Below, piece after piece: positions 1-64,000 of a stretch of 64,000 nt of DNA. Origin of the DNA: DASRDR01 sp963812945 [NCBI: uncultured Candidatus Rokubacteria bacterium] (lineage in GTDB: Bacteria > Methylomirabilota > Methylomirabilia > Rokubacteriales); assembly GCA_963812945.1 (NCBI GenBank), contig CAWEXD010000008.1, positions 1,178,001 through 1,242,000 on the forward strand, read 5' to 3'. Numbering within the stretch: the first letter of the stretch is position 1; each line of letters begins with the position of its first letter. The notes beneath the pieces are model-generated. The model was not told the origin of the DNA and did not search any database. It worked only from the letters and a program-made list of their open reading frames with translations. The translations under genes were made by a program, and so were the position numbers.

Positions 1-366
1 TACCGCCTCCGCCAGCGCGACGGCGGGATCGCCCCGGCGAGTCAGGGCACGATCGTCCTGGCCGACGGCGCCACGCGGAGCCTCGAGCGGGACGCGGTTG
101 AAGTGCTCCCCCTTGGCCACTGGACGAGCCCGCGTGGCGGGACACGGTATCCGGCCGGCTGGCGGCTCCGCATCCCCGCGCTGGCCCTCGAGCTGACCGT
201 CACGCCCGTGCTCGCGGATCAGGAGCTCGACCTGGGGGTGCGCTACTGGGAGGGTGCGGTGCGCGCGGAGGGAACGGCGGACGGTCGCCCGCTCGGAGGC
301 GAGGGCTACGTCGAGCTCGTCGGCTACGCCCGGCCGGAGGCAGGCGGCGAGGCTGTGCGACAATGA
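1..366 (+). CDS. CrtC/AttH-like lipocalin-fold protein, C-terminal part
   Basis: Only the last 121 codons are in the window; the reading frame is open from base 1 and ends at TGA 364-366. The visible protein matches the C-terminal half of the hydroxyneurosporene synthase (CrtC)/AttH-like family: a W-T-S-P-R-G-G-T-R-Y-P-A-G-W strip, then P-V-L-A-D-Q-E-L, then Y-W-E-G-A-V and a final G-E-G-Y-V-E-L-V-G-Y strand. These are the most conserved blocks of the family. Members are often exported or lipid-anchored and act on hydrophobic substrates, but no reaction can be assigned from this fragment. A short tandem repeat begins at its stop codon. Confidence 0.75.
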   Translation, partial: YRLRQRDGGIAPASQGTIVLADGATRSLERDAVEVLPLGHWTSPRGGTRYPAGWRLRIPALALELTVTPVLADQELDLGVRYWEGAVRAEGTADGRPLGGEGYVELVGYARPEAGGEAVRQ

Positions 367-434
367 CCGCCGGACTGGGACCGCCGGACTGGGACCGCCG
401 GACTGGGACCGCCGGATTGGGACGGCCGGGTTGG
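365..434. repeat. 14-bp tandem repeat, five units
   Basis: Unit GACCGCCGGACTGG is repeated head to tail from 365. Units 1-3 are identical, unit 4 differs by one base and unit 5 by several. It lies between the stop of the CrtC-like gene and the start of the TPR gene. Because 14 is not a multiple of 3, each copy shifts frame, so it is not a coding repeat. Confidence 0.8.
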
Positions 435-492
435 AAGGCCCGGGCGGGCGGCCGGCGGCGACACGCGTGCCGCGGCGCCGGGGAGGGAATAG

Positions 493-954
493 ATGGGCCG
501 GATCAGACTCGGGCGGATGATCGGAGCGGGGCTTCTCGTGGTGGCGGCGACCGCCTCGGCGGACGGCCCATCCCCCACCGCTCCGCCACCCGGCGTGCCG
601 TCGTCCGCCGAGCGCGATTTCCAGGAAGGGCTCGACGCCCAGAAGAAGAAGGACTGGCGCCGCGCGGCCCAGGCGTACGAGGCGGCGATCAAGCAGCGTG
701 AGGCGTTCCCCGAGGCGTGGAACGGTCTCGGCTACTCGCTTCGGCAGCAGGGGAAGTATCCCGAGGCGGTGAAGGCCTACGATCGCGCGCTCGCCCTCCG
801 GCCGGACTACGCGGAGGCGCTCGAGTACCTGGGGGAGGCCTACGTGAAGATGGGCAAGCTCGACGAGGCGCGCGCGGTGCTGCGGCGGCTCGAGCCGATC
901 GACAAGAAGGAAGCCGCGTCGCTCCGGGCCACGATCGAGAAGGCGAAGAAGTAA
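493..954 (+). CDS. exported TPR-repeat protein
   Basis: A 153-residue protein starting at ATG 493, preceded by GGGGAGGG. The N-terminus has a basic start and a hydrophobic stretch (residues about 8-24) consistent with a Sec signal peptide ending near A-S-A-D. A Pro-rich linker follows, then about three tetratricopeptide repeats from residue 37 (A-E-R-D-F-Q-E-G, N-G-L-G-Y, A-L-E-Y-L-G). TPR units mediate protein-protein contact, so a periplasmic scaffold role is likely. The next gene begins 23 bases downstream, so the two are probably cotranscribed. The partner is unknown. Confidence 0.8.
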   Translation: MGRIRLGRMIGAGLLVVAATASADGPSPTAPPPGVPSSAERDFQEGLDAQKKKDWRRAAQAYEAAIKQREAFPEAWNGLGYSLRQQGKYPEAVKAYDRALALRPDYAEALEYLGEAYVKMGKLDEARAVLRRLEPIDKKEAASLRATIEKAKK

Positions 955-977
955 GGACCCGGGAGCCCGAGGCCGAG

Positions 978-3872
978 ATGGAGCGGGGCGGGATCGCCAA
1001 CGGCAGGGCCGGCAGCGACCTCGAGCGCGAGCTCAAGCGGGTCGTCGAGGGCGAGGTCCGCTTCGACGATTACTCGCGCCTGCTCTACTCGACGGACGCG
1101 TCGATGTACCAGGTCGAGCCGATCGGCGTCGTCCTGCCGCGCACGAAGGACGACGTCCGGGCGGTCCTCGAGCTGGCCAACCGCTACAACGTCCCGATCC
1201 TCCCGCGCGGCGGCGGCACGAGCCTGATCGGGCAGACGGTCAACCACGCCGTCGTGCTCGACTTCTCGAAGTACATGAACCAGGTGCTCGAGGTGAACCG
1301 GGAGGAGCTCTGGTGCCGGGTCCAGCCCGGCGTCATCCAGGACGAGCTGAACGCCCACGTGAAGCCCATGGGCCTCCTCTTCGGGCCGGACACGTCGACC
1401 TCGAACCGGGCGACGCTCGGGGGGATGTCCGGGAACAACTCCGCCGGCTCCCACTCGATCGCCTACGGGAAGACGATCGACCACGTGCTCGAGCTCCGGT
1501 GCCTCCTCGCGGACGGGTCCGAGGTCACCCTCCGGGACCTGACCCCGGCCGAGCTCGAGGCGAAGTGCCGGGCGGACGGGCTGGAAGGGCAGATCTACCG
1601 CGAGGTCCGGCGGCTGGTGGACCAGCACGCCGACGAGATCCGCGCGCGGTATCCGAAGCTCATGCGGCGCGTCTCCGGCTACAACCTCGACGAGTTCGTG
1701 AAGACGCAGCCGTTCGGGCTGCATCGCCTGGCCGTCGGGTCCGAGGGCACGCTGGTGGCCGTGGTCGAGATGAAGGTGCGGCTCGTCCGGCGCCCGAAGT
1801 TCACGGCCCTCGACGTGATCCACTACGACGACCTCCAGGCGGCGCTGGAGTCGTCGGCGGAGCTCCTGACGACGGGACCGTACGCGGTCGAGGTCACGGA
1901 CAAGATGATCCTCGACCTGGCGCGGGAGAACATCGAGCAGCGAGCGCGGATGGGCTTCGTGCAAGGCGACCCCGCCGCGATCATGATCGTCGAGTACTCC
2001 GGCGAGAGCGAGGCGGAGGTGCGCGCCAAGGTCGAGGCGCTGGAGGCGCTCCGCGCCCGGAAGCGGATCGGCTACGCCGCGCACCTGGCCTACGACCCGT
2101 ACGAGCAGCAGTCCATCTGGAAGCTGCGGAAGGCCGGGCTCGGCCTCCTTCTCGGGACCAAGGGCGACCGGAAGCCCATCGCGTTCGTCGAGGACACCGC
2201 GGTCGAGCCGGCGAAGCTCGGCCCCTTCATCAACCGGTTCCGGGAGATCCTCACCCGCCACGGCGCGCGAGCGGGGTACTACGGCCACTGCTCCGTCGGG
2301 TGCCTGCACATCCGCCCGCTGATCAACCTGAAGGACGCGGGCGAGATCCGGAAGATGCACGCGATCGCCGAGGAGATCACCGCGCTCGTCATGGAGTTCG
2401 GCGGCGGGCTCTCCGGCGAGCACGGCGACGGGCGGGCGCGGAGCCCCTTCAACGAGACCCTCTACGGCCCCCGGCTCTACGACGCCTTCCGCCAGGTCAA
2501 GCGCGCCTTCGACCCGAAGGGGATCCTGAACCCGGGGAACATCGTCGACGCGCCGCCGATGACCGAGCACCTTCGCTACGGGCCGGAGTACCGGTCCTGG
2601 GAGCCGGAGACCCTGCTCGACTTCTCGGGGCAGGGCGGCTTCACGGCGGCCGTCGAGATGTGCAACGGCATCGGGGTCTGCCGGAAGAAGCTCGAGGGGA
2701 CGATGTGCCCCTCGTACATGGCGACGCTCGACGAGGAGCACTCGACCCGGGGCCGCGCCAACGCCCTCCGCGCAGTGCTGTCCGGCAAGCTGCCGCGGTC
2801 GGAGTTCACGGGACGCCGGCTCTACGAGGTGCTCGACCTGTGCCTGGAATGCAAGGCCTGCAAGGCCGAGTGCCCGGCCAACGTCGACATGGCGAAGCTG
2901 AAGTACGAGTTCCTGGCCCACTACTATCGGGCGCACGGGCTCCCGCTCCGGAACCGGCTCTTCGGCCGGATCCACGCGCTGGCGCGCATCGGGTCGGCCC
3001 TGGCCCCCGTGTCGAACTGGATCGCGCGCCTGGCACCCCACCGGTGGCTTCTGGAGCGCCTGGCCGGGATCGACCGGCGCCGGCCGCTGCCGTCGTTCGC
3101 CGCGGAGTCGTTTGCCCGGTGGTTCGGCCGCCGGCGACCGGAGGGCACGGGCGCGCGGGGCGAGGTCGTGCTGTTCCACGACACCTTCAACACCTATCAG
3201 ACCCCGAACGTCGCCATCGCGGCGACGCGGCTCCTGGAGACGCTCGGGTACCGCGTCGTGCTGGCCGACCGCGGGTGCTGCGGGCGGCCCATGATCTCGA
3301 AGGGGATGCTGGACGAGGCGCGGACCCTGGCGGCGGACAACGTGGCCCGGCTGGCCCCCGCCGCGCGCGCGGGCCGTCCGATCATCGGGCTCGAGCCGTC
3401 GTGCCTCCTCACGCTCCGGGACGAGTATCCGGAGCTGGTGCGGACCGAGGACGCCCGGCTCGTCGCGCGCCAGAGCCTGCTCCTCGAGGAGTTCCTCCAG
3501 CGGGAGTGGGCGCGGGGCGAGCGCCCGCGCTTCGCGCCGAACGGCCGGACGGCCTTGCTCCACGGCCATTGCCACCAGAAGGCGCTGGTGGGCACGGCCC
3601 CGACGGTCGCCGTGCTCCGAGCGGCGGGCTACCAGGTGAACGAGGTCGACGCGGGCTGCTGCGGGATGGCGGGGTCGTTCGGCTTCGAGGCGGAGCACTA
3701 CGACCTGTCGGTGCGGATCGCCGAGCGGCGCCTCGCCCCGGCCGTGCGGGCCGCGGGCGCCGACGTCGCCGTCTGCGCGCCCGGCATCTCGTGCCGCCAG
3801 CAGGTGGAGCACACCACGGGCCGCGTGCCGAAGCACCCGGCGGAGCTCCTCTGGGAGGCCCTCGAGCGGTAG
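978..3872 (+). CDS. FAD-linked oxidase / iron-sulfur fusion dehydrogenase (GlcD-GlcF or YdiJ type)
   Basis: A 964-residue protein. ATG 978 is chosen because homology begins there; the frame runs open far upstream, inside the TPR gene. The N-terminal half is a PCMH-type FAD-binding domain (P-R-G-G-G-T-S-L-I-G-Q, G-N-N-S-A-G-S-H-S) with an FAD-oxidase C domain and H-C-S-V-G-C-L-H-I. Then come two [4Fe-4S] motifs (C-N-G-I-G-V-C from residue 562; C-L-E-C-K-A-C-K-A-E-C-P from 622) and two CCG motifs (residues 767 and 894) of the heterodisulfide-reductase/GlcF type. The family oxidises D-2-hydroxy acids such as D-lactate, glycolate or D-2-hydroxyglutarate and passes electrons through the clusters to the quinone pool. 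The natural substrate cannot be read from sequence. Confidence 0.93.
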   Translation: MERGGIANGRAGSDLERELKRVVEGEVRFDDYSRLLYSTDASMYQVEPIGVVLPRTKDDVRAVLELANRYNVPILPRGGGTSLIGQTVNHAVVLDFSKYMNQVLEVNREELWCRVQPGVIQDELNAHVKPMGLLFGPDTSTSNRATLGGMSGNNSAGSHSIAYGKTIDHVLELRCLLADGSEVTLRDLTPAELEAKCRADGLEGQIYREVRRLVDQHADEIRARYPKLMRRVSGYNLDEFVKTQPFGLHRLAVGSEGTLVAVVEMKVRLVRRPKFTALDVIHYDDLQAALESSAELLTTGPYAVEVTDKMILDLARENIEQRARMGFVQGDPAAIMIVEYSGESEAEVRAKVEALEALRARKRIGYAAHLAYDPYEQQSIWKLRKAGLGLLLGTKGDRKPIAFVEDTAVEPAKLGPFINRFREILTRHGARAGYYGHCSVGCLHIRPLINLKDAGEIRKMHAIAEEITALVMEFGGGLSGEHGDGRARSPFNETLYGPRLYDAFRQVKRAFDPKGILNPGNIVDAPPMTEHLRYGPEYRSWEPETLLDFSGQGGFTAAVEMCNGIGVCRKKLEGTMCPSYMATLDEEHSTRGRANALRAVLSGKLPRSEFTGRRLYEVLDLCLECKACKAECPANVDMAKLKYEFLAHYYRAHGLPLRNRLFGRIHALARIGSALAPVSNWIARLAPHRWLLERLAGIDRRRPLPSFAAESFARWFGRRRPEGTGARGEVVLFHDTFNTYQTPNVAIAATRLLETLGYRVVLADRGCCGRPMISKGMLDEARTLAADNVARLAPAARAGRPIIGLEPSCLLTLRDEYPELVRTEDARLVARQSLLLEEFLQREWARGERPRFAPNGRTALLHGHCHQKALVGTAPTVAVLRAAGYQVNEVDAGCCGMAGSFGFEAEHYDLSVRIAERRLAPAVRAAGADVAVCAPGISCRQQVEHTTGRVPKHPAELLWEALER

Positions 3873-3915
3873 ACTTGTCGATGCGCCTGCCCTCGCGCCC
3901 GCTGAGCCCGGTCGG

Positions 3916-4665
3916 ATGAGCGGCGACGCCCTGACCTGGGCGGCAGGGCTGGCCGGCGTCGCGGCGGCCGCGTTCGTCAAGGGCACGATCGGCTTCGGCT
4001 TCCCACTGATCGCGACCCCGCTCCTCGCCCTCGCGACCGACGTGCGCACGGCCGTCGCGGCGCTGATCATCCCCAACATCGTGATGGACGGCGTCCAGGT
4101 CGTCCGCCGGCCCGGTGTCGTCGCGGCACTCCGGCGTCATGCGTCGCTGATCATCGCGGGAACCGTCGGGACCATCGTCGGCACGCGATTCCTCGCCGTG
4201 CTCTCGGGTGGAGGGCTGCTCGTGACCCTCGGGGCGACCGTGCTGGTGTTCGTCCTCCTGTCCGCCGTCCGGCCGGGCTGGCGCATGCCGGCGGGCGCCG
4301 AACGCCCGTTGGCGCCGCTCGTCGGCCTGGCCGCCGGCACGCTGGGCGGACTCACCAACACGCCCGGCGTGGTGCTGACCCCGTACTTCTTCGCGATCGG
4401 GCTTCCGAAGGCGGAGTTCGTGCGAGCGATCTCCGGCGCCTTCCTCGTGTTCAAGCTGACCCAGCTGGGGGCGGTGTGGCACGTCGGCCTGCTCGATTGG
4501 CGCGTCCTGCTCCTGTCGCTCGCCGCGTCGGGGGTGAGCCTCGCCGGATTCCATGTGGGGCTCGCGGTGCAGGACCGCGTCCCGCAGGCGGTGTTCAACC
4601 GCGCGGTGCTGGTCCTGCTGTCGGTGGTCGGGGTGGCGATGCTGGCCCGCGGCCTCCGGCCCTGA
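3916..4665 (+). CDS. TauE/SafE family sulfite or organic-anion exporter
   Basis: A 249-residue integral membrane protein with about eight hydrophobic segments. The N-terminal G-x-x-A-A-A-F-V-K-G-T-I-G-F-G-F-P repeat and the central G-G-L-T-N-T-P-G half-repeat are diagnostic of TauE/SafE (DUF81). The family exports or moves sulfite, sulfoacetate and similar small anions. ATG 3916 overlaps the stop of a 12-codon frame starting at ATG 3881 (ATGA); whether that short frame is translated is unknown. The gene sits 43 bases after the dehydrogenase and is convergent with the selenoprotein gene. The substrate is not predictable here. Confidence 0.85.
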   Translation: MSGDALTWAAGLAGVAAAAFVKGTIGFGFPLIATPLLALATDVRTAVAALIIPNIVMDGVQVVRRPGVVAALRRHASLIIAGTVGTIVGTRFLAVLSGGGLLVTLGATVLVFVLLSAVRPGWRMPAGAERPLAPLVGLAAGTLGGLTNTPGVVLTPYFFAIGLPKAEFVRAISGAFLVFKLTQLGAVWHVGLLDWRVLLLSLAASGVSLAGFHVGLAVQDRVPQAVFNRAVLVLLSVVGVAMLARGLRP

Positions 4666-4687
4666 CGACCGGGCGCGGGGCCGGGCG

Positions 4688-5437
4688 CTACCAGACCGAC
4701 TGGGGGAGCGGGAGCCTCTCCAAGAGCGAGCGATCGAGCGGGACCGGTGGCGGCGCGCCGGCCTCGTCCAGGAGCGCGTGGATCTGGCGGAGATGCTGGG
4801 CCGCGTGCCACGTGGTGCGCTCGAGCAGCTCGTGGCCGGTCTGGGGGCCGTAGTAGGTCTCGACGGTCCCGGTGGCCGCATCCTCCTGCGAGAGCCACAG
4901 CCGGAGGGCGCCGCGCACTGCCGCGCCGTACCCCGCGAGCGCGGGGCCATCGGGCAGGCCGACAGGCGCCATCTCCTGAAGCCAGGTCTCGGGCAATCGG
5001 CGCTCGACCATGGCGTCGCGGAAGGCGAGGCTCAGCCGGAAGAGGTGATAGGCGAGCTGGTGGAGCGAGCGGTCGCGGCCGGGATGCTGGAGCGCGAGGT
5101 GTTTCGGCTCGACGACGGCGATGAGCCGACCCGCGGCGGCGAGGACCCCGTCGAGACGCGCCGCAAGGGCCGCCGGGGAGAGCCGCTCGACGCCCTCGTA
5201 CCGGACGCCGACGAGATCGGCGAGGGCGGTCGGGTTCCAGCCGTGGACCACTCCGCCGCGCGTGACGACGGCCGGCACGGCCGGCACGCCCAGCCGCGCG
5301 AGCTCGGCGCGCGCTCCGGGCTCGGCCTCGATGTCGACCGCGTCGAACGGCACTCCCCACGACGAGAGCAACTCTCTCGTCTTAGCGCAGGAGCTTCAGC
5401 CAGGGCGGTGGTAGAGGATCGCTTTACTATCAGCCAT
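4688..5437 (-). CDS. selenocysteine-containing glutaredoxin-like/DinB fusion protein (in-frame TGA = Sec14)
   Basis: Read from ATG 5437-5435 the frame gives M-A-D-S-K-A-I-L-Y-H-R-P-G, then TGA (5398-5396), then S-S-C-A-K-T-R-E-L-L. This is a glutaredoxin/thioredoxin-fold N-terminus with U14-S-S-C17 in place of C-x-x-C. The domain continues through V-P-F-D-A-V-D-I and the G-V-P-A-V-P cis-Pro loop (residues 50-55). Residues about 95-235 form a four-helix DinB-like domain with candidate metal ligands H131 (Y-H-L-F-R), H211 and H215 (W-H-A-A-Q-H). The total is 249 residues plus TGA. GGGGGAG lies 10 bases before ATG. A perfect 8-bp hairpin lies just after the TGA. An ordinary gene call would begin at TTG 5371 and lose the redox motif. 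The role is inferred: thiol/selenol redox or thiol-dependent transfer. The Sec machinery must be encoded outside the window. Confidence 0.87.
5361..5381 (-). promoter_or_regulatory. bacterial SECIS-like hairpin downstream of the Sec TGA
   Basis: In the mRNA the arms GACGAGAG and CUCUCGUC form a perfect 8-bp stem with a five-base AGUUG loop. The stem starts 14 bases after the UGA and the loop lies about 22 bases after it. Bacterial SECIS elements that bind SelB sit immediately 3' of the UGA inside the coding region, usually with a G and U in the apical loop, and this one matches. A short lower pairing (CUCC with GGAG) can extend it across an internal loop. Every base is also protein coding. 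Confidence 0.8.
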
Positions 5438-5523
5438 TTGTCGGTGACTCCCCCGAGGGCATCTTACCGCGGCGTGACCGTGGTTGCGGGGAGGTTGCGG
5501 ATGGTCGGGTCATCGAGGCATGC

Positions 5524-6069
5524 CTACTGTCGCGCAAGGTAGTCGTCCGGCTTGAAACCACGCTCCTGGAGCGCAGCCCGCACCGCGGCGAGGTCGATCT
5601 TCGCACCGGGCCGCACGCCGTGGCGCACGTACCAGCCCTGGTTCATCTCGAGGGCAAACTGGATCGCGCTGCTGGCCGACAGCACGGGATCCTCGATGAA
5701 GGGATGCAGCGGATACACTTCCTGCAGCGCCCCGTCGCGGGAGAAGTAACCGATATCGAGCGGGATGCGTGTGTTGCGCATGTAGAAGCTCATGCGCTGC
5801 GGCCGCGGAAAGACGAAGAGCATGCCCTCGTCCTCGGGCATCGACGGCACGTGCATGAGCCCGCGGTTGCGCTCGGGCTCGAGCACGGCCAGGCGCATGC
5901 GTACGGGCTGCCCGCCCACGTCGATGGTGAAGCGATGCTCTGGATCCACGGTCGCCGCGGGGGCCGACGTCGTCGGTGCGGATGGCTTGTCACCCTGATC
6001 GCACGCAAATCCACCCAGGCCGATCGTCACGAGAACCAGGACACACCGAAGCTGACGCGAGAAATGCAC
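5524..6069 (-). CDS. DUF192 family exported protein, probable lipoprotein
   Basis: A 181-residue protein from GTG 6069. This start places a basic, hydrophobic signal (R-Q-L-R-C-V-L-V-L-V-T-I-G-L) before a G-F-A-C that could be a weak lipobox. A Thr/Pro/Ala linker precedes the DUF192 domain (from about residue 50): R-N-R-G-L-M-H, E-D-E-G-M-L-F-V-F, M-S-F-Y-M-R-N-T-R-I-P-L-D-I-G-Y-F and A-L-E-M-N-Q-G-W. DUF192 proteins are small conserved beta proteins of unresolved function. The gene lies 86 bases upstream of, and in the same direction as, the selenoprotein gene, so cotranscription is possible. The open frame extends further upstream, but that region carries an IS110 fragment on the other strand. 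Confidence 0.85.
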   Translation of the reverse strand: MHFSRQLRCVLVLVTIGLGGFACDQGDKPSAPTTSAPAATVDPEHRFTIDVGGQPVRMRLAVLEPERNRGLMHVPSMPEDEGMLFVFPRPQRMSFYMRNTRIPLDIGYFSRDGALQEVYPLHPFIEDPVLSASSAIQFALEMNQGWYVRHGVRPGAKIDLAAVRAALQERGFKPDDYLARQ

Positions 6070-6441
6070 GCCGTACTGATTCTCGGGCCGCGGCCGATCA
6101 GGCAAGCCATTTGGCCGCGCGACGGAGGGTAGATGGGATGACGCGGCTGACCCCCAGCTCGACGTGGTGGCATACAGTGCCCCACTGAGAGCACACGCGC
6201 TCATGGGCGCAACGAGGAGGGGGCCAGCCATGGAGCATGTTGGCATCGATCTGCACAAGAAGGAAAGCCAGGGGTCCCTTGGCCGGGTGGGCGCGGCCGG
6301 GGGGCCGGTTGCGGCAGGGTTGCGGATCGCGCCGCACCGGATCTTGGTGCGAGATCTGCGTGGATGGACAGGGGGACGGTCGTCGCGGCGATCGACCCGG
6401 AGGGTCAGGCCAGACGAGCGCCGCGACCGCCGCCACCGCCA
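6070..6441. other. non-coding stretch with IS110 debris
   Basis: About 370 bases between DUF192 and the next minus-strand gene. Apart from a short IS110-type N-terminal coding stub at 6230-6271, no supported gene, RNA or clear promoter is visible. Confidence 0.6.
6230..6271 (+). pseudogene. IS110-family transposase N-terminal stub
   Basis: ATG 6230, with a GAGGAGGGGG ribosome site upstream, encodes M-E-H-V-G-I-D-L-H-K-K-E-S-Q. This is the characteristic first strand (conserved Asp of the DEDD fold) of IS110-family transposases. After codon 14 the similarity stops and the frame runs into Arg-rich, low-complexity sequence ending at 6472. Neither the rest of the catalytic domain nor the C-terminal Ser domain is present. 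It is best read as a decayed or internally deleted insertion. Confidence 0.6.
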
Positions 6442-6990
6442 CTACTGGAGGTGGGGGCCCCCGACCTGCTGAACCCGGAAGCCGAGAGTCGCCCAGATGG
6501 CCCGCGCCTCGTCGGTCTGCGACATGCGCCGGTCCCTCGATCGTCGCCGCTCGGGGGCGCCAGGAGCCTTCCGTCCCCGCGGCGCGCGGCGCTCGGACTC
6601 GCGTCGATCGAGGACCACGGTCACGCGCTGATCGGCCACGAAGCTCTCGTCCAGCCGCTGGCAAAGATCCGTGCGGTCGTGTCGGACGACGATGAGCCAC
6701 CAGTGCGAGGCTGTCGGCCCGGCCGGGGCGCTCGGGTGTGCTCTCTCGGCGCAGCGAGCCACCCAGGGCGCGGGACACGTATGGCCTTCGTGGACCCACC
6801 GGCGATCGCATTCCTGGCAATAGTGGTCATGATGCGCGGCAGCGGGCGCGACTGGCGCCCGCCTGGGCGAGGAGCTTGCCAGACGCTCCCGCATCACGTC
6901 CCAATACCAGGGGACGCTCCGCAAGCGCACACGGCCGACTCGGACCGACCAGCCGCGCCGGAATGGGTTGTAGGGCGACGACTCGCGCAT
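6442..6990 (-). CDS. hypothetical protein with Cys/His zinc motif and Arg-rich tail
   Basis: Starting at ATG 6990 (GAGCGGGGG upstream) this gives 182 residues; GTG and other upstream starts are possible. The centre has H-H-D-H-Y-C-Q-E-C-D-R-R-W-V-H-E-G-H-T-C, which looks like a small zinc-binding site. It is followed by W-W-L-I-V-V-R-H-D-R-T-D-L and V-T-V-V-L-D-R-R-E-S-E-R-R, then E-R-R-R-S-R-D-R-R. The block 'VxVRxDRxDLyxxl ... VxVxLDRRxxERR' recurs in small proteins of GC-rich soil bacteria as I recall it, which supports a real gene. The biochemical function is unknown. Codon periodicity is weaker at the N-terminus, so the start is uncertain. Confidence 0.5.
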   Translation of the reverse strand: MRESSPYNPFRRGWSVRVGRVRLRSVPWYWDVMRERLASSSPRRAPVAPAAAHHDHYCQECDRRWVHEGHTCPAPWVARCAERAHPSAPAGPTASHWWLIVVRHDRTDLCQRLDESFVADQRVTVVLDRRESERRAPRGRKAPGAPERRRSRDRRMSQTDEARAIWATLGFRVQQVGGPHLQ

Positions 6991-7141
6991 GTCAGTTACG
7001 GCCCCCGCTCGCATCGTACGCCCGGGGACGCATGCGTGCACAGCGGCCGCGCTCGGGCCCCAGGGCATCTGGGCGGACCGGCCGGGGACAGGTCCGGGCC
7101 GCTCGGGTGCCATCGGTGTCCAACGCCCGCCCGTTTTGGGG

Positions 7142-7147
7142 TAAAAT
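7142..7147 (+). promoter_or_regulatory. -10 element TAAAAT, six bases before a GTG start
   Basis: TAAAAT followed by six bases and then GTG 7154. The spacing implies transcription begins at or within a base or two of the start codon (leaderless mRNA). No convincing -35 is visible. Confidence 0.45.
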
Positions 7148-7153
7148 CTCGAT

Positions 7154-7996
7154 GTGCGTCTAAACGAGGGGATCTTGCACCGCGAGCCGCGGGCCGAGCT
7201 CGCCCGCCGCCTCGGCGTCCTCGCGGCGGCGGCGTGGCTCGTCGCGGGGTGCAGCGACGGACAATCGCCCACGGAGGCGGCACGGCTCGCCGAGGGGCGT
7301 CGGACGGAGGTTCGCGAAACGGCGAAGCGCCACGAGGCGATCGACGCGCTTTACCTTGGGAGTGGTCACTTGATCCCGCGCGACGGCGCTACCGAGTGTC
7401 CCCTCCAGGGCTTCTGGAGCGGGTACCCGCGCGGCGCAAACGTCCAGCTGCGAGTCTCGAGCCGGGTGCCCGCGGCCGCGCAGGCGGCGCTCGCCGATGC
7501 CGCCGCCTCGGTGGGCGGGGCGACCCTGGGGGGGCTGGCGGTCACCTTCCGGGTGACGGCCGAGGTGGATCCGCGTCCCGGGGTCAACGAGGTCACGGTG
7601 GCGGAAGCGCCACTGCCGAGGGCCGCCGGATGCTCCTCCGACGCCGGCTGCGTCCAGTACAACTTCGCGGGCCGGGGGCTTCTCATGGGCGCGCGCGTGA
7701 TCGCCCCGCCGGGGCGCAACGTCGCGGCCTACGTCCATGACACCATAGGTCATGCCGTCCTCGGGCTCTGTCACATCGACGCCCGCCAGATCGGCGGTCC
7801 GGAAGCCTCGCTCATGAGCGGGGGGCCCGGCACGGCCCCGGGCTCGGGCGCGTCGAGCCTGACGGCGCTCGACCTCGACGCGATCGGCGCGGTCTACGCC
7901 TCCAGTGTCAGTCCGGGCGCCGCGCGGTCGGCGTTCCTGGCAGCCCGCCTCGTCAACCTGCAGGCGGGCCAGTTCCCTCGCGGCGTGCCCCCGTAA
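7154..7996 (+). CDS. lipoprotein with degenerate metzincin-like motif
   Basis: A 280-residue protein from GTG 7154. Residues 18-34 are hydrophobic and end in V-A-G-C, a good lipobox, so the mature protein is probably lipid-anchored. Near residue 195, H-D-T-I-G-H-A-V-L-G-L-C-H resembles the zinc site of matrixin-like proteases (H-E-x-G-H-x-x-G-x-x-H). However, the catalytic Glu is absent and the spacing is two residues longer. A downstream S-L-M-S-G could stand for the Met-turn. I therefore read it as a relative of M10-type peptidases that may be inactive. No known partner is adjacent; the next gene is convergent. Confidence 0.7.
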   Translation: MRLNEGILHREPRAELARRLGVLAAAAWLVAGCSDGQSPTEAARLAEGRRTEVRETAKRHEAIDALYLGSGHLIPRDGATECPLQGFWSGYPRGANVQLRVSSRVPAAAQAALADAAASVGGATLGGLAVTFRVTAEVDPRPGVNEVTVAEAPLPRAAGCSSDAGCVQYNFAGRGLLMGARVIAPPGRNVAAYVHDTIGHAVLGLCHIDARQIGGPEASLMSGGPGTAPGSGASSLTALDLDAIGAVYASSVSPGAARSAFLAARLVNLQAGQFPRGVPP

Positions 7997-8002
7997 GCCG
8001 CC

Positions 8003-8021
8003 CGGCGCCCCGGGGGCGCCG
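8003..8021. terminator. GC hairpin between convergent genes
   Basis: A near-perfect palindrome CGGCGCCCC-G-GGGGCGCCG lies between the convergent stops at 7996 and 8046 and can serve both strands. It has no U-tract, which is usual for intrinsic-like terminators at this GC content. Confidence 0.45.
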
Positions 8022-8045
8022 GCGCCGGTCTGACCTTCCCCGCCG

Positions 8046-9266
8046 TCAGGGCGTCTCGGCGTCGAAGACCGTCTGCGCCGCGGCGAGGGCCTCGCCGGTC
8101 TCGGCGCGGTATCCGAGGTCGCGGAGCGCCATGCCGAGCGCGGAGAGCGTCGGCAGCACGTAGAGCGGACTGGCGGTCATTCCCATCGTGCCCACCCGCA
8201 GCACGGCGTCCCGCATCTTCTCGATGCCGGTCGAGACCAGGATGCCGTACGCGTCCCGCATCCGGCGGACCACCGCGGTGGCCGCGAGCCCGGCCGGCAC
8301 GCGGAAGCAGGACACGGTGTCCGACGCGATCGACGGATCGCCGAAGAGATCGAGCTTGAGGGCGGCAATTCCCGCCCGGAACGCCTTGCCTGAGATCCGG
8401 TGCCGGCGGATTCGGTTGGGGAGCCCCTCCTCCAGGATGAGGGTCACGGCTTCGCGGAGGGCTTGTGTCAGATGCGTCGGCATCGAGACCGGCTGGTTGC
8501 GCCGGCCTCCCTCGGGTACTCCGCCGCCGCGCGAGGCGGGCACCCACTGGCGCTTCCAGCGGATCAGGTCGTTGGCGTAGCTCACCGCGGGGCGCGTACG
8601 CCGCTCCATGGCCTCGAAGGCGCGCGGCGAGACCGAGACGACGGCCAGCCCGAGGGGCATGGCGATGCACTTCTGGGAGCCGGTCATGTTGATGTCGACG
8701 CCCCAGGCGTCGGTCTGCACGTCGAGGCCGGCGAGAGACGAGACCGTGTCGAGGAGGAAGAGCGCCCCGTGACGACGCGTGATCTCGCCCACGGCGGCCG
8801 CCGGGTAGGTCACGCCCGTCGATGTCTCGTTGTGCACGAGCGTCACGAGCTTCGGCCGCACTCGCGCCACGGTCCGGTCCAGGCCGTCCAGGTCGATCGG
8901 CTTGCCGAGCTCGACGTCGAACGCCGTCACCGCCGCGCCGGCGCGCTCCATGACTTCCTTCATGAGGCTGCCGAAGACACCCGCCACGACCACGACGACG
9001 CGGTCACCCGGCTCCACGAGGGACACGGTCGCCGCCTCGAGCCCGGTGCGGCCGGACCCGGGCATCGCGATGACCTCGCCCGACGTCTGGAACACCTGGC
9101 GGAGATCCAGGCACGCCGGCTCGAGGATCTCCTCGTCGAACGGCGGCTCGTACTGAATCATCGCCGGCTGCGCCATCGCGCGGATGACCCGCCAGGGGAC
9201 CTCGGTCGGGCCGGGGATCATCAGGATGGGGCGGTCGAGGCCTCGTCGCCAGTGCTGGGTGCTCAA
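8046..9266 (-). CDS. class V aminotransferase (serine/alanine-glyoxylate type)
   Basis: A 406-residue PLP enzyme. The N-terminus I-P-G-P-T-E-V-P-W-R-V and the A-M-P-G-S-G-R-T-G-L-E-A motif are typical of the alanine-glyoxylate/serine-pyruvate aminotransferase branch. D173 (L-L-D-T-V-S-S) would contact the pyridine nitrogen, and K199 in T-G-S-Q-K-C is the Schiff-base lysine. A C-terminal G-T-M-G fits the family. It transfers amino groups between serine or alanine and glyoxylate or pyruvate. The start is TTG 9266 after AAAGGAG. With glyA elsewhere in the window this fits glycine/serine/glyoxylate metabolism. The nearby purine-catabolic relative PucG is an alternative assignment. Confidence 0.9.
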   Translation of the reverse strand: MSTQHWRRGLDRPILMIPGPTEVPWRVIRAMAQPAMIQYEPPFDEEILEPACLDLRQVFQTSGEVIAMPGSGRTGLEAATVSLVEPGDRVVVVVAGVFGSLMKEVMERAGAAVTAFDVELGKPIDLDGLDRTVARVRPKLVTLVHNETSTGVTYPAAAVGEITRRHGALFLLDTVSSLAGLDVQTDAWGVDINMTGSQKCIAMPLGLAVVSVSPRAFEAMERRTRPAVSYANDLIRWKRQWVPASRGGGVPEGGRRNQPVSMPTHLTQALREAVTLILEEGLPNRIRRHRISGKAFRAGIAALKLDLFGDPSIASDTVSCFRVPAGLAATAVVRRMRDAYGILVSTGIEKMRDAVLRVGTMGMTASPLYVLPTLSALGMALRDLGYRAETGEALAAAQTVFDAETP

Positions 9267-9422
9267 TCCGGATCTCCTTTCGACGTCGTGTCAGGTCGCC
9301 CGGCGCGGCTTCACGCTCGGGTCAGTTGGCGGTCGTATTCTACGCCGGCCGCGGTGGCGAGGCCAGGGGCCGCCGCGTGCCGCCGCGCCCTGGCCACGTG
9401 CGGCGTTACTCGATGATAAGAT

Positions 9423-9454
9423 GCGATCACGATCGCGGGGAGCCCAGTGATCGC
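9423..9454. other. 8-bp inverted repeat upstream of rhodanese gene
   Basis: GCGATCAC and GTGATCGC face each other across 16 bases, ending 15 bases before ATG 9470. It could be an operator or a leader hairpin; nothing more can be said. Confidence 0.35.
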
Positions 9455-9469
9455 AGCCAGAGAGCCCGA

Positions 9470-10384
9470 ATGCCGCGAACCCAGCTGATTCGTCTCGCCC
9501 TCTTCGCCGCCGTCGCGGCCACGGCGGTGGCCGGCGGACCCGCGCGAGGCCACGCGGCGGGACGGTACGCCAACCCCCAGCTGCTGGTCGAGACGGAAGA
9601 GCTGGCGCGCATGCTCGGAGCCCCGGGCGTGCGGATCCTCGATGTCCGCAGCGGGACGATCGGCGCGGTCGCCTACCGGACGGGCCACGTGCCGGGCGCG
9701 GCGTACCTGGACTGGAACGAGCTCGACGACCCGGCTGCCAATGCCGAGGGCCAGCCGATCCGTCCCGCCGCGGCGGCGGCGCTGTTCGGGCGGCTCGGCA
9801 TCGACCACGAGACGACCGTGGTGGCGTACGACACCGCGGATGGCGTGATGGCGGCCCGTCTGTTTTTCGCCCTCGAGTACTTCGGCCACGAGCGGGTCCG
9901 GGTACTGAACGGCGGCCTGGCCAAGTGGCGGCGCGAAGGCCGGCCGCTCGAGGTCGCGGCGCCGGCGATCACGTCCCGCCGGTTCGACCCGCGACCTCGC
10001 CGGGAGCTCGTCGCGACGGCCGCGGAGGTGCGATCGAGCCTCGGGCGGGCGGCCGTCTGCCTGATCGACGCCCGGAGCCCGGCGGAGTTCGCCGGGACGG
10101 ATCGCGGGGCGGCGCGGGGCGGTCACATTCCGGGCGCCCGGAACGTGGACTGGACGTGGACGGTGAACCCCGACGGGACGTTCAAGGACGCCGACGCGCT
10201 CCGGGCGCTCTTCGAGACCGCCGGCGTGCGGCCGGACCGGACGGCCGTGGTCTACTGCCAGAGCGGGGCCCGATCGGCGCACGACTACCTGGCGCTGCGA
10301 CTCCTCGGGCACCCGAGGATCCGGAACTACGACGGCTCGTGGATGGAATGGGGAAACACGCCGGCGCTGCCGGTCGAGAAGTAG
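9470..10384 (+). CDS. exported two-domain rhodanese (thiosulfate/3-mercaptopyruvate sulfurtransferase)
   Basis: A 304-residue protein with a signal peptide (L-F-A-A-V-A-A-T-A-V-A, cleavage near G-H-A-A). There are two rhodanese domains. The first (about 35-155) has L-D-V-R and Y-D-T-A at the catalytic loop, so it lacks the Cys. The second (about 170-300) has I-D-A-R-S-P-A-E-F and the active loop C263-Q-S-G-A-R. It moves sulfane sulfur from thiosulfate or mercaptopyruvate to a thiol or cyanide acceptor, here in the periplasm. A TusA-like sulfur carrier follows 80 bases downstream, suggesting a sulfur-transfer pair, although that protein is cytoplasmic. Confidence 0.92.
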   Translation: MPRTQLIRLALFAAVAATAVAGGPARGHAAGRYANPQLLVETEELARMLGAPGVRILDVRSGTIGAVAYRTGHVPGAAYLDWNELDDPAANAEGQPIRPAAAAALFGRLGIDHETTVVAYDTADGVMAARLFFALEYFGHERVRVLNGGLAKWRREGRPLEVAAPAITSRRFDPRPRRELVATAAEVRSSLGRAAVCLIDARSPAEFAGTDRGAARGGHIPGARNVDWTWTVNPDGTFKDADALRALFETAGVRPDRTAVVYCQSGARSAHDYLALRLLGHPRIRNYDGSWMEWGNTPALPVEK

Positions 10385-10417
10385 CGAGGACAGGCCCGGT
10401 GAGCGGCCCAGTGGGCC

Positions 10418-10440
10418 CACAGGCCGAAGGCCGTCCGATC
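10418..10440. repeat. 23-bp dispersed repeat, copy 1
   Basis: CACAGGCCGAAGGCCGTCCG followed by ATC is identical to bases 26362-26384. Both copies lie in the short gap just upstream of a GTG-started gene (TusA-like here, meaB there). Confidence 0.75.
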
Positions 10441-10463
10441 AACTCCCGCGGACCGAGGGTACG

Positions 10464-10703
10464 GTGGTGAGCGAAGTGCTGGAGCTCGACCTCCGCAAGG
10501 AGGTCTGCCCCTACACGTTCCTGAAGGCGCGCCTCGCGCTCGAGGCGCTGCCGACGGGCGCGCTCCTGCGTGTCCTCGTCGACAACGAGACCTCGGCCCG
10601 TGACGTGCCCCGGAGCCTGACCGCGGCGGGACACGCCGTTCTCGCGTGCGCGCCGGCCGGCGACGCCGTTTGGGCGATCCTGATCTGCCGGGGCTCGGCC
10701 TGA
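10464..10703 (+). CDS. TusA/SirA-like sulfur carrier protein
   Basis: A 79-residue protein starting at GTG 10464 (GTG 10467 is an alternative). The fold signature is L-D-L-R-K-E-V-C15-P-Y-T-F-L-K-A-R-L-A-L-E followed by G-A-L-L-R-V-L-V-D-N. This is the TusA family C-P-x-P-x-x-x-x-K motif with Tyr-Thr in place of the usual Pro. C15 would carry a persulfide. Family members relay sulfur (or, in the YedF branch, possibly selenium) to tRNA thiolation, molybdoenzymes or sulfur oxidation. It is placed just after a rhodanese, a typical sulfur donor. Confidence 0.88.
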   Translation: MVSEVLELDLRKEVCPYTFLKARLALEALPTGALLRVLVDNETSARDVPRSLTAAGHAVLACAPAGDAVWAILICRGSA

Positions 10704-10724
10704 ACCCTCGCGCGGGGTGGGCGC

Positions 10725-12290
10725 TCAGGCGACCTCGACCGGCTGGGGGCGAGGGACGTCGGCGGGGCGGCGCATGAGCCACACCAGCGGGACCAGCACG
10801 GCGAAGAGCGCCGCCAAGCCTAGGAAGTCGTCGGCGAACGCGTTCATCGAAGCCTGACGCTGGACTTCGTCGTAGAGATGGCGGAGGGCCTGGCGCCGCG
10901 CGGTCTCCGCGTCGGAGCCGCTGGCGAGGTAGACGTCTTGGAGGCGGGCCAAGCGGTCCGCCGCCGCGGCGCTCCACGGTGTCACGTGGCCGATCAGCGT
11001 CGCGACGTGCACCTGCGTCTGGCGCGAGAGAAAGGTCGTCGTGAGCGCCACCCCCACGCTCCCGCCCACGTTCCGGACGACGTTGAAGATGCCGCTCGCG
11101 GTCGGCAGATCCCGCGGCAGGACCGCCGCGAGCGACATCGTGGTCAGCGGCACGAACACGAGCCCCATGCCGAATCCCTGGACGAGGCGGGGCCAGAGGA
11201 GCGCCCAGAAGTCCGCGCCGAGGCTCAGCGAGCCCATGAGGAAGAGCGAGTACGCGATGATGGCCATCCCGATCGAGACGAGCCACCGCGGGTCGATCCG
11301 GTCGACCAGGCGGCCGCCGATGGCGAGGGAGACGAGCGATCCGATCCCGCCCGGCGCCAGCACCCAGCCCGCGGTGAGGGCGTCGTACCGCAGGAGATGC
11401 TCCGCGTAGAAGGTGAGGAGCACGAAGCTTCCGTAGAGCCCGAAGCCGACCAGCGTCATCAAGAGCGTGCCGAGCGCGAACGTTCGGTTCGCGAGGACGC
11501 GCAGGTCGACGATGGGATATGCCACCGTCAGCTCCCACCAGACGAGGGTCGCGAGGGCGGCCACTCCGAGGACGACGAGCCCGGTGATGGCGGACGAGTC
11601 GAACCAGTCGAGGCGCTGGCCCTGGTCCAGCGCGACCTGGAGGGCGCCGACGCTCGTCACGAGGAGGGCGAGGCCGACGCCGTCGAGCGGGCCGGTGGAC
11701 CGGCCGCGGGCCTCCGCGCTCTCCGGAGGGTCCTCCAGGAAGGCGCTGCCGAGTGCCAGCGCGACCGCGCCGAACGGCAGGTTCAGGTAGAAGATCCATC
11801 GCCAGGAGTAGTTGTCGGTGATCCAGCCGCCCACCGTCGGCCCCACGATGGGCGAGACCATGACGCCGAGACCCCAGATGGCCATGGCCATCCCGCGCTG
11901 TCGCGCGGGAAAGATCTCCATGAGGATGGCCTGCGAGAGCGGGATGAGCGGGCCCCCGCCGAGCCCCTGGAGGATCCGCGCCCCGACGAGGAGCTCGAGG
12001 CTCGGGGCCACGCCGGAGAGCAGCGAGCTCACCATGAACGTGACCGTCGCGATCAGGAAGAAGCGGCGGCGGCCGAGCCGCGCCACGAGCCAGCCCGTCG
12101 CCGGGAGGATCACGGCATTGGCGGCGAGGAAGGACGTGAGGACCCAGGTGATCTCGTCGAGCGAGGCCGAGAGGCTGCCCTGCATGTGGGGCAGCGCGAC
12201 GTTGGTGACGCTGGTGTCGAGGACCTGCATCGACGCCACCAGCATGACGGCGACGGTGACGAGCCAGCGCCGGGCGGCGGGCTCGGCCAT
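10725..12290 (-). CDS. emrB: EmrB/QacA-type 14-TM multidrug exporter (MFS, DHA2)
   Basis: A 521-residue inner-membrane protein with about 14 hydrophobic segments. The DHA2 signature Q-V-L-D-T-S-V-T-N-V-A-L-P is in TM1. It is followed by R-L-G-R-R-R-F-F (motif A) and A-R-I-L-Q-G-L-G-G-G-P-L-I-P (motif B). G-L-G-V-M-V-S-P-I-V-G-P-T-V-G-G-W is the antiporter motif C. It exports hydrophobic compounds using the proton gradient, working with an HlyD-type adaptor. The adaptor gene ends 29 bases upstream in the same operon. A TolC-like outer-membrane partner is not present in the window. Confidence 0.93.
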   Translation of the reverse strand: MAEPAARRWLVTVAVMLVASMQVLDTSVTNVALPHMQGSLSASLDEITWVLTSFLAANAVILPATGWLVARLGRRRFFLIATVTFMVSSLLSGVAPSLELLVGARILQGLGGGPLIPLSQAILMEIFPARQRGMAMAIWGLGVMVSPIVGPTVGGWITDNYSWRWIFYLNLPFGAVALALGSAFLEDPPESAEARGRSTGPLDGVGLALLVTSVGALQVALDQGQRLDWFDSSAITGLVVLGVAALATLVWWELTVAYPIVDLRVLANRTFALGTLLMTLVGFGLYGSFVLLTFYAEHLLRYDALTAGWVLAPGGIGSLVSLAIGGRLVDRIDPRWLVSIGMAIIAYSLFLMGSLSLGADFWALLWPRLVQGFGMGLVFVPLTTMSLAAVLPRDLPTASGIFNVVRNVGGSVGVALTTTFLSRQTQVHVATLIGHVTPWSAAAADRLARLQDVYLASGSDAETARRQALRHLYDEVQRQASMNAFADDFLGLAALFAVLVPLVWLMRRPADVPRPQPVEVA

Positions 12291-12319
12291 GCGGAAGCCT
12301 CGAGACCCCGGACCGGAGG

Positions 12320-13570
12320 CTACCGGACGTCGATCGTGACGGTGGCCGACATGCCGGTCCGCAGGAGGTGCGGGTTGGCCCGGTAGTCGTCCAGCACGAT
12401 CTTGACCGGCACCCGCTGGACCACCTTGACCCAGTTGCCCGAGGCGTTCTCGGGGGGCAAGAGGCTGAAGCGGGACCCGGTCCCGGCGCTGATGGAATCC
12501 ACCCGGCCGCGGAAGAGCCTGTCCGGGAACGTGTCGACACGCACGGTGGCCGGCTGTCCGGGCTGGACGCGGCCGAGCTGGGTCTCCTTGAAGTTCGCGA
12601 CGACCCAGACCCCTTCCAGCGGGACGATGGCCAGGAGCGGCTGCCCCACCTGGACCATCTGGCCGGGCTCGACCGTCTTCTTCGCGACCGTGCCTCCGGC
12701 CGGCGCGACGATCCGAACCTTCGCCAGCTGGAGCTCCGCGGCGGCGAGCTCTGCCTGCGCCTGCTCGACGCTCGCCCCCGCGCGCCCAGCGGCGGCCTCT
12801 TTGACGGGGACTTGCGCCTGCTGGGAGAGGGCGTCCGCCACCAGGGCCTCGGCCTCCTCGACCCGACGCTCGGCCTGCTGCACCGAGAATGCGCGGCGCC
12901 GCATCTCGGCGGTCGCGGCGTCGACCTCGCGCTCGGCCTGGCCGAGCCGGCGCCGGACGGCGTCGAGCGTCGCCAGCGCGCCGCGGTTCGCGGTGCGGGC
13001 CAGGTCGTGCTCCTGCGCGGCGATGAGCCCCTGGGTCGCGAGCCGACTCGCGCGGTCGAGGTCGAGGCGGGTCCGCTCGGCGGTGGACTCCGCCAGGGCG
13101 ACGTCGGCCTGGGCGGCCGCGACGGCGGCGCCGCGGCTCTCGGTCCGGGCTCGGGCCTCGTCGGCCTCGGCCCGCGTCACGTCCACCGCGGCGCGCGCCG
13201 CGGCCACGGCGGCCCGCGCCTGCTGGACGCGGCTGTCGGTGCTCTCCCGCGCCAGCGGGACCTCGGACCGTGCGCCGCGCGCCTCGGCCGCTGCCATCGC
13301 CACCGTGGCCCGGGCCTGCTCCACGCGGATCTGGTGGTCGCGGGCGTCGATCTCGACGAGGAGCTGGCCGGCCCGGACGTCCTCGTTGTCGCGCACGTGC
13401 ACGCGGGCCACCGGGCCCGGCACGCGCGCGCTCACGACCACGATGGACCCCTCCACGTAGGCGTCCTCGGTCGAGACGCGATGGCGGGAGGCGAGCCAGG
13501 CCCAGCCGCCGTAGGCGGCCGCGGCGAGGACCGTGAGGGCGATGCCGAGCGGGAGGAGTCGCCGAGCCAT
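12320..13570 (-). CDS. emrA: EmrA/HlyD-family membrane fusion adaptor
   Basis: A 416-residue protein with one N-terminal membrane anchor (L-P-L-G-I-A-L-T-V-L-A-A-A-A-Y). A lipoyl-like half follows (V-S-A-R-V-P-G-P-V-A-R-V-H-V-R-D-N, residues 45-75). Then comes an unusually long Ala/Arg/Glu-rich coiled-coil hairpin (about 80-285) and the second lipoyl half (V-A-P-A-G-G-T-V-A-K-K). The C-terminal beta-barrel contains V-V-A-N-F-K-E-T-Q-L and R-V-D-T-F-P. It bridges the EmrB-type pump to an outer-membrane channel. It sits between a Rieske protein (10 bases upstream) and the pump. Confidence 0.93.
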   Translation of the reverse strand: MARRLLPLGIALTVLAAAAYGGWAWLASRHRVSTEDAYVEGSIVVVSARVPGPVARVHVRDNEDVRAGQLLVEIDARDHQIRVEQARATVAMAAAEARGARSEVPLARESTDSRVQQARAAVAAARAAVDVTRAEADEARARTESRGAAVAAAQADVALAESTAERTRLDLDRASRLATQGLIAAQEHDLARTANRGALATLDAVRRRLGQAEREVDAATAEMRRRAFSVQQAERRVEEAEALVADALSQQAQVPVKEAAAGRAGASVEQAQAELAAAELQLAKVRIVAPAGGTVAKKTVEPGQMVQVGQPLLAIVPLEGVWVVANFKETQLGRVQPGQPATVRVDTFPDRLFRGRVDSISAGTGSRFSLLPPENASGNWVKVVQRVPVKIVLDDYRANPHLLRTGMSATVTIDVR

Positions 13571-13580
13571 CAGGCTCCCT

Positions 13581-13892
13581 TCAGGGCAGCTCGACGAGAA
13601 GGTCGACGCCCGAGACCTGGACCGGGTAGACGCTCACCGCGAGATCGGGTGCGACGCCGCACACACCGGTGCGGACGTCGAAGTCGAAACCGTGCCACGG
13701 GCACACGACGCGATCGCCGAGCAGCACGCCCTCGCCGAGCGGCCCGTCCTCGTGGGCGCAGGCGCCGGAGAGCGCGTGGAAGCGCCCGCTCCCCGCGTTG
13801 AAGACCGCGAGGTAGTGGCCATCGACCTCGACGGTCTTTCCCCGGCCGGCCGGGATGTCACTCACGGAGGCGACGCGAACGAGGCGCGGCAC
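13581..13892 (-). CDS. Rieske [2Fe-2S] ferredoxin-like protein
   Basis: A 103-residue soluble protein with both Rieske ligand boxes: C-A-H-E-D-G-P-L and C-P-W-H-G-F-D-F (C-x-H ... C-x-x-H). The length fits stand-alone NirD/BphF-like ferredoxins that pass electrons to an oxygenase or reductase, or that act as redox sensors. No oxygenase is nearby. I chose GTG 13892 because TATAAT at 13905-13900 ends seven bases before it, implying a leaderless start; ATG 13901 overlaps that hexamer and would add three residues. It heads an operon with the EmrA and EmrB genes, an unusual association. Confidence 0.88.
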   Translation of the reverse strand: MPRLVRVASVSDIPAGRGKTVEVDGHYLAVFNAGSGRFHALSGACAHEDGPLGEGVLLGDRVVCPWHGFDFDVRTGVCGVAPDLAVSVYPVQVSGVDLLVELP

Positions 13893-13899
13893 GCCCCCC

Positions 13900-13905
13900 A
13901 TTATA
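13900..13905 (-). promoter_or_regulatory. -10 TATAAT of the Rieske-emrAB operon
   Basis: A perfect TATAAT on the minus strand, followed by seven bases (GGGGGGC) and GTG 13892. Transcription would begin at the GTG. There is no good -35. Confidence 0.5.
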
Positions 13906-13915
13906 GCGGCGCGCC

Positions 13916-13945
13916 TTGACACCGCCTGCAGGGCCCCAGTAGGGT
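13916..13945 (+). promoter_or_regulatory. sigma70-type promoter of glyA-nrdR
   Basis: TTGACA (13916-13921), an 18-base spacer, then TAGGGT (13940-13945). It is followed by a leader of about 30 bases holding GAGGAG ahead of ATG 13983. It is divergent from the Rieske promoter. Confidence 0.6.
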
Positions 13946-13982
13946 GGGGGCGGCTCAGAACCGGCAGAGGAGACGGACGCCC

Positions 13983-15230
13983 ATGCGGTGGCTGGAGCAG
14001 GTCGATCCCGAGGTCGCCAAGGCCATCCGCCTCGAGACGGAGCGGCAGTCCCGGAACCTCGAGCTGATCGCCTCCGAGAACTTCGTCTCCGAAGCGGTCC
14101 TCGAGGCGGTCGGCTCCGTGATGACCAACAAGTACGCGGAAGGCTACCCCGGCCGACGCTACTACGGCGGGTGCGAGCACGTGGACACGGTCGAGGAGCT
14201 TGCCGTCCAGCGCGCCAAGGAGCTCTTCGGCGCCGAGCACGCGAACGTCCAGCCGCATTCCGGCTCCCAGGCGAACATGGCGGTCTACTTCACGGTGCTG
14301 TCCCCGGGCGACACGATCGTGGCCCCGAACCTCTCGCACGGCGGCCACCTGACGATGGGCAGCCCGGTGAACTTCTCCGGGAAGCTTTACCGGATCGTGC
14401 CCTACGGCGTGCGGCGCGAGGACGAGCGTCTCGACCTGGACCAGGTGCGCGCCCTCTGCCGCGAGCACCGCCCGAAGCTCCTGGTGGCGGGCGGGTCGGC
14501 CTTTCCGCGGGCGATCGACTTCAAGCCTTTCCGCGAGATCGCCGACGAGTTCGGGTGCCTCCTGATGGCCGACATCGCGCATCCGGCCGGATTGGTGGCC
14601 GCCGGGCTTCATCCGACGCCGGTCCCCCACGCCGACTTCGTGACGACCACCACCCACAAGACGCTCCGGGGCCCTCGGGGCGGGATGGTCATGTGCCGCG
14701 CGGCGCACGCCCAGGCGCTCGACAAGGTCGTGATGCCGGGGATGCAGGGCGGGCCGCTGATGCACGTGATCGCGGCGAAGGCGGTCGGGCTGCGGGAGGC
14801 GCTGACTCCGGACTGGCGCGCGTACCAGCGGCAGATCGTCGCCAACGCGAAGGTGCTGGCGGACGCCCTCCTGCGCCGCGGCCACCGTCTCGTGACCGGC
14901 GGCACGGACACCCACCTCATGCTGGTGGACCTGACGGCGACGGGAGTGACGGGCAAGGAGGCCCAGGAGGCGCTCGACCGGTCCTGGATCACCGTGAACA
15001 AGAACACGATCCCGTTCGAGACCCGCAGCCCCATGGTGACGAGCGGGATCCGCATCGGGACGCCCGCCGTCACCACGCGCGGGATGAAGGAGCCCGAGAT
15101 GGACGCCATCGCCGGCTTCATCGACCGCGTCCTGCGCGGCCGAGGCGACGCGAAGGCCGAGGCCTCGGTCCGGGTGGACGTCGCTTCCCTGGCCGGCCGC
15201 TTCCCGCTCTATCCGGAGCGCCTCGCGTGA
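13983..15230 (+). CDS. glyA: serine hydroxymethyltransferase
   Basis: A 415-residue cytosolic PLP enzyme that interconverts serine plus tetrahydrofolate with glycine plus methylene-THF, the main one-carbon entry point. Visible motifs are [39 protein letters not shown] and T-T-T-H-K226-T-L-R-G-P-R-G-G, where K226 binds PLP. The length is standard. ATG 13983 follows GAGGAGAC; an in-frame start at 13944 would add residues unlike the family. The stop overlaps the nrdR GTG start, so the two are translationally coupled. Confidence 0.98.
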
Positions 15231-15724
15231 AGTGCCCGTTCTGCGGGCACACGGAAGACCGCGTCGTCGACTCCCGGGTCGGCCGGGACGGGGAGTTCAT
15301 CCGGCGCCGGCGCGAGTGCCTGAAGTGCAGCCGCCGCTACACGACGTACGAATACATCGAAGACATCCTGCCGATGGTCGTGAAGCGCGACGGTCGTCGG
15401 GAGCCGTTCGACCGCGCGAAGCTCCGGAACTCGGTTCTCAAGGCCTGCGAGAAGCGCTCGGTCGGCGTCCAGGCGGTCGACGACGTGGTGAGCGACATCG
15501 AGGCGAAGCTCCACGAGCGGGCCGAGAAGGAAGTGTCGACCCGCGAGCTCGGCGAGCTCGTGATGGCCCGCCTCCAGCGCCTCGACCAGGTGGCCTACGT
15601 GCGGTTCGCCTCGGTCTACCGCCAGTTCAACGACGTGACGCAGTTCATGGACGAGGTGAAGGTTCTCCTCAAGAAGGATCCGAAGGAGCCGGAGAAGACC
15701 AAGCGCCGGAAGGCCCGCGGGTGA
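15227..15724 (+). CDS. nrdR: NrdR transcriptional repressor of ribonucleotide reductase genes
   Basis: A 165-residue protein with an N-terminal zinc ribbon (C3-P-F-C6 and C31-L-K-C34) and R-R-R-E-C-L. An ATP-cone domain follows ([38 protein letters not shown]). It senses the ATP/dATP ratio and represses nrd operons by binding NrdR boxes. GTG 15227 overlaps the glyA stop. The glyA-nrdR order is common in bacteria. The tail is Lys/Arg-rich. Confidence 0.97.
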
Positions 15725-15769
15725 ACATGGGCGCGGGCCCGCGTCGCGCCCGCTGACGTCTCGCCGCGG

Positions 15770-17542
15770 GTGGCCAGGCGGGTCCCGCCGCGGACCGTAG
15801 TGGAGACGGCCGGGCCGAGGCCCCCCAGCAGGGACGGGGCGGGCCTGACGGCGGCGCTGGCGGCGGTCGCGTCGACTTTCTCGCCCGAGGCCGGAGCGCG
15901 CAAGCGGCGGCTTCTGGCGGCGCTCGGGTCCGCGCCGGTGATCCGGCCACGCGCTCTCGTCCGGCTTCACGAGACGCTCTGCTTCCTCCAGGCCTATCCG
16001 GATGACCGCGCCGTCTTGGCCGCGGTGGACGGCCTCCTGCGCACCTTCCCCGCGCGCGTGGCCGCGCTCGCGCCGCGGGCCCTCCGGCGGCTTCACGACA
16101 CCGGCATCGTCGGGTCGACGATCGAGTACCCGTTCGGGCTGCCCCTGAGCCGCTGGCTGGCCGCGCGGCTCGGCCGCGGCGCGAGAATCGCGTGGGCCGG
16201 GGGTCCGGACGGCGAGCGCCTCGCCGAGGCGCTGGACCTTCTCGTCACCCCGGCCGAGCGCGACGCGTTCAGCGAGGGCGGATTCGCCGCGAAGGGATGG
16301 CTCGTGGTGGCGCGGGCCGGACGCCCGCTGACCGACCTCGAGGTCCTGGTCGAGGCCTTCGACCGGTCGCCGCTCGAGGGGGAGGTGCGGGACTGGCTCT
16401 ACGAGAGCCTCGGCGTCCGGGTCCGGGCCCGGCTCGATTCCGCGGTCTCGCGCACCTTCGCCAAGCGCCCCGTCGGGCGGCCGACGTTCCAGCGGAGCGC
16501 TCTCCGGCGCTCCGGGATCAACGTGGTGCGGGAGGCGGTGCGACCGGTGGGGATCTGGCGCCGCGCCTCACCGGCACTCGCCCGGGACGTGATCGAGATC
16601 GCGCGAACGGCCATGGCCACGCGGTCCCGCGAGCTCCACGCGTTCTCGTACCCGAATCCGGACGACGTGCTGGTCGGCGAGATGGGGCGGGGACTCCGGG
16701 GGGTGCTGATCGGCCTCGAGCCGGCGTACCGGCTCCCGTTCGAGGGCTACTACGCCTTCCTCGTCATGAAGAACGGGGTCCCGGTCGGCTACGGGGGCGG
16801 CTGGTGTCTGTTCGAGACCCTCGAGTTCGGCTTCAACGTCTTCGAGTCGTTCCGGCAAGGGGAGTCGGCCTGGATCCTCGGGCAGGTGCTGCGCGGCTAT
16901 CACCGCGTCTTCCGCATGCGCACGGTGGTGGTCGATCCCTATCAGCTGGGCGCCGGCAACCTCGAGGCGCTCCGGTCGGGGGCCTTCTACTTCTATCATC
17001 GTCTCGGGTTCCGGCCGCGGGACCCGGGCGTGCTGCGCGTGCTCGGGGCGGAGCTGGCACAGATTGCTCGTGACCCCCGATACCGGTCCCCCTTGCCGGT
17101 CCTCCGTCGCCTCGCGCGGGAGGAGGCGTACCTGACCCTGCCGGGCGGCAGTCCCGAGCCCGAGCACCGCGTCCGCGCGCGGGATCTGGCCGCCCTGGTG
17201 ACGCGGGACGTCGCCCGGCGTCATCGGGGGGACCGCGAGGCCGCGACACGCGAGGCCGTGGACCGGGTCGGGCGGGTCCTGGGTGGCCGGGGATGGACCG
17301 CGTGGCCCGAGGCCGAGCGGGACGTGTTCCGGCGCTGGGCCCTGGTGGTCGCGCTCATTCCCGATCTCGACCGATGGCCGCGCCCGGACCGCGCGCGCCT
17401 CGTTCGCGTGATGCGCGCCAAGGGTGGCCGCGGCGAGGGACCCTACGTCCGCCAGCTCCTCGGCCACGCCCGCCTCGGCCGGAGCCTCCGGGCGCTGGTT
17501 GCTCGCTCGCCAGTGGACAGCGCCGCGCCCTTTCGCCCCTAA
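15770..17542 (+). CDS. unknown 590-residue protein with a GNAT-like central part
   Basis: The gene starts at GTG 15770. It is unrecognised as a named family. The protein is Arg-rich and has no signal peptide or membrane segments. Residues about 300-430 (P-F-E-G-Y-Y-A-F-L-V-M-K-N-G-V-P-V-G-Y-G-G-G-W, then F-R-M-R-T-V-V-V-D-P-Y-Q-L-G-A-G-N-L-E-A-L-R-S-G-A-F-Y-F-Y-H-R-L-G-F) resemble an acetyltransferase-type fold in which a residue pair N...A-Y follows. The match is loose. The start lies 45 bases after nrdR. Its end overlaps the convergent EamA gene by four bases. No function is proposed. Confidence 0.75.
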   Translation: MARRVPPRTVVETAGPRPPSRDGAGLTAALAAVASTFSPEAGARKRRLLAALGSAPVIRPRALVRLHETLCFLQAYPDDRAVLAAVDGLLRTFPARVAALAPRALRRLHDTGIVGSTIEYPFGLPLSRWLAARLGRGARIAWAGGPDGERLAEALDLLVTPAERDAFSEGGFAAKGWLVVARAGRPLTDLEVLVEAFDRSPLEGEVRDWLYESLGVRVRARLDSAVSRTFAKRPVGRPTFQRSALRRSGINVVREAVRPVGIWRRASPALARDVIEIARTAMATRSRELHAFSYPNPDDVLVGEMGRGLRGVLIGLEPAYRLPFEGYYAFLVMKNGVPVGYGGGWCLFETLEFGFNVFESFRQGESAWILGQVLRGYHRVFRMRTVVVDPYQLGAGNLEALRSGAFYFYHRLGFRPRDPGVLRVLGAELAQIARDPRYRSPLPVLRRLAREEAYLTLPGGSPEPEHRVRARDLAALVTRDVARRHRGDREAATREAVDRVGRVLGGRGWTAWPEAERDVFRRWALVVALIPDLDRWPRPDRARLVRVMRAKGGRGEGPYVRQLLGHARLGRSLRALVARSPVDSAAPFRP

Positions 17543-18468
17543 CGCAGCTCGGGGCCGTCCGGCCGGCGGCCGGTCCGGCGCGTGGCCAGGGCGACACCGG
17601 CTATGACGACCAGCGCGCCCACGACATGGGCCCAGGTCACCGCCTCGCCGAGGAGCACCCAGGAGATGGCGAGGACCTGGAAGGGGATCAGGTTCACGGT
17701 GAGGGCGGCGACGGGCGCCGGAACCACGCGGATCCCCCAGTAGAACCAGATGTGGGAGATCGTCACCAGGATGGCGGCGTAGAGGATCGCCAGGACCGTC
17801 CCGAAGGTGACGTGGGGCAGCGTCGCCCAGGGACGCTCCACCAGCGATAGCGGCACCAGAAAGGCAGCCGAAAGGATGTAGGTCCCGGCGGTGATGACGG
17901 TCGGCGAGAACTGCCGCGAGACCTGGCGCGCGTAGACGGAGTACACGGCCCACAGGCCCTGGCTGCCCAGGATCACGAAGTCACCCGCGTGGAGGTCGAG
18001 GTCGAGCAGCGCCTGGAGCGATCCGCGGGTCACCGTGAGCACGACCCCTGCCGAGGAGACCAGGATGCCCGCGAGGTTCAGGGGAGTGAGCCGCTCGCGA
18101 AGCCAGCCGGCCGAGAGCAGGGCCACGAAGACGGGACCCATCGCGCCCAGGATCGCCGCATTGATGGCCAGCGTGCGCTGGAGCCCGTAGTACCAGAGCG
18201 TCGTGTTGGTCACGAGCCCCGTGAGGGCGAGCGTCAAGAAGATCCGGAGGTCGGCGCCGCTCACGCTGGGCCACGTCTGGTGGGTGAAGCGGACGTACCA
18301 GAGGAGGACGCTGGTGGCGAGGACGGCGCGGAGCGCGGTGAGCGTGATCGGGCCGACGACCTGGAGCGCGACCTTGCCGGCGATGAAGTTGCCGGCCCAG
18401 ATCAGGCTGACGAGAAAGAGGAGACCGTAGGCCTCGCGCTCGTGGAGCTCCCGCTCCCTCTTGGGCAC
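17539..18468 (-). CDS. EamA-family (DMT) transporter
   Basis: A 309-residue membrane protein with ten predicted hydrophobic segments arranged as two EamA repeats. The first begins L-I-W-A-G-N-F-I-A-G-K and ends near residue 140; the second begins F-V-I-L-G-S-Q-G-L-W-A-V-Y-S-V-Y. E-x-x-T-W-x-x-x-x-G-A-x-x-I-x-x-G closes the fold. Family members export amino acids, nucleosides or other metabolites. The start is GTG 18468, with TAGCGT six bases before it. The N-terminus is a short charged segment (K-R-E-R-E-L-H-E-R-E) before TM1. The substrate is not predictable. Confidence 0.88.
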   Translation of the reverse strand: MPKRERELHEREAYGLLFLVSLIWAGNFIAGKVALQVVGPITLTALRAVLATSVLLWYVRFTHQTWPSVSGADLRIFLTLALTGLVTNTTLWYYGLQRTLAINAAILGAMGPVFVALLSAGWLRERLTPLNLAGILVSSAGVVLTVTRGSLQALLDLDLHAGDFVILGSQGLWAVYSVYARQVSRQFSPTVITAGTYILSAAFLVPLSLVERPWATLPHVTFGTVLAILYAAILVTISHIWFYWGIRVVPAPVAALTVNLIPFQVLAISWVLLGEAVTWAHVVGALVVIAGVALATRRTGRRPDGPELR

Positions 18469-18511
18469 CGCCCTACGCTACCAGAGGCTCCCGTCGAGAT
18501 CGGTCGAGGCG

Positions 18512-18540
18512 CGAAGGCCCCGCTGTCCGCGGGGCCTTCG
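18512..18540 (-). terminator. 12-bp perfect hairpin terminator
   Basis: CGAAGGCCCCGC and GCGGGGCCTTCG pair perfectly across a five-base loop. It lies 25 bases after the stop of the micro-ORF and before the EamA gene. It has no U-tract. It may also insulate the downstream EamA gene. Confidence 0.7.
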
Positions 18541-18564
18541 AGGTGGAGAAGCGTACCGCGCGTG

Positions 18565-18603
18565 CTACTTCTTCTTCTTCTTGGTCGCCTTCTTCTTCGC
18601 CAC
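18565..18603 (-). CDS. 12-residue lysine-rich micro-ORF
   Basis: GTG 18603-18601 encodes V-A-K-K-K-A-T-K-K-K-K-K and stops at TAG. GGAGGTGA lies seven bases before the start, one of the best ribosome sites in the window. The ORF sits in its own unit: a near-consensus promoter about 60 bases upstream and a strong hairpin just downstream. Lys/Ala-rich tails of this kind occur at the ends of histone-H1-like proteins, but here the whole ORF is only the tail. It could be a microprotein, or the transcript may be a small RNA in which this is incidental. The transcript would be about 140-150 bases. Confidence 0.55.
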   Translation of the reverse strand: MAKKKATKKKKK

Positions 18604-18664
18604 GAGCGTCACCTCCCTTCCTCCGCCGCACGCGGCTGTCACGAGCGGCGCGTCTCTGGGCCGG

Positions 18665-18693
18665 ATGCTAGAAGAGGGCCAGGACCCTGTCAA
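18665..18693 (-). promoter_or_regulatory. near-consensus sigma70 promoter of the micro-ORF unit
   Basis: On the minus strand: TTGACA (18693-18688), 17-base spacer, TAGCAT (18670-18665). This is the closest match to a housekeeping promoter seen in the window, implying a well-expressed short transcript. Confidence 0.65.
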
Positions 18694-18947
18694 GCAGAAA
18701 ATGCAACCGGCAGCGGAGGGGAGCAGGATAGCACCCCACCGGTAGTGTGTGTGTCCGGGGCTTGTGAAAACGCACCGGGCCTCGTCCGCCTCCGTCGGCG
18801 ATCCTCGCTGCGGTGAGCGCGACCGGACGCGGATCTGCGAGCCGCGCAGCGCCTCCGCCGCCATGGGCGCGCAAAACGAACGCCGCCGCGCGTGGCTCGC
18901 GATGCTCCGGCGGCCTTCAGGCGACCATTCCCGATCGGATACTAGCG

Positions 18948-18977
18948 TTGACACGGCGCGCGGCCCAGTGCTACCGT
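18948..18977 (+). promoter_or_regulatory. promoter of the B12/radical SAM gene
   Basis: TTGACA (18948-18953), 18-base spacer, TACCGT (18972-18977). A leader of about 55 bases leads to ATG 19038. Confidence 0.5.
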
Positions 18978-19037
18978 ATTTCGAACCACGGGCGATAGTC
19001 CGGCGCGCTTCACGGAGTTGTCCCACGGAGGCTCGGC

Positions 19038-21146
19038 ATGATCTCCACAACCGGCAAGACCCCGAAGATTCTCTTCGTGAACCCGCGATTCCCGCGGTCG
19101 CTCTGGGGTTTCCAGGGAATCCACGACATCGTCGGGGTGCGCTGCGGCCAGGCGCCGCTCGGCCTGGCGACGGTGGCGGGCATGACGCCGGGCGAGTTCC
19201 CGGTCGAGCTCCAGGACGAGAACGTGGAGTCGATCAACCTCGACACCGACGCTGACGTGGTGGCGATCGGCTGCTGGAACGTCCAGTACCACCGGGCCCG
19301 GGAGCTGGCGGGGGAATTCCGGCGGCGGGGCAAGATGGTCGTCGTCGGCGGGCCGTACCCGACGCTCTGCCCGGAGCGGTTCGAGGACGGCACGTTCGAC
19401 GTCGTGTTCGACGGCGAGACCGAGAACACGTGGCCCGAGTTCTGCCGGGATCTCCTGGCAGGGGCTCCCAAGCCGGTCTACAAGCAGGTCGGCAACATCG
19501 ACATGAGCCTGTCGCCGATCCCACGGTTCGACCTCATCCGGAAGGGTGACTACCTCTACTACTTCGTCCAGACGACCCGGGGTTGCCCGTTCGCGTGTGA
19601 GTTCTGCGACATCATCATCACCGACGGCCGCATCCCCCGGCTGAAGTCGATCCCCCAGGTCCTGCAGGAGATCGAGACCGTCGCGGCCCTCGGGGGCCGG
19701 TACGTGAGCTTCTCCGACGCCAACCTGATCGGGAACCAGAAGTTCGCCGAGCAGCTTCTCGAGGCCCTCGCGGACTTCGGCCGGAAGAACAACTACCCGA
19801 TCCAGTTCTCGGCGGAGATGACCATCACCGTCGCGGAGCGGCCCCGGCTCCTCGAGCTCCTGCGCGCGGCCAACTTCACGAGCATCTTCGTGGGCATCGA
19901 GTCACCGCGCGTCGACAGCCTGATGGAGACGAAGAAGCGGCAGAACGCGCACCGGCCGCTCCTCGACAGCATCCGGCTGATCCAGTCGCACAACCTCTTG
20001 ATCGTCGCCGGGATGATCGTCGGATTCGACCACGACGACCAGCGGATCTTCGAGGAGCAGTTCGACTTCCTGATGGAGGCCGGGATCGCCTTCACGACCT
20101 GCGGGATCCTCACCGCGATCGAGAAGACGCCACTGCACGCCCGGCTCCAGAAGGAGGGGCGGCTCCTCCCATACGACTCGGCGTCGGTGATGGGTCATGG
20201 CGCCGCCGACCTCAACTTCATGCCGAAGCTGATGACGGTGGAAGAGGTACAGCGAGGCTACAACTGGCTCATCCGGTCGCTCTATCGCTACGACAACTAC
20301 GGCGCGCGGGTGATCCAGGCCTTCCGGCCCTTCCAGAAGCGATGGGAGCAAAAGGCGACCAGCGAGTTCGACTGGGAGCTGACGGTCGTCGCGCTCAAGG
20401 TCTTCCGGCACTTCGTGCTGACGACCAACGGCCTGCGCCGCCGGACCTTCATCCGGACCCTCCGGCAGGTCATGAAGGCCGGGTGGTCAGCCGAGAAGCT
20501 GGTCGACGCCATCGCCTACATGATCGTTCACAAGCACTTCCACGAGTACGTGACCGAGGTCCACGGCGATCCGGAAACGGTGCCGGCGCGGTCTCCGTTC
20601 GCGGACCCGTCGCTCGAGCGGTGGTGGGAGGGCGAGTTCGGTGCTGCCTACGCGGAGAGCCTTCGCCGCCAGCTGGAGACCGGCCGGAGCTGGCTCTCCT
20701 GGTTCCGCCCCGGGCTCCGCCGCGCGGTGGCCATCCCCGAGGCGTTCCTCACCGAGAAGGTGGGCGAGTGCCTCCGGCGGTACCTGGCCGAGCTGGACGT
20801 CGAGGTCATTCCCGTCGCCACCGCCGCCCTGTCGCGCCTCCGCGGCCGCGCCGATCTGTTCGTCCTGCCGATCCTCGGGTCGGTGCGGAAGGGGCGGGAG
20901 GACCTGCACCAGGTCGTTCAGCAGCTCCAGGAGCGCGTCCAGATGGACCTCGACAAGCTTCCGCGCGTCGTCCATCTGAAGATCGACGGCGGCCGGGAGG
21001 CGGTGTTCGAGGCCTTCGCCGGCATCGGCCTGACCTTCACCCGGCGGATCGAGCGACTCCGGGCCGCGTTCGAGACGGCGGTGGAGGCGGTGCTGGTCCC
21101 GTCGGTTCCGCAGGCAACCGGATCACGGGAGCCCGTCGCGCCCTGA
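19038..21146 (+). CDS. B12-binding-domain radical SAM protein (DUF4070-type C-terminus)
   Basis: A 702-residue cytosolic enzyme. Residues 1-150 form a cobalamin-binding-like Rossmann domain (I-L-F-V-N-P-R-F-P, A-P-L-G-L-A-T-V-A-G, V-V-V-G-G-P-Y-P). The radical SAM barrel follows, with T-T-R-G-C183-P-F-A-C187-E-F-C190 binding the [4Fe-4S] cluster. Later motifs are S-D-A-N-L-I-G-N, F-V-G-I-E-S-P-R and A-G-M-I-V-G-F-D. The layout matches family members of the HpnP-like/DUF4070 group, several of which are methyltransferases or modify lipids. Residues 480-700 are less conserved. Its product is unknown. It is transcribed alone from its own promoter. Confidence 0.9.
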   Translation: MISTTGKTPKILFVNPRFPRSLWGFQGIHDIVGVRCGQAPLGLATVAGMTPGEFPVELQDENVESINLDTDADVVAIGCWNVQYHRARELAGEFRRRGKMVVVGGPYPTLCPERFEDGTFDVVFDGETENTWPEFCRDLLAGAPKPVYKQVGNIDMSLSPIPRFDLIRKGDYLYYFVQTTRGCPFACEFCDIIITDGRIPRLKSIPQVLQEIETVAALGGRYVSFSDANLIGNQKFAEQLLEALADFGRKNNYPIQFSAEMTITVAERPRLLELLRAANFTSIFVGIESPRVDSLMETKKRQNAHRPLLDSIRLIQSHNLLIVAGMIVGFDHDDQRIFEEQFDFLMEAGIAFTTCGILTAIEKTPLHARLQKEGRLLPYDSASVMGHGAADLNFMPKLMTVEEVQRGYNWLIRSLYRYDNYGARVIQAFRPFQKRWEQKATSEFDWELTVVALKVFRHFVLTTNGLRRRTFIRTLRQVMKAGWSAEKLVDAIAYMIVHKHFHEYVTEVHGDPETVPARSPFADPSLERWWEGEFGAAYAESLRRQLETGRSWLSWFRPGLRRAVAIPEAFLTEKVGECLRRYLAELDVEVIPVATAALSRLRGRADLFVLPILGSVRKGREDLHQVVQQLQERVQMDLDKLPRVVHLKIDGGREAVFEAFAGIGLTFTRRIERLRAAFETAVEAVLVPSVPQATGSREPVAP

Positions 21147-21212
21147 CCGGCGAGCGGTGAGGGCGGGCCGCCGCATCAGACGGACGGCGGCCCCCGCTCC
21201 GGCGGCCCGGGG

Positions 21213-21938
21213 TCAGGTCGGCCGCCGCCGCGGGCGCGGCGACTCGAGCGGCTCCTCGATCGGGGGCTCGGCGCGCGCGAACTCCGTGTTCAGGGGAACG
21301 CTCTTGGCGCAGAGCGGACAACCCGCCGGATCGTAGGTCGGGAAGTCGCGCCGAACGAGGCTGAAGACCTCCTTCGGGAGATCGCTCTTCGTCGCGCGCT
21401 GCCAGAGGCAGCCGATCCCGACTACCGCTCCGCCCGCCAGCTCGACCATCCGGATCAAGAGCTTGATCGTCTCGCCCGTCGTGATCAGGTCCTCGACGAC
21501 CAGCACCTTGCTGCCCTTGCCGACGAAGCGCGTGAACTCGTCGGGCAGGCGCACCAGCCGTCCCTGCCCGGTGAATCCTTTGGTGGCGTAGACGAGGATC
21601 GGCCGGGACGGAAGCGCCCGGGCCACGCAGTGGGCCAGGATGAGGGCGCTCGGCCCCGTCGAGAGCACGACGTCGGCCGGCCAGGGAGCGAAGTGCTTCG
21701 CGATGACGTCCCCGAGACCCTCGGTGAACGAGGGCTCCGTCGTGACCAGCGCCTTGTCGATGAACTCCGGGGCATGGTGGCCCGAGGGCAGGAGGAAGTG
21801 GTCGCCGGTCCGGTACGCACCCGTGCGGCGCAGGATCTCGAGGTGGATCCGCTCGCGGACGCCGGGGTCGAGCGGCGAGCCGCCGGGCCCGGTCGTGCGG
21901 TCCGTCGCGGGAGGCGTCGAGCGAGGGCGCGGCGGCAC
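21213..21938 (-). CDS. orotate phosphoribosyltransferase-like PRTase
   Basis: A 241-residue type I phosphoribosyltransferase. Visible motifs are G-D-H-F-L-L-P-S-G-H-H-A-P-E-F-I-D-K, V-V-L-S-T-G-P-S-A-L-I and the PRPP site V-L-V-V-E-D-L-I-T-T-G-E-T. These resemble PyrE, which makes OMP from orotate and PRPP. However, the C-terminus carries P-A-G-C-P-L-C-A-K, an extra Cys pair not usual in PyrE, and a long Pro/Arg tail. So another base specificity is possible. GTG 21938 is chosen because GAGGAG lies 10 bases before it and it falls 15 bases after the stop of the zinc-ribbon gene, giving a two-gene operon. Confidence 0.83.
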   Translation of the reverse strand: MPPRPRSTPPATDRTTGPGGSPLDPGVRERIHLEILRRTGAYRTGDHFLLPSGHHAPEFIDKALVTTEPSFTEGLGDVIAKHFAPWPADVVLSTGPSALILAHCVARALPSRPILVYATKGFTGQGRLVRLPDEFTRFVGKGSKVLVVEDLITTGETIKLLIRMVELAGGAVVGIGCLWQRATKSDLPKEVFSLVRRDFPTYDPAGCPLCAKSVPLNTEFARAEPPIEEPLESPRPRRRPT

Positions 21939-21952
21939 GCTCCTGGCGCTCC

Positions 21953-22165
21953 TCAGCGGCGGGGCCGGCGACCCGGCGGGGCGGTGCGAGTCCGGAGCGC
22001 GTCGAGGCGGGGACGGGGTTCCTGGATCACCAGCTCCTCGTGGCATGCGGGGCAGACATCGCGGCCGCTCTTCCGCAGGATCTCGGCCGGGCGGAGGTGC
22101 TGGTCGCAGCGCTCGCACGCGGGGTTGTTGCAGAACCGGACCGCTCCGCTCGGGCGCCGCTGCAT
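21953..22165 (-). CDS. small zinc-ribbon protein
   Basis: A 70-residue protein with two Cys pairs: F-C-N-N-P-A-C-E-R-C and V-C-P-A-C-H-E-E-L. These could bind one zinc ion. The C-terminus is Arg/Pro-rich. ATG 22165 is preceded by GGGGAG, close to the start. A TTGACA at 22216-22211 on the same strand could be its -35. It is the first gene of a pair with the phosphoribosyltransferase, whose own tail also has a Cys pair. Function unknown. Confidence 0.7.
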   Translation of the reverse strand: MQRRPSGAVRFCNNPACERCDQHLRPAEILRKSGRDVCPACHEELVIQEPRPRLDALRTRTAPPGRRPRR

Positions 22166-22244
22166 CTCCCCGCCAGTGGATCGCGCCTATGGTGGCCCGC
22201 GGGGCCGTGGATGTCAACCGAGACGGCGCGTTGCGTGCCGTTCC

Positions 22245-22274
22245 TTGACGCTCGTTCCCAGGGCTGGCTAGACT
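22245..22274 (+). promoter_or_regulatory. leaderless promoter of tsaB-rimI
   Basis: TTGACG (22245-22250), 18-base spacer, TAGACT (22269-22274), then only six bases to ATG 22281. No ribosome site is present, so translation of a leaderless mRNA is implied. Confidence 0.6.
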
Positions 22275-22280
22275 GGCTCA

Positions 22281-23000
22281 ATGCGCCTCTTGGCGGTCGA
22301 GACCTCGACGCTGACCGGGGCGGTGGCGGTCCTCCAGGCCGGCAGCGTGGTCGCCGAGTCACGAGTCAGCGTCGCGGTCACCCACGGGGAGCGGCTGATG
22401 GCGGCGATCGACGGCGTGCTGCGGGCCGCCCGGTGGCAGCTCGGGGACGTCGAGGCGTTCGCGGTCGCGGTGGGGCCGGGGTCGTTCACCGGGCTCCGGA
22501 TCGGGGTGAGCACGGTGAAGGGCCTGGCGTTCGCCACCGGCAGGCCCGTCGTCGGCGTTCCGACGCTCGACGCGCTCGCCTGGACGCTGCCGTTCTGCGC
22601 CTACCCGGTCTGCCCCATCCTCGACGCCAAGAAGGACGAGGTGTACGCGGCGCTCTACCGCACGCTCGAGGGACGGCTCGAGCTTCTGGAAGCCCCTCGC
22701 GCCGTTGCCCCCGCGACCCTGGCCGAGGAGCTTCGCGCCACCTGGGAGGGGCCGCTCGTCTTCCTGGGCGACGGGGTCGCGCCCTTCGGGGGGGTGCTGG
22801 CCGATATCCTGGGCACGCGGGCCCGCCTGGTGCCGGGCGGCCTCCGCCTTCCTTCGGCGGCCACGGTGGGAGAGCTGGGCGGAGCGGCGCTCGCCCGCGG
22901 GGAGGCGTCGGATCCGGCCGCGCTGGTGCCACTCTATCTGCGCCCTTCGGAGGCGGAGCTCGCGCGTGAGCGACGAGAGCGTGCCGGACATCCGGATTGA
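22281..23000 (+). CDS. tsaB: tRNA t6A biosynthesis protein TsaB
   Basis: A 239-residue ASKHA-fold protein that pairs with TsaD to add the threonylcarbamoyl group to A37 of ANN-decoding tRNAs. Motifs are L-A-V-E-T-S-T-L-T-G-A-V-A-V, T-H-G-E-R-L, V-G-P-G-S-F-T-G-L-R-I-G-V-S-T-V-K-G-L-A and P-T-L-D-A-L-A. D-A-K-K-D-E-V-Y is the usual interface strand. The length is standard. rimI begins inside its last codons (GTG 22966), so the pair is coupled. tsaB-rimI is a very common bacterial order. Confidence 0.96.
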   Translation: MRLLAVETSTLTGAVAVLQAGSVVAESRVSVAVTHGERLMAAIDGVLRAARWQLGDVEAFAVAVGPGSFTGLRIGVSTVKGLAFATGRPVVGVPTLDALAWTLPFCAYPVCPILDAKKDEVYAALYRTLEGRLELLEAPRAVAPATLAEELRATWEGPLVFLGDGVAPFGGVLADILGTRARLVPGGLRLPSAATVGELGGAALARGEASDPAALVPLYLRPSEAELARERRERAGHPD

Positions 23001-23532
23001 GCCGATGCGGGCCGCCGACCTCGAGGCGGTGCTCCAGATCGAGCGCGTCTCCTTCCACACGCCCTGGTCGCGCCAGGCCTTCGTGCACGAGCTCGAGCGG
23101 AATCGCGTCGCGGGGCTCTGGGTGGCGCGCGGCACGCGGGCCGGCGAGCCCGGCGCGGCGAGCGTGGTCGGCTATCTGTGTCTCTGGGCAGTCGCCGACG
23201 AGGTTCACGTGACGAACCTGGCGGTCCACCCGGCGTGGCGGGGTGAGGGCATCGGCCGCCTCCTGGTGGGCACCCTCCTGGCGTACCATCGAGGGCAGGG
23301 GGCTCGCCGCGCCTTCCTCGAGGTGCGCCCGGGGAACGCCGAGGCGCGCCGGCTCTACGAGGGTCTCGGCTTCCACGAGGTTGGTCGCCGCCGGGGCTAC
23401 TACGTCGACACGGGCGAGGATGCCCTACTCCTGGAGGCCAGCCTCGACACGGAGATCTTCGGCTCTGGCAGCGCCGGCGCCGCCGGGCCCAAGGCGGATC
23501 GATCGGCCGGGCGGAACCCGTCCGCGGGCTGA
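22966..23532 (+). CDS. rimI: ribosomal protein S18-alanine N-acetyltransferase RimI
   Basis: A 188-residue GNAT acetyltransferase. E-x-x-S-F-H-T-P-W-S-R-Q-A-F is the RimI substrate loop, and R-G-E-G-I-G-R-L-L-V binds acetyl-CoA. A-F-L-E-V-R-P-G-N-A-E-A-R-R-L-Y-E-G-L-G-F completes the fold. GTG 22966 follows GGAGGCGGAG and overlaps tsaB by 35 bases. The last 30 residues (Gly/Ala/Arg-rich) exceed the family and may be a non-conserved tail. It acetylates the N-terminus of ribosomal protein S18. Confidence 0.93.
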   Translation: MSDESVPDIRIEPMRAADLEAVLQIERVSFHTPWSRQAFVHELERNRVAGLWVARGTRAGEPGAASVVGYLCLWAVADEVHVTNLAVHPAWRGEGIGRLLVGTLLAYHRGQGARRAFLEVRPGNAEARRLYEGLGFHEVGRRRGYYVDTGEDALLLEASLDTEIFGSGSAGAAGPKADRSAGRNPSAG

Positions 23533-23539
23533 CGCGTTC

Positions 23540-23545
23540 TAGAGT
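23540..23545 (+). promoter_or_regulatory. -10 TAGAGT, seven bases before ATG
   Basis: TAGAGT followed by TAAGGGC and ATG 23553. The spacing suggests a leaderless start, although AAGGG could also serve as a close ribosome site. No good -35 is seen. Confidence 0.4.
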
Positions 23546-23552
23546 TAAGGGC

Positions 23553-24470
23553 ATGTATGCGTCTGGCCATCGGGGGCACCATCGGGTCAATCGGGCCCTT
23601 CTCCTTCTGCTGGCGCTCGGGCTGGGCACGCTCTGGGCAGTGCCCGTGCCCGCGCAGAGCCCACCGGGTCGCGACCTGGTCGCCCGCGGGAAGTACGTGT
23701 TCGCGGCGACCGGCGGCTGCGGCTGTCACACCGAGAAGGACCGGGCGGTGAACAGCGGCGGGCGCAAGTACGACGGCGCGTGGGGCACCGTGTACTCGAC
23801 CAATATCACCCCGGATCGGCAGACCGGCATCGGCGGGTGGACCGACGACCAGATCATCACGGCGATCCGGCTCGGGCGGCGGCCCAACGGCGAGCGGCTG
23901 GTCCCCGTGCACCCCTATCCCGTGTTCAACGGGATGGCCGAGGAGGACCTGCGCGCCGTCGTGGCGTACCTCCGGACCCTCCCGCCGGTGAATCGCGCGA
24001 ACCAGCCGAAGAAGCTGATCCCGCTGTTCGAGAGCGTGCTGCTGCCGGCCTGGCTCACCGCCTTCGCGCCGCGCGAGACGCCGCCGCCCACCGCGCCGAC
24101 GTCGGGCCTCGCGCGCGGCGAGTATCTCGTGCGGGCCGTGGGCCACTGCGGCGAGTGCCACACTCCCCGTGGCCTGACGCAGGCGAGCGACAACACCCGG
24201 TTCCTGGGCGGGGCTCCGAAAGGCCCCGATGGGGACCCCGTTCCCAACATCACTCCGGAGAAGGACACCGGGCTCACGTGGTCCGCGGACGAGATCGCGG
24301 AGTACCTCGGGAGCGGGAACAAGCCCGACGGCGACGTGTCCGGCGGGCTCATGGACGAGGTGATTCAAGGCACCACCGGCGGCTACAAGGACCTCACCAA
24401 GGAGGACCGGCTCGCCATCGCGCGGTACTTGAAGAGCATTCCCGCCGTGCGGAACAAGGTCGCGAAGTGA
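23553..24470 (+). CDS. exported di-domain cytochrome c
   Basis: A 305-residue protein with an N-terminal signal (R-A-L-L-L-L-L-A-L-G-L-G-T-L-W-A). There are two cytochrome c domains. The first heme motif reads G-G-C56-G-C58-H59, that is C-x-C-H instead of C-x-x-C-H. The second is normal, G-H-C-G-E-C-H-T-P-R-G. Each domain has a distal Met-type region with N-I-T-P-D/E and a closing helix (A-V-V-A-Y-L-R, A-I-A-R-Y-L-K). This layout is typical of cytochrome subunits of periplasmic alcohol or sugar dehydrogenases. It is followed 71 bases later by a c'-type cytochrome, so electron transfer within the periplasm is likely. Confidence 0.88.
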   Translation: MYASGHRGHHRVNRALLLLLALGLGTLWAVPVPAQSPPGRDLVARGKYVFAATGGCGCHTEKDRAVNSGGRKYDGAWGTVYSTNITPDRQTGIGGWTDDQIITAIRLGRRPNGERLVPVHPYPVFNGMAEEDLRAVVAYLRTLPPVNRANQPKKLIPLFESVLLPAWLTAFAPRETPPPTAPTSGLARGEYLVRAVGHCGECHTPRGLTQASDNTRFLGGAPKGPDGDPVPNITPEKDTGLTWSADEIAEYLGSGNKPDGDVSGGLMDEVIQGTTGGYKDLTKEDRLAIARYLKSIPAVRNKVAK

Positions 24471-24541
24471 TGACCGTGTCCACCCCACACCGGGTCGGGA
24501 TCTCCGGGGTCCCGCTGCCGCCAACCACCAAAGGAGGCCGA

Positions 24542-25018
24542 ATGAAGCGCATCGCCGCTCGTGCCAGTGTCGTGGTCGGGAGCCTGGCCGCTCTGCTCCT
24601 GGGGATCGCGGTCAGCCAGGCCCAAATGCTGAAGGCCGGGTCGGGCGACGTCGTCGCCGACCGCCAGCGGCTCATGAAGCTGAACGGAGCGAGCGCCAAG
24701 GACCTGAGCGATAAGGTCAAGGCCGGACAGATCGAGGCCATGGCGGTCAACGCCGAGACCATCGCCATGAATGCCCAGCACATCCCGATGCTGTTCCCGA
24801 AGGGCTCGCTCACCGACAAGTCCAAGGCGAAGGCCGAGATCTGGGACAAGTGGGCGGAGTTCGAGGCCGCCGCCAAGAACATGGAGACCAAGGCCATCGA
24901 GCTGCGTGACGCGGCGCGGGCCAAGGACCAGCCGAAGGTCGAGGCCATGATGAAGGACTTCGGCCGCCAGACCTGCGGCGCCTGCCACACGCCGTTCCGC
25001 GTGCCGCCACCCCAATAG
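24542..25018 (+). CDS. cytochrome c' family protein
   Basis: A 158-residue exported four-helix-bundle cytochrome (CytC_2 type). It has a signal peptide (L-A-A-L-L-L-G-I-A-V-S-Q-A-Q). An Arg/Met-containing first helix follows (V-A-D-R-Q-R-L-M-K-L-N-G). The C-terminal heme site is C-G-A-C-H-T-P-F-R. Met in helix 1 could ligate heme as in the six-coordinate subgroup. ATG 24542 follows AAAGGAGG by six bases. Roles in this family include electron transfer and binding of NO or CO. It probably shares a transcript with the di-domain cytochrome. Confidence 0.9.
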   Translation: MKRIAARASVVVGSLAALLLGIAVSQAQMLKAGSGDVVADRQRLMKLNGASAKDLSDKVKAGQIEAMAVNAETIAMNAQHIPMLFPKGSLTDKSKAKAEIWDKWAEFEAAAKNMETKAIELRDAARAKDQPKVEAMMKDFGRQTCGACHTPFRVPPPQ

Positions 25019-25034
25019 CCGCAGCATGGTTTCC

Positions 25035-25064
25035 GGCGCGGGGGTGGATCGCCACCCCTGCGCC
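25035..25064 (+). terminator. 13-bp stem-loop after the cytochrome gene
   Basis: GGCGCGGGGGTGG and CCACCCCTGCGCC pair with one mismatch around a four-base loop, 16 bases after the stop. It directly abuts the inverted-repeat element that follows. Confidence 0.6.
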
Positions 25065-25136
25065 GGGGTCAGACTTTGACTCCCGGACAACTCTAGGAGC
25101 CGTCCGCGACTTGTCCCGAAGGCAAAGTCTGACCCC
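25065..25136. repeat. 72-bp inverted-repeat element with GGGGTCAGACTTTG ends
   Basis: Left arm GGGGTCAGACTTTG (25065-25078) and right arm CAAAGTCTGACCCC (25123-25136) are perfect 14-bp inverted repeats. A second inner pair (GGACAA/TTGTCC, 25085-25090 and 25111-25116) is nested between them. The structure resembles REP- or MITE-like palindromic elements dispersed in bacterial genomes. The right end joins a TATAAT two bases later, so the element may help supply the promoter of the next gene. I find no second full copy in this window. Confidence 0.7.
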
Positions 25137-25137
25137 G

Positions 25138-25143
25138 TATAAT
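25138..25143 (+). promoter_or_regulatory. -10 TATAAT, seven bases before ATG
   Basis: A perfect TATAAT at the edge of the inverted repeat, then seven bases and ATG 25151. A leaderless transcript is implied. Confidence 0.5.
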
Positions 25144-25150
25144 CAAGCCC

Positions 25151-26338
25151 ATGGCGGGCGCGTTCGCGGGCCTCCGGCTCCTCGATCTCTCCCGCCTCCT
25201 TCCCGGGCCCTACTGCTCGCTCCTCTTCGCCGACCTCGGCGCCGAGGTCATCAAGGTCGAGGAGCCGGGGCGGGGCGACTATGCCCGGAGGACGCCGCCC
25301 TTCTGGGGCGGGTCCGACGTCGGCGCCTACTTCCTCCTGCTCAACCGGAACAAGAAGAGCGTCTCCATCGACCTCAAGACCGAGACCGGGAAGACCATCT
25401 TCCGCCGATTGGCCGGGACGGCCGACGTGCTGCTGGAGAGCTTCCGGCCGGGCGTGATGGACCGCCTCGGCCTCGGCTGGGAGGCGCTCCGCGCCGAGAA
25501 CCCGCGGCTCGTCTACTGCGCCGTCTCGGGCTACGGCCAGGACGGACCGTACCGGAACCTCGTCGGCCACGACGTGAACTACATGGGTTACGCGGGGGCC
25601 TTGGCCGTGACCGGGCCCCGGGACGGCGCGCCGCTGACGCCCGGCGTCCAGGTCGCCGACCTGGGCGGGGGCGCGCTGATGGCGGCGTTCGCGATCGCGG
25701 CTGCGCTCCACCACCGGGGAGAGTCCGGCCAGGGGCAGTTCCTGGACGTCTCCATGACGGACGGCGTCGTGTCCTGGATGATCCCGCATCTCGCCGCGTT
25801 CTTCGCGACCGGTCACGTGCCGGAGCGCGGGCGCGAGCGCCTGAACGGCGGATGGCCCTGCTACGGCGTCTACGAGACCGCTGACGGCGGCCACGTGACG
25901 CTGGGGGCGCTCGAGCCCCAGTTCTGGGCGAACTTTTGCCGGCTCGCGGGGCGCGAGGACCTGCGGCCGCTCCAGCACGCCGAGGGCGCCGAGCGCGCTC
26001 GTGTCGAGGAGACACTCCGCGGCCTGTTCAGGGAGCGGACTCGCGGCGAGTGGGTCGAGCTCCTGCAGCAGGCCGACGTGTGCGCGGGGCCGGTGCTCTC
26101 GCTCGACGAGGTCGTCCGGGACCCGCAGCTCGTCCAGCGGGGACTCTTCACGGAAGTTGCGCACCCGAAGCTCGGGCCGGTCTCCCAGGTCGCCTTCCCG
26201 GTGCAGATGTCCGCGACCCCCGCCCGTGTCGTCGCGCCGCCGCCGGAGCTCGGCGAGCACACCGACGAGGTCCTTCGCGGGATCGGGTACGACGAGGCGG
26301 CGATCGCCGGCTTCCGCCGCGACGGCGTGATCGCGTGA
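25151..26338 (+). CDS. CaiB/BaiF CoA-transferase family, alpha-methylacyl-CoA racemase-like
   Basis: A 395-residue class III CoA-transferase. It begins L-R-L-L-D-L-S-R-L-L-P-G-P-Y-C-S. E-V-I-K-V-E-E-P-G-R-G-D and L-N-R-N-K-K-S-V form the CoA-binding face. G-H-D-V-N-Y contains the catalytic Asp in the G-H-D-x-N-Y form typical of alpha-methylacyl-CoA racemase, rather than the G-x-D form of formyl- or succinyl-CoA transferases. So racemisation of 2-methylacyl-CoA is the better guess. It shares its region with meaB (methylmalonyl-CoA mutase chaperone), which would fit branched acyl-CoA catabolism. Confidence 0.9.
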   Translation: MAGAFAGLRLLDLSRLLPGPYCSLLFADLGAEVIKVEEPGRGDYARRTPPFWGGSDVGAYFLLLNRNKKSVSIDLKTETGKTIFRRLAGTADVLLESFRPGVMDRLGLGWEALRAENPRLVYCAVSGYGQDGPYRNLVGHDVNYMGYAGALAVTGPRDGAPLTPGVQVADLGGGALMAAFAIAAALHHRGESGQGQFLDVSMTDGVVSWMIPHLAAFFATGHVPERGRERLNGGWPCYGVYETADGGHVTLGALEPQFWANFCRLAGREDLRPLQHAEGAERARVEETLRGLFRERTRGEWVELLQQADVCAGPVLSLDEVVRDPQLVQRGLFTEVAHPKLGPVSQVAFPVQMSATPARVVAPPPELGEHTDEVLRGIGYDEAAIAGFRRDGVIA

Positions 26339-26340
26339 CG

Positions 26341-26398
26341 ACACAGGCCGCCACAGGCCGCCACAGGCCGAAGGCCGTCCGATCGGGGCCGTCCGATC
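26341..26398. repeat. short tandem array including 23-bp dispersed repeat, copy 2
   Basis: Three copies of a ten-base unit (C)CACAGGCCG (26341-26370) run into the same 23-bp sequence found at 10418-10440 (here 26362-26384). GGCCGTCCGATC is then repeated at 26387-26398. It fills the gap between the CaiB stop and meaB. Confidence 0.7.
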
Positions 26399-26426
26399 AG
26401 GCCTGGCGCGGAGGGAGCGTAGCTCG

Positions 26427-27422
26427 GTGAGTACCGACCGGCAGCTCCAGACCCTGGCCGACCGGATGCTCGACGGTGACCGCCGGGCCCTGGCCCGGCT
26501 CATCACCCGGGTCGAGAACCGTGAGCCGGGGGTGCCCGAGCTCATGGGGCGGATCCACGCGCGGACGGGCCGCGCGTACACGGTCGGCGTCACCGGCCCT
26601 CCTGGCGCCGGGAAGAGCACGCTGGCGGACCGGCTCATCGCGGCCATCCGGAAGACCGGGGCCACCGTCGGCGTCGTGGCGGTCGACCCCACGAGCCCGT
26701 TCACCGGCGGCGCCGTCCTCGGGGATCGGATCCGGATGCAGGCGCACACGCTCGACCCCGGGGTCTTCATTCGCAGCATGGCCACGCGAGGGAGCCTGGG
26801 TGGCCTCGCCCGCGCCACGGCCGAGGTGCAGAAGCTCCTGGACGCGTCGGGGTTCGACTGGATCCTCGTGGAGACCGTGGGCGTCGGCCAGACCGAGCTC
26901 GACGTCATCAAGCTGGCCGACACGACCGTCGTCGTCCTGGTGCCGGAGTCGGGCGACGGTATCCAAACGATGAAGGCGGGCCTCCTCGAGGCGGCCGACC
27001 TTCTGGTCGTCAACAAGGCCGACCGCGAGGGCGCGCAGCGGCTGCTCACCGAGCTCAAGCACATGGTCCACCTCCACCGGGAGGGGCAGCAGGCGTCGCG
27101 CGATCTCGACTGGGAAGTCCCGATCCTCGCGACGGAAGCCACGAACGACGTCGGGGTGGACGAGCTGCTCGCGGCGATCGGACGGCACCGGGCCGCGCTG
27201 GAGGGAACCGGCGCCCTCGGGCGCCGGCGACAGGCGCGCCGCGCGCGCGAGCTGCGCGCCCTCATCCTGGCCGAGCTCCGCCAGGAGGTCGACCGGGCGC
27301 TGGCCGACGGCGGGGAGCTCGAGTCCGTGCTGGCCGATGTCGAGGCGGGGCGCGTCGACGCCTACGCGGCGATCCGGACGATCGCGGAGCGCCTGCGGCT
27401 CGGTTCGGCGGTGCCCCGCTGA
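26427..27422 (+). CDS. meaB: MeaB/ArgK-type GTPase, methylmalonyl-CoA mutase chaperone
   Basis: A 331-residue G3E P-loop GTPase from GTG 26427. Visible motifs are G57-P-P-G-A-G-K-S-T, V-D-P-T-S-P-F-T-G-G-A-V-L-G-D-R-I-R-M, F-I-R-S-M-A-T-R-G-S-L-G-G-L, V-E-T-V-G-V-G-Q-T-E and V-V-N-K-A-D. Their order is characteristic of MeaB. It gates adenosylcobalamin loading and protects methylmalonyl-CoA mutase. The mutase itself is not in the window. The neighbouring CaiB/AMACR gene and the EtfD-like reductase place it in odd-chain or branched acyl-CoA degradation. Confidence 0.95.
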   Translation: MSTDRQLQTLADRMLDGDRRALARLITRVENREPGVPELMGRIHARTGRAYTVGVTGPPGAGKSTLADRLIAAIRKTGATVGVVAVDPTSPFTGGAVLGDRIRMQAHTLDPGVFIRSMATRGSLGGLARATAEVQKLLDASGFDWILVETVGVGQTELDVIKLADTTVVVLVPESGDGIQTMKAGLLEAADLLVVNKADREGAQRLLTELKHMVHLHREGQQASRDLDWEVPILATEATNDVGVDELLAAIGRHRAALEGTGALGRRRQARRARELRALILAELRQEVDRALADGGELESVLADVEAGRVDAYAAIRTIAERLRLGSAVPR

Positions 27423-27445
27423 GGTCCACCGGAGGCCCGCTTGTC

Positions 27446-27475
27446 TTGACCCTCGTCGAGCCAGCGTGCTGTAAT
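27446..27475 (+). promoter_or_regulatory. leaderless promoter of the EtfD-like operon
   Basis: TTGACC (27446-27451), 18-base spacer, TGTAAT (27470-27475), then eight bases to GTG 27484. No ribosome site is visible. Confidence 0.6.
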
Positions 27476-27483
27476 TCGAGAGC

Positions 27484-29499
27484 GTGAACCCGATCGCCGC
27501 CGCGCCCTTCGCCGACGTTCCGTTCCGCGACACCTTCTGGAACGTCCCCGTCTGGGCCCAGTTCCTCCTGTATGCGCTGTCGTTCGTGGCGATCGGGGTG
27601 TTTGCCCTCGGGATGTGGCAGCGCGTGGCGCTCTGGCGGGAAGGAACGGCCGAGCGCCGCCTCGACCGCATCCCGGAGCGAGTCCGGTTCCTCATCCGCC
27701 ACGGGCTCCTCCAGGGCCGCGTCCTGACGCAGCGCTACCCCGGCGTGATGCACGCCCTCATGTTCTGGGGGTTCTGCGTCTTGTTCCTGGGGACCGTGCT
27801 CGCCACGATTGACTACGACGTCACGCTCCGCCTCCCGTTCGGGCTCGACTTCAAGCTGCTCCAGGGGCCCTTCTATCTCGGGTACGAGCTGTCGCTCGAC
27901 CTGTTCGGGCTGTTCTTCGTGGTCGGGCTCGGGCTCGCTCTCTACCGGCGGTTCGTCGTGCGCCCGGCCCGCGTCGACCCGACCGCGCACTTCGCCTGGG
28001 TGCTCGCGCTGCTCTTCGCCATCAACGTGACCGGGTTCGTGCTGGAGGCGTGCCGGCTCGCCGTCGTGAAGCCGTGGTGGGGGCCGTGGTCGCCGGTCGG
28101 CTGGGCGCTCGGCCAGGGCCTCCTGGCGCTCGGGCTGGGGGAGGGGGCGCTGCGGGGGCTCCACCTCGGGACCTGGCTCTTCCACTTCACGATCTCGTTC
28201 GCCTTCATCGCGCTCATCCCCCACTCCTACTTCGTGCACCTGATCACGACCCCGCTGAACACGTTTCTCGCGAAGCTCTCGACGCCGGGCGCCCTCAAGC
28301 CGATCCTGAACATCGAGGAGGCGGAGTCGCTGGGCGTCTCGAAGCTCGAGGAGTTCTCCTGGAAGCGGCGGCTCGACTTCGACGCCTGCACGATGTGCGG
28401 GCGCTGCCAGGACGTGTGTCCGGCCCATCTCGCTGGGACCGCGCTCAACCCGAAGCAGATCATCCTGAAGCTCCGCGGGCTCATGCACGAGGGGAATGGG
28501 CGGGCCATCCACGGCGAGACGATCGCGCCCGAGGAGCTGTGGGCGTGCACCACCTGCATGGCGTGCGTGGAGGCGTGCCCGGCCTTCATCGACATCGTGG
28601 ACACGATCGTCGATCTCCGGCGGTTCCTGTCGTTGTCGGAGGGCGCCTTGCCGGGGACCGCGGGCATGAGCCTCCAGAACATGCAGCGGGCCGGGAATCC
28701 CTGGGGGCTGGCGGCGGCGGACCGGCTCGCGTGGGCCGAGGGACTCGACGTGCCGCGGCTCGAGGAGGGCAAGGAGGTCGAGTACCTCTACTGGGTCGGG
28801 TGCTCGGCGTCCTACGACCGCCGCAACCAGAGCATCGCCCGCTCGGTGGTGAAGGTGCTGCGCGCGGCGGGGGTCTCGTTCGCCGTCATGCCGGGCGAGC
28901 GCTGCAGCGGCGACGCCGCGCGGCGGCTCGGCGAGGAGTATCTCTACCAGACGCTCGCCCAGGAGAACGTCGAGAACCTCAAGCGGTACCGCTTCCGGAC
29001 GGTGCTCGCGGCGTGCCCCCACTGCTTCAACACCATCCGGAACGAGTACCGCCAGTTCGGCGGCGACTTCGAGGTGATCCACCACTCGGTCCTCATCGCC
29101 CAGCTCGTGCGCGACGGCCGCCTCCGGCTGACGCGGCGGCGCGAGGAGCTGCTCGCGTACCACGATTCCTGTTACATCGGGCGCTACAACGAGATCTACG
29201 ACTCGCCGCGCGAGAGCCTCCGGGCGATTCCGGGGCTCGAGGTGATCGACCCGCCGCGAGCCCGGAACAAGGGACTCTGCTGCGGCGGCGGTGGCGGGCA
29301 CATGTGGATGGAGGTGCGCGGCCGGGAGCGGGTCAACGAGATCCGGGTGGCGGAGCTCCTCGGGACGAAGGCCGGCACCGTGGGCACCGCCTGCCCCTTC
29401 TGCCTCGCGATGGTGGACCTCGGGCGCAAGGTCAAGGGCGCCGAGGACACACTGCAGGTCAAGGACATCGCGGAGCTGGTCGCGGAGGCGCTGGAGTGA
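27484..29499 (+). CDS. EtfD-like membrane iron-sulfur reductase (ETF:quinone oxidoreductase type)
   Basis: A 671-residue protein. Residues 20-260 hold about six membrane segments resembling the heme b subunit of nitrate reductase (NarI-like, with H-A-L-M-F-W-G-F and H-F-T-I-S-F). Then come two [4Fe-4S] motifs (C302-T-M-C-G-R-C-Q-D-V-C-P and C355-T-T-C-M-A-C-V-E-A-C-P). Two CCG-type domains follow (Y-W-V-G-C-S, A-C-P-H-C-F-N-T and L-C599-C-G-G-G-G-G-H). This architecture is that of EtfD/FixC-independent ETF:menaquinone reductases that take electrons from acyl-CoA dehydrogenases via EtfAB into the membrane. EtfAB is not in the window. Confidence 0.92.
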   Translation: MNPIAAAPFADVPFRDTFWNVPVWAQFLLYALSFVAIGVFALGMWQRVALWREGTAERRLDRIPERVRFLIRHGLLQGRVLTQRYPGVMHALMFWGFCVLFLGTVLATIDYDVTLRLPFGLDFKLLQGPFYLGYELSLDLFGLFFVVGLGLALYRRFVVRPARVDPTAHFAWVLALLFAINVTGFVLEACRLAVVKPWWGPWSPVGWALGQGLLALGLGEGALRGLHLGTWLFHFTISFAFIALIPHSYFVHLITTPLNTFLAKLSTPGALKPILNIEEAESLGVSKLEEFSWKRRLDFDACTMCGRCQDVCPAHLAGTALNPKQIILKLRGLMHEGNGRAIHGETIAPEELWACTTCMACVEACPAFIDIVDTIVDLRRFLSLSEGALPGTAGMSLQNMQRAGNPWGLAAADRLAWAEGLDVPRLEEGKEVEYLYWVGCSASYDRRNQSIARSVVKVLRAAGVSFAVMPGERCSGDAARRLGEEYLYQTLAQENVENLKRYRFRTVLAACPHCFNTIRNEYRQFGGDFEVIHHSVLIAQLVRDGRLRLTRRREELLAYHDSCYIGRYNEIYDSPRESLRAIPGLEVIDPPRARNKGLCCGGGGGHMWMEVRGRERVNEIRVAELLGTKAGTVGTACPFCLAMVDLGRKVKGAEDTLQVKDIAELVAEALE

Positions 29500-29569
29500 C
29501 GAGGCCTGCGAGACCGGGTTGCCCGACCGGCCGTGTCCGACGCGGTGGACTGACGGCGCGGGGGCTACC

Positions 29570-30361
29570 ATGATCGACGCCGCCCGCCGCCGGGCCGGTC
29601 TTCTCCTGGGCGGCCTCACGATCGCGCTCGCGGCGGCGCCTGTCTGGGCGGCCCCGCTGACGGAGACCGGCCGCCGCGCGTACGAGGCCGCGCGCACCGC
29701 GGAGGACGGCGTCAACGCGGCCTTCGAGGAAGGGGAGAAGACGGCCGGGCGCATCAAGGCCCTCGCGCCGGAGCGCGACCCGGTGCCCGAGGCGCTCAAG
29801 CCGTTCCTGGGTGAGGGAGAGGCGGCCACCCAGGCGCTCGCCAGCTATCGCCGCCTCGCCTTGGCGAGCGCGACCGATGCGCTCCGGCTGCTCGCGGACG
29901 TCTCGAAGCTGCCGAACGCGCCCGCGCCCGACGTCGTGCGGCGGGACACGCTCGAGCAGCACGCCCTCCTCGCCGCTCACGAGGCCGCGGTCATGGCCGC
30001 GCGGGCGCGAGCGGAGACCGAGCGGCTCCGGGCGATCCTGGCCGAGGCCCGCCTGGCCACGGCCGAAGGCGGGAGCCCCGGACGCGGTTCCCGGGCACCT
30101 GCGGCGGGCCGCGGGAGCGGGGAGAGTGCTCCCGCCGAGGCGCGCGGCGGGGAGGCGATCGTCCCGAACCTGATCGGGACGCGTCTCGAGGCGGCGGTGC
30201 GAGACCTCGCGGCGGCGGGGCTCAGGCTCGGGCCGGTCACGGGCCCGCGCGAGGGTCACGTGGTCAAGCAGAACCCGGACAGCGGAACGGCCGTCGCGCG
30301 CCAGAGCGCCGTGAGCCTGACGCTCTCGGCCACGGCGGCCACGATCTCGCCGCCCCAGTGA
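29570..30361 (+). CDS. exported helical protein with C-terminal PASTA domain
   Basis: A 263-residue protein from ATG 29570 with a signal peptide (L-L-L-G-G-L-T-I-A-L-A-A-A-P-V-W-A). A long Ala/Glu/Arg helical region (about 35-165) follows, then a low-complexity Gly/Ser/Pro linker. The C-terminal PASTA domain has V-P-N-L-I-G-T-R-L-E-A-A-V-R-D-L and G-H-V-V-K-Q-N-P-D-S-G-T-A-V. PASTA domains usually sense muropeptides in kinases and penicillin-binding proteins; one attached to a periplasmic coiled coil without an enzyme is less common. It overlaps the DUF1232 gene by four bases. Confidence 0.78.
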   Translation: MIDAARRRAGLLLGGLTIALAAAPVWAAPLTETGRRAYEAARTAEDGVNAAFEEGEKTAGRIKALAPERDPVPEALKPFLGEGEAATQALASYRRLALASATDALRLLADVSKLPNAPAPDVVRRDTLEQHALLAAHEAAVMAARARAETERLRAILAEARLATAEGGSPGRGSRAPAAGRGSGESAPAEARGGEAIVPNLIGTRLEAAVRDLAAAGLRLGPVTGPREGHVVKQNPDSGTAVARQSAVSLTLSATAATISPPQ

Positions 30362-30744
30362 GCTCCGGGCCGGCGCACCCCGAGGGCGGCCTGCGCGAGC
30401 TCCTCTGGCTCGGACCGCACCTGGTGCAGCTCGTCATTCGCCTGGCCCGGGACCCGCGGGTGTCCGGACGCGCCAAGAGCGTGCTCGCCGGCGCCGCCGT
30501 CTACCTCGCGAGCCCGATCGACCTGGTGCCCGATTTCATTCCGGTGCTCGGCTATCTGGACGACGCGCTCCTCGTGGCGATCGTCCTGGACGGCCTGCTC
30601 AACCACGTCGACCGCGCGGTCCTGCTCGAGCACTGGCCCGGCGATCCACAGACCCTCGATCGCGTGTGCCGCATCGCCGGCCGGGTCGCCGGCTGGGTGC
30701 CCCGACGCTGGAAGGCGCGGGTGTTCGGAAGCGGCGTCGCATGA
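30358..30744 (+). CDS. DUF1232/YkvA family membrane protein
   Basis: A 128-residue protein from GTG 30358, overlapping the previous stop. The DUF1232 core is S-P-I-D-L-V-P-D-F-I-P-V-L-G-Y-L-D-D-A-L-L-V, preceded by A-A-V-Y-L-A. This short amphipathic/membrane motif defines the YkvA family, whose function is unknown. Its stop overlaps the next ATG (ATGA), so PASTA, DUF1232 and the synthase-like gene form one coupled operon. Confidence 0.85.
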   Translation: MSSGPAHPEGGLRELLWLGPHLVQLVIRLARDPRVSGRAKSVLAGAAVYLASPIDLVPDFIPVLGYLDDALLVAIVLDGLLNHVDRAVLLEHWPGDPQTLDRVCRIAGRVAGWVPRRWKARVFGSGVA

Positions 30745-32150
30745 CCGCCCGCGTGATTGGAATCACCGGCATCGGGGTTCACGTGCCTCGCTATCGGCTG
30801 TCCGCCGACACGCTGAGCGCCGTCTGGGGGACGGGCGGCAGCGGGACGCGGGCCGTCGCCAACCACGACGAGGACGTGCTCACGATGGCCGTGGAGGCCG
30901 GGCTCGCAGCCCTCCCCGAGGGTGGCGGCGCGGGCCTGGACCTCGTCTGCCTCGCGAGCACGACGCCGCCATATGCCGAGAAGTCCTCGGCGGCGATCCT
31001 GGCGGCGGTGCTGGACTGCGGCCCCGCGGTCGGCGTGGCCGACCTCGGCGGGAGCCTCCGAGCCGGGACGACCGGGCTCCGGCTGGCGCTGGACGCCATC
31101 CGGGCCGGCTCGGCGCGTGAGGCGCTCGTCGCGGCGGCGGATCTCCGGCTGACCCCCCCGGGCAGCGACGTCGAGCCCGTCTGGGGCGACGGCGCGGCGG
31201 CCGTCCGCCTGGGGCAGGGGGACGCCGTGATCGCGCGCCTCGTCGGTGGCGCGTTCCACACGCACGAGTTCTCGGACGTGTGGCGGCTCGCCGGGAGCCG
31301 CTTTCCGGAGCAGGGGGACCCGACGTTCGTGCGCGCGTACGGCTACGAGCGACTCATGGCCGAGCCGGTGGCGCGCGTGCTGGCCGAGGCGGGCGTCGCG
31401 CCCGAGACGATCCGGCGCGCCGCGGTGTACGCGCCGGACGCGAGGCTCGTCGTGCCCATCCTGAGGAGCCTCGGCCTGGGCGAGGACGTGCTGCCGCGAG
31501 CGCCGCTGCTCTCCCAGGTCGGCAACACCGGCGTCGCCTCGCCACTCCTCGCGCTTGCGGCATGCCTGGAGGACGTTGAGCCCGGCGATCGGATCCTGGT
31601 GGTGGGATACGGGGCGGGGGCCGACGCGCTGCTATTCGAGGCGACGGAGCGCGTGCGGAGCGTGGACCGCTCTCGCGGCGTGGCGGCCCAGATCGCGCTG
31701 GGACAGCCGCTCCGGCACTACGGGCGGTTCCTTCAGTTCCGGCGGCTCGTCGAGACGGAGCCCGTGCGGGCGTTCACCGGGCTCCCGATGATGGAGCGGG
31801 AGGAGCGCCAGAACCTCCGCCTGTACGGCCAGCGGTGCGCCGCGTGCGGCGCGATCCAGTACCCGCGGCGGCACGTCTGCTGGCGATGCTCGGGCAAGGC
31901 CTTCGGCGAGCACCGGCTCTCGCGGCGCGGCCGGGTCTTCACGTTCACGAAGGACCACCTGGTGCCCTCGCCCGATCCGCCGACCGTCATGGTCGCGGCC
32001 GATCTCGAGGGCGGCGGGCGCTTCTACACCCAGCTGACCGACGGCGGCCCCGAGTCCGTGACGTTTGACCTGCCTGTCGAGCTGACGTTCCGCCGCTTCC
32101 ACGAGGGCGCCGGCCTCGCGAACTACTTCTGGAAGTTTCGTCGCTGCTAG
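30741..32150 (+). CDS. HMG-CoA synthase-like / DUF35 fusion protein
   Basis: A 469-residue protein. Residues 1-330 have the thiolase-superfamily fold of HMG-CoA synthase/KAS III (I-T-G-I-G-V-H-V-P-R-Y-R-L, W-G-D-G-A-A-A-V, Q-V-G-N-T-G-V-A-S, G-Y-G-A-G-A-D-A). Residues 370-469 form a DUF35 acyl-CoA-binding zinc ribbon/OB-fold (R-C-A-A-C-G ... C-W-R-C-S-G). The position of the nucleophilic Cys reads A-D-L-G-G-S-L-R-A-G-T, so the usual Cys is absent. I therefore call it synthase-like and do not assign HMG-CoA synthesis. It may bind acyl-CoA for a partner. The start ATG overlaps the DUF1232 stop. Confidence 0.82.
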   Translation: MTARVIGITGIGVHVPRYRLSADTLSAVWGTGGSGTRAVANHDEDVLTMAVEAGLAALPEGGGAGLDLVCLASTTPPYAEKSSAAILAAVLDCGPAVGVADLGGSLRAGTTGLRLALDAIRAGSAREALVAAADLRLTPPGSDVEPVWGDGAAAVRLGQGDAVIARLVGGAFHTHEFSDVWRLAGSRFPEQGDPTFVRAYGYERLMAEPVARVLAEAGVAPETIRRAAVYAPDARLVVPILRSLGLGEDVLPRAPLLSQVGNTGVASPLLALAACLEDVEPGDRILVVGYGAGADALLFEATERVRSVDRSRGVAAQIALGQPLRHYGRFLQFRRLVETEPVRAFTGLPMMEREERQNLRLYGQRCAACGAIQYPRRHVCWRCSGKAFGEHRLSRRGRVFTFTKDHLVPSPDPPTVMVAADLEGGGRFYTQLTDGGPESVTFDLPVELTFRRFHEGAGLANYFWKFRRC

Positions 32151-32186
32151 GTAGCGGAGGGCGTTGACCTTTTCGCACCGGATTAC

Positions 32187-32426
32187 TTATGCCCCGGGGA
32201 GGCTAAATAACTCGGCGATTCGCCGGGTCCGCTCGAAGGACACCTGGGTGTAGATCCTGGTCGACTCGAGCGACTCGTGGCCGAGCGCTTCGGCGATGAC
32301 CCGGATGCCCACGCCGCGGTCCACGCAGTGCTTGCCGTAGGCGTGGCGGAGCTTGTGCGGGGTGAATCGCACGCCCAGGTAGCGACGGGTCCAACGGGTC
32401 ACGACGCGGTAGCTTCGAGAGTCCAC
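32187..32426 (-). pseudogene. C-terminal fragment of a tyrosine recombinase (phage/XerD-type integrase)
   Basis: This 79-codon piece encodes F-T-P-H-K-L-R-H-A-Y-G-K-H and A-L-G-H-E-S-L-E-S-T-R-I-Y-T-Q-V, the last three catalytic boxes (H-x-L-R-H, L-G-H and the Tyr nucleophile). The N-terminal SAM-like domain and first Arg are missing. The frame stays open upstream of GTG 32426 but shows no recombinase similarity. It is a remnant of an integrated element. No tRNA or attachment repeat could be recognised next to it. Confidence 0.8.
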
Positions 32427-32587
32427 TTGCGTTCTGGGGGCGGCAGCCCCATGCTGTAGGGGCCTTCCACGGGGACGCCCGGTTAGACGACACGGCTGTC
32501 ACGCCCCCCTGGCATCTGGCTCCGTCGCGACGCCCCATTCCTACTGTGTGGGGACCCCTGTCGATGGGGCGCATGCCGAGGTCTGCG

Positions 32588-32740
32588 ATGTCTGACGAAG
32601 CTGCACTCCGAAAGCTCGCCCGTCACGCGATAGAGGCCGGCAAGCTCCCTCGCCGTCCGGATCGCACATCGGACGGGCCCGGCGTCGGCGCGCCCTGCGC
32701 GAACGAAGCCGCGCAAGTGAGATGGGGAGGCCCCGATTGA
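32588..32740 (+). pseudogene. truncated small conserved protein
   Basis: ATG 32588 gives 50 residues: M-S-D-E-A-A-L-R-K-L-A-R-H-A-I-E-A-G-K-L, then P-D-R-T-S-D-G-P-G-V-G-A-P-C and a divergent tail. From memory, related small proteins of GC-rich bacteria continue after the G-x-G-x-x-C with further Cys residues forming a zinc ribbon. Here the second Cys pair is lost and the frame ends at the start of the next ORF, so I read it as truncated or rearranged. It lies in the damaged zone next to the integrase fragment. Confidence 0.45.
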
Positions 32741-32958
32741 GCGACGCGGCGTCCGGAAACCGCCGGCCGTTCACCCTGAGCGGATCGGTCACGCACTGGA
32801 TAGCTACTACGCGCGAGCTCTCGATCCGCGGCCAGGACCTCGTGCTCACGCCGTTCGTGCCCACTGGTGAACTGGCACTCGGCCTCGAGGTTGTGGTGGC
32901 CGGGTACCACGACCCGTCCACGGGCCAGATGGTCGTCACGCGGCTCCTCTTGGCGTAG
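32737..32958 (+). CDS. hypothetical small protein
   Basis: A 73-residue protein from TTG 32737, preceded by GGGGAGG at six bases and overlapping the upstream stop (TTGA); ATG 32722 is an alternative. The sequence is a set of short beta strands (L-S-G-S-V-T-H-W-I, L-S-I-R-G-Q-D-L-V-L-T-P-F, L-E-V-V-V-A-G-Y-H, M-V-V-T-R-L-L-L-A). It looks like a small OB- or barrel-like fold. No family is recognised. Confidence 0.55.
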   Translation: MSDAASGNRRPFTLSGSVTHWIATTRELSIRGQDLVLTPFVPTGELALGLEVVVAGYHDPSTGQMVVTRLLLA

Positions 32959-33186
32959 GCACCCGTCGGGAGCGACGAGGCCCGGGCGGGCGGCCGTTCG
33001 TGGCCGTGCCCGGCGTCGGTCCATTTGCCACTTGAGGACTCTCGCGAGGTCGCCCGCCGGGGTCGTGCCCGACGGCTGAACGCGCGGGCGAGCGCGGGCG
33101 CCGGCCGGACACTCTTCGCGCTCGAGTGGCGTGCTACCGTGACGTTGGACGCGGGCAACTCGCGTCCAGCGGAAGGGAGCGCCGCC

Positions 33187-33375
33187 GTGCCTCTCCATCG
33201 ATCCCGGCAGGACAAGATGATCGCCGGTGTCTGCGGCGGGCTCGCCGAGTGGCTCGGCTGGAATCCGACCGTCGTGCGGATTCTTTACGTCCTCGTCTCG
33301 GTGCTGTCCGCGGCCTTCCCGGGGATCATCGTCTACCTGGTCCTGTGGGCTCTCATGCCGAAGGCGCCGGCGTAG
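33187..33375 (+). CDS. PspC-domain membrane protein
   Basis: A 62-residue protein from GTG 33187 with GAAGGGAG before it. The PspC signature is R-S-R-Q-D-K-M-I-A-G-V-C-G-G-L-A-E-W-L-G-W-N-P-T-V-V-R. It is followed by one transmembrane helix (L-Y-V-L-V-S-V-L-S-A-A-F-P-G-I-I-V-Y-L-V) and L-W-A-L-M-P. PspC proteins take part in envelope stress responses. The next ORF begins immediately after its stop. Confidence 0.9.
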   Translation: MPLHRSRQDKMIAGVCGGLAEWLGWNPTVVRILYVLVSVLSAAFPGIIVYLVLWALMPKAPA

Positions 33376-34863
33376 GTGAGCGTCCGCCGACGCTATGCCC
33401 TGGTCGGCACCGGCGTGCGGGCCGCGATGTACGTGGACGCGATCGCCGGACCATACCGGGACGCGGCCGAGCTCGTCGGGCTCTGTGACGTGAGCCAGAC
33501 GCGCATGAACTGGCACAATCGGCGGCTGGGGACGGCGGCCGGCATTGCGCCGCGTCCCACGTATCGCGCCGATCGCTTCGACGCGATGGTCGCCGAGACC
33601 CGGCCCGACACCGTCATCGTCACGACCGTGGACGCGACGCACCACGCCTACATCGCGCGGGCCATGGAGCTCGGCTGCGACGCGATCACCGAGAAGCCGA
33701 TGACGACCGACGTGGAGAAGATGCGGGTCATCTTCGACGCGATCGCGCGCACGGGACGCTCGTTGCGGGTCGCCTTCAACTACCGCTACGCCCCGGCCCA
33801 CACCACGCTGCGCCGGCTGATGCTGGAGGGCGTCGTCGGGCGCCCCCTGTGCGTGGACTTCTCGTGGCTCCTGGACACGCGGCACGGCGCGGACTACTTC
33901 CGCCGCTGGCACCGGGAGAAGGAGAGCTCGGGAGGGCTTTTGGTTCACAAGGCAACCCACCATTTCGACCTCGTGAACTGGTGGATCGGCTCCCGCCCCC
34001 GGGAGGTGCTCGCGCTCGGCGCGCTGTCGTTCTACGGGCGCGCGAACGCCGAGGCGCGCGGCGAGTCCTACCCGTACGCGCGCTACACGGGAAGCCGTGA
34101 GGCCCGGGAAGACCCGTTCGCCCTGTTTCTCGACCGGAGCGAGACGCTCCGCGGGCTGTACCTCGAGGCGGAGGCCGAGAACGGCTACATCCGGGACCAG
34201 AACGTGTTCGGGGAGCCGATCACCATCGACGACACGATGACGCTGACCGCCCGCTACGACAACGGTGCGCTGCTCTCGTACTGCCTGGTCGCGTCCGCGC
34301 TGGTGGCCTACGGGTTCGCCCGCATCCGGTTCGCGGGCCGGAACTTCTGGTTCACCTGCATGCTGCTGACGCTGATGCTTCCCGTCCAGGTCATCATCAT
34401 TCCCCAGTACGTGTTCTTCACCAAGCTCGGCTTGGTGAACACGTTCTATCCGCTGCTCGTGCCGCGGTTCTTCGGCATGGCGTTCTTCATCTTCATGATC
34501 ATGCAGTTCATCCGCGGCATTCCCCGGGAGCTCGACGAGGCGGCGGAGATCGACGGGTGCAGCCAGCTCGGCATCTTCTTCCGGATCATCCTCCCCCTGA
34601 TCCGTCCGGCGCTGATCACCGCGGCGATCTTCTCCTTCTACTGGACGTGGGAGGACTTCCTCACGCCGCTCGTGTACCTGAACGAGCCGAAGCTCTACAC
34701 GATCTCCGTCGCGCTCCGCTCGTTCGCCGACGCATCGGGCGCCACCGACTGGGGCGCCATCTTCGCGATGTCGGCGCTGTCGCTCGTGCCCGTGCTCGCC
34801 GTCTTCATCGTCTTCCAGCGGTATCTGGTCCAGGGCATCAGCACCACCGGGATGAAGGGCTAG
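33376..34863 (+). CDS. chimera: truncated Gfo/Idh/MocA oxidoreductase fused to C-terminal sugar ABC permease
   Basis: This open frame of 495 residues joins two unrelated proteins. Residues 1 to about 304 are a Gfo/Idh/MocA dehydrogenase ([24 protein letters not shown]). Residues about 308-495 are the last two thirds of a MalG-type sugar ABC permease ([15 protein letters not shown], then the E-A-A-E-I-D-G-C ATPase-coupling loop, then T-G-M-K-G). The join is near 34285-34311, where L-V-A-S-A-L-V-A-Y could belong to either partner. The permease lacks its first helices and the dehydrogenase its C-terminus. It is probably non-functional: either a deletion through short homology or a misassembly. 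Confidence 0.85.
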
Positions 34864-34887
34864 GCTGGGCCGGCCCGGTCCTCCGCC

Positions 34888-35898
34888 ATGGCGCCAGCGG
34901 TCCGGTTCGCGGTCGTCGGCGCCAACCACGGACACATCTACGGCCAGACGGAGCTTCTCCGCCGCGCGGGCGCGGAGCTGGTCTCGTTCCTCGTCGAGGA
35001 GCCCGACCTCGCCGCCCAGTTCGGCGACCGCTACCCCGCCGCTCGCCGGGTGCGCGATCGACGGGAGATCCTGGAGGATCCTGGCCTCCAGCTGGTGGTG
35101 AGCGCCGCCATCCCGTGCGACCGCGGCCCGCTCGGGGTCGCGGTCATGCGCCACGGGAAGGACTTCATGAGCGACAAGCCCGCCTTCACGACGCTCGGGC
35201 AGTTGGCCGAGGCCCGGCGCGTCCAGGCCGCGACGGGGCGCATCTTTTCCGTCTGCTTCAGCGAGCGATTCGAGAGCGCGGCCACGGTGCGGGCCGGGGA
35301 GCTGGTGGCGGCCGGCGCGATCGGGAAGGTCGTCCACACGATGGGGCTCGGGCCGCACCGGATCAACGCGCCCAGCCGGCCCGCCTGGTTCTTCCGGCGG
35401 GCGCAGTCGGGCGGGATCCTCACCGACATCGCGTCCCACCAGGCGGACCAGTTCCTGTTTTTCACCGACTCGACGGTCGCCGAGGTGGTCGCGGCGCAGG
35501 TCGCGAATTGGAAGTTCCCGGAGTGGCCGGAGCTGGAGGACTTCGGGGAGATGCTGCTGCGGGGCGACGGGGGCAGCGGCTACGCGCGCGTCGACTGGTA
35601 CACGCCCGACGGTCTCGACACCTGGGGCGACGGCCGCCTGGTGGTGCTGGGAACCGAGGGATACCTGGAGCTCCGGAAGTACGTCGACATCGCCGGGCGG
35701 CCGGGAGGCGATCACCTGTTCCTGGTCGACGCGAAGGGCGTGCGGCACGTGGATGCGGGCGGGAGTCATCTGCCGTACGGCCGGCAGCTCCTCGCCGACA
35801 TCCTGAACCGCACGGAGACGGCGATGCCCCAGGCCCACTGCTTCCTCGCTTGCCAGCTGGCGCTGGAGGCGGAGGAGAAGGCGGTGCGGATACGGTAA
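34888..35898 (+). CDS. Gfo/Idh/MocA family oxidoreductase
   Basis: A 336-residue NAD(P)-dependent dehydrogenase-like protein. The N-terminal Rossmann fold starts V-R-F-A-V-V-G-A-N-H-G-H. The usual E-K-P is D-K-P (M-S-D-K-P-A-F). The C-terminal domain has G-G-I-L-T-D-I-A-S-H-Q-A-D-Q, whose Asp and His are the expected catalytic or substrate residues. Family members oxidise or reduce sugars, inositols and related polyols. It follows the ABC permease remnant by 24 bases, typical of a sugar uptake/catabolism operon. Confidence 0.9.
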   Translation: MAPAVRFAVVGANHGHIYGQTELLRRAGAELVSFLVEEPDLAAQFGDRYPAARRVRDRREILEDPGLQLVVSAAIPCDRGPLGVAVMRHGKDFMSDKPAFTTLGQLAEARRVQAATGRIFSVCFSERFESAATVRAGELVAAGAIGKVVHTMGLGPHRINAPSRPAWFFRRAQSGGILTDIASHQADQFLFFTDSTVAEVVAAQVANWKFPEWPELEDFGEMLLRGDGGSGYARVDWYTPDGLDTWGDGRLVVLGTEGYLELRKYVDIAGRPGGDHLFLVDAKGVRHVDAGGSHLPYGRQLLADILNRTETAMPQAHCFLACQLALEAEEKAVRIR

Positions 35899-35932
35899 TG
35901 AGAGTGGCGGGGACCACGCGCGGCGGCGGGCG

Positions 35933-37018
35933 ATGAGCGACGTGCTGAGGGTGGGCGTGGTGGGCTCAGGCATCGGCCGGGTGCACGTCGAGGCGTACCG
36001 GAGCCTGCCCGGGCTCTTCGAGGTGGCGGCCATCTGTGACGTCGCCCCGGAGCGGGCCCGAGAGGTCGCGGCGGCCAACGAGATCCCCCGGGTGGTGACG
36101 GAGTTCGCGGCGCTGTGCGCGCTCGACGATCTCGACGTGATCGACATCTGCACGCCGCCCTACCTGCACGCCGATCAGACGATCGAGGCGCTCGAGGCCG
36201 GTCGTCACGTGATCTGCGAGAAGCCGCTCGCGGGGTCGCTCCTGGACGCCGACCGGGTGGCGGCCGCCGAGAAGCGATCGGGCCGCCGCGTGATGCCCGT
36301 CTTCCAGTACCGGTTCGGCCACGGGATCCAGAAGCTCAAGCTCCTCGTGGACCGGGGGATCACGGGGCGCCCCTACCTGACGACCGTCGAGACCGCCTGG
36401 CGCCGCCGGCCGGCCTACTACGCGGTCCCGTGGCGGGCCAAATGGGCGACCGAGCTCGGAGGGCCCGTGGTGAACCTGGCCATCCACGCCCACGATCTCG
36501 TGCAGTACGTCCTCGGGGCGCCCAGGAGCGTGTTCGCCCACCTCGCCACGCTCGTGAACCCGGTGGAGACCGAGGACTGCGTCGCGGCCTCGCTCCAGAT
36601 GGCGGACGGCTCCCTCTGCACCCTCTCGGCCACGGTCGGCTCGGCCCACGAGATCAGCCGCCACCGCTTCTGCTTCGACAATCTGAGCGCCGAGAGCAAC
36701 ACCGAGCCCTACCGGAACACGCACGAGCCGTGGATCTTCACGGGCGACACCCCGGAGATCGCCGAGCAGGTGAGCGAAGCCCTGGCGACCTTCCGGCCGC
36801 TCCCCGAGGGATTCGCCGGGCAGTTCTACCGGTTTCACCACGCCCTCCGGACGGGCGGCGAGCTTCCCGTCACGCTGGCAGACGCGCGCACCGCCATCGA
36901 GCTCATGACCGCGATCTACCACTCGGCGCGGACAGGCGCGCCGGTCCGCCTGCCGCTCGACGCGGCCCATCCCCTGTACGGGGGGTGGCAGCTGCCTGGT
37001 CGCCCAGCCCCACCCTGA
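35933..37018 (+). CDS. Gfo/Idh/MocA family oxidoreductase
   Basis: A 361-residue protein with an N-terminal Rossmann motif (V-G-V-V-G-S-G-I-G-R-V-H), the canonical C-E-K-P-L-A and the C-terminal L-G-G-P-V-V-N-L-A-I-H-A-H-D-L signature. It differs from the two upstream relatives, so three paralogous dehydrogenases are lined up with a broken sugar transporter. Its substrate is probably a sugar or cyclitol. It starts at ATG 35933, 34 bases after the previous stop. Confidence 0.92.
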   Translation: MSDVLRVGVVGSGIGRVHVEAYRSLPGLFEVAAICDVAPERAREVAAANEIPRVVTEFAALCALDDLDVIDICTPPYLHADQTIEALEAGRHVICEKPLAGSLLDADRVAAAEKRSGRRVMPVFQYRFGHGIQKLKLLVDRGITGRPYLTTVETAWRRRPAYYAVPWRAKWATELGGPVVNLAIHAHDLVQYVLGAPRSVFAHLATLVNPVETEDCVAASLQMADGSLCTLSATVGSAHEISRHRFCFDNLSAESNTEPYRNTHEPWIFTGDTPEIAEQVSEALATFRPLPEGFAGQFYRFHHALRTGGELPVTLADARTAIELMTAIYHSARTGAPVRLPLDAAHPLYGGWQLPGRPAPP

Positions 37019-37083
37019 CGCCGGGCCGGGCGCCGCCGGGAGACGTGCGCGCCGCGCCGGGGGCGTTTACACTCTGAGCGGCG

Positions 37084-37884
37084 ATGCGCGCGCGCGTCTT
37101 CTTGCTTTCGCCGGCTTACTGCGGCGCCAAGCGGGCCCGCCTGGTTCTCCGACCGGAAGCGACGTTCGACCTCGCCTGCCGCCTTCGCGCACGAGGGGGA
37201 GCCTCGCTGGGCGAGGTGTTCAGCTTTCTGAGCGGGCTCTACTTCCGGGGCAAGCTGGCGTACGGGCGCGCCTTCGCGCGCCCGCCGGATGGCGTCGCCG
37301 GCGTCATGGTGATCACGTCCTGCCAGGGTCTCCGGTCCCCTGATGCGCGCGTCGACGTCCCTCTGATAGAACGGTACGCGCAGGTGGACATCGCGGCGGC
37401 CGACGCTCGCTACCGTCGACCCCTGGTGCGCGACGCCCGGAGACTGCGCCGGGTCCTCGCGGGTCGTGGTGACTGGGAGGCGGTCCTTCTGGGTAGCGTC
37501 GCGAGCGACAAGTACGTGGAGCCGCTCGTGAAGGTGTTCGGTGACCGTCTCGTGTTTCCGGTGGATTTCGTCGGGCGCGGCGACATGAGCCGGGGCGGCC
37601 TGCTTCTCCGCTGCGTGAACGAGGGCCGAGAGCTCGAGTACGCGCCAGTCGTGACCGCGGTTCGCCGCGGGCGCCGGCCGGCGCGACTGGTTCCGCAGCC
37701 GGGGATCCTCCTGCGGGCCATTGGGGAGGGGACGCGCGACCGGTCGACGACCTGGCCGGCGTCCTCGAAGGCGATGGCGGATCAGTGCCTCGAGTCCCCT
37801 GTGGCGAGGGGACCGTCCGTGGGATACTCTCGGCGCCAACCGAAGTGCAATCTGCCCGCCGCCGTTTCGGAGGGACACTCGTGA
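37084..37884 (+). CDS. conserved protein of unknown function
   Basis: A 266-residue protein. The N-terminus V-F-L-L-S-P-A-Y-C-G-A-K-R-A and blocks G-E-V-F-S-F-L-S-G-L-Y-F-R-G-K-L, L-L-G-S-V-A-S-D-K-Y-V-E-P-L and F-V-G-R-G-D-M-S-R-G-G-L-L-L-R-C-V look conserved. I do not know a function. There is no signal peptide. The last 50 residues are Arg/Ser-rich and may be a read-through of spacer; even so, the stop overlaps the GTG of the aldolase gene by four bases. TACACT ten bases before ATG 37084 suggests a very short leader. Confidence 0.75.
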   Translation: MRARVFLLSPAYCGAKRARLVLRPEATFDLACRLRARGGASLGEVFSFLSGLYFRGKLAYGRAFARPPDGVAGVMVITSCQGLRSPDARVDVPLIERYAQVDIAAADARYRRPLVRDARRLRRVLAGRGDWEAVLLGSVASDKYVEPLVKVFGDRLVFPVDFVGRGDMSRGGLLLRCVNEGRELEYAPVVTAVRRGRRPARLVPQPGILLRAIGEGTRDRSTTWPASSKAMADQCLESPVARGPSVGYSRRQPKCNLPAAVSEGHS

Positions 37885-38936
37885 CCCAGGCCGTCGCGCC
37901 CATCGACCTGCGCTCGGACACCGTGACGTTGCCCTCGCCCGCGATGCGAGCGGCCATGGCCGCCGCCCCCGTCGGGAACGACGAGTTCGGCGAGGACCCG
38001 ACGATGAACCGCCTCCTGGAGCGGACCGCCGGGCTCCTCGGGAAGGAGGCGGCGTTCTGGCTGCCGAGCGGGATCATGGCGAATCAAGTCGCCCTGCGCA
38101 CCTTGACGCATCCCGGGGACGACGTCATCGTGAGCCGCGAGAGTCACGCGGTCTGGCACGAGGCCGGCGGGTCCGCGGCGAACGCAGGCGTCCAGTTCAC
38201 GGAGATCGGCGCGCGCGGAGCTTTCACGGTGGACGAGTTCCTGGCGGCCCGGCGGTCGCGTGACCACCCCATGTACCCTCCGACCACCCTCGTCGAGATC
38301 GAGAACACCCACAATCGCATGGGCGGGGTGGTTTTTCCGCAGGGGGAGGCCGAGCGGGTCTGCGCGGCGGCGCGGGAGCACGGCGTCGCGTCGTTCCTCG
38401 ACGGGGCGCGACTGTGGAATGCCGCCGTCGCGAGCGGGCGGACGGTGGGCGACATCGCGAGGCCGTTCGATCTGGTTGCCGTGGCGTTCTCGAAGGGCCT
38501 CGGCGCACCGGGCGGCTCGATCCTGGCGGGGTCGCGGGCCCTGATGCAACGCGCCGCTCGCTACCGGTGGATGTTCGGGGGCGTGATGCGCCAGACGGGG
38601 ATCTTCGCCGCCGCGGCGCTCTACGCGCTGGACCACAACGTCGAGCGCCTGGCCGAGGACCATGCGAACGCCCGGCGGCTTGCGGAGCGCCTGGCGGTGA
38701 GCCCGCGGATCGTGCTGGACCTCGCGAGCGTCCGGACGAACATCATCGTATTCCGGCTGACGGAGGACGCCCCGGATGCAGCGACCGTGGTGACACGGTC
38801 ACGGGAGCGCGGGGTGCTCCTCTTCAACATCGGGCCCCGGACGCTCCGCGCCGTGACCCACCTGGACGTCTCCCGCAAACAGTGCGAGGAGGCAGGGGAG
38901 ATCCTGGCCGGGATCGCCGAAGGTCAGAAGGCCTAG
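37881..38936 (+). CDS. ltaE: low-specificity L-threonine aldolase
   Basis: A 351-residue PLP enzyme that cleaves L-threonine or L-allo-threonine to glycine and acetaldehyde. Motifs are D-L-R-S-D-T-V-T-L-P-S-P-A-M, G-N-D-E-F-G-E-D-P-T, E-N-T-H-N-R-M-G-G, L-D-G-A-R-L-W-N and A-F-S-K205-G-L-G-A-P-G-G-S, where K205 binds PLP. GTG 37881 follows GGAGGGA by five bases. With glyA and the class V aminotransferase it adds to glycine-forming capacity in this region. Confidence 0.94.
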   Translation: MTQAVAPIDLRSDTVTLPSPAMRAAMAAAPVGNDEFGEDPTMNRLLERTAGLLGKEAAFWLPSGIMANQVALRTLTHPGDDVIVSRESHAVWHEAGGSAANAGVQFTEIGARGAFTVDEFLAARRSRDHPMYPPTTLVEIENTHNRMGGVVFPQGEAERVCAAAREHGVASFLDGARLWNAAVASGRTVGDIARPFDLVAVAFSKGLGAPGGSILAGSRALMQRAARYRWMFGGVMRQTGIFAAAALYALDHNVERLAEDHANARRLAERLAVSPRIVLDLASVRTNIIVFRLTEDAPDAATVVTRSRERGVLLFNIGPRTLRAVTHLDVSRKQCEEAGEILAGIAEGQKA

Positions 38937-38966
38937 ACCGGCGCCGGCCGCGCAGTGACGCGGGGC

Positions 38967-39677
38967 TCAGCGCCCGAGGTAGAGCCGGCGGATGCGCTCG
39001 TCGGTCCGGATGGCCTCGCCGGACCCCTCGAACCGGTTGAGCCCGAGCTCCAGCACGTAGGCGTAGTCGGAGATCTCGAGAGCCTTGGCCGCGTTCTGCT
39101 CGACCATGAGGATGGTCTGGCCGCGGCGCCGGAGGTCCTCGATGATCCGGAAGATCTCCTTGAACACGAGCGGGGCGAGCCCGAGCGTCGGCTCGTCGAG
39201 GAGCATCAGCCGGGGCCGGAGCAGGAGCGCGCGGCCCATCTCGAGCATCTGCTGCTGCCCGCCCGACAGGTCCGCGGCGCGCTTTCGCCGGGCGTCGCGG
39301 AGCATCGGGAAGACCCCGTAGACCCGCTCGACCTCGCCATCGAGCTCGGCCGAGCGCGGCCGGACGTACGCGCCCAGCCGCAGGTTCTCCTCGACCGTCA
39401 TCAGGGGGAAGACGTTCCGGCCCTGGGGGACGTACGTGATGCCGCGCCGGAGCAGCTCGGCGGGAGGCTGGTTCGTGACGTCTTGGCCGTCGAACCTGAC
39501 GTGTCCCTGGCGGGCGGGCAGGAGGCCGAAGAGCGTCTTGAACACCGTGGACTTGCCGGCGCCGTTCGGTCCGATGATCGAGACCACCTGGCCGGCTTCG
39601 ACGCGGAGCGAGACGCCCTTCAGGATCTCCATCTTCCCGTAGCCGGCGTGGAGGTCCTCGACTTCGAGCAGCGGCAT
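38967..39677 (-). CDS. livF: branched-chain amino acid ABC transporter ATPase LivF
   Basis: A 236-residue ABC ATPase with Walker A G-P-N-G-A-G-K-S-T, L-S-G-G-Q-Q-Q-M-L-E signature and Walker B L-M-L-L-D-E-P-T-L-G-L-A-P. The start of the LivF type, L-L-E-V-E-D-L-H-A-G-Y-G, is present. It is the last gene of the liv cluster; its ATG lies two bases after the livG stop. It powers import of leucine/isoleucine/valine or other hydrophobic amino acids, or amides or aromatic acids, with LivG. Confidence 0.95.
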   Translation of the reverse strand: MPLLEVEDLHAGYGKMEILKGVSLRVEAGQVVSIIGPNGAGKSTVFKTLFGLLPARQGHVRFDGQDVTNQPPAELLRRGITYVPQGRNVFPLMTVEENLRLGAYVRPRSAELDGEVERVYGVFPMLRDARRKRAADLSGGQQQMLEMGRALLLRPRLMLLDEPTLGLAPLVFKEIFRIIEDLRRRGQTILMVEQNAAKALEISDYAYVLELGLNRFEGSGEAIRTDERIRRLYLGR

Positions 39678-39679
39678 GG

Positions 39680-40417
39680 TCACCGCCCGAAGTACGCGTC
39701 CAGCACGAGCGGGTTGTCGGCGACCTCGGCGGGCGTGCCCTCGGCGATGCGCTCGCCCTGGCTCAGGACGACGATGCGCCGGCAGAGGGACATGACCACC
39801 TCCATGTTGTGCTCGATGACGACGAAGGTGTGCCCGAGCCGGTTGAGCGCCTGGATGTGCCCGACGAGGCTCCTGATCATGGTCGGGTTCACGCCGGCCA
39901 GGGGCTCGTCGAGGAGGATCACCTCCGGCCGAGACATGAGCACCATGCCGAAGTCGAGGAGCTTCTGCTGGCCGTAGGACAGGTTCGAGGCGAGGTGAGT
40001 CCGGAGGCTCGCGATCCCGAGATACTCGAGGAGCTCGTGGGCGTGATCGGCCGCCGCGCCGTCTTCGCGCCGGAGCAGGCGGCGGAACATCGTGCCCTCC
40101 CGCTCCTGCGCGGCGAGGAGCATGTTCTCGAGCACCGTCATCTCCGGGAACAGCTGGATGAGCTGGAAGGTCCGGGCGATGCCGCGGCGGTACACCCGAT
40201 CGGCGGTGAGGCCGGTGATGTCCTCGCCCTTGAAGCGGATCTGGCCGGCCGAGGGCCGGAGGACGCCGGTGACGCAATTGAACAGGGTCGTCTTCCCCGA
40301 GCCGTTCGGGCCGATCACGCCCAGGAGCTCGCCGGGCTCGACGCTGAGACTCACGTGGCTCAGGGCCGAGAGTCGGAAGAAGTGCTTTGTCAGGCCGCGG
40401 ACCTCGAGAAGGGGCAC
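39680..40417 (-). CDS. livG: branched-chain amino acid ABC transporter ATPase LivG
   Basis: A 245-residue ABC ATPase with Walker A G-P-N-G-S-G-K-T-T and the LivG-type strip G-I-A-R-T-F-Q-L-I-Q-L-F. Its signature L-S-Y-G-Q-Q-K-L-L-D-F carries Tyr in place of the second Ser/Gly, as is usual for LivG. Walker B is V-I-L-L-D-E-P-L-A-G-V-N-P. GTG 40417 is chosen by alignment to the family start (P-L-L-E-V-R-G-L-T-K). It follows livM by 11 bases. Confidence 0.95.
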   Translation of the reverse strand: MPLLEVRGLTKHFFRLSALSHVSLSVEPGELLGVIGPNGSGKTTLFNCVTGVLRPSAGQIRFKGEDITGLTADRVYRRGIARTFQLIQLFPEMTVLENMLLAAQEREGTMFRRLLRREDGAAADHAHELLEYLGIASLRTHLASNLSYGQQKLLDFGMVLMSRPEVILLDEPLAGVNPTMIRSLVGHIQALNRLGHTFVVIEHNMEVVMSLCRRIVVLSQGERIAEGTPAEVADNPLVLDAYFGR

Positions 40418-40428
40418 GAACGGCTCGC

Positions 40429-41428
40429 TCAGCCAGCCCGGGGCGCGCCGGGCGGCGCGGCGGCGGGCGTGGGTCCGTCGCGCCGCGGGGCGAGTAGACC
40501 CAGCGCCCAGTCCCAGATCCCGACCAGCCCCTTGGGCATGAACAGCATCATGAGCATGACGGCCGCCGCGTAGACGACCAGGTAGAGACCCTCGGAGGCC
40601 CGCAGGACCTCGGGCAGGACCGTCACCAGGGTCGCGCCGATGAACGGGCCCTCGAAGCGCCCGAGCCCGCCCATCACGACCATCATCAGGAACTGGATCG
40701 ACCGGTCGAGCGTGTAGGCCCCCGGGTCGATGTAGCCGAGGAGCGGGCGCGAAGAGGGCGCCGCCGACGCCCGCATAGGCGGCGCCGATCGCGAAGGCCA
40801 TCAGCTTGTAGTTCCGGAGGCTCACCCCGAGGGCCTCCGCCCGCATCTCGTTCTCGCGGATCGCCCGGAAGGCCCGTCCCCAGCGGGAGGTCAGGATCCA
40901 GTAGGCCGAGGCCACCACGACCGCCGTCCAGCCCAGCATGTAGACGTAGTAGGCACGGTCGGAGGCGAAGCTCACGAAGCCCCACGCGGGCCGGGCGATC
41001 CCCGAGATCCCGAAGGAGCCGCCGGTCAGGGACTCCCAGTTCCGGAGGACCAGGAAGACGACGATGTTGAACCCCAGCGTGACCATGGCGAGGAAGTGAT
41101 GCTTCACCTTGAGCGCCGGGAATCCCACCAGGAGCCCCCAGAGGAACCCGAGCGCCGCGCCGAGGGCCAGGCCGAGCTCGAAGGGCAGGCCGCGCTGGCC
41201 GGCGATCGCCACCGCGTACGAGCCGAAGGCCATGAAGGCGCCGTGGGCCAGGGAGATCTGGCCGGCGTAGCCGAGGGTGAGGTTCAGTCCGATGGCCAGG
41301 ACGAGGTAGACCAGCGTGAGGCTCGCCACGTACAGCTTGTACTGCTCGAATCCGAGCGGCGCGAGCGCGAGCAGCACGAGCACGCCGGCCGGCAGGAAGC
41401 GTCGGGCCGGAGAGCCCTCACCCGTCAC
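40429..41428 (-). pseudogene. livM: frameshifted livM, branched-chain amino acid ABC permease
   Basis: From GTG 41428 (overlapping the livH stop) the frame encodes a LivM permease: L-A-I-G-L-N-L-T-L-G-Y-A-G-Q-I-S-L-A-H-G and A-I-R-E-N-E-M-R-A-E-A-L-G. At G-G-A-L-F-A, near 40750, it shifts. The remainder (L-L-G-Y-I-D-P-G, D-R-S-I-Q-F-L-M-M-V-V-M-G-G-L-G-R) continues in another frame to 40429. The total is 1000 bases, one more than 333 codons, so a single extra base explains it. The likely place is a CCC run in GCGCCCGCTC. All other liv genes are intact. A sequencing or assembly error is as likely as a true mutation. Confidence 0.88.
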
Positions 41429-42303
41429 GACGCCCACTCCTCCTTCACGCCCCAGAGCCCCTCGGGCTTCCACAGGAGGACGGCGACGAGGATGGCGAGC
41501 ACCGCGGCATCGCGGAACTGCCCGGAGATGTAGGCGGCCGAGAGCGTTTCCACGATGCCCACCAGCAGCCCGCCGAGCAGCGCCCCGCGCATCTGGTTGA
41601 AGCCGCCGATGATGGCCGCGTAGAAGGCCTTCAGGCCGAGGCCGACCCCGATGTCGTACTTCACCAGATAGACCGGGGCGATCAGGATGGCGGCCATCGC
41701 GGTGAGCGCGGCGTTGAGGACGAAGGTGATCGTGACCAGGCGCCCCACGTCGATGCCGAGGACGGTCGCCAGAGTGCGGTTCTGCGCGACGGCCTGCATC
41801 GCCCAGCCGAGCTTGGTCCGGGTGATGAACAGCTGGAGGGCGCCGATGACCGCGCCGGCGAAGACCACGTTCATGATCTCCTCCCACGCGAGGAGCACGG
41901 TCCCGAGCTGCATCGGAACGCGCGGGAAGAGGGCCGGAAACGGCAGGGCGAGCGGGGTCCAGAACTGCTGGAGCGAGTAGCGGATGAGGAGGCTGAGGCC
42001 GATGGTGGCGATCACCAGGGGCAGGACGCCCGCCTGGAGGAGCCGGGCCACCACGAGCTTCCGGACGCCGTAGCCCAGAAGCAGCGTCGACACGAGGACC
42101 GTCGCCAGGAGCGCCACCGCGAACGGCAGCTTGAGGATCACCCAGAAGAGGACCATCGCGAACGCGGGCAGGACGACGAACTCGCCCTGGGCGAAGTTGA
42201 TCGTGTTGGACGTTTGCCAGAGGAGCACGAAGCCGATCGCGGTCATGGCGTAGATGGAGCCGATGGAGACGCCGGCCACGAGGAGCTGGAGGAGGTCCGT
42301 CAC
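41425..42303 (-). CDS. livH: branched-chain amino acid ABC permease LivH
   Basis: A 292-residue membrane protein from GTG 42303 with about eight hydrophobic segments. Family motifs are G-V-S-I-G-S-I-Y-A-M-T-A-I-G, N-T-I-N-F-A-Q-G-E-F-V-V and A-I-I-G-G-F-N-Q-M-R-G-A-L-L-G-G-L. The last is the cytoplasmic coupling region. It forms the membrane pore with LivM. Its stop overlaps the livM start. Confidence 0.95.
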   Translation of the reverse strand: MTDLLQLLVAGVSIGSIYAMTAIGFVLLWQTSNTINFAQGEFVVLPAFAMVLFWVILKLPFAVALLATVLVSTLLLGYGVRKLVVARLLQAGVLPLVIATIGLSLLIRYSLQQFWTPLALPFPALFPRVPMQLGTVLLAWEEIMNVVFAGAVIGALQLFITRTKLGWAMQAVAQNRTLATVLGIDVGRLVTITFVLNAALTAMAAILIAPVYLVKYDIGVGLGLKAFYAAIIGGFNQMRGALLGGLLVGIVETLSAAYISGQFRDAAVLAILVAVLLWKPEGLWGVKEEWAS

Positions 42304-42481
42304 GCCGGCCGTCCTGGCAGCGCCGGGAGGAGGTACCGGTGTGCCGCGGGGAATGTCCGAAGCGGCGAGGGGCGGGCCGCGGAGGGCCGGACCTCGCCAA
42401 GGGGCGAGGGCGACCCCGCGCGGCCCGCGGGCCGGGTCGACGCGCCGGAGCGGACCGGCGCCGGCCGGGAGCCCAACCCCG
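42304..42481. other. hairpin-rich gap between livK and livH
   Basis: This 178-base gap holds several GC inverted repeats: CCTCGCC/GGCGAGG at 42392-42409 and the 12-bp palindrome GGCCCGCGGGCC at 42422-42433. Such structures after a substrate-binding-protein gene usually act as partial terminators or stabilise the 3' end, so that more binding protein than permease is made. There is no coding potential. Confidence 0.45.
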
Positions 42482-43654
42482 CTAGCGGCAGGCCCGCTTG
42501 GTGTACGGCCCCGCGAGCAGGGGAAGGACCTTGGCCACGTGCGACTTCTGGCCCTTCACCTCCACGATGAAGCTCGGGCGGTCGGCGTCGCCGTTCTCCT
42601 CGACGAACGTGTCCATGAGGAGCCCCGGCTCGTCCGCCGCGGTGAACAGGTTCTTGTGGAGGCACTCGCGGATCTTGGCCGGGTCGAGGGCGCCCACGCG
42701 CTCGGCGGCCGCCTTGATGAGATGGGCGCCGATGTAGCCCTTGAAGCCGTTGTGATCCGGCACGCGTCCGAACCGCTCCTGGAAGCGCTTGCCGGCCTCC
42801 AGCATGCTCGGGATCGGCGACAGCGCCGTCATCGGCACGTGGCAGCGCGCGCCGTTCATCGCCTCGCCGCCCGCGTCGATCGTGGTCTGGGCGCACAGGT
42901 TGTCCCCGACCGGCTCGACCTTCAAGCCGAGCTTGCGCAGCTGGATCATGATGCGCGCGTTCTCCTCCTCGTGGCTGTAGATCATGAGGTGCGTGGCCCC
43001 GGAGGCCCGCACCTGGGTGAGCTCGGCCGTGAAGTCCGCCTGCTGCACCTCGGTGGAGATGTCGGCCGCGAGGGTCTTGTTCCGGTCCTTGAGGAACTTC
43101 ACGAACATGTCCCGGCCGCCCTTGCCGAAGGCGTTGTTGACGTAGATCATCGCGATCTTCTCGGCCTTGAGATCGTCGGCGACCCACTTGACCAGCTTGG
43201 CGAACCCGACCTGCTGGCTGAAGGACGTCAGGAAGATGTTCGGGTTGCCCTTGCTCACGACCAGCACCGACTCCGAGCCGCTGATCTGGGGGATGCCCGC
43301 CTGGCGGGCGAGCTCCATGTTGGCCACGGTGGAGGAGCTGTAGACCGTGCCCATGATGGCGAATGGCTTCTCGTTGATCGCCCGCCGGATCACCGCCACC
43401 GAGGTCGGCGGATCGGACTGGGTATCCATCACGAAGGACTCGAGCTTCTGCCCGAGGATGCCACCCTTCTTGTTGATCTCCTCCACGCCCAGGATCACCC
43501 CGTCGCGCCACATGGTTCCCGACGGCGCCCCGCCGCCCGTGATCTCGGCCACGATGGCGAGCTTGACCGAGGTCTGCGCCGATGCCGGGAGCACGACGGT
43601 GGCCAGGGCGGCCAGGACAGTTCCGAGCGCCAACAGGCTTCGTAGACGTCGCAT
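42482..43654 (-). CDS. livK: ABC transporter periplasmic substrate-binding protein (LivK type)
   Basis: A 390-residue periplasmic protein with a signal peptide (L-A-L-G-T-V-L-A-A-L-A-T-V-V-L-P-A-S-A-Q). The Leu/Ile/Val-binding fold is marked by W-R-D-G-V-I-L-G-V-E-E-I-N-K-K-G-G-I, P-Q-I-S-G-S-E-S and I-A-M-I-Y-V-N-N-A-F-G-K-G. It captures the substrate and delivers it to LivHM. The ligand could be a branched-chain amino acid or another small organic acid. A hairpin-rich gap of 178 bases separates it from livH and may give it higher expression than the permease genes. Confidence 0.93.
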   Translation of the reverse strand: MRRLRSLLALGTVLAALATVVLPASAQTSVKLAIVAEITGGGAPSGTMWRDGVILGVEEINKKGGILGQKLESFVMDTQSDPPTSVAVIRRAINEKPFAIMGTVYSSSTVANMELARQAGIPQISGSESVLVVSKGNPNIFLTSFSQQVGFAKLVKWVADDLKAEKIAMIYVNNAFGKGGRDMFVKFLKDRNKTLAADISTEVQQADFTAELTQVRASGATHLMIYSHEEENARIMIQLRKLGLKVEPVGDNLCAQTTIDAGGEAMNGARCHVPMTALSPIPSMLEAGKRFQERFGRVPDHNGFKGYIGAHLIKAAAERVGALDPAKIRECLHKNLFTAADEPGLLMDTFVEENGDADRPSFIVEVKGQKSHVAKVLPLLAGPYTKRACR

Positions 43655-43703
43655 GCTGTGCCTCCTGGGGCCGGGCGGCCCCGCCGATCGGGCTGGGGGA
43701 TGC

Positions 43704-44933
43704 TCACGAACCCTCGAACTCGAGGATGTTGAGGCCGGCGTTGCTGTCGGTCAGGTACATGAGGCCGTTCGGGTCGACGTAGCAGTCGTTGGACTGGACC
43801 ACCAGCGGCCGGTTGGGCCGGGGATCGATGAGGCGCGTCGGATTGGCCGGCACGTAGAAGGCGACCTCCCGGGGCTGGTACGGGTTCGCGATGTCGAAGA
43901 CGCGGACGCCCGCGTTGTAGTAGGTGGCGAAGATCAGGCGCGAGCTCTGGAACGAGCCGGGCCGGTTCTCGTGGAGGTTGTGCGGGCCGAAGTTGCCGCC
44001 CTTGGCGCAGTAGTCCGTCTCGGACGGGGAGGGGAACGTGGCGATGCTGACCGGGTTCGCCGGCTCCCGCACGTCGAACATCCACACGTAGCGGGGACCC
44101 TGGCTGCAGTTCATGGTGGTCGGCTCGTCGGCGACCACGAGAAGATCGCGATCGGGGAGGGGCAGCGGCGAATGCGTGCCGCCCCCGAAGGGAGGGTCCC
44201 AGTTGCGGTGCGCGAGCAGCCGGGGCCGGGTTGGCTCGGCGACGTCGAGCACGGTCAGGCCTCCGTCGCGCCAGGCGCCGTAGGCGAGGTGGCCGGCGAC
44301 CAGGGCGTGGTGCAGGGCGTAGCGGCGTCCCTGGCGCCAGGTGGGAATCTCGGCCCCGCCGCGCCACATGCCCGGGATCCACCAGCGGCCGGCGACCTCC
44401 GGACGGCGCGGATCGGACATGTCGACCACCGCCAGGACGTGATCCGTGAAGTCGGCGAAGTGGATGGACGCGTAGGCATAGCGGCCGCCCGTGTACCAGA
44501 TCCGGTGGGGCCCGATGCCGTCGACCGGCATGAATCCGATCTCCGCCGGCTTGTCGGGCCGCGAGATGTCGAAGACCCGGATCCCCGAAGCGAAGCTGCC
44601 CGCGCGATCCCGCAGCTTGTCGGCCGGCGACCCCGCGAAGTAGTCCGAGAGGTTCTGGAACTCCTGCATGTGCCAGACGCTCGGGCCGTTGACGGCCAGG
44701 AGCAGATCCTCGTGGACCTGGAGGTGGACCGCCCGCGTGTTGGGGGGACAGGCGATGAACTCCACGGTCTTCGGGTTCGCGGGATCGCGGACGTCGACGA
44801 TCGTGATGCCGTTGCTGAAGGTGTGGCCGATGTAGGCGTGGCCGCGATGGACCATGACCTGGACGCCGTCGCTCCGGCCGCCCTGGTCCGAATGGCCCAC
44901 GAACCTCACGTTGCGGGACGCGACGGCGCTCAT
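43704..44933 (-). CDS. LVIVD-repeat beta-propeller protein
   Basis: A 409-residue protein with repeated blocks of the form G-I-T-I-V-D-V-R-D-P-A-N-P, G-I-R-V-F-D-I-S-R-P-D-K-P, V-L-A-V-V-D-M-S-D-P-R-R-P, L-T-V-L-D-V-A-E-P-T-R-P and V-R-V-F-D-I-A-N-P-Y-Q-P. These are LVIVD repeats forming a seven-bladed propeller. No signal peptide is obvious at ATG 44933, and an upstream in-frame extension to 45026 is Arg-rich and not signal-like. Function unknown; related propellers bind ligands or proteins. It sits next to the liv genes on the same strand. Confidence 0.8.
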   Translation of the reverse strand: MSAVASRNVRFVGHSDQGGRSDGVQVMVHRGHAYIGHTFSNGITIVDVRDPANPKTVEFIACPPNTRAVHLQVHEDLLLAVNGPSVWHMQEFQNLSDYFAGSPADKLRDRAGSFASGIRVFDISRPDKPAEIGFMPVDGIGPHRIWYTGGRYAYASIHFADFTDHVLAVVDMSDPRRPEVAGRWWIPGMWRGGAEIPTWRQGRRYALHHALVAGHLAYGAWRDGGLTVLDVAEPTRPRLLAHRNWDPPFGGGTHSPLPLPDRDLLVVADEPTTMNCSQGPRYVWMFDVREPANPVSIATFPSPSETDYCAKGGNFGPHNLHENRPGSFQSSRLIFATYYNAGVRVFDIANPYQPREVAFYVPANPTRLIDPRPNRPLVVQSNDCYVDPNGLMYLTDSNAGLNILEFEGS

Positions 44934-45072
44934 CCGGCGGCTCAGTCTGGGCCCTTCTCGCTCCACGAGGCGCGCGATCGGGAGAGTTGTGGGGTTCGTT
45001 CTTCGCTGTGCCCAGCGTCGGGCCAAAGGACCCCGAGCGTCAAGGGCCCTCCCCGGCGCCGGGGCCGATGAT

Positions 45073-46329
45073 CTACGGCCTGGGGGCGGCCCCGAAGAGC
45101 TGTTGCAGCGCGGCCGGCGCGAGGAGAGGAGCCAGCGAGGCGTGGCCGAAGCGCGCCTCGACGTCCCGACGCAGGAGCTCCCGATACCGGATGGGCCCCG
45201 GCGGCCGCAGTCCGGCGTACACGTAGACGACCTCCGTGCGCTCGTCGGGGACGTCGATCGCGCGCGCGAGCCGGCGCCAGGTTGCCGCGTCGCTCCAGCG
45301 CGGGTCGAGCGTGGCGGGCCATCGAGCGGCGTCGACGCCGTCGGGGCGGGGGGAGGCCAGGACCGCTCCCACGAGATCGCGGAGCTCCGGGTCGCCCGAC
45401 AGGGCGCCGGCGATCAGCGGACCCGCGCTGAGGTTGCGCGCCCGGCCGAGGCCTGCCACGAGGCCTCGGGCCAGTGCCTCGGGCGGGGCGCCCTGGCCGT
45501 CCCATCCGGCGAGCGCGGCCCGAAGCTCGCGAAACGGCTCGAGCCGGCCCCAGCGCTCGGTATCCGTCCAGCCTCCCGTGTTGTCGAAGGCGACGACGAA
45601 CGCGAGGGCGTCACCGCGGGAGTCGGCCACGATCTCGCTCGCGAGAGACTCGTCGAAGACCTCGGGGTCGCACGGGTGGTTGCGGGTGGCGCACCAGGCG
45701 TCCGTGTAGGCCTGGCGCATCCGGGTCACGTGGGCGGCTCGCACGGCCTGGTGCGGCTGCCGCGGGTAGAGCGGCACGTCGACGACGCGGCCCGGATCGA
45801 AGAGGCCGAGCTCCAAGGGATGGACCGCCGCGAAGTGTGCCTGGTTCTTCTGATAGACGATGCGACCGTCGGACAGCCCCGCGACCGGCCAGCCCGGCAA
45901 GACGGCCCGCAGTGCGAGGTCGCGACCCAGGACGAGGGTGCAGGACGCCGACGGATTGACATGCGTCGTCACCAGAACGGTGCGGGAAGCGGGTCGAGCG
46001 GAGTCGAGCCGACGGCACGTGTTGGCGTCGAGGCCATTCGGCGCCGAGCGGGGCCAGGCGAGAGGCACTCGGGTGAACGCGCCGGGCCCGGGGCCGAGGC
46101 GGAGCGCCACGAGCTGGGCCGGTCCGCTCGGACCGCCGGCGTCGTACACGACGGGGGTCGTGCCACCGTCCTTGGTCAGGACGACGTGACCGAGCGTCCG
46201 GTCCCGGTCGGGCAGGCCGGCCGGGAGATGCACGCCATGGGCGGCGAGCACGGCGGCGAGCGTGTCGGCGCGCGCCGCCGTCACCCCGGTGACGAGCAGG
46301 AGGGCGATCCACGAACCGGCGCGGCGCAC
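45073..46329 (-). CDS. exported protein of unknown function
   Basis: A 418-residue protein with a signal peptide (I-A-L-L-L-V-T-G-V-T-A-A-R-A). It has several Cys residues (N-T-C-R-R-L, S-C-T-L-V-L, W-C-A-T-R-N-H-P-C-D) that could form disulfides in the periplasm. No domain is recognised. Its C-terminal third is helical and Ala/Arg-rich. It is divergent from the amidohydrolase gene and shares that 90-base gap. Confidence 0.7.
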   Translation of the reverse strand: MRRAGSWIALLLVTGVTAARADTLAAVLAAHGVHLPAGLPDRDRTLGHVVLTKDGGTTPVVYDAGGPSGPAQLVALRLGPGPGAFTRVPLAWPRSAPNGLDANTCRRLDSARPASRTVLVTTHVNPSASCTLVLGRDLALRAVLPGWPVAGLSDGRIVYQKNQAHFAAVHPLELGLFDPGRVVDVPLYPRQPHQAVRAAHVTRMRQAYTDAWCATRNHPCDPEVFDESLASEIVADSRGDALAFVVAFDNTGGWTDTERWGRLEPFRELRAALAGWDGQGAPPEALARGLVAGLGRARNLSAGPLIAGALSGDPELRDLVGAVLASPRPDGVDAARWPATLDPRWSDAATWRRLARAIDVPDERTEVVYVYAGLRPPGPIRYRELLRRDVEARFGHASLAPLLAPAALQQLFGAAPRP

Positions 46330-46419
46330 GCCACGATTCTAGCGCGGCGGTGGCGCCACGCCGGCATTCGGGGGCGGCAGGCCTTGTGGAGTAGACTGGC
46401 GGGCAACGGGGGGAGCGCC

Positions 46420-47877
46420 ATGCGACACGAGCCGACGCTGCCGATCAAGCTCGATTCGACGTCCAACGGCGAGTTCGCTCCGCTTCCCGTGGGTGGCGCC
46501 GTCGAGCGGGCGAAGACGCTCGCCGCCGCCCGGATCACCGAGCACGCCCGCCGCACGGGTCAGAGCCGTCGCGGGTTCCTCGCGAGCGTGTGCGGGGCTG
46601 CGACGACGCTCCTCACGCTGAACGAGGCCTTCGCGTGGCGCGGCCACCGGGGCGGATCGTTCGACCTGCCGCGCGAGGCGGCGTTCGAGCCCGTCGCGGC
46701 CGCTCAGACGCTCCGCGGGCGTCAGTTCATCTTCGACATCCAGACCCACATGGTGGAGCCGGACGGGGCGTGGCGCCGCGGCCGTCCCGACGCGATGAGC
46801 TGGCTCGCCCAGACGCCGCAGGGCCGATGCGGCGAGGCCGACCCGCTGCGCTGCTTCGATGCGCACCACTTCGTGAAAGAGGTGTTCCTCGACAGCGACA
46901 CGGACATGGCGGTGCTGTCCTTCGTGCCCGAGCTGCCGGAGCAGAACCCCCTCTCGCTGCGGGAGGCGGCGCGAGTGCGCGAGCTGGTCGCCGCCCTCGG
47001 CAGCGGCCGGCGGCTCCTGCTGCACGCCATGGTCGTGCCCAACGCGGACACTCCGGCGCGCGAGCTCGAGCGGATGGCCGAGGCGCACCGAACCTACGGC
47101 ATCGCGGCCTGGAAGGTCTACACGCAGTGGGGGCCGAAGCGCGTCGGCTGGTGGCTCGACGATCCGCGTGTCGGAGTGCCGTTCATCGAGCAGGCGCGCC
47201 GGCTCGGCGTGAAGACGATCTGCATCCACAAGGGGCTGTCGTTCGACGGCTACGAGCCGCGGTACGCGGCCTGCGACGACGTCGGCCGCGTCGCCCGCAT
47301 GTACCCCGATGTCACCTTCATCATCTACCACTCGGGCATCGAAGCGCGCCGCCCCGAGGGCGCCTACGACCCGCGGAACGCGGACCGCGGCGTCGACAGC
47401 CTCGTCAAGTCGCTGATCGACAACGGTGTGGCCCCCAACTCGAACGTGTACGCGGAGCTCGGCTCGACGTGGCGGCTGGTCATGCGCGATCCGACACAAG
47501 CCGCGCACACGCTCGGGAAGCTCCTGAAGCACGTCGGCCCGAAGCGCGTGCTCTGGGGAACGGACTCGATCTGGTACGGCTCGCCGCAGGACCAGATCCA
47601 GGCCTTCCGCGCCTTCCAGATCAGCCGCGAGTTCCAGGACCGCCACGGGTATCCGGCCCTGACGGCCGAGCTGAAGGCCGACATCTTCGGCCTGAGCGCC
47701 GCCCCGATCTACAGGGTCGACCCGGCGGAGGCGCGGCGCCGGGCCGAGGGCGACGCGGTCGAGCATCTCCGGGCCGCCTACCGCGAGGATCCCCGGCCGA
47801 GCTTCGCGACGTACGGGCCGCGAGACGTCGTCGAGTGGCGGCGGTTCCTGGCGGTCCACGGCGTCGGGCCCGGGTAG
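46420..47877 (+). CDS. exported amidohydrolase-family metal-dependent hydrolase, Tat signal
   Basis: A 485-residue protein. S49-R50-R51-G-F-L-A with a following hydrophobic stretch fits a twin-arginine signal, although the N-region is unusually long (48 residues). The amidohydrolase-2 barrel has F-D-I-Q-T-H-M-V-E (metal H-x-H position modified to Q-T-H), W-K-V-Y-T-Q-W-G, I-C-I-H-K-G-L, I-I-Y-H-S-G-I and L-W-G-T-D-S-I. The D-S near the end would bind metal. Family members are decarboxylases or lactonases such as ACMS decarboxylase and uronate isomerase relatives. ATG 46420 is preceded by GGGGGGAG. Confidence 0.82.
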   Translation: MRHEPTLPIKLDSTSNGEFAPLPVGGAVERAKTLAAARITEHARRTGQSRRGFLASVCGAATTLLTLNEAFAWRGHRGGSFDLPREAAFEPVAAAQTLRGRQFIFDIQTHMVEPDGAWRRGRPDAMSWLAQTPQGRCGEADPLRCFDAHHFVKEVFLDSDTDMAVLSFVPELPEQNPLSLREAARVRELVAALGSGRRLLLHAMVVPNADTPARELERMAEAHRTYGIAAWKVYTQWGPKRVGWWLDDPRVGVPFIEQARRLGVKTICIHKGLSFDGYEPRYAACDDVGRVARMYPDVTFIIYHSGIEARRPEGAYDPRNADRGVDSLVKSLIDNGVAPNSNVYAELGSTWRLVMRDPTQAAHTLGKLLKHVGPKRVLWGTDSIWYGSPQDQIQAFRAFQISREFQDRHGYPALTAELKADIFGLSAAPIYRVDPAEARRRAEGDAVEHLRAAYREDPRPSFATYGPRDVVEWRRFLAVHGVGPG

Positions 47878-47912
47878 GTGCGTCGGCGCCGACCTTCCTT
47901 CCGAGATCCCAG

Positions 47913-50900
47913 ATGAGCTGCGCCGGCTGCGGCTTCGAGGTCTCGGCGGACTTCGCCTTCTGTCCGAAGTGCGGGCGGGCGCTCGACGCGCGGTGCCCCG
48001 GGTGCGGCTTCGCCTGCCCGGCGGAGTTCGCCTTCTGCCCGAAGTGCGGCACGCCGGTGCGGTCCGGCGCGGCGCCCGCCGCGGCTCGGGGCGAGGCGGC
48101 GCGCCCCGGTCCTCCGCCCGTGTCGGCGGCCACCGACGCCGGTTCCGACCGTCGCCCGGTTACGGTGCTGTTCGCCGACCTCTCGGGGTTCACGACGCTC
48201 GGCGAGCGTCTCGATCCCGAAGAGGTGCGCGCGCTCCAGGGCGAGCTGTTCGAGGAGATGGCGTCCGCGATCAAGCGCTACGACGGGTTCGTGGAGAAGT
48301 TCGTCGGCGACGCCGTCATGGCCGTCTTCGGCGCGCCGGTGGCGCACGAGGACGACCCGGAGCGTGCGCTCCACGCGGCGCTGGACATGCACGAGCGCGC
48401 CGCCGCGCTCACCGGCCGCTGGGAGTCGCGGCTGGGGATCCCGCTCCGCCTGCACGTCGGGGTCCACACGGGTCCCGTGGTGGCGGGCAGCCTCGGGGCC
48501 GTGGCCGACGCGGCGTATGCCGTCACCGGGGACACCGTGAACACCGCGGCGCGCCTTCAGGGCGCGGCAGGTCCCGGGCAGACCGTGGTCAGCGCGGCCA
48601 CGTACGCGCTCACCCGTCATGCGTTCTCGTTCGAGACGCTTGGCGGGATCGCGCTCAAGGGCAAGGCCGGGCAGGTCACCGCCTACGGGCTCACGGGCGT
48701 GGCGGAGACACGGGTCGCGTCCCGCGGCCTCGAGGCCCACGGCCTGGCGGCTCCGCTCGTCGGGCGGGACGACGCAGTGGCCCAGATGCTGGGGGCCTTC
48801 GGCCGCGTGCAGGCCGGGCGCGCCGAGGTCGTCAGTCTCGTCGGGGAGGTCGGGGCGGGGAAGACGCGGCTCCTCGCCGAGTTCTTCGCGCGCCTCGAGG
48901 CGGCGGGCGATCTCCAGCGCGTCACGGTCCGCCGGGCCGTCTGCTCGTCGCTGGGTGAGCGGGCCTACGGAGTGTTCGGCAGCTTCTTCCGGCAAGGCTT
49001 CGGCATCGCGGCCGGCGACACGCTTCCGGCAGCCGAGGCGAAGGTCCTCGCCGGCCTGCCAGGCCCGAGTCTCGGGTCCGACGAGACCGCCCGCTTCCTC
49101 TCCGTGCTTCGGTGGGTTCTCGGCCTGGCGTCGGAGGCCCGCCCCGAGCCCGACGCCGATCCGGAGGTGCTCAGGCGGCAGATCTTCTTGACGCTCCGGA
49201 GCGTCTTGGAGCGCCGTCTGGCCCACGGGCCGCTGGTGCTGGTGGTGGAGGATCTGCACTGGGCGGACGCCGCCTCCGTCGAGCTGCTCCAGTTCATGGT
49301 GGAGCGGCTGGCCGATCGGCCGCTCATGCTGCTCTTCACGTATCGACCCACCTTCGACGCCCGCCCGCTCGTCACGCGGCGGGCGACGCACACGACGATC
49401 CGGCTGGGTCCGCTGACCGCGGGGGATTGCGGAGCGTTGCTGGACGCCTTCTTCGGACGATCGCCAGGCGGGGTCCCCGACGGCCTTCGGGAGCTCGTCG
49501 TGCGCCGCAGTGGCGGCAATCCGTTCTATCTGGAGGAGATCGTACGGGGCCTGATCGCGAGCGGCGTCCTGCGCCACGAGAGCGACGGCTGGCATTGCAC
49601 GACGGACACCGCGGCGGTCGAGGTGCCGGCGACCCTGCAGGGACTCCTCCTCTCGCGGGTGGACCGGCTGCCCCCCGCCGTGCGGCGTGTGGCCCAGGAG
49701 GCCTCGGTGCTCGGCCTCGTCTTCGATGCGTCGCTCCTCCGCGCCGTGGCCAGCGAGCCGGGCGGCTGTCATGCGGCGCTGGAGGCGCTGGAGGATGCCG
49801 AGCTGGTCGACGAGGTGACACCGGGCGCGGGCGCGCCGCCGTCGCCGTCGCAAGCGGACGACCGATATCGACGATACCGGTTCACCCACGGGCTCGTGCA
49901 CGAGGTGATCTACCAGAACCTTCTCGTCCGCCGCCGGACGGAGCTTCACGACCGGGCGGGCCGGGCGCTGGAGACCGTCGTCGCGCGTGAGGATCGCCCG
50001 CGGCGCCTGGAGGATCTCGAGGCGCTCGGCTACCACTTCAGCCGGAGCGCGGACCGGATCAAGGGGGCGAGGCACCTCGTCGCCGCCGGGGACTGGGCGC
50101 GCTCCATCTACGCGAACGCGGACGCCGTGCGCAACTACGAGCTGGCGCTGCGAACGCTGGAGGAATGTGCGCCCAGCGACGGGGAGCACGTGGCGGTCGA
50201 GGAGCGACTCGGCGACGTGCTCGGTCTGATGGGCCGCCGTGAGCCGGCTCTCGTGCGCTTCGCGGCCGTGCTTCACGCCGCCGCGGCGAGGGGCGACCGG
50301 CCGGCGCAAGCGCGCCTCCACCGGAAGATGGCGGCGCTGCACTGGAATGCGGGGCAGCGGGAGCTGGCGCGACAGACTCTGGAGGCCGGGCTCGGGCTGC
50401 TCGATGGCGAGGGGAACCACATCGAGCTGGCGCACCTCTACCAGGAGATGGGCCGGCTCCTGTTCCGCAGCGGGGACAACGCCGGCGCGATCGTCTGGGC
50501 CGAGCGAGCCCTGGTCCAGGCCGAGCCCCTCGTGCCGCGCGCCGGGCAGGCCGAGCCCAGAGCCGACGAGGCCCGGAAGGAGGCGGCGGCCGCGATGTCG
50601 CACGCCTACAACACGCTCGGCGTGGCGCTGGCCCGGGCCGAGCGGCTCGACGAAGCGGTGCGCCACATCGAGCGGAGCGTGGATGTGGCCCAGACGCACG
50701 GCCTGCTCCAGGCGGCCTGTCGCGGCTACGCGAACCTGAGCGTCCTCTACAGCACCCTGGATCCCGGACAAGCCATCGCGACGTGCCGGCAGGGTCTCGA
50801 GCTGGCGAAGCAGATCGGGGACCCGGCCTTTCAGTCGCGTCTCTACGCGAATCTCGCCGTGGCGTACTGCGCCCTCACGAACCGCTGCGACGACGACGGC

Positions 50901-51227
50901 GTGGCGGCCGCCCAGGCGGCGATCGAGCTGGACCGGCAGCTGGGGGAACTGGACCATCTCGCCGTGCCGCTGATCGTGCTGGGTCAGATCTACCAGTGTC
51001 ACGGCCAGCCCGACCTTGCGCTCCGCCACTATCGGGAAGCACTGGCACTGGCGGAGGAGGTCGGGGAGCCCCAGCTCCTGTTCCCCTGCTACGATGGTCT
51101 GGCGACCCTCCACCTCGATCTCGAGGACATGGCTACGGCTGAAACGTACATGCAGAAGGCGCGGGAGGTCTGTGAGCGGGCGGGCGTCGAGCCGGACTCG
51201 CTCACGGTCCTGCCGTTTCTTGCGTGA
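47913..51227 (+). CDS. adenylate/guanylate cyclase, AAA ATPase and TPR regulator with double zinc ribbon
   Basis: A 1104-residue multidomain protein. Residues 1-50 hold four C-x-x-C units forming two zinc ribbons (C-A-G-C, F-C-P-K-C, C-P-G-C, F-C-P-K-C). Residues 80-270 are a class III cyclase domain (V-T-V-L-F-A-D-L-S-G-F-T, E-K-F-V-G-D-A-V-M-A-V-F-G) with both metal aspartates. Residues 285-500 form an AAA/STAND ATPase (G-E-V-G-A-G-K-T-R near 311, V-V-E-D-L-H-W-A-D near 441). The C-terminal third has TPR-like helices. It likely produces or senses cyclic nucleotide and couples ATP-driven assembly to signalling. ATG 47913 is 35 bases after the hydrolase gene. Confidence 0.92.
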   Translation: MSCAGCGFEVSADFAFCPKCGRALDARCPGCGFACPAEFAFCPKCGTPVRSGAAPAAARGEAARPGPPPVSAATDAGSDRRPVTVLFADLSGFTTLGERLDPEEVRALQGELFEEMASAIKRYDGFVEKFVGDAVMAVFGAPVAHEDDPERALHAALDMHERAAALTGRWESRLGIPLRLHVGVHTGPVVAGSLGAVADAAYAVTGDTVNTAARLQGAAGPGQTVVSAATYALTRHAFSFETLGGIALKGKAGQVTAYGLTGVAETRVASRGLEAHGLAAPLVGRDDAVAQMLGAFGRVQAGRAEVVSLVGEVGAGKTRLLAEFFARLEAAGDLQRVTVRRAVCSSLGERAYGVFGSFFRQGFGIAAGDTLPAAEAKVLAGLPGPSLGSDETARFLSVLRWVLGLASEARPEPDADPEVLRRQIFLTLRSVLERRLAHGPLVLVVEDLHWADAASVELLQFMVERLADRPLMLLFTYRPTFDARPLVTRRATHTTIRLGPLTAGDCGALLDAFFGRSPGGVPDGLRELVVRRSGGNPFYLEEIVRGLIASGVLRHESDGWHCTTDTAAVEVPATLQGLLLSRVDRLPPAVRRVAQEASVLGLVFDASLLRAVASEPGGCHAALEALEDAELVDEVTPGAGAPPSPSQADDRYRRYRFTHGLVHEVIYQNLLVRRRTELHDRAGRALETVVAREDRPRRLEDLEALGYHFSRSADRIKGARHLVAAGDWARSIYANADAVRNYELALRTLEECAPSDGEHVAVEERLGDVLGLMGRREPALVRFAAVLHAAAARGDRPAQARLHRKMAALHWNAGQRELARQTLEAGLGLLDGEGNHIELAHLYQEMGRLLFRSGDNAGAIVWAERALVQAEPLVPRAGQAEPRADEARKEAAAAMSHAYNTLGVALARAERLDEAVRHIERSVDVAQTHGLLQAACRGYANLSVLYSTLDPGQAIATCRQGLELAKQIGDPAFQSRLYANLAVAYCALTNRCDDDGVAAAQAAIELDRQLGELDHLAVPLIVLGQIYQCHGQPDLALRHYREALALAEEVGEPQLLFPCYDGLATLHLDLEDMATAETYMQKAREVCERAGVEPDSLTVLPFLA

Positions 51228-51242
51228 GCAGGAGCGATCGAC

Positions 51243-51896
51243 ATGACCGCCACCGCGCCGCACGTCGTTCGACCGGGGGAGCCCGCGCCCGACTTCACGC
51301 TGCCCAGCGTGGAACGGGACGGCACGGTGAGCCTCGCCGATTACCGGGGGCGGAGCCCGTTGCTGATTGCGTTCTTCCGGGGCATCTACTGCCCGTTCTG
51401 CAGGCGTCAGATCGCGAAGCTGGGGCTGGTCCGGGACAGGCTCCTGGCGGCAGGTGTGGAGACCCTGGCCGTGGTCGCCAGCCCCCTCGAGCGCACCCGG
51501 CTGTACTTCCGCTATCGCCCCACGCGGGTGCCGCTGGCGGCGGATCCCGACCTGGTCAGCCACCGAGCCTTTGGCGTGTCGAAGTATCCGGCAACCCCGG
51601 AGATCATGGAGTCGCTCCAGACGGTCAACATTGACGGGATGGGGGAGCTGCCGCGCCCCCTGCCGGTTGGCGAGGCGTTCACGGCGCTCCAGGAGAAGGA
51701 TCGCTACGAGCTCACCGCGGCCGACAAGGAGGAGCTCAAGCAGCAGTTCCCGCTCGAGACGGGGCAGTTCCTCGTCGACCGCGACGGGATCGTCCGGTGG
51801 GTCAACCTCGAGCTCGCCCGGGAAGGGGTGGCGGCGATGGGCAAGTTCCCGAGCGACGAGGAGCTGCTCACCGTGGCGCGGACGCATGGCGCCTAG
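51243..51896 (+). CDS. AhpC/TSA-type peroxiredoxin-like protein, copy A
   Basis: A 217-residue thioredoxin-fold protein. The active strip is F-F-R-G-I-Y-C-P-F-C-R-R-Q-I-A-K-L (C-x-x-C) following P-A-P-D-F-T-L-P-S-V. A C-x-x-C at the peroxidatic position suits an atypical peroxiredoxin or a thiol:disulfide reductase. There is no signal peptide. It is about 70% identical by eye in its first half to the next gene. GGAGCG lies seven bases before ATG 51243. It lies 15 bases after the cyclase gene and may share its transcript. Confidence 0.88.
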   Translation: MTATAPHVVRPGEPAPDFTLPSVERDGTVSLADYRGRSPLLIAFFRGIYCPFCRRQIAKLGLVRDRLLAAGVETLAVVASPLERTRLYFRYRPTRVPLAADPDLVSHRAFGVSKYPATPEIMESLQTVNIDGMGELPRPLPVGEAFTALQEKDRYELTAADKEELKQQFPLETGQFLVDRDGIVRWVNLELAREGVAAMGKFPSDEELLTVARTHGA

Positions 51897-51942
51897 CTTC
51901 GGGCGGCCGGTCGTGGCCACGCGAACCTGAGCGCAGGTTGAC

Positions 51943-52605
51943 GTGACCACTGCCGATCGGCCAATAGTTCAGCCGGGCGAGCGCGCCCCCGACTTCACGC
52001 TCCCTGCCGTACACCGGGACGGCACGGTGTCCCTCTCCGACTACCGGGGGCGGAGCCCGTTGCTCCTGGCGTTCTTCCGCGGGATCTACTGCCCCTTCTG
52101 CCGGCGGCAGATCGCGAAGCTGGGGCTCGCCCAGGACAAGCTCCGGGCGGCGGGGGTCGAGACCCTGGCCGTCGTCGCGAGCCCGCTCGAACGCACACGG
52201 CTGTACTTCCGGTACCGCCCCACGCGCGTGCCGCTGGCGGCCGATCCCGAGCTGGTCAGCCACCGGGCCTTCGGGATCTCGCAGCATCCGGTGACCCCGG
52301 AGATCCGGGACTCGCTCCGGGCGCTCAAGATCGACGGGATGGGCGAGCTGCCGAACCCGCTGCCGCTCCGCGAGGCGATCAGGGCGCTCCAGGAGCAGGA
52401 CCGCTTCGAGCACACGCCGGCGGACAGCCACGCGGAGGAGCAGCAGAATTCCTCCGGGCCCCTGGAGACCGGGCAGTTTCTGGTGGGCAAGGACGGCATC
52501 GTCCGGTGGGTGAATCTCGAGCTTGCGCAGGAAGGGTTGGGAGCGCTCGGCAAGTTCCCGACCGACGCGGAGCTGCTCACCGTGGCGCGGACCCACGGCG
52601 CCTAG
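51943..52605 (+). CDS. AhpC/TSA-type peroxiredoxin-like protein, copy B
   Basis: A 220-residue tandem paralogue of copy A, from GTG 51943. It keeps A-P-D-F-T-L-P-A-V and G-I-Y-C-P-F-C-R-R-Q-I. It differs most after residue 140 (E-H-T-P-A-D-S-H-A-E-E-Q-Q-N). It ends in the same E-L-L-T-V-A-R-T-H-G-A. The close similarity of both protein and DNA suggests a recent tandem duplication, with the pair kept for dosage or differing partners. Confidence 0.88.
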   Translation: MTTADRPIVQPGERAPDFTLPAVHRDGTVSLSDYRGRSPLLLAFFRGIYCPFCRRQIAKLGLAQDKLRAAGVETLAVVASPLERTRLYFRYRPTRVPLAADPELVSHRAFGISQHPVTPEIRDSLRALKIDGMGELPNPLPLREAIRALQEQDRFEHTPADSHAEEQQNSSGPLETGQFLVGKDGIVRWVNLELAQEGLGALGKFPTDAELLTVARTHGA

Positions 52606-52625
52606 GGTGTGTTCGCCGGGAAGGG

Positions 52626-53567
52626 ATGAGTCCGGCTAGGCTCTTCCTGACGGGGTCGGCCGTTCTGGCGTTGGCGCTGTGCGTGACGCCAGGGGGCGGG
52701 CCGCTCTCGGCTTCGAGCCGTCCGTACACGCCTCTCACCGTGTCGATCGCGCGGGCGGACGCGATCGCGGCCGTCCGCGTGCTCAGCGTGCCGCCGCCCG
52801 CGCTGGACCAGCGACCCGGGCGAGTCGAGTCCTTGCTGCTCCGGACCTTCAAGGGGTCGCCGGCCGGGCCTCGGGTCACGATCGCGCTCGAGCCCTTCGA
52901 GCGCGAGCTCCTGTACCGGCTGTCGCCGGGCGCCGAGGTCGTCGTGTTCCTGACGCCGGGCCGGACGGCGGGCGACTACCGTCTCGCCGACCCGACGTTT
53001 CTCCCGTACGGCGAGCCGGTGGCGCTCCGGCTCGCCAGGGCGATTGCGGACATGCCGGCGTGGACGGACGCGCCGGACGGCCTTGCGGCCATCGTCGTCC
53101 CGGATCACGACCCGCCGGTGGCGGAGGCCCGCGATCCCGTTCGCTACCGGGTGGGCGAGCCGATCATCCTCTGGGCGGGATACCGCAACGTGGCCCGCCA
53201 CGACGTCGTGCTGCGCTATCGCGACTGGCCGCTCGAGTCGCACACGCACTGGGATCTCAGCGTGGAACGCGTCGGGGCCGGATCGGTGTCGCCGCGGGCG
53301 CACCCGCACGTCGACGACGCCGGGATCCGGGACTTCTTCTCCCGGAACGCGCATCGCTTCGAGGTGACCCTGAAGCCGGCGGAGAGCTTCTTCCTCTACC
53401 TGGACCGGATCAACTCCGCCGAGCCGGGGTGGGGGTACAAGGAGCGAATCGGGTTCCGTTACTACCCGATGGTCGTTCCCGGCGAGTACGCGATCTCGGT
53501 GGTCGCCCGGTTCTTCCATCCCGGCGCGCCGATCGCCACGCGAGTCCTTCGGGTCTGGGTAGACTGA
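52626..53567 (+). CDS. exported protein of unknown function
   Basis: A 313-residue protein from ATG 52626 with a signal peptide (L-F-L-T-G-S-A-V-L-A-L-A-L-C-V-T-P). The mature part looks all-beta. It has S-I-A-R-A-D-A-I-A-A-V-R-V-L-S-V and L-R-T-F-K-G-S, as seen in proteins that carry an ABC-type 'cargo' sheet, then two Ig-like blocks (G-E-P-I-I-L-W-A-G-Y-R-N, P-G-E-Y-A-I-S-V-V-A-R-F). No enzymatic motif is seen. A gap of about 50 AT-richer bases follows before the convergent acyltransferase. Confidence 0.65.
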   Translation: MSPARLFLTGSAVLALALCVTPGGGPLSASSRPYTPLTVSIARADAIAAVRVLSVPPPALDQRPGRVESLLLRTFKGSPAGPRVTIALEPFERELLYRLSPGAEVVVFLTPGRTAGDYRLADPTFLPYGEPVALRLARAIADMPAWTDAPDGLAAIVVPDHDPPVAEARDPVRYRVGEPIILWAGYRNVARHDVVLRYRDWPLESHTHWDLSVERVGAGSVSPRAHPHVDDAGIRDFFSRNAHRFEVTLKPAESFFLYLDRINSAEPGWGYKERIGFRYYPMVVPGEYAISVVARFFHPGAPIATRVLRVWVD

Positions 53568-53618
53568 GCCGGGGCGGACGCGCGAACGACGCTCTGATTG
53601 CTCTTGAGGGTCTGCTGG

Positions 53619-54560
53619 CTAAATATCAGTTCTTGCTGACGTGTCTGGTGCCTTCGGAGTGGGTTGGAGCGCGATCGAGAAGCATTGCTCGGGGAAGCGC
53701 CGCACGTAGTCCTCGAGCAGTGGGGTCAGGTGGGCGCGGCACGCGGCGATGTCCTCCTCCAGGCTGGCGACGGGCGCGGGGAGGGGAGGATGGACCGTGA
53801 CGACGATCCGGCGCCCGTCGCGGCGACTCAGGATGGGCAGGGTCGGCGCGCGGGTGCTCCGTCGCAGGACGAGCCAGCCCGTCCGGAGGATCAGCGGCAC
53901 GACAGGGAGCTCGATCCGGAACGCCTCGCCGCCGTGAATGCCGTCGGCGGCAATGTAGACGGTCCGGCCCGCCTCGAGGCGCCGCCGGAGCTCGTAGAGC
54001 CCCCGGACGCGCCAGGCGGGGTTCGGGAAGAGCACGAGGTCCTCGGACGGATGCTGCCACCACGTCGCGCGATCCTGTGATGCGGGGCCACGGCGACCCA
54101 TCGTCAGACGGTACCCGTGCGCGCGAAGGGCGATAGGGTCCACGAGGGGCCCCAGGTGGAAGCCGAGCAGCAGGACGCCGCCTGCCCGCGTCACGACATC
54201 GAGTCGCTCGGTGCCCTCGATGGTCACGCGAGCGCGGAGCGCCGCCAGGTCGCGGACCCCGAGCTGGTGTCTCGACGCGAGCTGCCGTCCGCGGAACGCG
54301 AGGAGGGCGCAGGCCAGCGCCCACGGAGGACGTTCCCGCGTGGGCTGGCCCGTGGCCCAGTCGAGCGCCAGTCGCCAACGGCGGCGCGACGCGACGCCGT
54401 GGAGCAACGCGGCCGCCGCGAGCCATTCCTCCGGGAGGCGCCCGGGAAGCCATCGTAGCCGTGTGAGGAGCCTGGCGAGCCCGTGCCACCGGGCCGGGGG
54501 AGGCCAGACCTCCGTCGATCGGGACCCTTCCGCGGGGCTCGCCCCGAAGTGGGTGGTCAC
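53619..54560 (-). CDS. LpxL/HtrB-like lysophospholipid acyltransferase family protein
   Basis: A 313-residue protein from GTG 54560, overlapping the acyl-ligase stop. The acyltransferase core is V-L-L-L-G-F-H-L-G-P-L-V-D (an H-x5-D where H-x4-D/E is usual), then G-R-R-G-P-A, A-A-D-G-I-H-G-G and P-V-V-P-L-I-L-R-T-G. There is no clear membrane anchor, unlike LpxL. It would transfer an acyl chain, probably from the ACP encoded two genes upstream, to a lipid or other acceptor. The acceptor is unknown, and the altered spacing makes full activity uncertain. Confidence 0.78.
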   Translation of the reverse strand: MTTHFGASPAEGSRSTEVWPPPARWHGLARLLTRLRWLPGRLPEEWLAAAALLHGVASRRRWRLALDWATGQPTRERPPWALACALLAFRGRQLASRHQLGVRDLAALRARVTIEGTERLDVVTRAGGVLLLGFHLGPLVDPIALRAHGYRLTMGRRGPASQDRATWWQHPSEDLVLFPNPAWRVRGLYELRRRLEAGRTVYIAADGIHGGEAFRIELPVVPLILRTGWLVLRRSTRAPTLPILSRRDGRRIVVTVHPPLPAPVASLEEDIAACRAHLTPLLEDYVRRFPEQCFSIALQPTPKAPDTSARTDI

Positions 54561-56020
54561 TCCGCTCCGCCGTCGGTCGAGGCGAGCGTGGGCTCCGCCG
54601 TGCTTCCGAAGAGAGCCATGCACGCCTGGCGGTCCACCTTCCCGTTTGCGAGCCGTGGGAGGCGCGCGACCACCAGGACCGCCTGGGGCTGCGCCCATCG
54701 GGGCAGGGACCGCGCCGCGTGCCACCGGACCTGGATCGGCTCGACGCCGGTCTCGGCCGCCACGAGGGCGCCGACGATCGCGCCGGTCGGGACGGGCAGC
54801 GGGAGGACAACGGCTTCGGTGACCCCGGGGAGTCGCTGCAGGACGTCGGCAACCTCCGACGGGTCGACGAGCTGACCGCTCGGCGTTTTGAAGATGTCGT
54901 CCAGCCGGCCCAGGAGCGTGAGGTACCCGTCCGTATCGAGCACCCCGCGGTCCTGAGTGGGCCACCACTCGCCGCGTCGATCCCCCGGCTCGAGGTCCGG
55001 CGGAAATCCGTACCCTTCCATGTGGCGTGGTGTGGACACCCAGACACGGCCCGAAACGCCGTGCGGGACCGGTGCCTCCGGCTGGTCACCGATCGCGAGC
55101 CGCACGTCCGGGACGGCGCGCCCGACTGTGCCCGCTCGGACGCCATCCGGCGGTCCGGCGTCCGTGGAGAGAATACCCGTCTCGCTGGCGCCGTACGCGG
55201 GCCGCGGAGGCGCGCCGAATCGGCCGAGGAATGTGTCAAACACCGGTACCGGTTGACGCCCGCCGCCCACCTTCACGAGCGGCGGAGCCGGGGGAGCGGG
55301 CCCCGTCAGGGGACATCGGGCCAGGACGTCGATCATCATCGGAGTGGCCGGAAAGTAGCGATAGCGCTCCGTCGCGAACAGGCGAAGCGTGGCGCGGTGG
55401 TCGAAGCGGGGCAGGAGCCCGAGCGAACCACCGAGGAGTGAGGCCAGGAGGAGCGTGTCCCCGACGCCGTGGAACGACGAGAGGGGAAGAGCCGCCACGA
55501 TGCCGTCGCCGGGCCGAAGGCCCAGGATCTCGGCCACCACGGCCGAGTGTCGTAGCGCGCTGGCCATCGAGCGGTACACGGGTTTTGGCGATCCAGTGGT
55601 CCCGCCGGTGAAGCCCACGAGTCCGGGGCTCGTCAGGAACGCCGGTGCCGGAGGGGATGCGCGGACCGCCTGCCCGGGGGCGCTCACCATGAGGGGCCGA
55701 CATCCCGTTGCCGTGACCGATCCTGCGAGGTCGCGAGTCGCCTCGCTGAGCACGACCGGCGTTCCCCGCGGCAAGGGCGGGGAGGACCGCCAGGCCCTGG
55801 GATCGTCAGGCAGCAGCACCACGGGAGCCGGGAAGCACGTGAGCGCGAAGAAGAGCGCGAGTGACTCCGGGTGGTTGCGCATGACCAGCGCCACCAGCGG
55901 GGGCTCCGGCCCGACCTGCCGGACGAGCTCCCGATGCCAGAGGACGGCCAAGGCGCTCAGCTCCTCGGGGCTCCAGGTGCGGCCGCCGAAGTGGGTGGCC
56001 GGCGGACGCAGCTCCGTCAT
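54557..56020 (-). CDS. acyl-adenylating (AMP-binding) ligase
   Basis: A 487-residue ANL-superfamily enzyme. F-T-G-G-T-T-G-S-P-K is the P-loop, Y-G-A-S-E-T-G the adenine motif and D-T-D-G-Y-L-T-L-L-G-R-L-D-D the hinge. G-K-V-D-R carries the catalytic C-terminal Lys. It activates a carboxylic acid as acyl-AMP and most likely loads it onto the ACP encoded immediately upstream: the ligase ATG 56020 overlaps the ACP stop. The acyl specificity is unknown. It is the middle gene of a tightly overlapping ACP-ligase-acyltransferase operon. Confidence 0.9.
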   Translation of the reverse strand: MTELRPPATHFGGRTWSPEELSALAVLWHRELVRQVGPEPPLVALVMRNHPESLALFFALTCFPAPVVLLPDDPRAWRSSPPLPRGTPVVLSEATRDLAGSVTATGCRPLMVSAPGQAVRASPPAPAFLTSPGLVGFTGGTTGSPKPVYRSMASALRHSAVVAEILGLRPGDGIVAALPLSSFHGVGDTLLLASLLGGSLGLLPRFDHRATLRLFATERYRYFPATPMMIDVLARCPLTGPAPPAPPLVKVGGGRQPVPVFDTFLGRFGAPPRPAYGASETGILSTDAGPPDGVRAGTVGRAVPDVRLAIGDQPEAPVPHGVSGRVWVSTPRHMEGYGFPPDLEPGDRRGEWWPTQDRGVLDTDGYLTLLGRLDDIFKTPSGQLVDPSEVADVLQRLPGVTEAVVLPLPVPTGAIVGALVAAETGVEPIQVRWHAARSLPRWAQPQAVLVVARLPRLANGKVDRQACMALFGSTAEPTLASTDGGAE

Positions 56021-56298
56021 CGCCGGACCGACTCCGGCCCCGGGCGCATGTGGCCTCGGATGGTGTCGGTGAGCGTCGCGACCGTCATCAGGCGGTCCGG
56101 GAAGAGGTCGCTCTCGGCGTCGAAGCGCACGTCGAACTCGGCCTCGCACGCGAGGACGACCTCGAAGAGACTGGCCGAGTCGAGCCAGAACCCACCCTCG
56201 GCGAGCGGGGTGTCCGGGCCTGCCGCTGCCGGCGTGCGAAGCGGGCCAGCGATGCGGGCGACCACGCCGAGGACCCGATCGGCCAGCGGCTCCGGCAT
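56017..56298 (-). CDS. discrete acyl carrier protein
   Basis: A 93-residue ACP. L-D-S41-A-S is the phosphopantetheine site, followed by the helix L-F-E-V-V-L-A-C-E-A-E-F-D-V-R-F. The N-terminus is hydrophobic but short. It is not the fatty-acid-synthase ACP (no E-E-F signature and a different context). GATAAT at 56312-56307 ends eight bases before ATG 56298, implying a leaderless operon start. It carries the acyl group from the ligase to the acyltransferase. Confidence 0.88.
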   Translation of the reverse strand: MPEPLADRVLGVVARIAGPLRTPAAAGPDTPLAEGGFWLDSASLFEVVLACEAEFDVRFDAESDLFPDRLMTVATLTDTIRGHMRPGPESVRR

Positions 56299-56306
56299 TA
56301 GTGGGC

Positions 56307-56312
56307 ATTATC
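56307..56312 (-). promoter_or_regulatory. -10 GATAAT of the ACP operon
   Basis: On the minus strand GATAAT is followed by eight bases and ATG 56298. There is no strong -35. Back-to-back with the promoter of the double-hotdog gene. Confidence 0.4.
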
Positions 56313-56375
56313 CAACAGAAGGCTCGCGCATCGGGGACGGATCGGCACGCGACGGCCCAGCGACGGCCTGGTGGC

Positions 56376-56405
56376 TTGACGACGATTTTCGCGCCGGGCT
56401 AGAGT
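56376..56405 (+). promoter_or_regulatory. leaderless promoter of the hotdog-crotonase-CaiB operon
   Basis: TTGACG (56376-56381), 18-base spacer, TAGAGT (56400-56405), then eight bases to GTG 56414. Same geometry as the tsaB and EtfD promoters. Confidence 0.6.
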
Positions 56406-56413
56406 CCGACGAC

Positions 56414-57340
56414 GTGGAGCGCGAGCACGCCGAAGGCCGGCCGGGGGCCGCCGGCGCCGGATGGGTGGACACGTACCGGGGGACGGTGTTCCCCTGGGAG
56501 ACCGACATCGTCGAGCACCTGACGGTCGCGTACTACTTCGAGCGATTCGCCGACGCCACGCTCGCCGTCCTGGACCGTCTCGGCCTCGGCGCCGAGTACA
56601 TGAAGCTCGAGCGGCGAGGCTGCGTCACCGTGGACTGCTACGTGCGCTACATGCACGAGCTCAGGGTCGGCGACATCCTGCACATCTCGAGCGCGGTGAT
56701 CGGCGTCGAGGACGGGGGGCTCCGGCTGGGGCACCGGGTGTACAACTCCGAGACCGGCGTGCTGTGCGCCACCATGGAGCAGCAGACGCTCCACGTGGAG
56801 CTGGGCGGGCGGACGCCGGCGCCGCTGCCGGCGCGCCAGCTGCGCGCCGCGGAGCAGGGACAAGCTTCCTGGGACGGGCCGGTGCGACAGCCCCGGTGGC
56901 GGCCCAGCGGGACGGATGGCTTTCTCGAGTCCGCCCGCGACACGGTCAAGCCATGGGAGATCGACGTGTTCGGCCAGAGCGCGTTCCCGTTCTACATCCA
57001 CCGGTTCTCCGCGGGCGGCATCCAGACGTTCGCCGCCTTCGGCATGACGCCCGCGTACATGCGGGAGGAGCGCCGCGGGATGTCGACCTTCGAGTTCCAG
57101 CTGGAGTTCCTGGGGGAGCTCCACGCGGGAGATCCGGTCCACGTGAAGACGGCGCTGCTTCACGTCGGGAACTCGTCGATCCGCGTCTTCCACAAGCTGT
57201 TCAACGGGCGGAGCGGGGGCCTGGTGGCGACCCTGGACCAGTACGGCGTGCACCTGGACGTCGATGCCCGGCGGCCGACGGCGCTGCCGGACGCGCTCCG
57301 GGCGCGGGCGCAAGCTATCCTGGTCCGCCCCGAGGAGTGA
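56414..57340 (+). CDS. double-hotdog acyl-CoA thioesterase-like protein
   Basis: A 308-residue protein with two 4HBT-like hotdog domains. Domain 1 (W-E-T-D-I-V-E-H-L-T-V-A-Y-Y-F-E-R-F, residues 20-150) has a polar E/D position where catalysis is expected. Domain 2 (W-E-I-D-V-F-G-Q-S-A-F-P-F-Y-I, 170-295) is similar. Such tandem hotdogs hydrolyse acyl-CoA or act as dehydratase-like enzymes; the specificity is not predictable. GTG 56414 matches the promoter geometry. It opens a plus-strand operon with a crotonase (three bases later) and a CaiB enzyme. Confidence 0.82.
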   Translation: MEREHAEGRPGAAGAGWVDTYRGTVFPWETDIVEHLTVAYYFERFADATLAVLDRLGLGAEYMKLERRGCVTVDCYVRYMHELRVGDILHISSAVIGVEDGGLRLGHRVYNSETGVLCATMEQQTLHVELGGRTPAPLPARQLRAAEQGQASWDGPVRQPRWRPSGTDGFLESARDTVKPWEIDVFGQSAFPFYIHRFSAGGIQTFAAFGMTPAYMREERRGMSTFEFQLEFLGELHAGDPVHVKTALLHVGNSSIRVFHKLFNGRSGGLVATLDQYGVHLDVDARRPTALPDALRARAQAILVRPEE

Positions 57341-57343
57341 GGG

Positions 57344-58123
57344 ATGAGCGAGCCGATCTACGTGACGCAGGACGGGCCGATCGCGACGGTGGTGCTGAAC
57401 CGCCCGGAGAAGCTCAACGCGATCTCGGTCGCGATGTCCCGCCGTCTCCGGGAGATCATGGAGACCTGCGATCGCGACGCCGACCTCCGCTGTGTCGTGC
57501 TGCGCGGAGCCGGTGGCCGCGCGTTCAGCGTGGGCGCCGACATCTCGGAGTTCGAGGCGACGCGGAGCTCGGCGGCCAAGGCGCGTGAGTATGCGCGCGT
57601 GGGAAACCCGGCGTTCCAGTCGGTCCGCGCGTGCCGGCACCCGGTGATCGCCCTCATCGAGGGTCTGTGCGTGGGCGGGGGCTTCGGGCTCGCGGCCCTG
57701 GCGGACATCAAGGTCTGCGGGGAGTCGAGCCGGTTCGGCGTGCCCGTCAAGCGCCTCGGGCTCGTGGAGAGCCACGAGGAGCTGGAGGCGGTCGTGCGAG
57801 CCATCGGGGCGGGGCCGACGCTCGAGATCCTCCTCACCGGAGACCTCCTGGACGCCCAGGCCGCCTTGCGGGTCGGCTTCGTGAACCGGGTCGTGCCCGA
57901 CGACCGCGTCGAGGCGGAGACGTACGCCGTCGCCCGCAAGATCGCGGAGGGCGCGCCCCTGGCCGCGCGCTGGCACAAGCGGTTCGTGTACGATCTGGTG
58001 GCGCGCCGGCCGCTCACGGCCGAGGAGCGGGACGTCGCGTATCACTGCTTCGACACCGAGGACTTCCAGATCGGCTACCGGGCGTTCCTCGCCAAGACGG
58101 CGCCCCGGTTCGTCGGCCGCTGA
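57344..58123 (+). CDS. enoyl-CoA hydratase/isomerase family protein
   Basis: A 259-residue crotonase. It has N-R-P-E-K-L-N-A-I, R-A-F-S-V-G-A-D-I-S-E-F (CoA and oxyanion hole) and G-G-G-F-G-L-A-A-L-A-D-I-K. The two Glu typical of enoyl-CoA hydratase are not both obvious (V-E-S-H-E-E is the second region), so hydratase, isomerase or hydrolase activity are all possible. GAGGAGTGAGGG precedes ATG 57344. It is coupled between the hotdog and CaiB genes, consistent with an acyl-CoA pathway. Confidence 0.9.
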   Translation: MSEPIYVTQDGPIATVVLNRPEKLNAISVAMSRRLREIMETCDRDADLRCVVLRGAGGRAFSVGADISEFEATRSSAAKAREYARVGNPAFQSVRACRHPVIALIEGLCVGGGFGLAALADIKVCGESSRFGVPVKRLGLVESHEELEAVVRAIGAGPTLEILLTGDLLDAQAALRVGFVNRVVPDDRVEAETYAVARKIAEGAPLAARWHKRFVYDLVARRPLTAEERDVAYHCFDTEDFQIGYRAFLAKTAPRFVGR

Positions 58124-58138
58124 CGGGGAGGCCGTGAG

Positions 58139-59335
58139 ATGACGGCACGCGACACAGCCGGACCGCTGGCGGGGCTCCGGGTCCTGGACTTGACCGAGCA
58201 CATGGCGGGCCCCTTCTGCACGATGATCCTCGCCGACATGGGCGCGGAAGTGCTGAAGGTGGAGCGGCCGGGCAAGGGCGACTCGACCCGCTCCTGGGGG
58301 GACGGGAACGAGCGCAACCCGTTCTTCCGCTACATCAACCGGAACAAGAAGAGCGTCACGCTCGACTACAAGGGCCCGGCCGGGCGCGGAGTGTTCCTGC
58401 GCCTCGTGAAGAGCGTGGACGTCCTGGTCGAGAACTACCGGGCGACCGTCATGGAGCGGGCTGGCCTCGGATACGCGGCGCTGGCCCAGGAGAATCCGCG
58501 GCTGATCTACGCTCAGCTGAGCGGCTTCGGTCCCGACGGTCCCTACCGCGACAAGGGCGGCCTCGACCTGATCGCCCAGGGAATGGGCGGTCTCATGCAG
58601 GTCACCGGCGAGCCGGATGGGCCGCCGACGTCGGTCGGGCAGCCCATCTGCGACCTGGGGACGGGCATGTGGGGCGTGCAGGGGATCCTGGCCGCTCTCT
58701 ACGAGCGGGCGCGCACGGGGCAGGGCCAGAAGGTCGACTGCTCGCTGCTCGAGACGGCGCTGGGCTTCTCGGGATGGACGAGCGCCGCCTGGCTGGTGGA
58801 CGGTGTGGAGCCGGCGCGTCAAGGGGCGCGTCATCGTCAGAACGCGCCATACCAGCGCTTCGCGACCCGCGACGGCTACCTGATGGTCGGCGCCGCGACG
58901 CAAGACCTCTGGGAGCGCTTCGCTCGCGCCCTCGGCCGGCCCGAGTGGGTCGACGACCCGCGCTTCCGCCGTAACGCCGACCGCCTGCGCCATCGCGAGA
59001 CCCTGGAGAAGGAGATCGAGAGCGTGCTCGCGACGCAGCCCACGGTCCACTGGGTCGCGGCGCTCGACGGCGTCGGCGTGCCGTCTGGCCCCGTCAACAC
59101 CTACGCGCAGCTGTTTGCCGATCCGCAGGTGCGCCATCTCGGCATGGTCACGCATGCCGAGGACGCGGAGCTCGGGTCGGTGCCCCACGTGCGGACTCCG
59201 GTGCGCCTGTCCCGGAGCCGCGTCGAGGTGAGGACCGTCGCGCCGGCGCTCGGCGCGCACACCGGCGAGGTGCTGGGCGCGCTCGGCTACGAGCCGGCTG
59301 ATCTGGAGCGGCTGCGGCGCGACCGCGTGATCTAG
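58139..59335 (+). CDS. CaiB/BaiF CoA-transferase family protein
   Basis: A 398-residue class III CoA-transferase. It has L-D-L-T-E-H-M-A-G-P-F-C, E-V-L-K-V-E-R-P-G-K-G-D and N-R-N-K-K-S-V. The catalytic Asp appears in G-L-D-L-I-A-Q-G-M-G-G-L-M, the form seen in CoA-transferases proper rather than in the racemase-like paralogue at 25151. It moves CoA between carboxylic acids, probably activating the substrate of the adjacent crotonase and hotdog enzymes. GGGGAGG precedes ATG 58139. Confidence 0.93.
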   Translation: MTARDTAGPLAGLRVLDLTEHMAGPFCTMILADMGAEVLKVERPGKGDSTRSWGDGNERNPFFRYINRNKKSVTLDYKGPAGRGVFLRLVKSVDVLVENYRATVMERAGLGYAALAQENPRLIYAQLSGFGPDGPYRDKGGLDLIAQGMGGLMQVTGEPDGPPTSVGQPICDLGTGMWGVQGILAALYERARTGQGQKVDCSLLETALGFSGWTSAAWLVDGVEPARQGARHRQNAPYQRFATRDGYLMVGAATQDLWERFARALGRPEWVDDPRFRRNADRLRHRETLEKEIESVLATQPTVHWVAALDGVGVPSGPVNTYAQLFADPQVRHLGMVTHAEDAELGSVPHVRTPVRLSRSRVEVRTVAPALGAHTGEVLGALGYEPADLERLRRDRVI

Positions 59336-59353
59336 GCGCGTCCCTCCGGCGCG

Positions 59354-60010
59354 TCAGCCGCCGAATGGATCGCGCGGACGGAACCACGCGGTGATGGCCC
59401 GTCGGGGGGGCCGCGTGGGGAGCACCTCGTGCTCGACGCGCTCGCTCAGGAAGACGAGCAGGCGGTCGAGGATCGGCGCCACGTCGACCGGCCCAGTCTC
59501 AGCCGCGGCGTCGGCGCTCGGGTCGGGATGGAGGCGAAGCGCGCCACCGTCCTCCGGGCGCCAGGCGGGGTTGGCGTAGTAGATCGCGGTCACGCGTCGG
59601 CCCGGGCGCCCGCCGGGCAGGGCCGCGAAGGCATCCCGATGCCGCCGGTAACCCGGGGCTCCACCCGGATAGCGAGCCGCCTGGACCTCAATCAGATCGA
59701 GCCCCAGATAGGCCTCGCGGTTCAGGGCGTCGCGGAGCGCGAGGAACGAAGCCCAGAGCCCCTCGAGCTCCGCGGGAGCGTCGTCCGGCGTGACCCACGC
59801 GATGGCGTCGCTCCGGACGGCCTCGTCGACGCGGCGTGCGGCGCCCCGGCCGAGACCCGCCGGCCGGAGCCGTCCCGCTTCTGCGAAGGCCTCGATGGCG
59901 TCACGGACTCCCATCGCGGCCGCGCGTCCCAGGAGATCGTCCCGGAGGAACCACCCGCGCGCGTCGAGCGCATGCACCTCGGCATCCGTGAGGACGAAGG
60001 GCGGCGTCAC
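59354..60010 (-). CDS. 2-oxoglutarate/Fe(II)-dependent oxygenase (prolyl-4-hydroxylase-like)
   Basis: A 218-residue double-stranded beta-helix oxygenase. H-R-D (Y-R-R-H-R-D-A-F) gives the H-x-D iron ligands and V-E-H-E-V-L-P-T the second His. R-A-I-T-A-W-F provides the Arg that binds 2-oxoglutarate. A-I-Y-Y-A-N-P-A-W and G-G-A-L-R-L fit the P4H/EGL-9 branch. The substrate could be a protein prolyl or other residue. Its start is GTG 60010. Confidence 0.88.
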   Translation of the reverse strand: MTPPFVLTDAEVHALDARGWFLRDDLLGRAAAMGVRDAIEAFAEAGRLRPAGLGRGAARRVDEAVRSDAIAWVTPDDAPAELEGLWASFLALRDALNREAYLGLDLIEVQAARYPGGAPGYRRHRDAFAALPGGRPGRRVTAIYYANPAWRPEDGGALRLHPDPSADAAAETGPVDVAPILDRLLVFLSERVEHEVLPTRPPRRAITAWFRPRDPFGG

Positions 60011-60160
60011 GTGGGGCCGTTCCTGCGGTCATTCTAGAGCCGGTGTCGGGCCCGCGCGTCCTTCTCTGGACAGGGCCCGACCCGCCGGCGCAGTATGGGA
60101 CGGATCAGCGAGGAGGCCGCCGCGCCATCGCCGTGCCTCCCCGGGGAGCTGGGAGGGCGC

Positions 60161-61345
60161 ATGGGACTCGCCAACGAGGTCGCGATCATCGGGACCGGGA
60201 CCATCCGGTTCGGGGAGAACTTCCACCAGTCGTACACCGACATGGTGTACGAGGCGGCGTCCCTCGCGATGGCAGACGCCGGAGTGGAGCCCCAGGAGCT
60301 CCAGGCGGGATGGCTCGGCACCTACGAGCCGCTCCTCTACGGGTACGAGGGCAACGCCGGGACCTTCGTCGGCGACACGCTCGGCCTCCCGCCGATCCCG
60401 ATCACCCGCGTGGCCGCCTACTGCGCGTCGGGGATGGAGGCGGTCCGGAACGCGGCGCTCGCCGTCGCGTCGGGGGAGTACGACCTGGTCCTCGTCGTCG
60501 GGGCCGAGAAGATGCGCGAGGTGCCGTCGCGCGGAAGCCTGGTGGCCCAGGCGGTCGAGCGAGGGCATCCGGTGCTCTGCAAGGGACGGACGGCGCCCGG
60601 CATGTTCGCGCTCCTCGCGACGCGATACTTCAAGGAGTACGGGGTCGACGAGTCGGCGCTGGGCGCGGTCGCGGTCAAGAACCACTGGCACGGGACCCTC
60701 AACCCGAACGCCCACTTCCAGCGGACGATCACGCTCGAGCAGCACGCACGCGCTCCCAAGGTCGCCGAGCCCCTCGGGCTCTACGATTGCTGCCCCACCA
60801 CCGACGGGGCGGCGGCGTGCGTGCTGGCGCGCGCGGACCTGGCCGCCCGGCGGGGCCGGCCGCACGTCCTGATCCGGGGAATCGCGTTCAGCGTGGCCGC
60901 GGGGTACTGGAACACGCAGTTCGACCCCTCGTGGAACTTCACCTCGTTCCGGGCGACGCGGGAAGCGGCGCGGGTGGCCTACCGGATGGCCGCGATCGGC
61001 GACCCCGCGCGGGACATCGACGTGGCCGAGGTCCACGACTGCTTCACGATCACGGAGATCGTGAACTACGAGGATCTGGGCTTCGCGGGGCCAGGCGAGG
61101 GGCACAAGCTGGCCGCCGCCGGGGACACGCGCCTTGGCGGCCGGCTCCCGGTCAACGTCTCGGGCGGGCTCAAGTCCTGCGGCCACCCCGTCGGCGCCTC
61201 GGGTGTCCGGATGATCAACAACGTCGTCGATCAGCTCCTCGGGCGCGCCGGGCGGATGCAGGTCGCCGGCGCCCGGACCGGTCTGGCGCACACGCTGGGC
61301 GGCCCGGGCGCGGTCTCCTGCGTGGCGGTTCTCGGCCAGCCCTGA
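60161..61345 (+). CDS. thiolase family acetyl-CoA acetyltransferase
   Basis: A 394-residue SCP-x/archaeal-type thiolase. The nucleophile is C88 in V-A-A-Y-C-A-S-G-M-E-A. H-D-C-F-T and S-C-G-H-P-V-G-A-S-G provide the second Cys/His. The family cleaves or forms 3-ketoacyl-CoA. In many genomes it works with a DUF35 protein; here the DUF35 domain is fused to a different synthase-like gene at 30741. GGGGAGCTGGGAGGG lies before ATG 60161, which removes an unsupported 22-residue extension. Confidence 0.92.
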   Translation: MGLANEVAIIGTGTIRFGENFHQSYTDMVYEAASLAMADAGVEPQELQAGWLGTYEPLLYGYEGNAGTFVGDTLGLPPIPITRVAAYCASGMEAVRNAALAVASGEYDLVLVVGAEKMREVPSRGSLVAQAVERGHPVLCKGRTAPGMFALLATRYFKEYGVDESALGAVAVKNHWHGTLNPNAHFQRTITLEQHARAPKVAEPLGLYDCCPTTDGAAACVLARADLAARRGRPHVLIRGIAFSVAAGYWNTQFDPSWNFTSFRATREAARVAYRMAAIGDPARDIDVAEVHDCFTITEIVNYEDLGFAGPGEGHKLAAAGDTRLGGRLPVNVSGGLKSCGHPVGASGVRMINNVVDQLLGRAGRMQVAGARTGLAHTLGGPGAVSCVAVLGQP

Positions 61346-61449
61346 GAGCGGGACCTCGGGACGCTCCGGCGAGCGTCTCTCACGCTCGGAGCGTTGCCGA
61401 GCGAATCCTTTCACGGGCCGACGCTCGGCTCTGCTAGGCTCCTTTCGGA

Positions 61450-62241
61450 ATGCAGGCCGTGGAGGAGATCGACGCCCGGCTCGATCGGGCGGCCGACCTG
61501 GTGGCGACGGCTGGCCGGGTCGTGGTGTTCACCGGCGCCGGCGCCTCGACGGAGTCCGGGATCCCGGATTTCCGGAGTCCGACCGGTCTCTGGGCGCGCT
61601 ACGATCCCGACGACTTCTCCTTCCCGAACTTCATGCGGTCGGAGGACGCGCGCCGCCGCTACTGGGCGGTTGGCCGCGAGCTCTACGCGGCGATTCGCGA
61701 GGCCGAGCCGAACCCGGCCCACCGGGCGATCGCGGCGCTCGAGCGGCTCGGGCTCCTCGACTGCGTGATCACCCAGAACGTGGACGATCTCCACCAGCGC
61801 GCGGGCGTGAGTCCGGCCAGGGTGATCGAGCTGCACGGGAACGCGACCCGCGTGCGGTGCCTCGCGTGCGACCGCCGGTGCTCGCGCGACGAGATCCAGG
61901 CGCGGCTGGTGGCCGGGGAGGCCGTGCCGGCGTGCGCGGTCTGCGGCGGGATCATCAAGCCGCTGACGGTCCTCTTCGGCGAGCCCATGCCGGCGGCCGC
62001 GGTGCAGCTCGCCGAAGAGCGCGCGCGGGCGGCGGGGTGCTTCGTCGTCGTGGGTTCCTCGCTGGCCGTCTATCCGGCGGCGTACATGCCGACCTATGCC
62101 AAGGAGTCCGGCGCCCGGCTCGTGGTCGTCAATCTCACGCCGACCCGTCTCGACCACGTGGCCGACGTGGTGCTGGCGGGTCCGGCCGGGCCCATCCTGG
62201 CGGGGCTGGTCGAGCGGGTCGAGGCACGGACGGGGCGCTGA
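61450..62241 (+). CDS. cobB: NAD-dependent protein deacylase (Sir2 family)
   Basis: A 263-residue sirtuin. G-A-G-A-S-T-E-S-G-I-P-D-F-R-S binds NAD; T-Q-N-V-D-D-L-H and H-G-N carry the catalytic His. C-L-A-C and C-A-V-C bind structural zinc. The zinc pairs are spaced as in class II/III bacterial sirtuins. Y and R in the loop after the first zinc half, which mark desuccinylases, are not clearly visible, so deacetylation or broader deacylation are both possible. TAGGCT lies nine bases before ATG 61450. Confidence 0.95.
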   Translation: MQAVEEIDARLDRAADLVATAGRVVVFTGAGASTESGIPDFRSPTGLWARYDPDDFSFPNFMRSEDARRRYWAVGRELYAAIREAEPNPAHRAIAALERLGLLDCVITQNVDDLHQRAGVSPARVIELHGNATRVRCLACDRRCSRDEIQARLVAGEAVPACAVCGGIIKPLTVLFGEPMPAAAVQLAEERARAAGCFVVVGSSLAVYPAAYMPTYAKESGARLVVVNLTPTRLDHVADVVLAGPAGPILAGLVERVEARTGR

Positions 62242-62294
62242 CGCGGACCGCGGAGCCGGCCGGGGTTCACCTGGCGGGCAGGAGGTGGAGAGCC

Positions 62295-62783
62295 GTGCAG
62301 AATGGGATCGCCAGCCTGATGGTGGTGGGTGCGCTCCTGCTCGCTGGGCCGGCCCTGGCCCAGACCGCGGGCCCCTCGGTGGGTCCGGACATCGTGCCGC
62401 TGACGGGGCCGTCGCCGGCGACCAGCGTCCCGATGCTGCCGAGCCCGGCGCCGATCGCGGCGCCGGCTGCCGCGGAGAAGGCGAAGAGCGCGCGGATCCG
62501 GCCGGACGCCCCGATCGCCAAGCCGGCGGTCGCGAGCCCGACGGCGCGGAAGGCCGTCAAGGTGGCCCACAAGCCTGGGACGAAGGCGACCGTCAAGAAG
62601 GCATCGGTGCCGAAGCGGGTCGCCAAGGCCACGACGAGCCCGGCGAAGCCGAAGCACGTGGCCACGCCGAAGCGAGCGGTGCCGGTCCGTCAGACGGCGG
62701 TCAGCGCGCCGATCCCCCTGGCCAAGCCCGCGCCGCCCGCCAAGAGCTCGACGCCGGCGAAACCGGTGCTTCCGCGTGTGTGA
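62295..62783 (+). CDS. exported Lys/Pro/Ala-rich low-complexity protein
   Basis: A 162-residue protein from GTG 62295, with GGAGGTGGAG seven bases upstream. The signal peptide (M-V-V-G-A-L-L-L-A-G-P-A-L-A-Q) is followed by a Pro-rich segment. A basic repeat-like tail contains K-A-V-K-V-A-H-K-P-G-T-K and V-K-K-A-S-V-P-K-R-V-A-K. The mature protein would be extended and positively charged in the periplasm. It resembles histone-like or cell-wall-associated tails in composition only. Function unknown. Confidence 0.75.
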   Translation: MQNGIASLMVVGALLLAGPALAQTAGPSVGPDIVPLTGPSPATSVPMLPSPAPIAAPAAAEKAKSARIRPDAPIAKPAVASPTARKAVKVAHKPGTKATVKKASVPKRVAKATTSPAKPKHVATPKRAVPVRQTAVSAPIPLAKPAPPAKSSTPAKPVLPRV

Positions 62784-62794
62784 GGGCGGAGGCT

Positions 62795-62815
62795 CGGCCC
62801 TGTCCGCGGGGGCCG
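62795..62815. terminator. weak GC hairpin between convergent genes
   Basis: CGGCCC and GGGCCG can pair around nine bases between the stops at 62783 and 62823. It is a weak candidate for bidirectional termination. Confidence 0.3.
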
Positions 62816-62822
62816 CGTCCGG

Positions 62823-63314
62823 CTAGACGCTGCGCTCGTAGCCGAACTCGCGAGTGTCGTTCGGGTCGTTCGGGAGCTCGCGCTCGCCCGTCTGGGCGAA
62901 GCCCATGCCCTCGTAAAGGCGGTGCGCCCGGTCGAAGCGCGTGTCCGACCAGAGGACGAGCTGGGTGATCCCGCCGGCCCGGCACCAGTCGAGCACGACC
63001 TCCACGAGAGCCCGGCCGACGCCGCGGCCCCGGAGCCCGGCGTCGAGGTACAGGCGATGCAGCTCCGCGCGCCCGTCGGACAGGCGCTCGACCCCGACCG
63101 ACCCGACGACCTGTCGGTCCAGCCGGGCGACCCAGAAGGCGCCCCGCGTCCCTCCGTAGTGGCGATCCAGGTCGAAGAGATCCGGGACCTCCGTGGCCGG
63201 ATCCCAGCTGAAGCCGTACTCGGCGAAGACGCGGGCGATGAGCGCGATGACGGCCGGCGCGTCCGCCGGGCGCGCGGGCTCGATCGCGATGGGCTCGCTG
63301 GGCACGTCGTGCAT
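62823..63314 (-). CDS. GNAT family N-acetyltransferase
   Basis: A 163-residue acetyltransferase. Motif A is R-G-R-G-V-G-R-A-L-V, and the C-terminal strand-helix is T-R-F-D-R-A-H-R-L-Y-E-G-M-G-F. The substrate is unknown. Its start ATG 63314 lies near the divergent gene at 63326, leaving 11 bases between the start codons, so any promoters overlap. Confidence 0.93.
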   Translation of the reverse strand: MHDVPSEPIAIEPARPADAPAVIALIARVFAEYGFSWDPATEVPDLFDLDRHYGGTRGAFWVARLDRQVVGSVGVERLSDGRAELHRLYLDAGLRGRGVGRALVEVVLDWCRAGGITQLVLWSDTRFDRAHRLYEGMGFAQTGERELPNDPNDTREFGYERSV

Positions 63315-63325
63315 CGTCCGGTGCC

Positions 63326-63880
63326 GTGCCCGAGCGAGTCAAGCGGGCCATGAGCGCGCTCTCCCGCCGCCGCGTCCTGGCGTACGCGCGCGCCTTCGAC
63401 CGGGACGCGGCCGGGATGTCCTGGGCGCGGGGCGAGCGACGGCTGAAGGCGCGCCTCGCCGGGCGTCGGGCGGCCGGCGTGCTCTACCTCACGGGAGCGG
63501 AGCTGCGGTGGATCGGAGAGTGGAAGACGCCGCGCATCCGGCCGCAGATCGCGAGGAACTCGGAGGCGGCGGTCCGGGGGCTGACCGAGGCCGCCTTCCT
63601 CGCCCACCACGACGCCACCCGGCTCCGACTGCTCCTGGGGCTCCGCGGGGTCGGCACGGCCGTGGCCTCGGTCGTGCTCCACTTCGCCGATCCGTGGCGC
63701 TACCCGATCTACGACGTGCGCGTGCGCGCTGCGCTCCGCCGGCTTGGCGTGCGGAAGCGATTCCCGCCGACCCCGACGGGCTGGGTTGCCTACGCGGTCA
63801 CGCTGCGCGCGCTGGCGGGACGGTATCGGGTGTCGCTCCGGACTCTCGACAAGGCGCTCTGGCGATTCGGGGGCGACTAG
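63326..63880 (+). CDS. hypothetical protein with a possible helix-hairpin-helix
   Basis: A 184-residue protein from GTG 63326 (ATG 63350 is an alternative). It is rich in Arg. L-R-G-V-G-T-A-V-A-S-V-V-L-H-F resembles a G-V-G-x-x-x-A helix-hairpin-helix, as in DNA-repair glycosylases, and is followed by Y-P-I-Y-D-V-R-V-R. The conserved catalytic Lys/Asp of that superfamily is not evident. A DNA-binding role is possible but unproven. The remaining 120 bases of the window contain no supported gene. Confidence 0.7.
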   Translation: MPERVKRAMSALSRRRVLAYARAFDRDAAGMSWARGERRLKARLAGRRAAGVLYLTGAELRWIGEWKTPRIRPQIARNSEAAVRGLTEAAFLAHHDATRLRLLLGLRGVGTAVASVVLHFADPWRYPIYDVRVRAALRRLGVRKRFPPTPTGWVAYAVTLRALAGRYRVSLRTLDKALWRFGGD

Positions 63881-64000
63881 ACTGGACCGGCGGCTGCCGA
63901 TCGGCGGCCCGCCGACCGGCGTGCTACGCTGTCGCTGCCGCGCCGAGCGCGGCGAGAGCACGGCCGGCCTCGTGATGTCGACGGCCGACCGACCCAGAGG

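Follow-up and report, generated by a model that had tools for sequence, protein, structure and literature searches.

The question raised by this locus is whether an in-frame UGA in a gene of an uncultured Candidatus Rokubacteria bacterium is a stop codon or the active-site residue of a selenoprotein, and what kind of enzyme the gene would then encode. The window, that is, the whole stretch of 64,000 nucleotides of contig CAWEXD010000008.1 that was analysed, carries on its reverse strand a reading frame (5437-4688) that, by direct reading, is open except for a single TGA at 5398-5396. With this TGA read through, the protein, a fusion of a glutaredoxin with a DinB domain (Grx-DinB), has 249 residues and begins MADSKAILYHRPG-U-SSCAKTREL (M-A-D to R-P-G before Sec14). 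The preliminary description of this DNA had placed the TGA at the first redox position of a thioredoxin-fold motif, with continuous coding sequence on both sides; direct reading confirmed U-S-S-C at 5398, and the frame runs without a break from ATG 5437 to TAG 4690-4688. It had also stated that a gene caller would lose both the selenocysteine and the motif, as indeed happens with translation table 11, where the open reading frame starts at TTG 5371 and yields 227 aa without the active-site motif. Elsewhere in the 64-kb window, ARAGORN detected no tRNA, Rfam families all stayed below their gathering scores, and the further UGA read-throughs were motif matches only, none with coding-like support being seen. 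The features of the gene are listed in Table 1.

Table 1. Features of the Grx-DinB gene in the window (selenocysteine and metal-ligand roles are predicted).
Feature	Position	Strand	Description
Whole selenoprotein ORF, Grx-DinB fusion	5437-4688	-	ATG 5437 to TAG 4690-4688; UGA is codon 14
Shine-Dalgarno-like GGGGGAG	5448..5454	-	10 nt upstream of ATG 5437; purine-rich; read by eye
Glutaredoxin domain	5252..5419	-	Residues 7-62; Pfam and fold matches
In-frame UGA (Sec14)	5396..5398	-	First residue of the UxxC motif U-S-S-C; sequence read directly
Cys17	5387..5389	-	Second redox residue of UxxC; invariant in 43/43 aligned members; putative resolving residue
SECIS-like hairpin GACGAGAG-AGUUG-CUCUCGUC	5361..5381	-	Loop AGUUG at 5373-5369, 22 nt past the UGA
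DinB/YfiT-type helical domain	4733..5188	-	Residues 84-235; Pfam and fold matches
His131	5045..5047	-	Invariant; putative metal ligand
His211	4805..4807	-	Invariant; putative metal ligand (HxxxH)
His215	4793..4795	-	Invariant; putative metal ligand (HxxxH)

Two Pfam families were recognized in the protein, namely Glutaredoxin (PF00462; residues 7-62, E 1.6e-13, 51 bits against a cut-off of 22.9) and DinB_2 (PF12867; residues 108-219, E 2.2e-5, 25.3 bits, barely above the cut-off of 24.8). Both match all 43 members (E<=0.01) of alignment A1, which comprises the window and 42 of the 45 loci found in a genome scan (see below), leaving out L040, L024, because it has a further in-frame stop, and L044, because its match covers residues 202-249 only. 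Invariant in this alignment are U/C14, S16, C17, E22, P55, H131, G197, R207, W210, H211, Q214, H215, R217, Q218, L242 and P245. Among these, P55 falls at the usual cis-Pro place of Glutaredoxin (by alignment position, the cis form being putative), and the H...HxxxH pattern formed by H131, H211 and H215 is kept in 43/43 members. Known DinB enzymes have an H...HxxxH pattern, and the three histidines are putative metal ligands here. Other Pfam families were rare among the 43 members: GST_N_2 matches only two and MDMPI_N also two, weakly (best E 0.0019).

An AlphaFold2 model, in which Sec was replaced by Cys, was predicted with a pLDDT of 91.1 and a pTM of 0.86. Its matches to solved folds form two sets, one of DinB/YfiT proteins over residues 84-235 (best 6iz2, Z 15.1, with seven further DinB-like entries at Z 13.3 to 14.5) and one of Grx/NrdH proteins over residues 3-79, the best Grx-type redoxin being 3zit (Z 13.8). 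The fold-search tool warns that helical bundles with Z below about 13 possibly share the general arrangement only. Among the solved folds none stood out as a match to the whole model, GST chains among the matches had TM-scores of about 0.3, and a search of PDB sequences with the DinB half alone gave no match. The junction of a redox domain with a DinB-like domain, as originally described, is thus found by Pfam in 43/43 members, and the fold matches agree.

When the Grx-DinB protein was scanned once against 84,980 species genomes, the 45 loci mentioned above were obtained, with TGA at the aligned codon in 31, Cys in 12 and two (L040 and L044) not reaching it. Records of Rokubacteria, Acidobacteria, SAR324 and Entotheonella account for 26 of the TGA loci and Proteobacteria for five. 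Profile searches found matches in at least 51 of 95 genomes in the phylum of G001, at least 32 of 385 in the class of G028, at least two of 369 in the class of G036 (centre included), at least one of 297 in the phylum of G017 (the centre itself) and five of five in the phylum of G013. From the larger groups a sample of genomes was searched, and the first-look candidates were scored in part (per genome at most 29 in the phylum of G001, seven in the class of G028, seven in the class of G036 and nine in the phylum of G017), so that absences in these genome searches are not firm. In the phylum of G001, 51 copies from 50 genomes include the glutaredoxin part and TGA is present in 51/51, while the class of G028 holds 19 copies with TGA and 14 without, 11 of which were read and have TGC or TGT.

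Taking all fetched loci that reach codon 14 (n=132, including the window), 107 have TGA, 20 TGC and five TGT. Once duplicates with the same sequence over nt 61-400 of the match were discarded, 107 distinct sequences remained, with 83 TGA, 19 TGC and five TGT codons and no fourth codon, a pattern far beyond chance. This is the alternation of Sec (83) and Cys (24) at codon 14 for which an alignment of homologues had been proposed as a check, and neither Arg, Trp nor a real stop, which would have spoken against selenocysteine, occurs at this codon among the 107 homologues. Reading the TGA as a sequencing error for TGC was likewise ruled out by the 83 distinct UGA-bearing sequences.

Sec and Cys forms interleave on the trees of both 107 and 43 sequences. 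A quick tree of the 107, with the active-site residue masked, requires three Sec/Cys changes, and a careful tree of 43 requires four (bootstrap range 3-4; one-change trees, 0% of 200), although the strongly supported branches alone force one change on either tree. The window is placed among the Sec forms, its nearest relative found being L073 in G117, with 65% identity. Two distant full-length members on long branches, L093 (G046) and L133 (G1169), keep the TGA, indicating that the family extends beyond the main set.

If the UGA is decoded as selenocysteine, a bacterial SECIS element (bSECIS) would be expected just downstream of it. A hairpin resembling such an element, on which the preliminary description is silent, is present: in the window, a 49-nt stretch folds with -22.4 kcal/mol (z -3.5; 0/200 shuffles as stable). 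The published bSECIS model, as quoted in PMC13188914, specifies an apical loop of 3-9 nt with a G in the first two positions, an upper stem of 4-16 bp, a distance of 16-37 nt between UGA and loop, and an MFE of at most -7.5; we applied it with our own script, requiring at least four consecutive pairs and allowing one mismatch. The window passes this model with the loop AGUUG, a spacing of 22 nt and a stem energy of -14.9. So do 29 of the 61 non-proteobacterial-type UGA forms, 21 of the 22 proteobacterial-type UGA forms and two of the 24 Cys forms, against 11.1, 2.4 and 0.9 expected, respectively, from synonymous recoding. The element that passes lies at one position (hairpin 1) in 27 of the 29 and at another (hairpin 2) in 20 of the 21, the other three being elsewhere.

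Each gene was also compared with random synonymous recodings that keep its own codon usage, over nt 13-39 after the UGA for hairpin 1 and over nt 28-51, with the loop CGUG, for hairpin 2, both intervals having been picked after looking at the folds rather than fixed beforehand. Hairpin 1 was significant (p<=0.05) in 37/61 non-proteobacterial-type UGA forms, 1/22 proteobacterial-type UGA forms and 0/24 Cys forms, and hairpin 2 in 0/61, 18/22 and 1/24, respectively, which leaves 24/61 and 4/22 UGA forms in which the hairpin of their type is not individually significant. An earlier recoding test over a single wider interval had given p<=0.05 in 19/31 UGA and 0/12 Cys rows. Most UGA forms, then, carry a bSECIS-like hairpin stronger than synonymous recoding predicts, and Cys forms rarely do.

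Base pairing was counted on alignments of distinct 54-mers. For hairpin 1, in 53 UGA sequences, 89.2% of the cells are paired, and both the 21 cells changed on both sides and the covariation score exceed all 500 shuffles; two of the five measures do not exceed the shuffles (both-side-changed pairs, 442/500; further pair types, 500/500) and slid versions come near (a score of 0.147 at -3 versus 0.162; 17 cells at +1 versus 21). For hairpin 2, in 21 UGA sequences, 92.9% of the cells are paired, with three pairs and 11 cells changed on both sides; these 11 cells exceed all 500 shuffles, the covariation score exceeds all 500 shuffles and every slid version, and the further pair types do not exceed the shuffles (293/500). 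Among Cys forms, 38.5% (hairpin 1) and 47.9% (hairpin 2) of the cells are paired, with no excess of covariation save for the hairpin 1 score, which was reached by only 13/500 shuffles. Moreover, codon U+11 is NCG in 82/83 UGA forms, where it encodes Ser, Ala or Thr, versus 2/24 Cys forms, and since NCG is kept across three amino acids, the constraint acts on the RNA and not on the protein.

The hairpin is found at nt 15-35 after the UGA in Rokubacteria-type forms and at nt 30-48 in proteobacterial-type forms (e.g. L028, L096-L121). A single SECIS position fixed throughout the family was rejected, the proteobacterial-type loop lying about 15 nt further downstream. Because the hairpin is shifted between lineages while the UGA stays fixed, it looks as though one element was exchanged for another instead of being passed down.

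Genes for selenocysteine synthesis and insertion are commoner in genomes with a UGA copy than in those with Cys forms only. In the first 45 genomes, selB was above its cut-off in 29/31 UGA carriers and 4/12 Cys carriers, and selA was found in 27/31 and 4/12, the UGA carriers without a full selA being G016 (a fragment at a contig edge), G017, G024 and G042; G024 and G042 have neither selA nor selB above the cut-off. A tRNA-Sec of at least 59 bits was present in 24/31 UGA carriers and 4/12 Cys carriers; this line is our own, drawn because the family cut-off was also passed in 5/14 control genomes. In the class of G028 (32 carriers), taken together with G622 and G036, selA occurs in 18/19 genomes with UGA (not in G130) and in 3/15 without, G424, which holds a non-UGA copy too, being counted among the 19. 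With both carrier sets merged and no genome counted twice, selA is present in 43/48 genomes with a UGA copy versus 7/26 with non-UGA copies only (Fisher p 7e-8, kinship ignored); the additional genomes surveyed for selA in the phylum of G001 are outside this count. Nearly all genomes of that phylum have selA (83/95; 45/50 with the fusion and 38/45 without), which is therefore non-discriminating there; the fusion genomes in which it is absent or a fragment are G016, G024, G042, G095 and G112. G117, the genome of the window's nearest relative, has selA at 602 bits.

On this evidence, codon 14 is almost certainly read as selenocysteine, with the hairpin just downstream directing the decoding. Were the UGA instead a real stop, the locus would be a pseudogene or two open reading frames and the similarity upstream a relic or chance; the further in-frame TAG of L024 does suggest that some copies may be decaying, but retention of the UGA in 83 distinct sequences with conserved residues on both sides refutes this as a general account, and with the hairpin and the Sec machinery also against it we hold it to be very improbable. 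Still less credible is a genetic code in which UGA is reassigned to another amino acid such as Trp or Gly: no support for it was found, the 107 distinct homologues show only Cys besides UGA at codon 14, selA/selB are present in most UGA carriers, and at 13 loci a TGA directly after the conserved C-terminal Trp looks like an ordinary terminator. It could also be that selenocysteine is indeed inserted and that the codon serves mainly as a selenium-dependent switch, translation stopping at codon 14 without selenium and an internal start possibly giving a product devoid of the glutaredoxin part. The in-frame TTG 5371 downstream of the UGA, which opens the 227-aa frame, is in keeping with such a switch, but its product would have no active site, and the Cys forms retain the same active site without any UGA, which indicates that catalysis rather than switching is conserved; this is an improbable account, though a better one than a stop or a reassigned code.

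The gene product is most likely a redox enzyme that contains selenium, built from a selenocysteine glutaredoxin and a DinB domain whose metal site is probable, and its favoured function, judged from sequence and predicted fold, is most likely that of a metal-assisted selenol/thiol transferase or reductase. In the mechanism that we propose, the DinB domain with a divalent metal would bind and activate a small organic substrate or thiol conjugate, the selenol of Sec14 would attack this substrate, and Cys17 would then resolve the selenenyl-sulfide. Cellular reductants, be it a low-molecular-weight thiol or thioredoxin reductase, could recycle the Sec14/Cys17 pair. In this way a tethered selenol with its own resolving Cys would be supplied by the fused UxxC domain in place of a free thiol, and the self-contained selenol/thiol enzyme suggested in the preliminary description is a plausible prediction for Grx-DinB. 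The explanation as a whole, with a hairpin-directed Sec14, the UxxC of the glutaredoxin and the H...HxxxH of the DinB domain combined in a one-piece selenol-driven thiol transferase or reductase, is probably correct; for the class of activity by itself, a selenol-driven thiol transferase or reductase, we see the chances as evenly balanced.

In the window, the Grx-DinB gene is preceded by a DUF192 gene in the same orientation, whose stop is 86 nt ahead of ATG 5437, and a TauE/SafE gene (3916-4665, forward strand) converges from the other side. Further away, at 9326-10703 on the forward strand, there is a double-rhodanese gene followed by a short gene that is TusA-like by eye. With a rhodanese, a TusA-like protein and a TauE/SafE exporter within 6 kb, the surroundings are possibly sulfur-related. 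Neighbours at other loci were obtained by GC3-based gene calling, which missed the Grx-DinB gene itself at eight loci. At 11 rokubacterial loci an enoyl-CoA hydratase-like gene is found upstream of Grx-DinB; at L002, L018, L020 and L022 it is the immediate neighbour (Pfam on L018). The proteobacterial neighbours include PEP mutase/ICL and aconitase (L027), MmgE/PrpD (L029), CoA-transferase III (L030), isochorismatase (L032), amidohydrolase (L025), TauD (L040, L099), a TctC receptor (L036, L106), SDR (L026, L105), a flavin oxidoreductase of the NADH:flavin oxidoreductase family (L109), a DSBA-like protein (L114) and ChaC (L035). Many of these families belong to carboxylate or aromatic catabolism, which is to be taken as a hint and not as a count, since the neighbours were hand-picked and differ at each locus.

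The main rival to a thiol transferase or reductase is that the selenol of Sec14 is a built-in stand-in for the thiol cofactor of DinB enzymes, undergoing reversible addition to a metal-held acid that is unsaturated or electrophilic, with Cys17 acting only as a guard against oxidation; the reaction would be a cis-trans isomerisation or a conjugation. Fold matches that include maleylpyruvate isomerase (2nsf, Z 11.8) and mycothiol S-transferase (8f5v, Z 12.7) agree with this, as do several of the proteobacterial neighbours from families of small-acid or aromatic catabolism, e.g. MmgE/PrpD and CoA-transferase III. Both Z values, however, are under the warning line of about 13 for helical bundles, the neighbours vary by locus and were hand-picked (30 genes scanned, five of them from the window) with no counted association, and a UxxC motif with an invariant Cys17 is more simply explained by redox chemistry. 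We consider a built-in cofactor unlikely, if by some distance the strongest competitor, and retain the redox enzyme described above. A wider proposal is more tentative than the redox reading and we would lean slightly against it: Grx-DinB may be the first DinB-type metalloenzyme with a selenol of its own, replacing systems of a DinB protein and a free thiol in the breakdown or detoxification of small electrophilic acids, with a SECIS that has moved between lineages while the UGA stayed fixed.

Among known systems, the glutaredoxin half is closest to the Sec glutaredoxins (PF00462) such as Grx1 of Clostridium (Alkaliphilus) oremlandii, with which it shares the fold and a Sec-first UxxC. Among solved sequences, the family profile comes closest to the glutaredoxin chain 7c10 (E 3.3e-15), titled dithiol cGrx1, which we take to be the clostridial Sec glutaredoxin, consistent with reference titles in PMC13188914. 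The known Sec glutaredoxin is a stand-alone small redoxin, whereas the domain described here is fused to DinB and NrdH/YruB-type models fit it best among NCBIfam. Twelve NCBIfam models match any of the 43 members at E<=1e-5, comprising redoxin models, including the HUGP/GUXX-star redoxin fusion, and the metal-binding-protein model TIGR03086 (three members); none of the 12 is by name a Grx-DinB model. All matching redoxin models score below their cut-offs on the window, the NrdH redoxin TIGR02194 with 37.1 of 85.75 bits, close in kind without making the protein a member. The HUGP/GUXX-star and UXX-star families (NF045501, NF041212, NF041114, NF041211, NF047338) are likewise glutaredoxin-like (seleno)protein modules, one of them fused, although, judged by name, its partner is not DinB. 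The window reaches 26.7 of 325 bits with NF045501 (HUGP/GUXX-star), over residues 4-63 only, and is also below the cut-offs of NF041212 (36.8/66), NF047338 (27.1/97), NF041211 (24.7/100) and NF041114 (12/72).

The helical half is similar in fold to mycothiol S-transferase (8f5v, Z 12.7, below the line of about 13) and to bacillithiol S-transferase YfiT/BstA (1rxq, Z 13.3), and the H...HxxxH pattern invariant in the Grx-DinB family is shared with DinB S-transferases. These enzymes use a free low-molecular-weight thiol, e.g. mycothiol or bacillithiol (PMC4360819), and the DinB enzymes described in PMC4360819 and PMC6815410 carry out S-transfer or isomerisation with such a thiol; no DinB S-transferase that is a selenoprotein or fused to a redoxin was found in the accessible portions of the open-access literature. 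The mycothiol-dependent maleylpyruvate isomerase 2nsf has a DinB-type fold (Z 11.8 over model residues 83-249, again below that line) but needs external mycothiol, and its MDMPI_N family matches only 2/43 Grx-DinB members. The GST-like selenoprotein of the Sargasso Sea (COG0625; PF13409) has, as here, a Trx-fold N-terminal domain with Sec; going by its table entries in PMC1088965 and PMC13188914, it is set apart by its helical part, which in Grx-DinB is DinB and not the GST C-terminal domain.

A 2026 review (PMC13188914) sets out 119 families and subfamilies of prokaryotic selenoproteins in its Table 1; neither a DinB entry nor a Grx-DinB fusion appears anywhere in that table, and DinB has no match in the accessible text of the review. 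The fusion is not among the nine new families that the available text names for deep-Sep, and no report of it was found in open-access literature, judged in part by title and abstract, that included the accessible parts of PMC12013277, PMC4360819, PMC6815410, PMC1088965 and PMC1794560. That the family had not been described, as the preliminary description surmised, accords with its absence from the 119-family table and with the lack of a Grx-DinB model among the NCBIfam matches, and on the comparative evidence we judge Grx-DinB to be a new selenoprotein family.

It would be a well-supported addition to the 119 families and subfamilies listed in PMC13188914, found mostly in metagenome-derived bacteria. 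At least 50 of 95 genomes in the phylum of G001 carry the fusion, each with the active-site UGA, so that gene calling that takes UGA for a stop is expected to drop the site, as observed for the window. Selenium is now linked to the DinB thiol-transferase superfamily; the family provides a natural set of Sec and Cys forms within one protein in which to measure what selenium buys, and its two hairpins, which lie at unequal distances from one and the same UGA codon, offer a test of how SelB reads SECIS position.

Some individual copies deserve mention. The Rokubacteria copy L024:5001-5642, from G024 with neither selA nor selB above the cut-off, keeps the TGA and has its extra in-frame TAG between the glutaredoxin and DinB domains; either the gene is decaying following loss of Sec or the assembly is faulty. 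In G424, the UGA copy C24 (L098) is accompanied by a non-UGA copy (C25:5259-5999), a useful within-cell comparison of Sec and Cys that could also be a mixed assembly. Matches to the DinB half only, from profile position 75-79, occur in the phylum of G001 (G093:C6, G094:C21, G043:C96, G095:C109 and G101:C214), and G092:C182 is a match of this kind with TAA; all of these genomes except G092 carry the fusion gene too. Judged by the profile matches, such copies are possibly stand-alone relatives ancestral to the fusion, or may have a diverged glutaredoxin part upstream. Finally, the metagenome bins of L029, L031, L032 and L039 carry the title Bordetella parapertussis, whereas in the 43-member tree L029 and L031 cluster with Zwartia and an uncultured beta-proteobacterium, L032 does so more loosely, and L039 falls elsewhere, placements which suggest that these titles are wrong.
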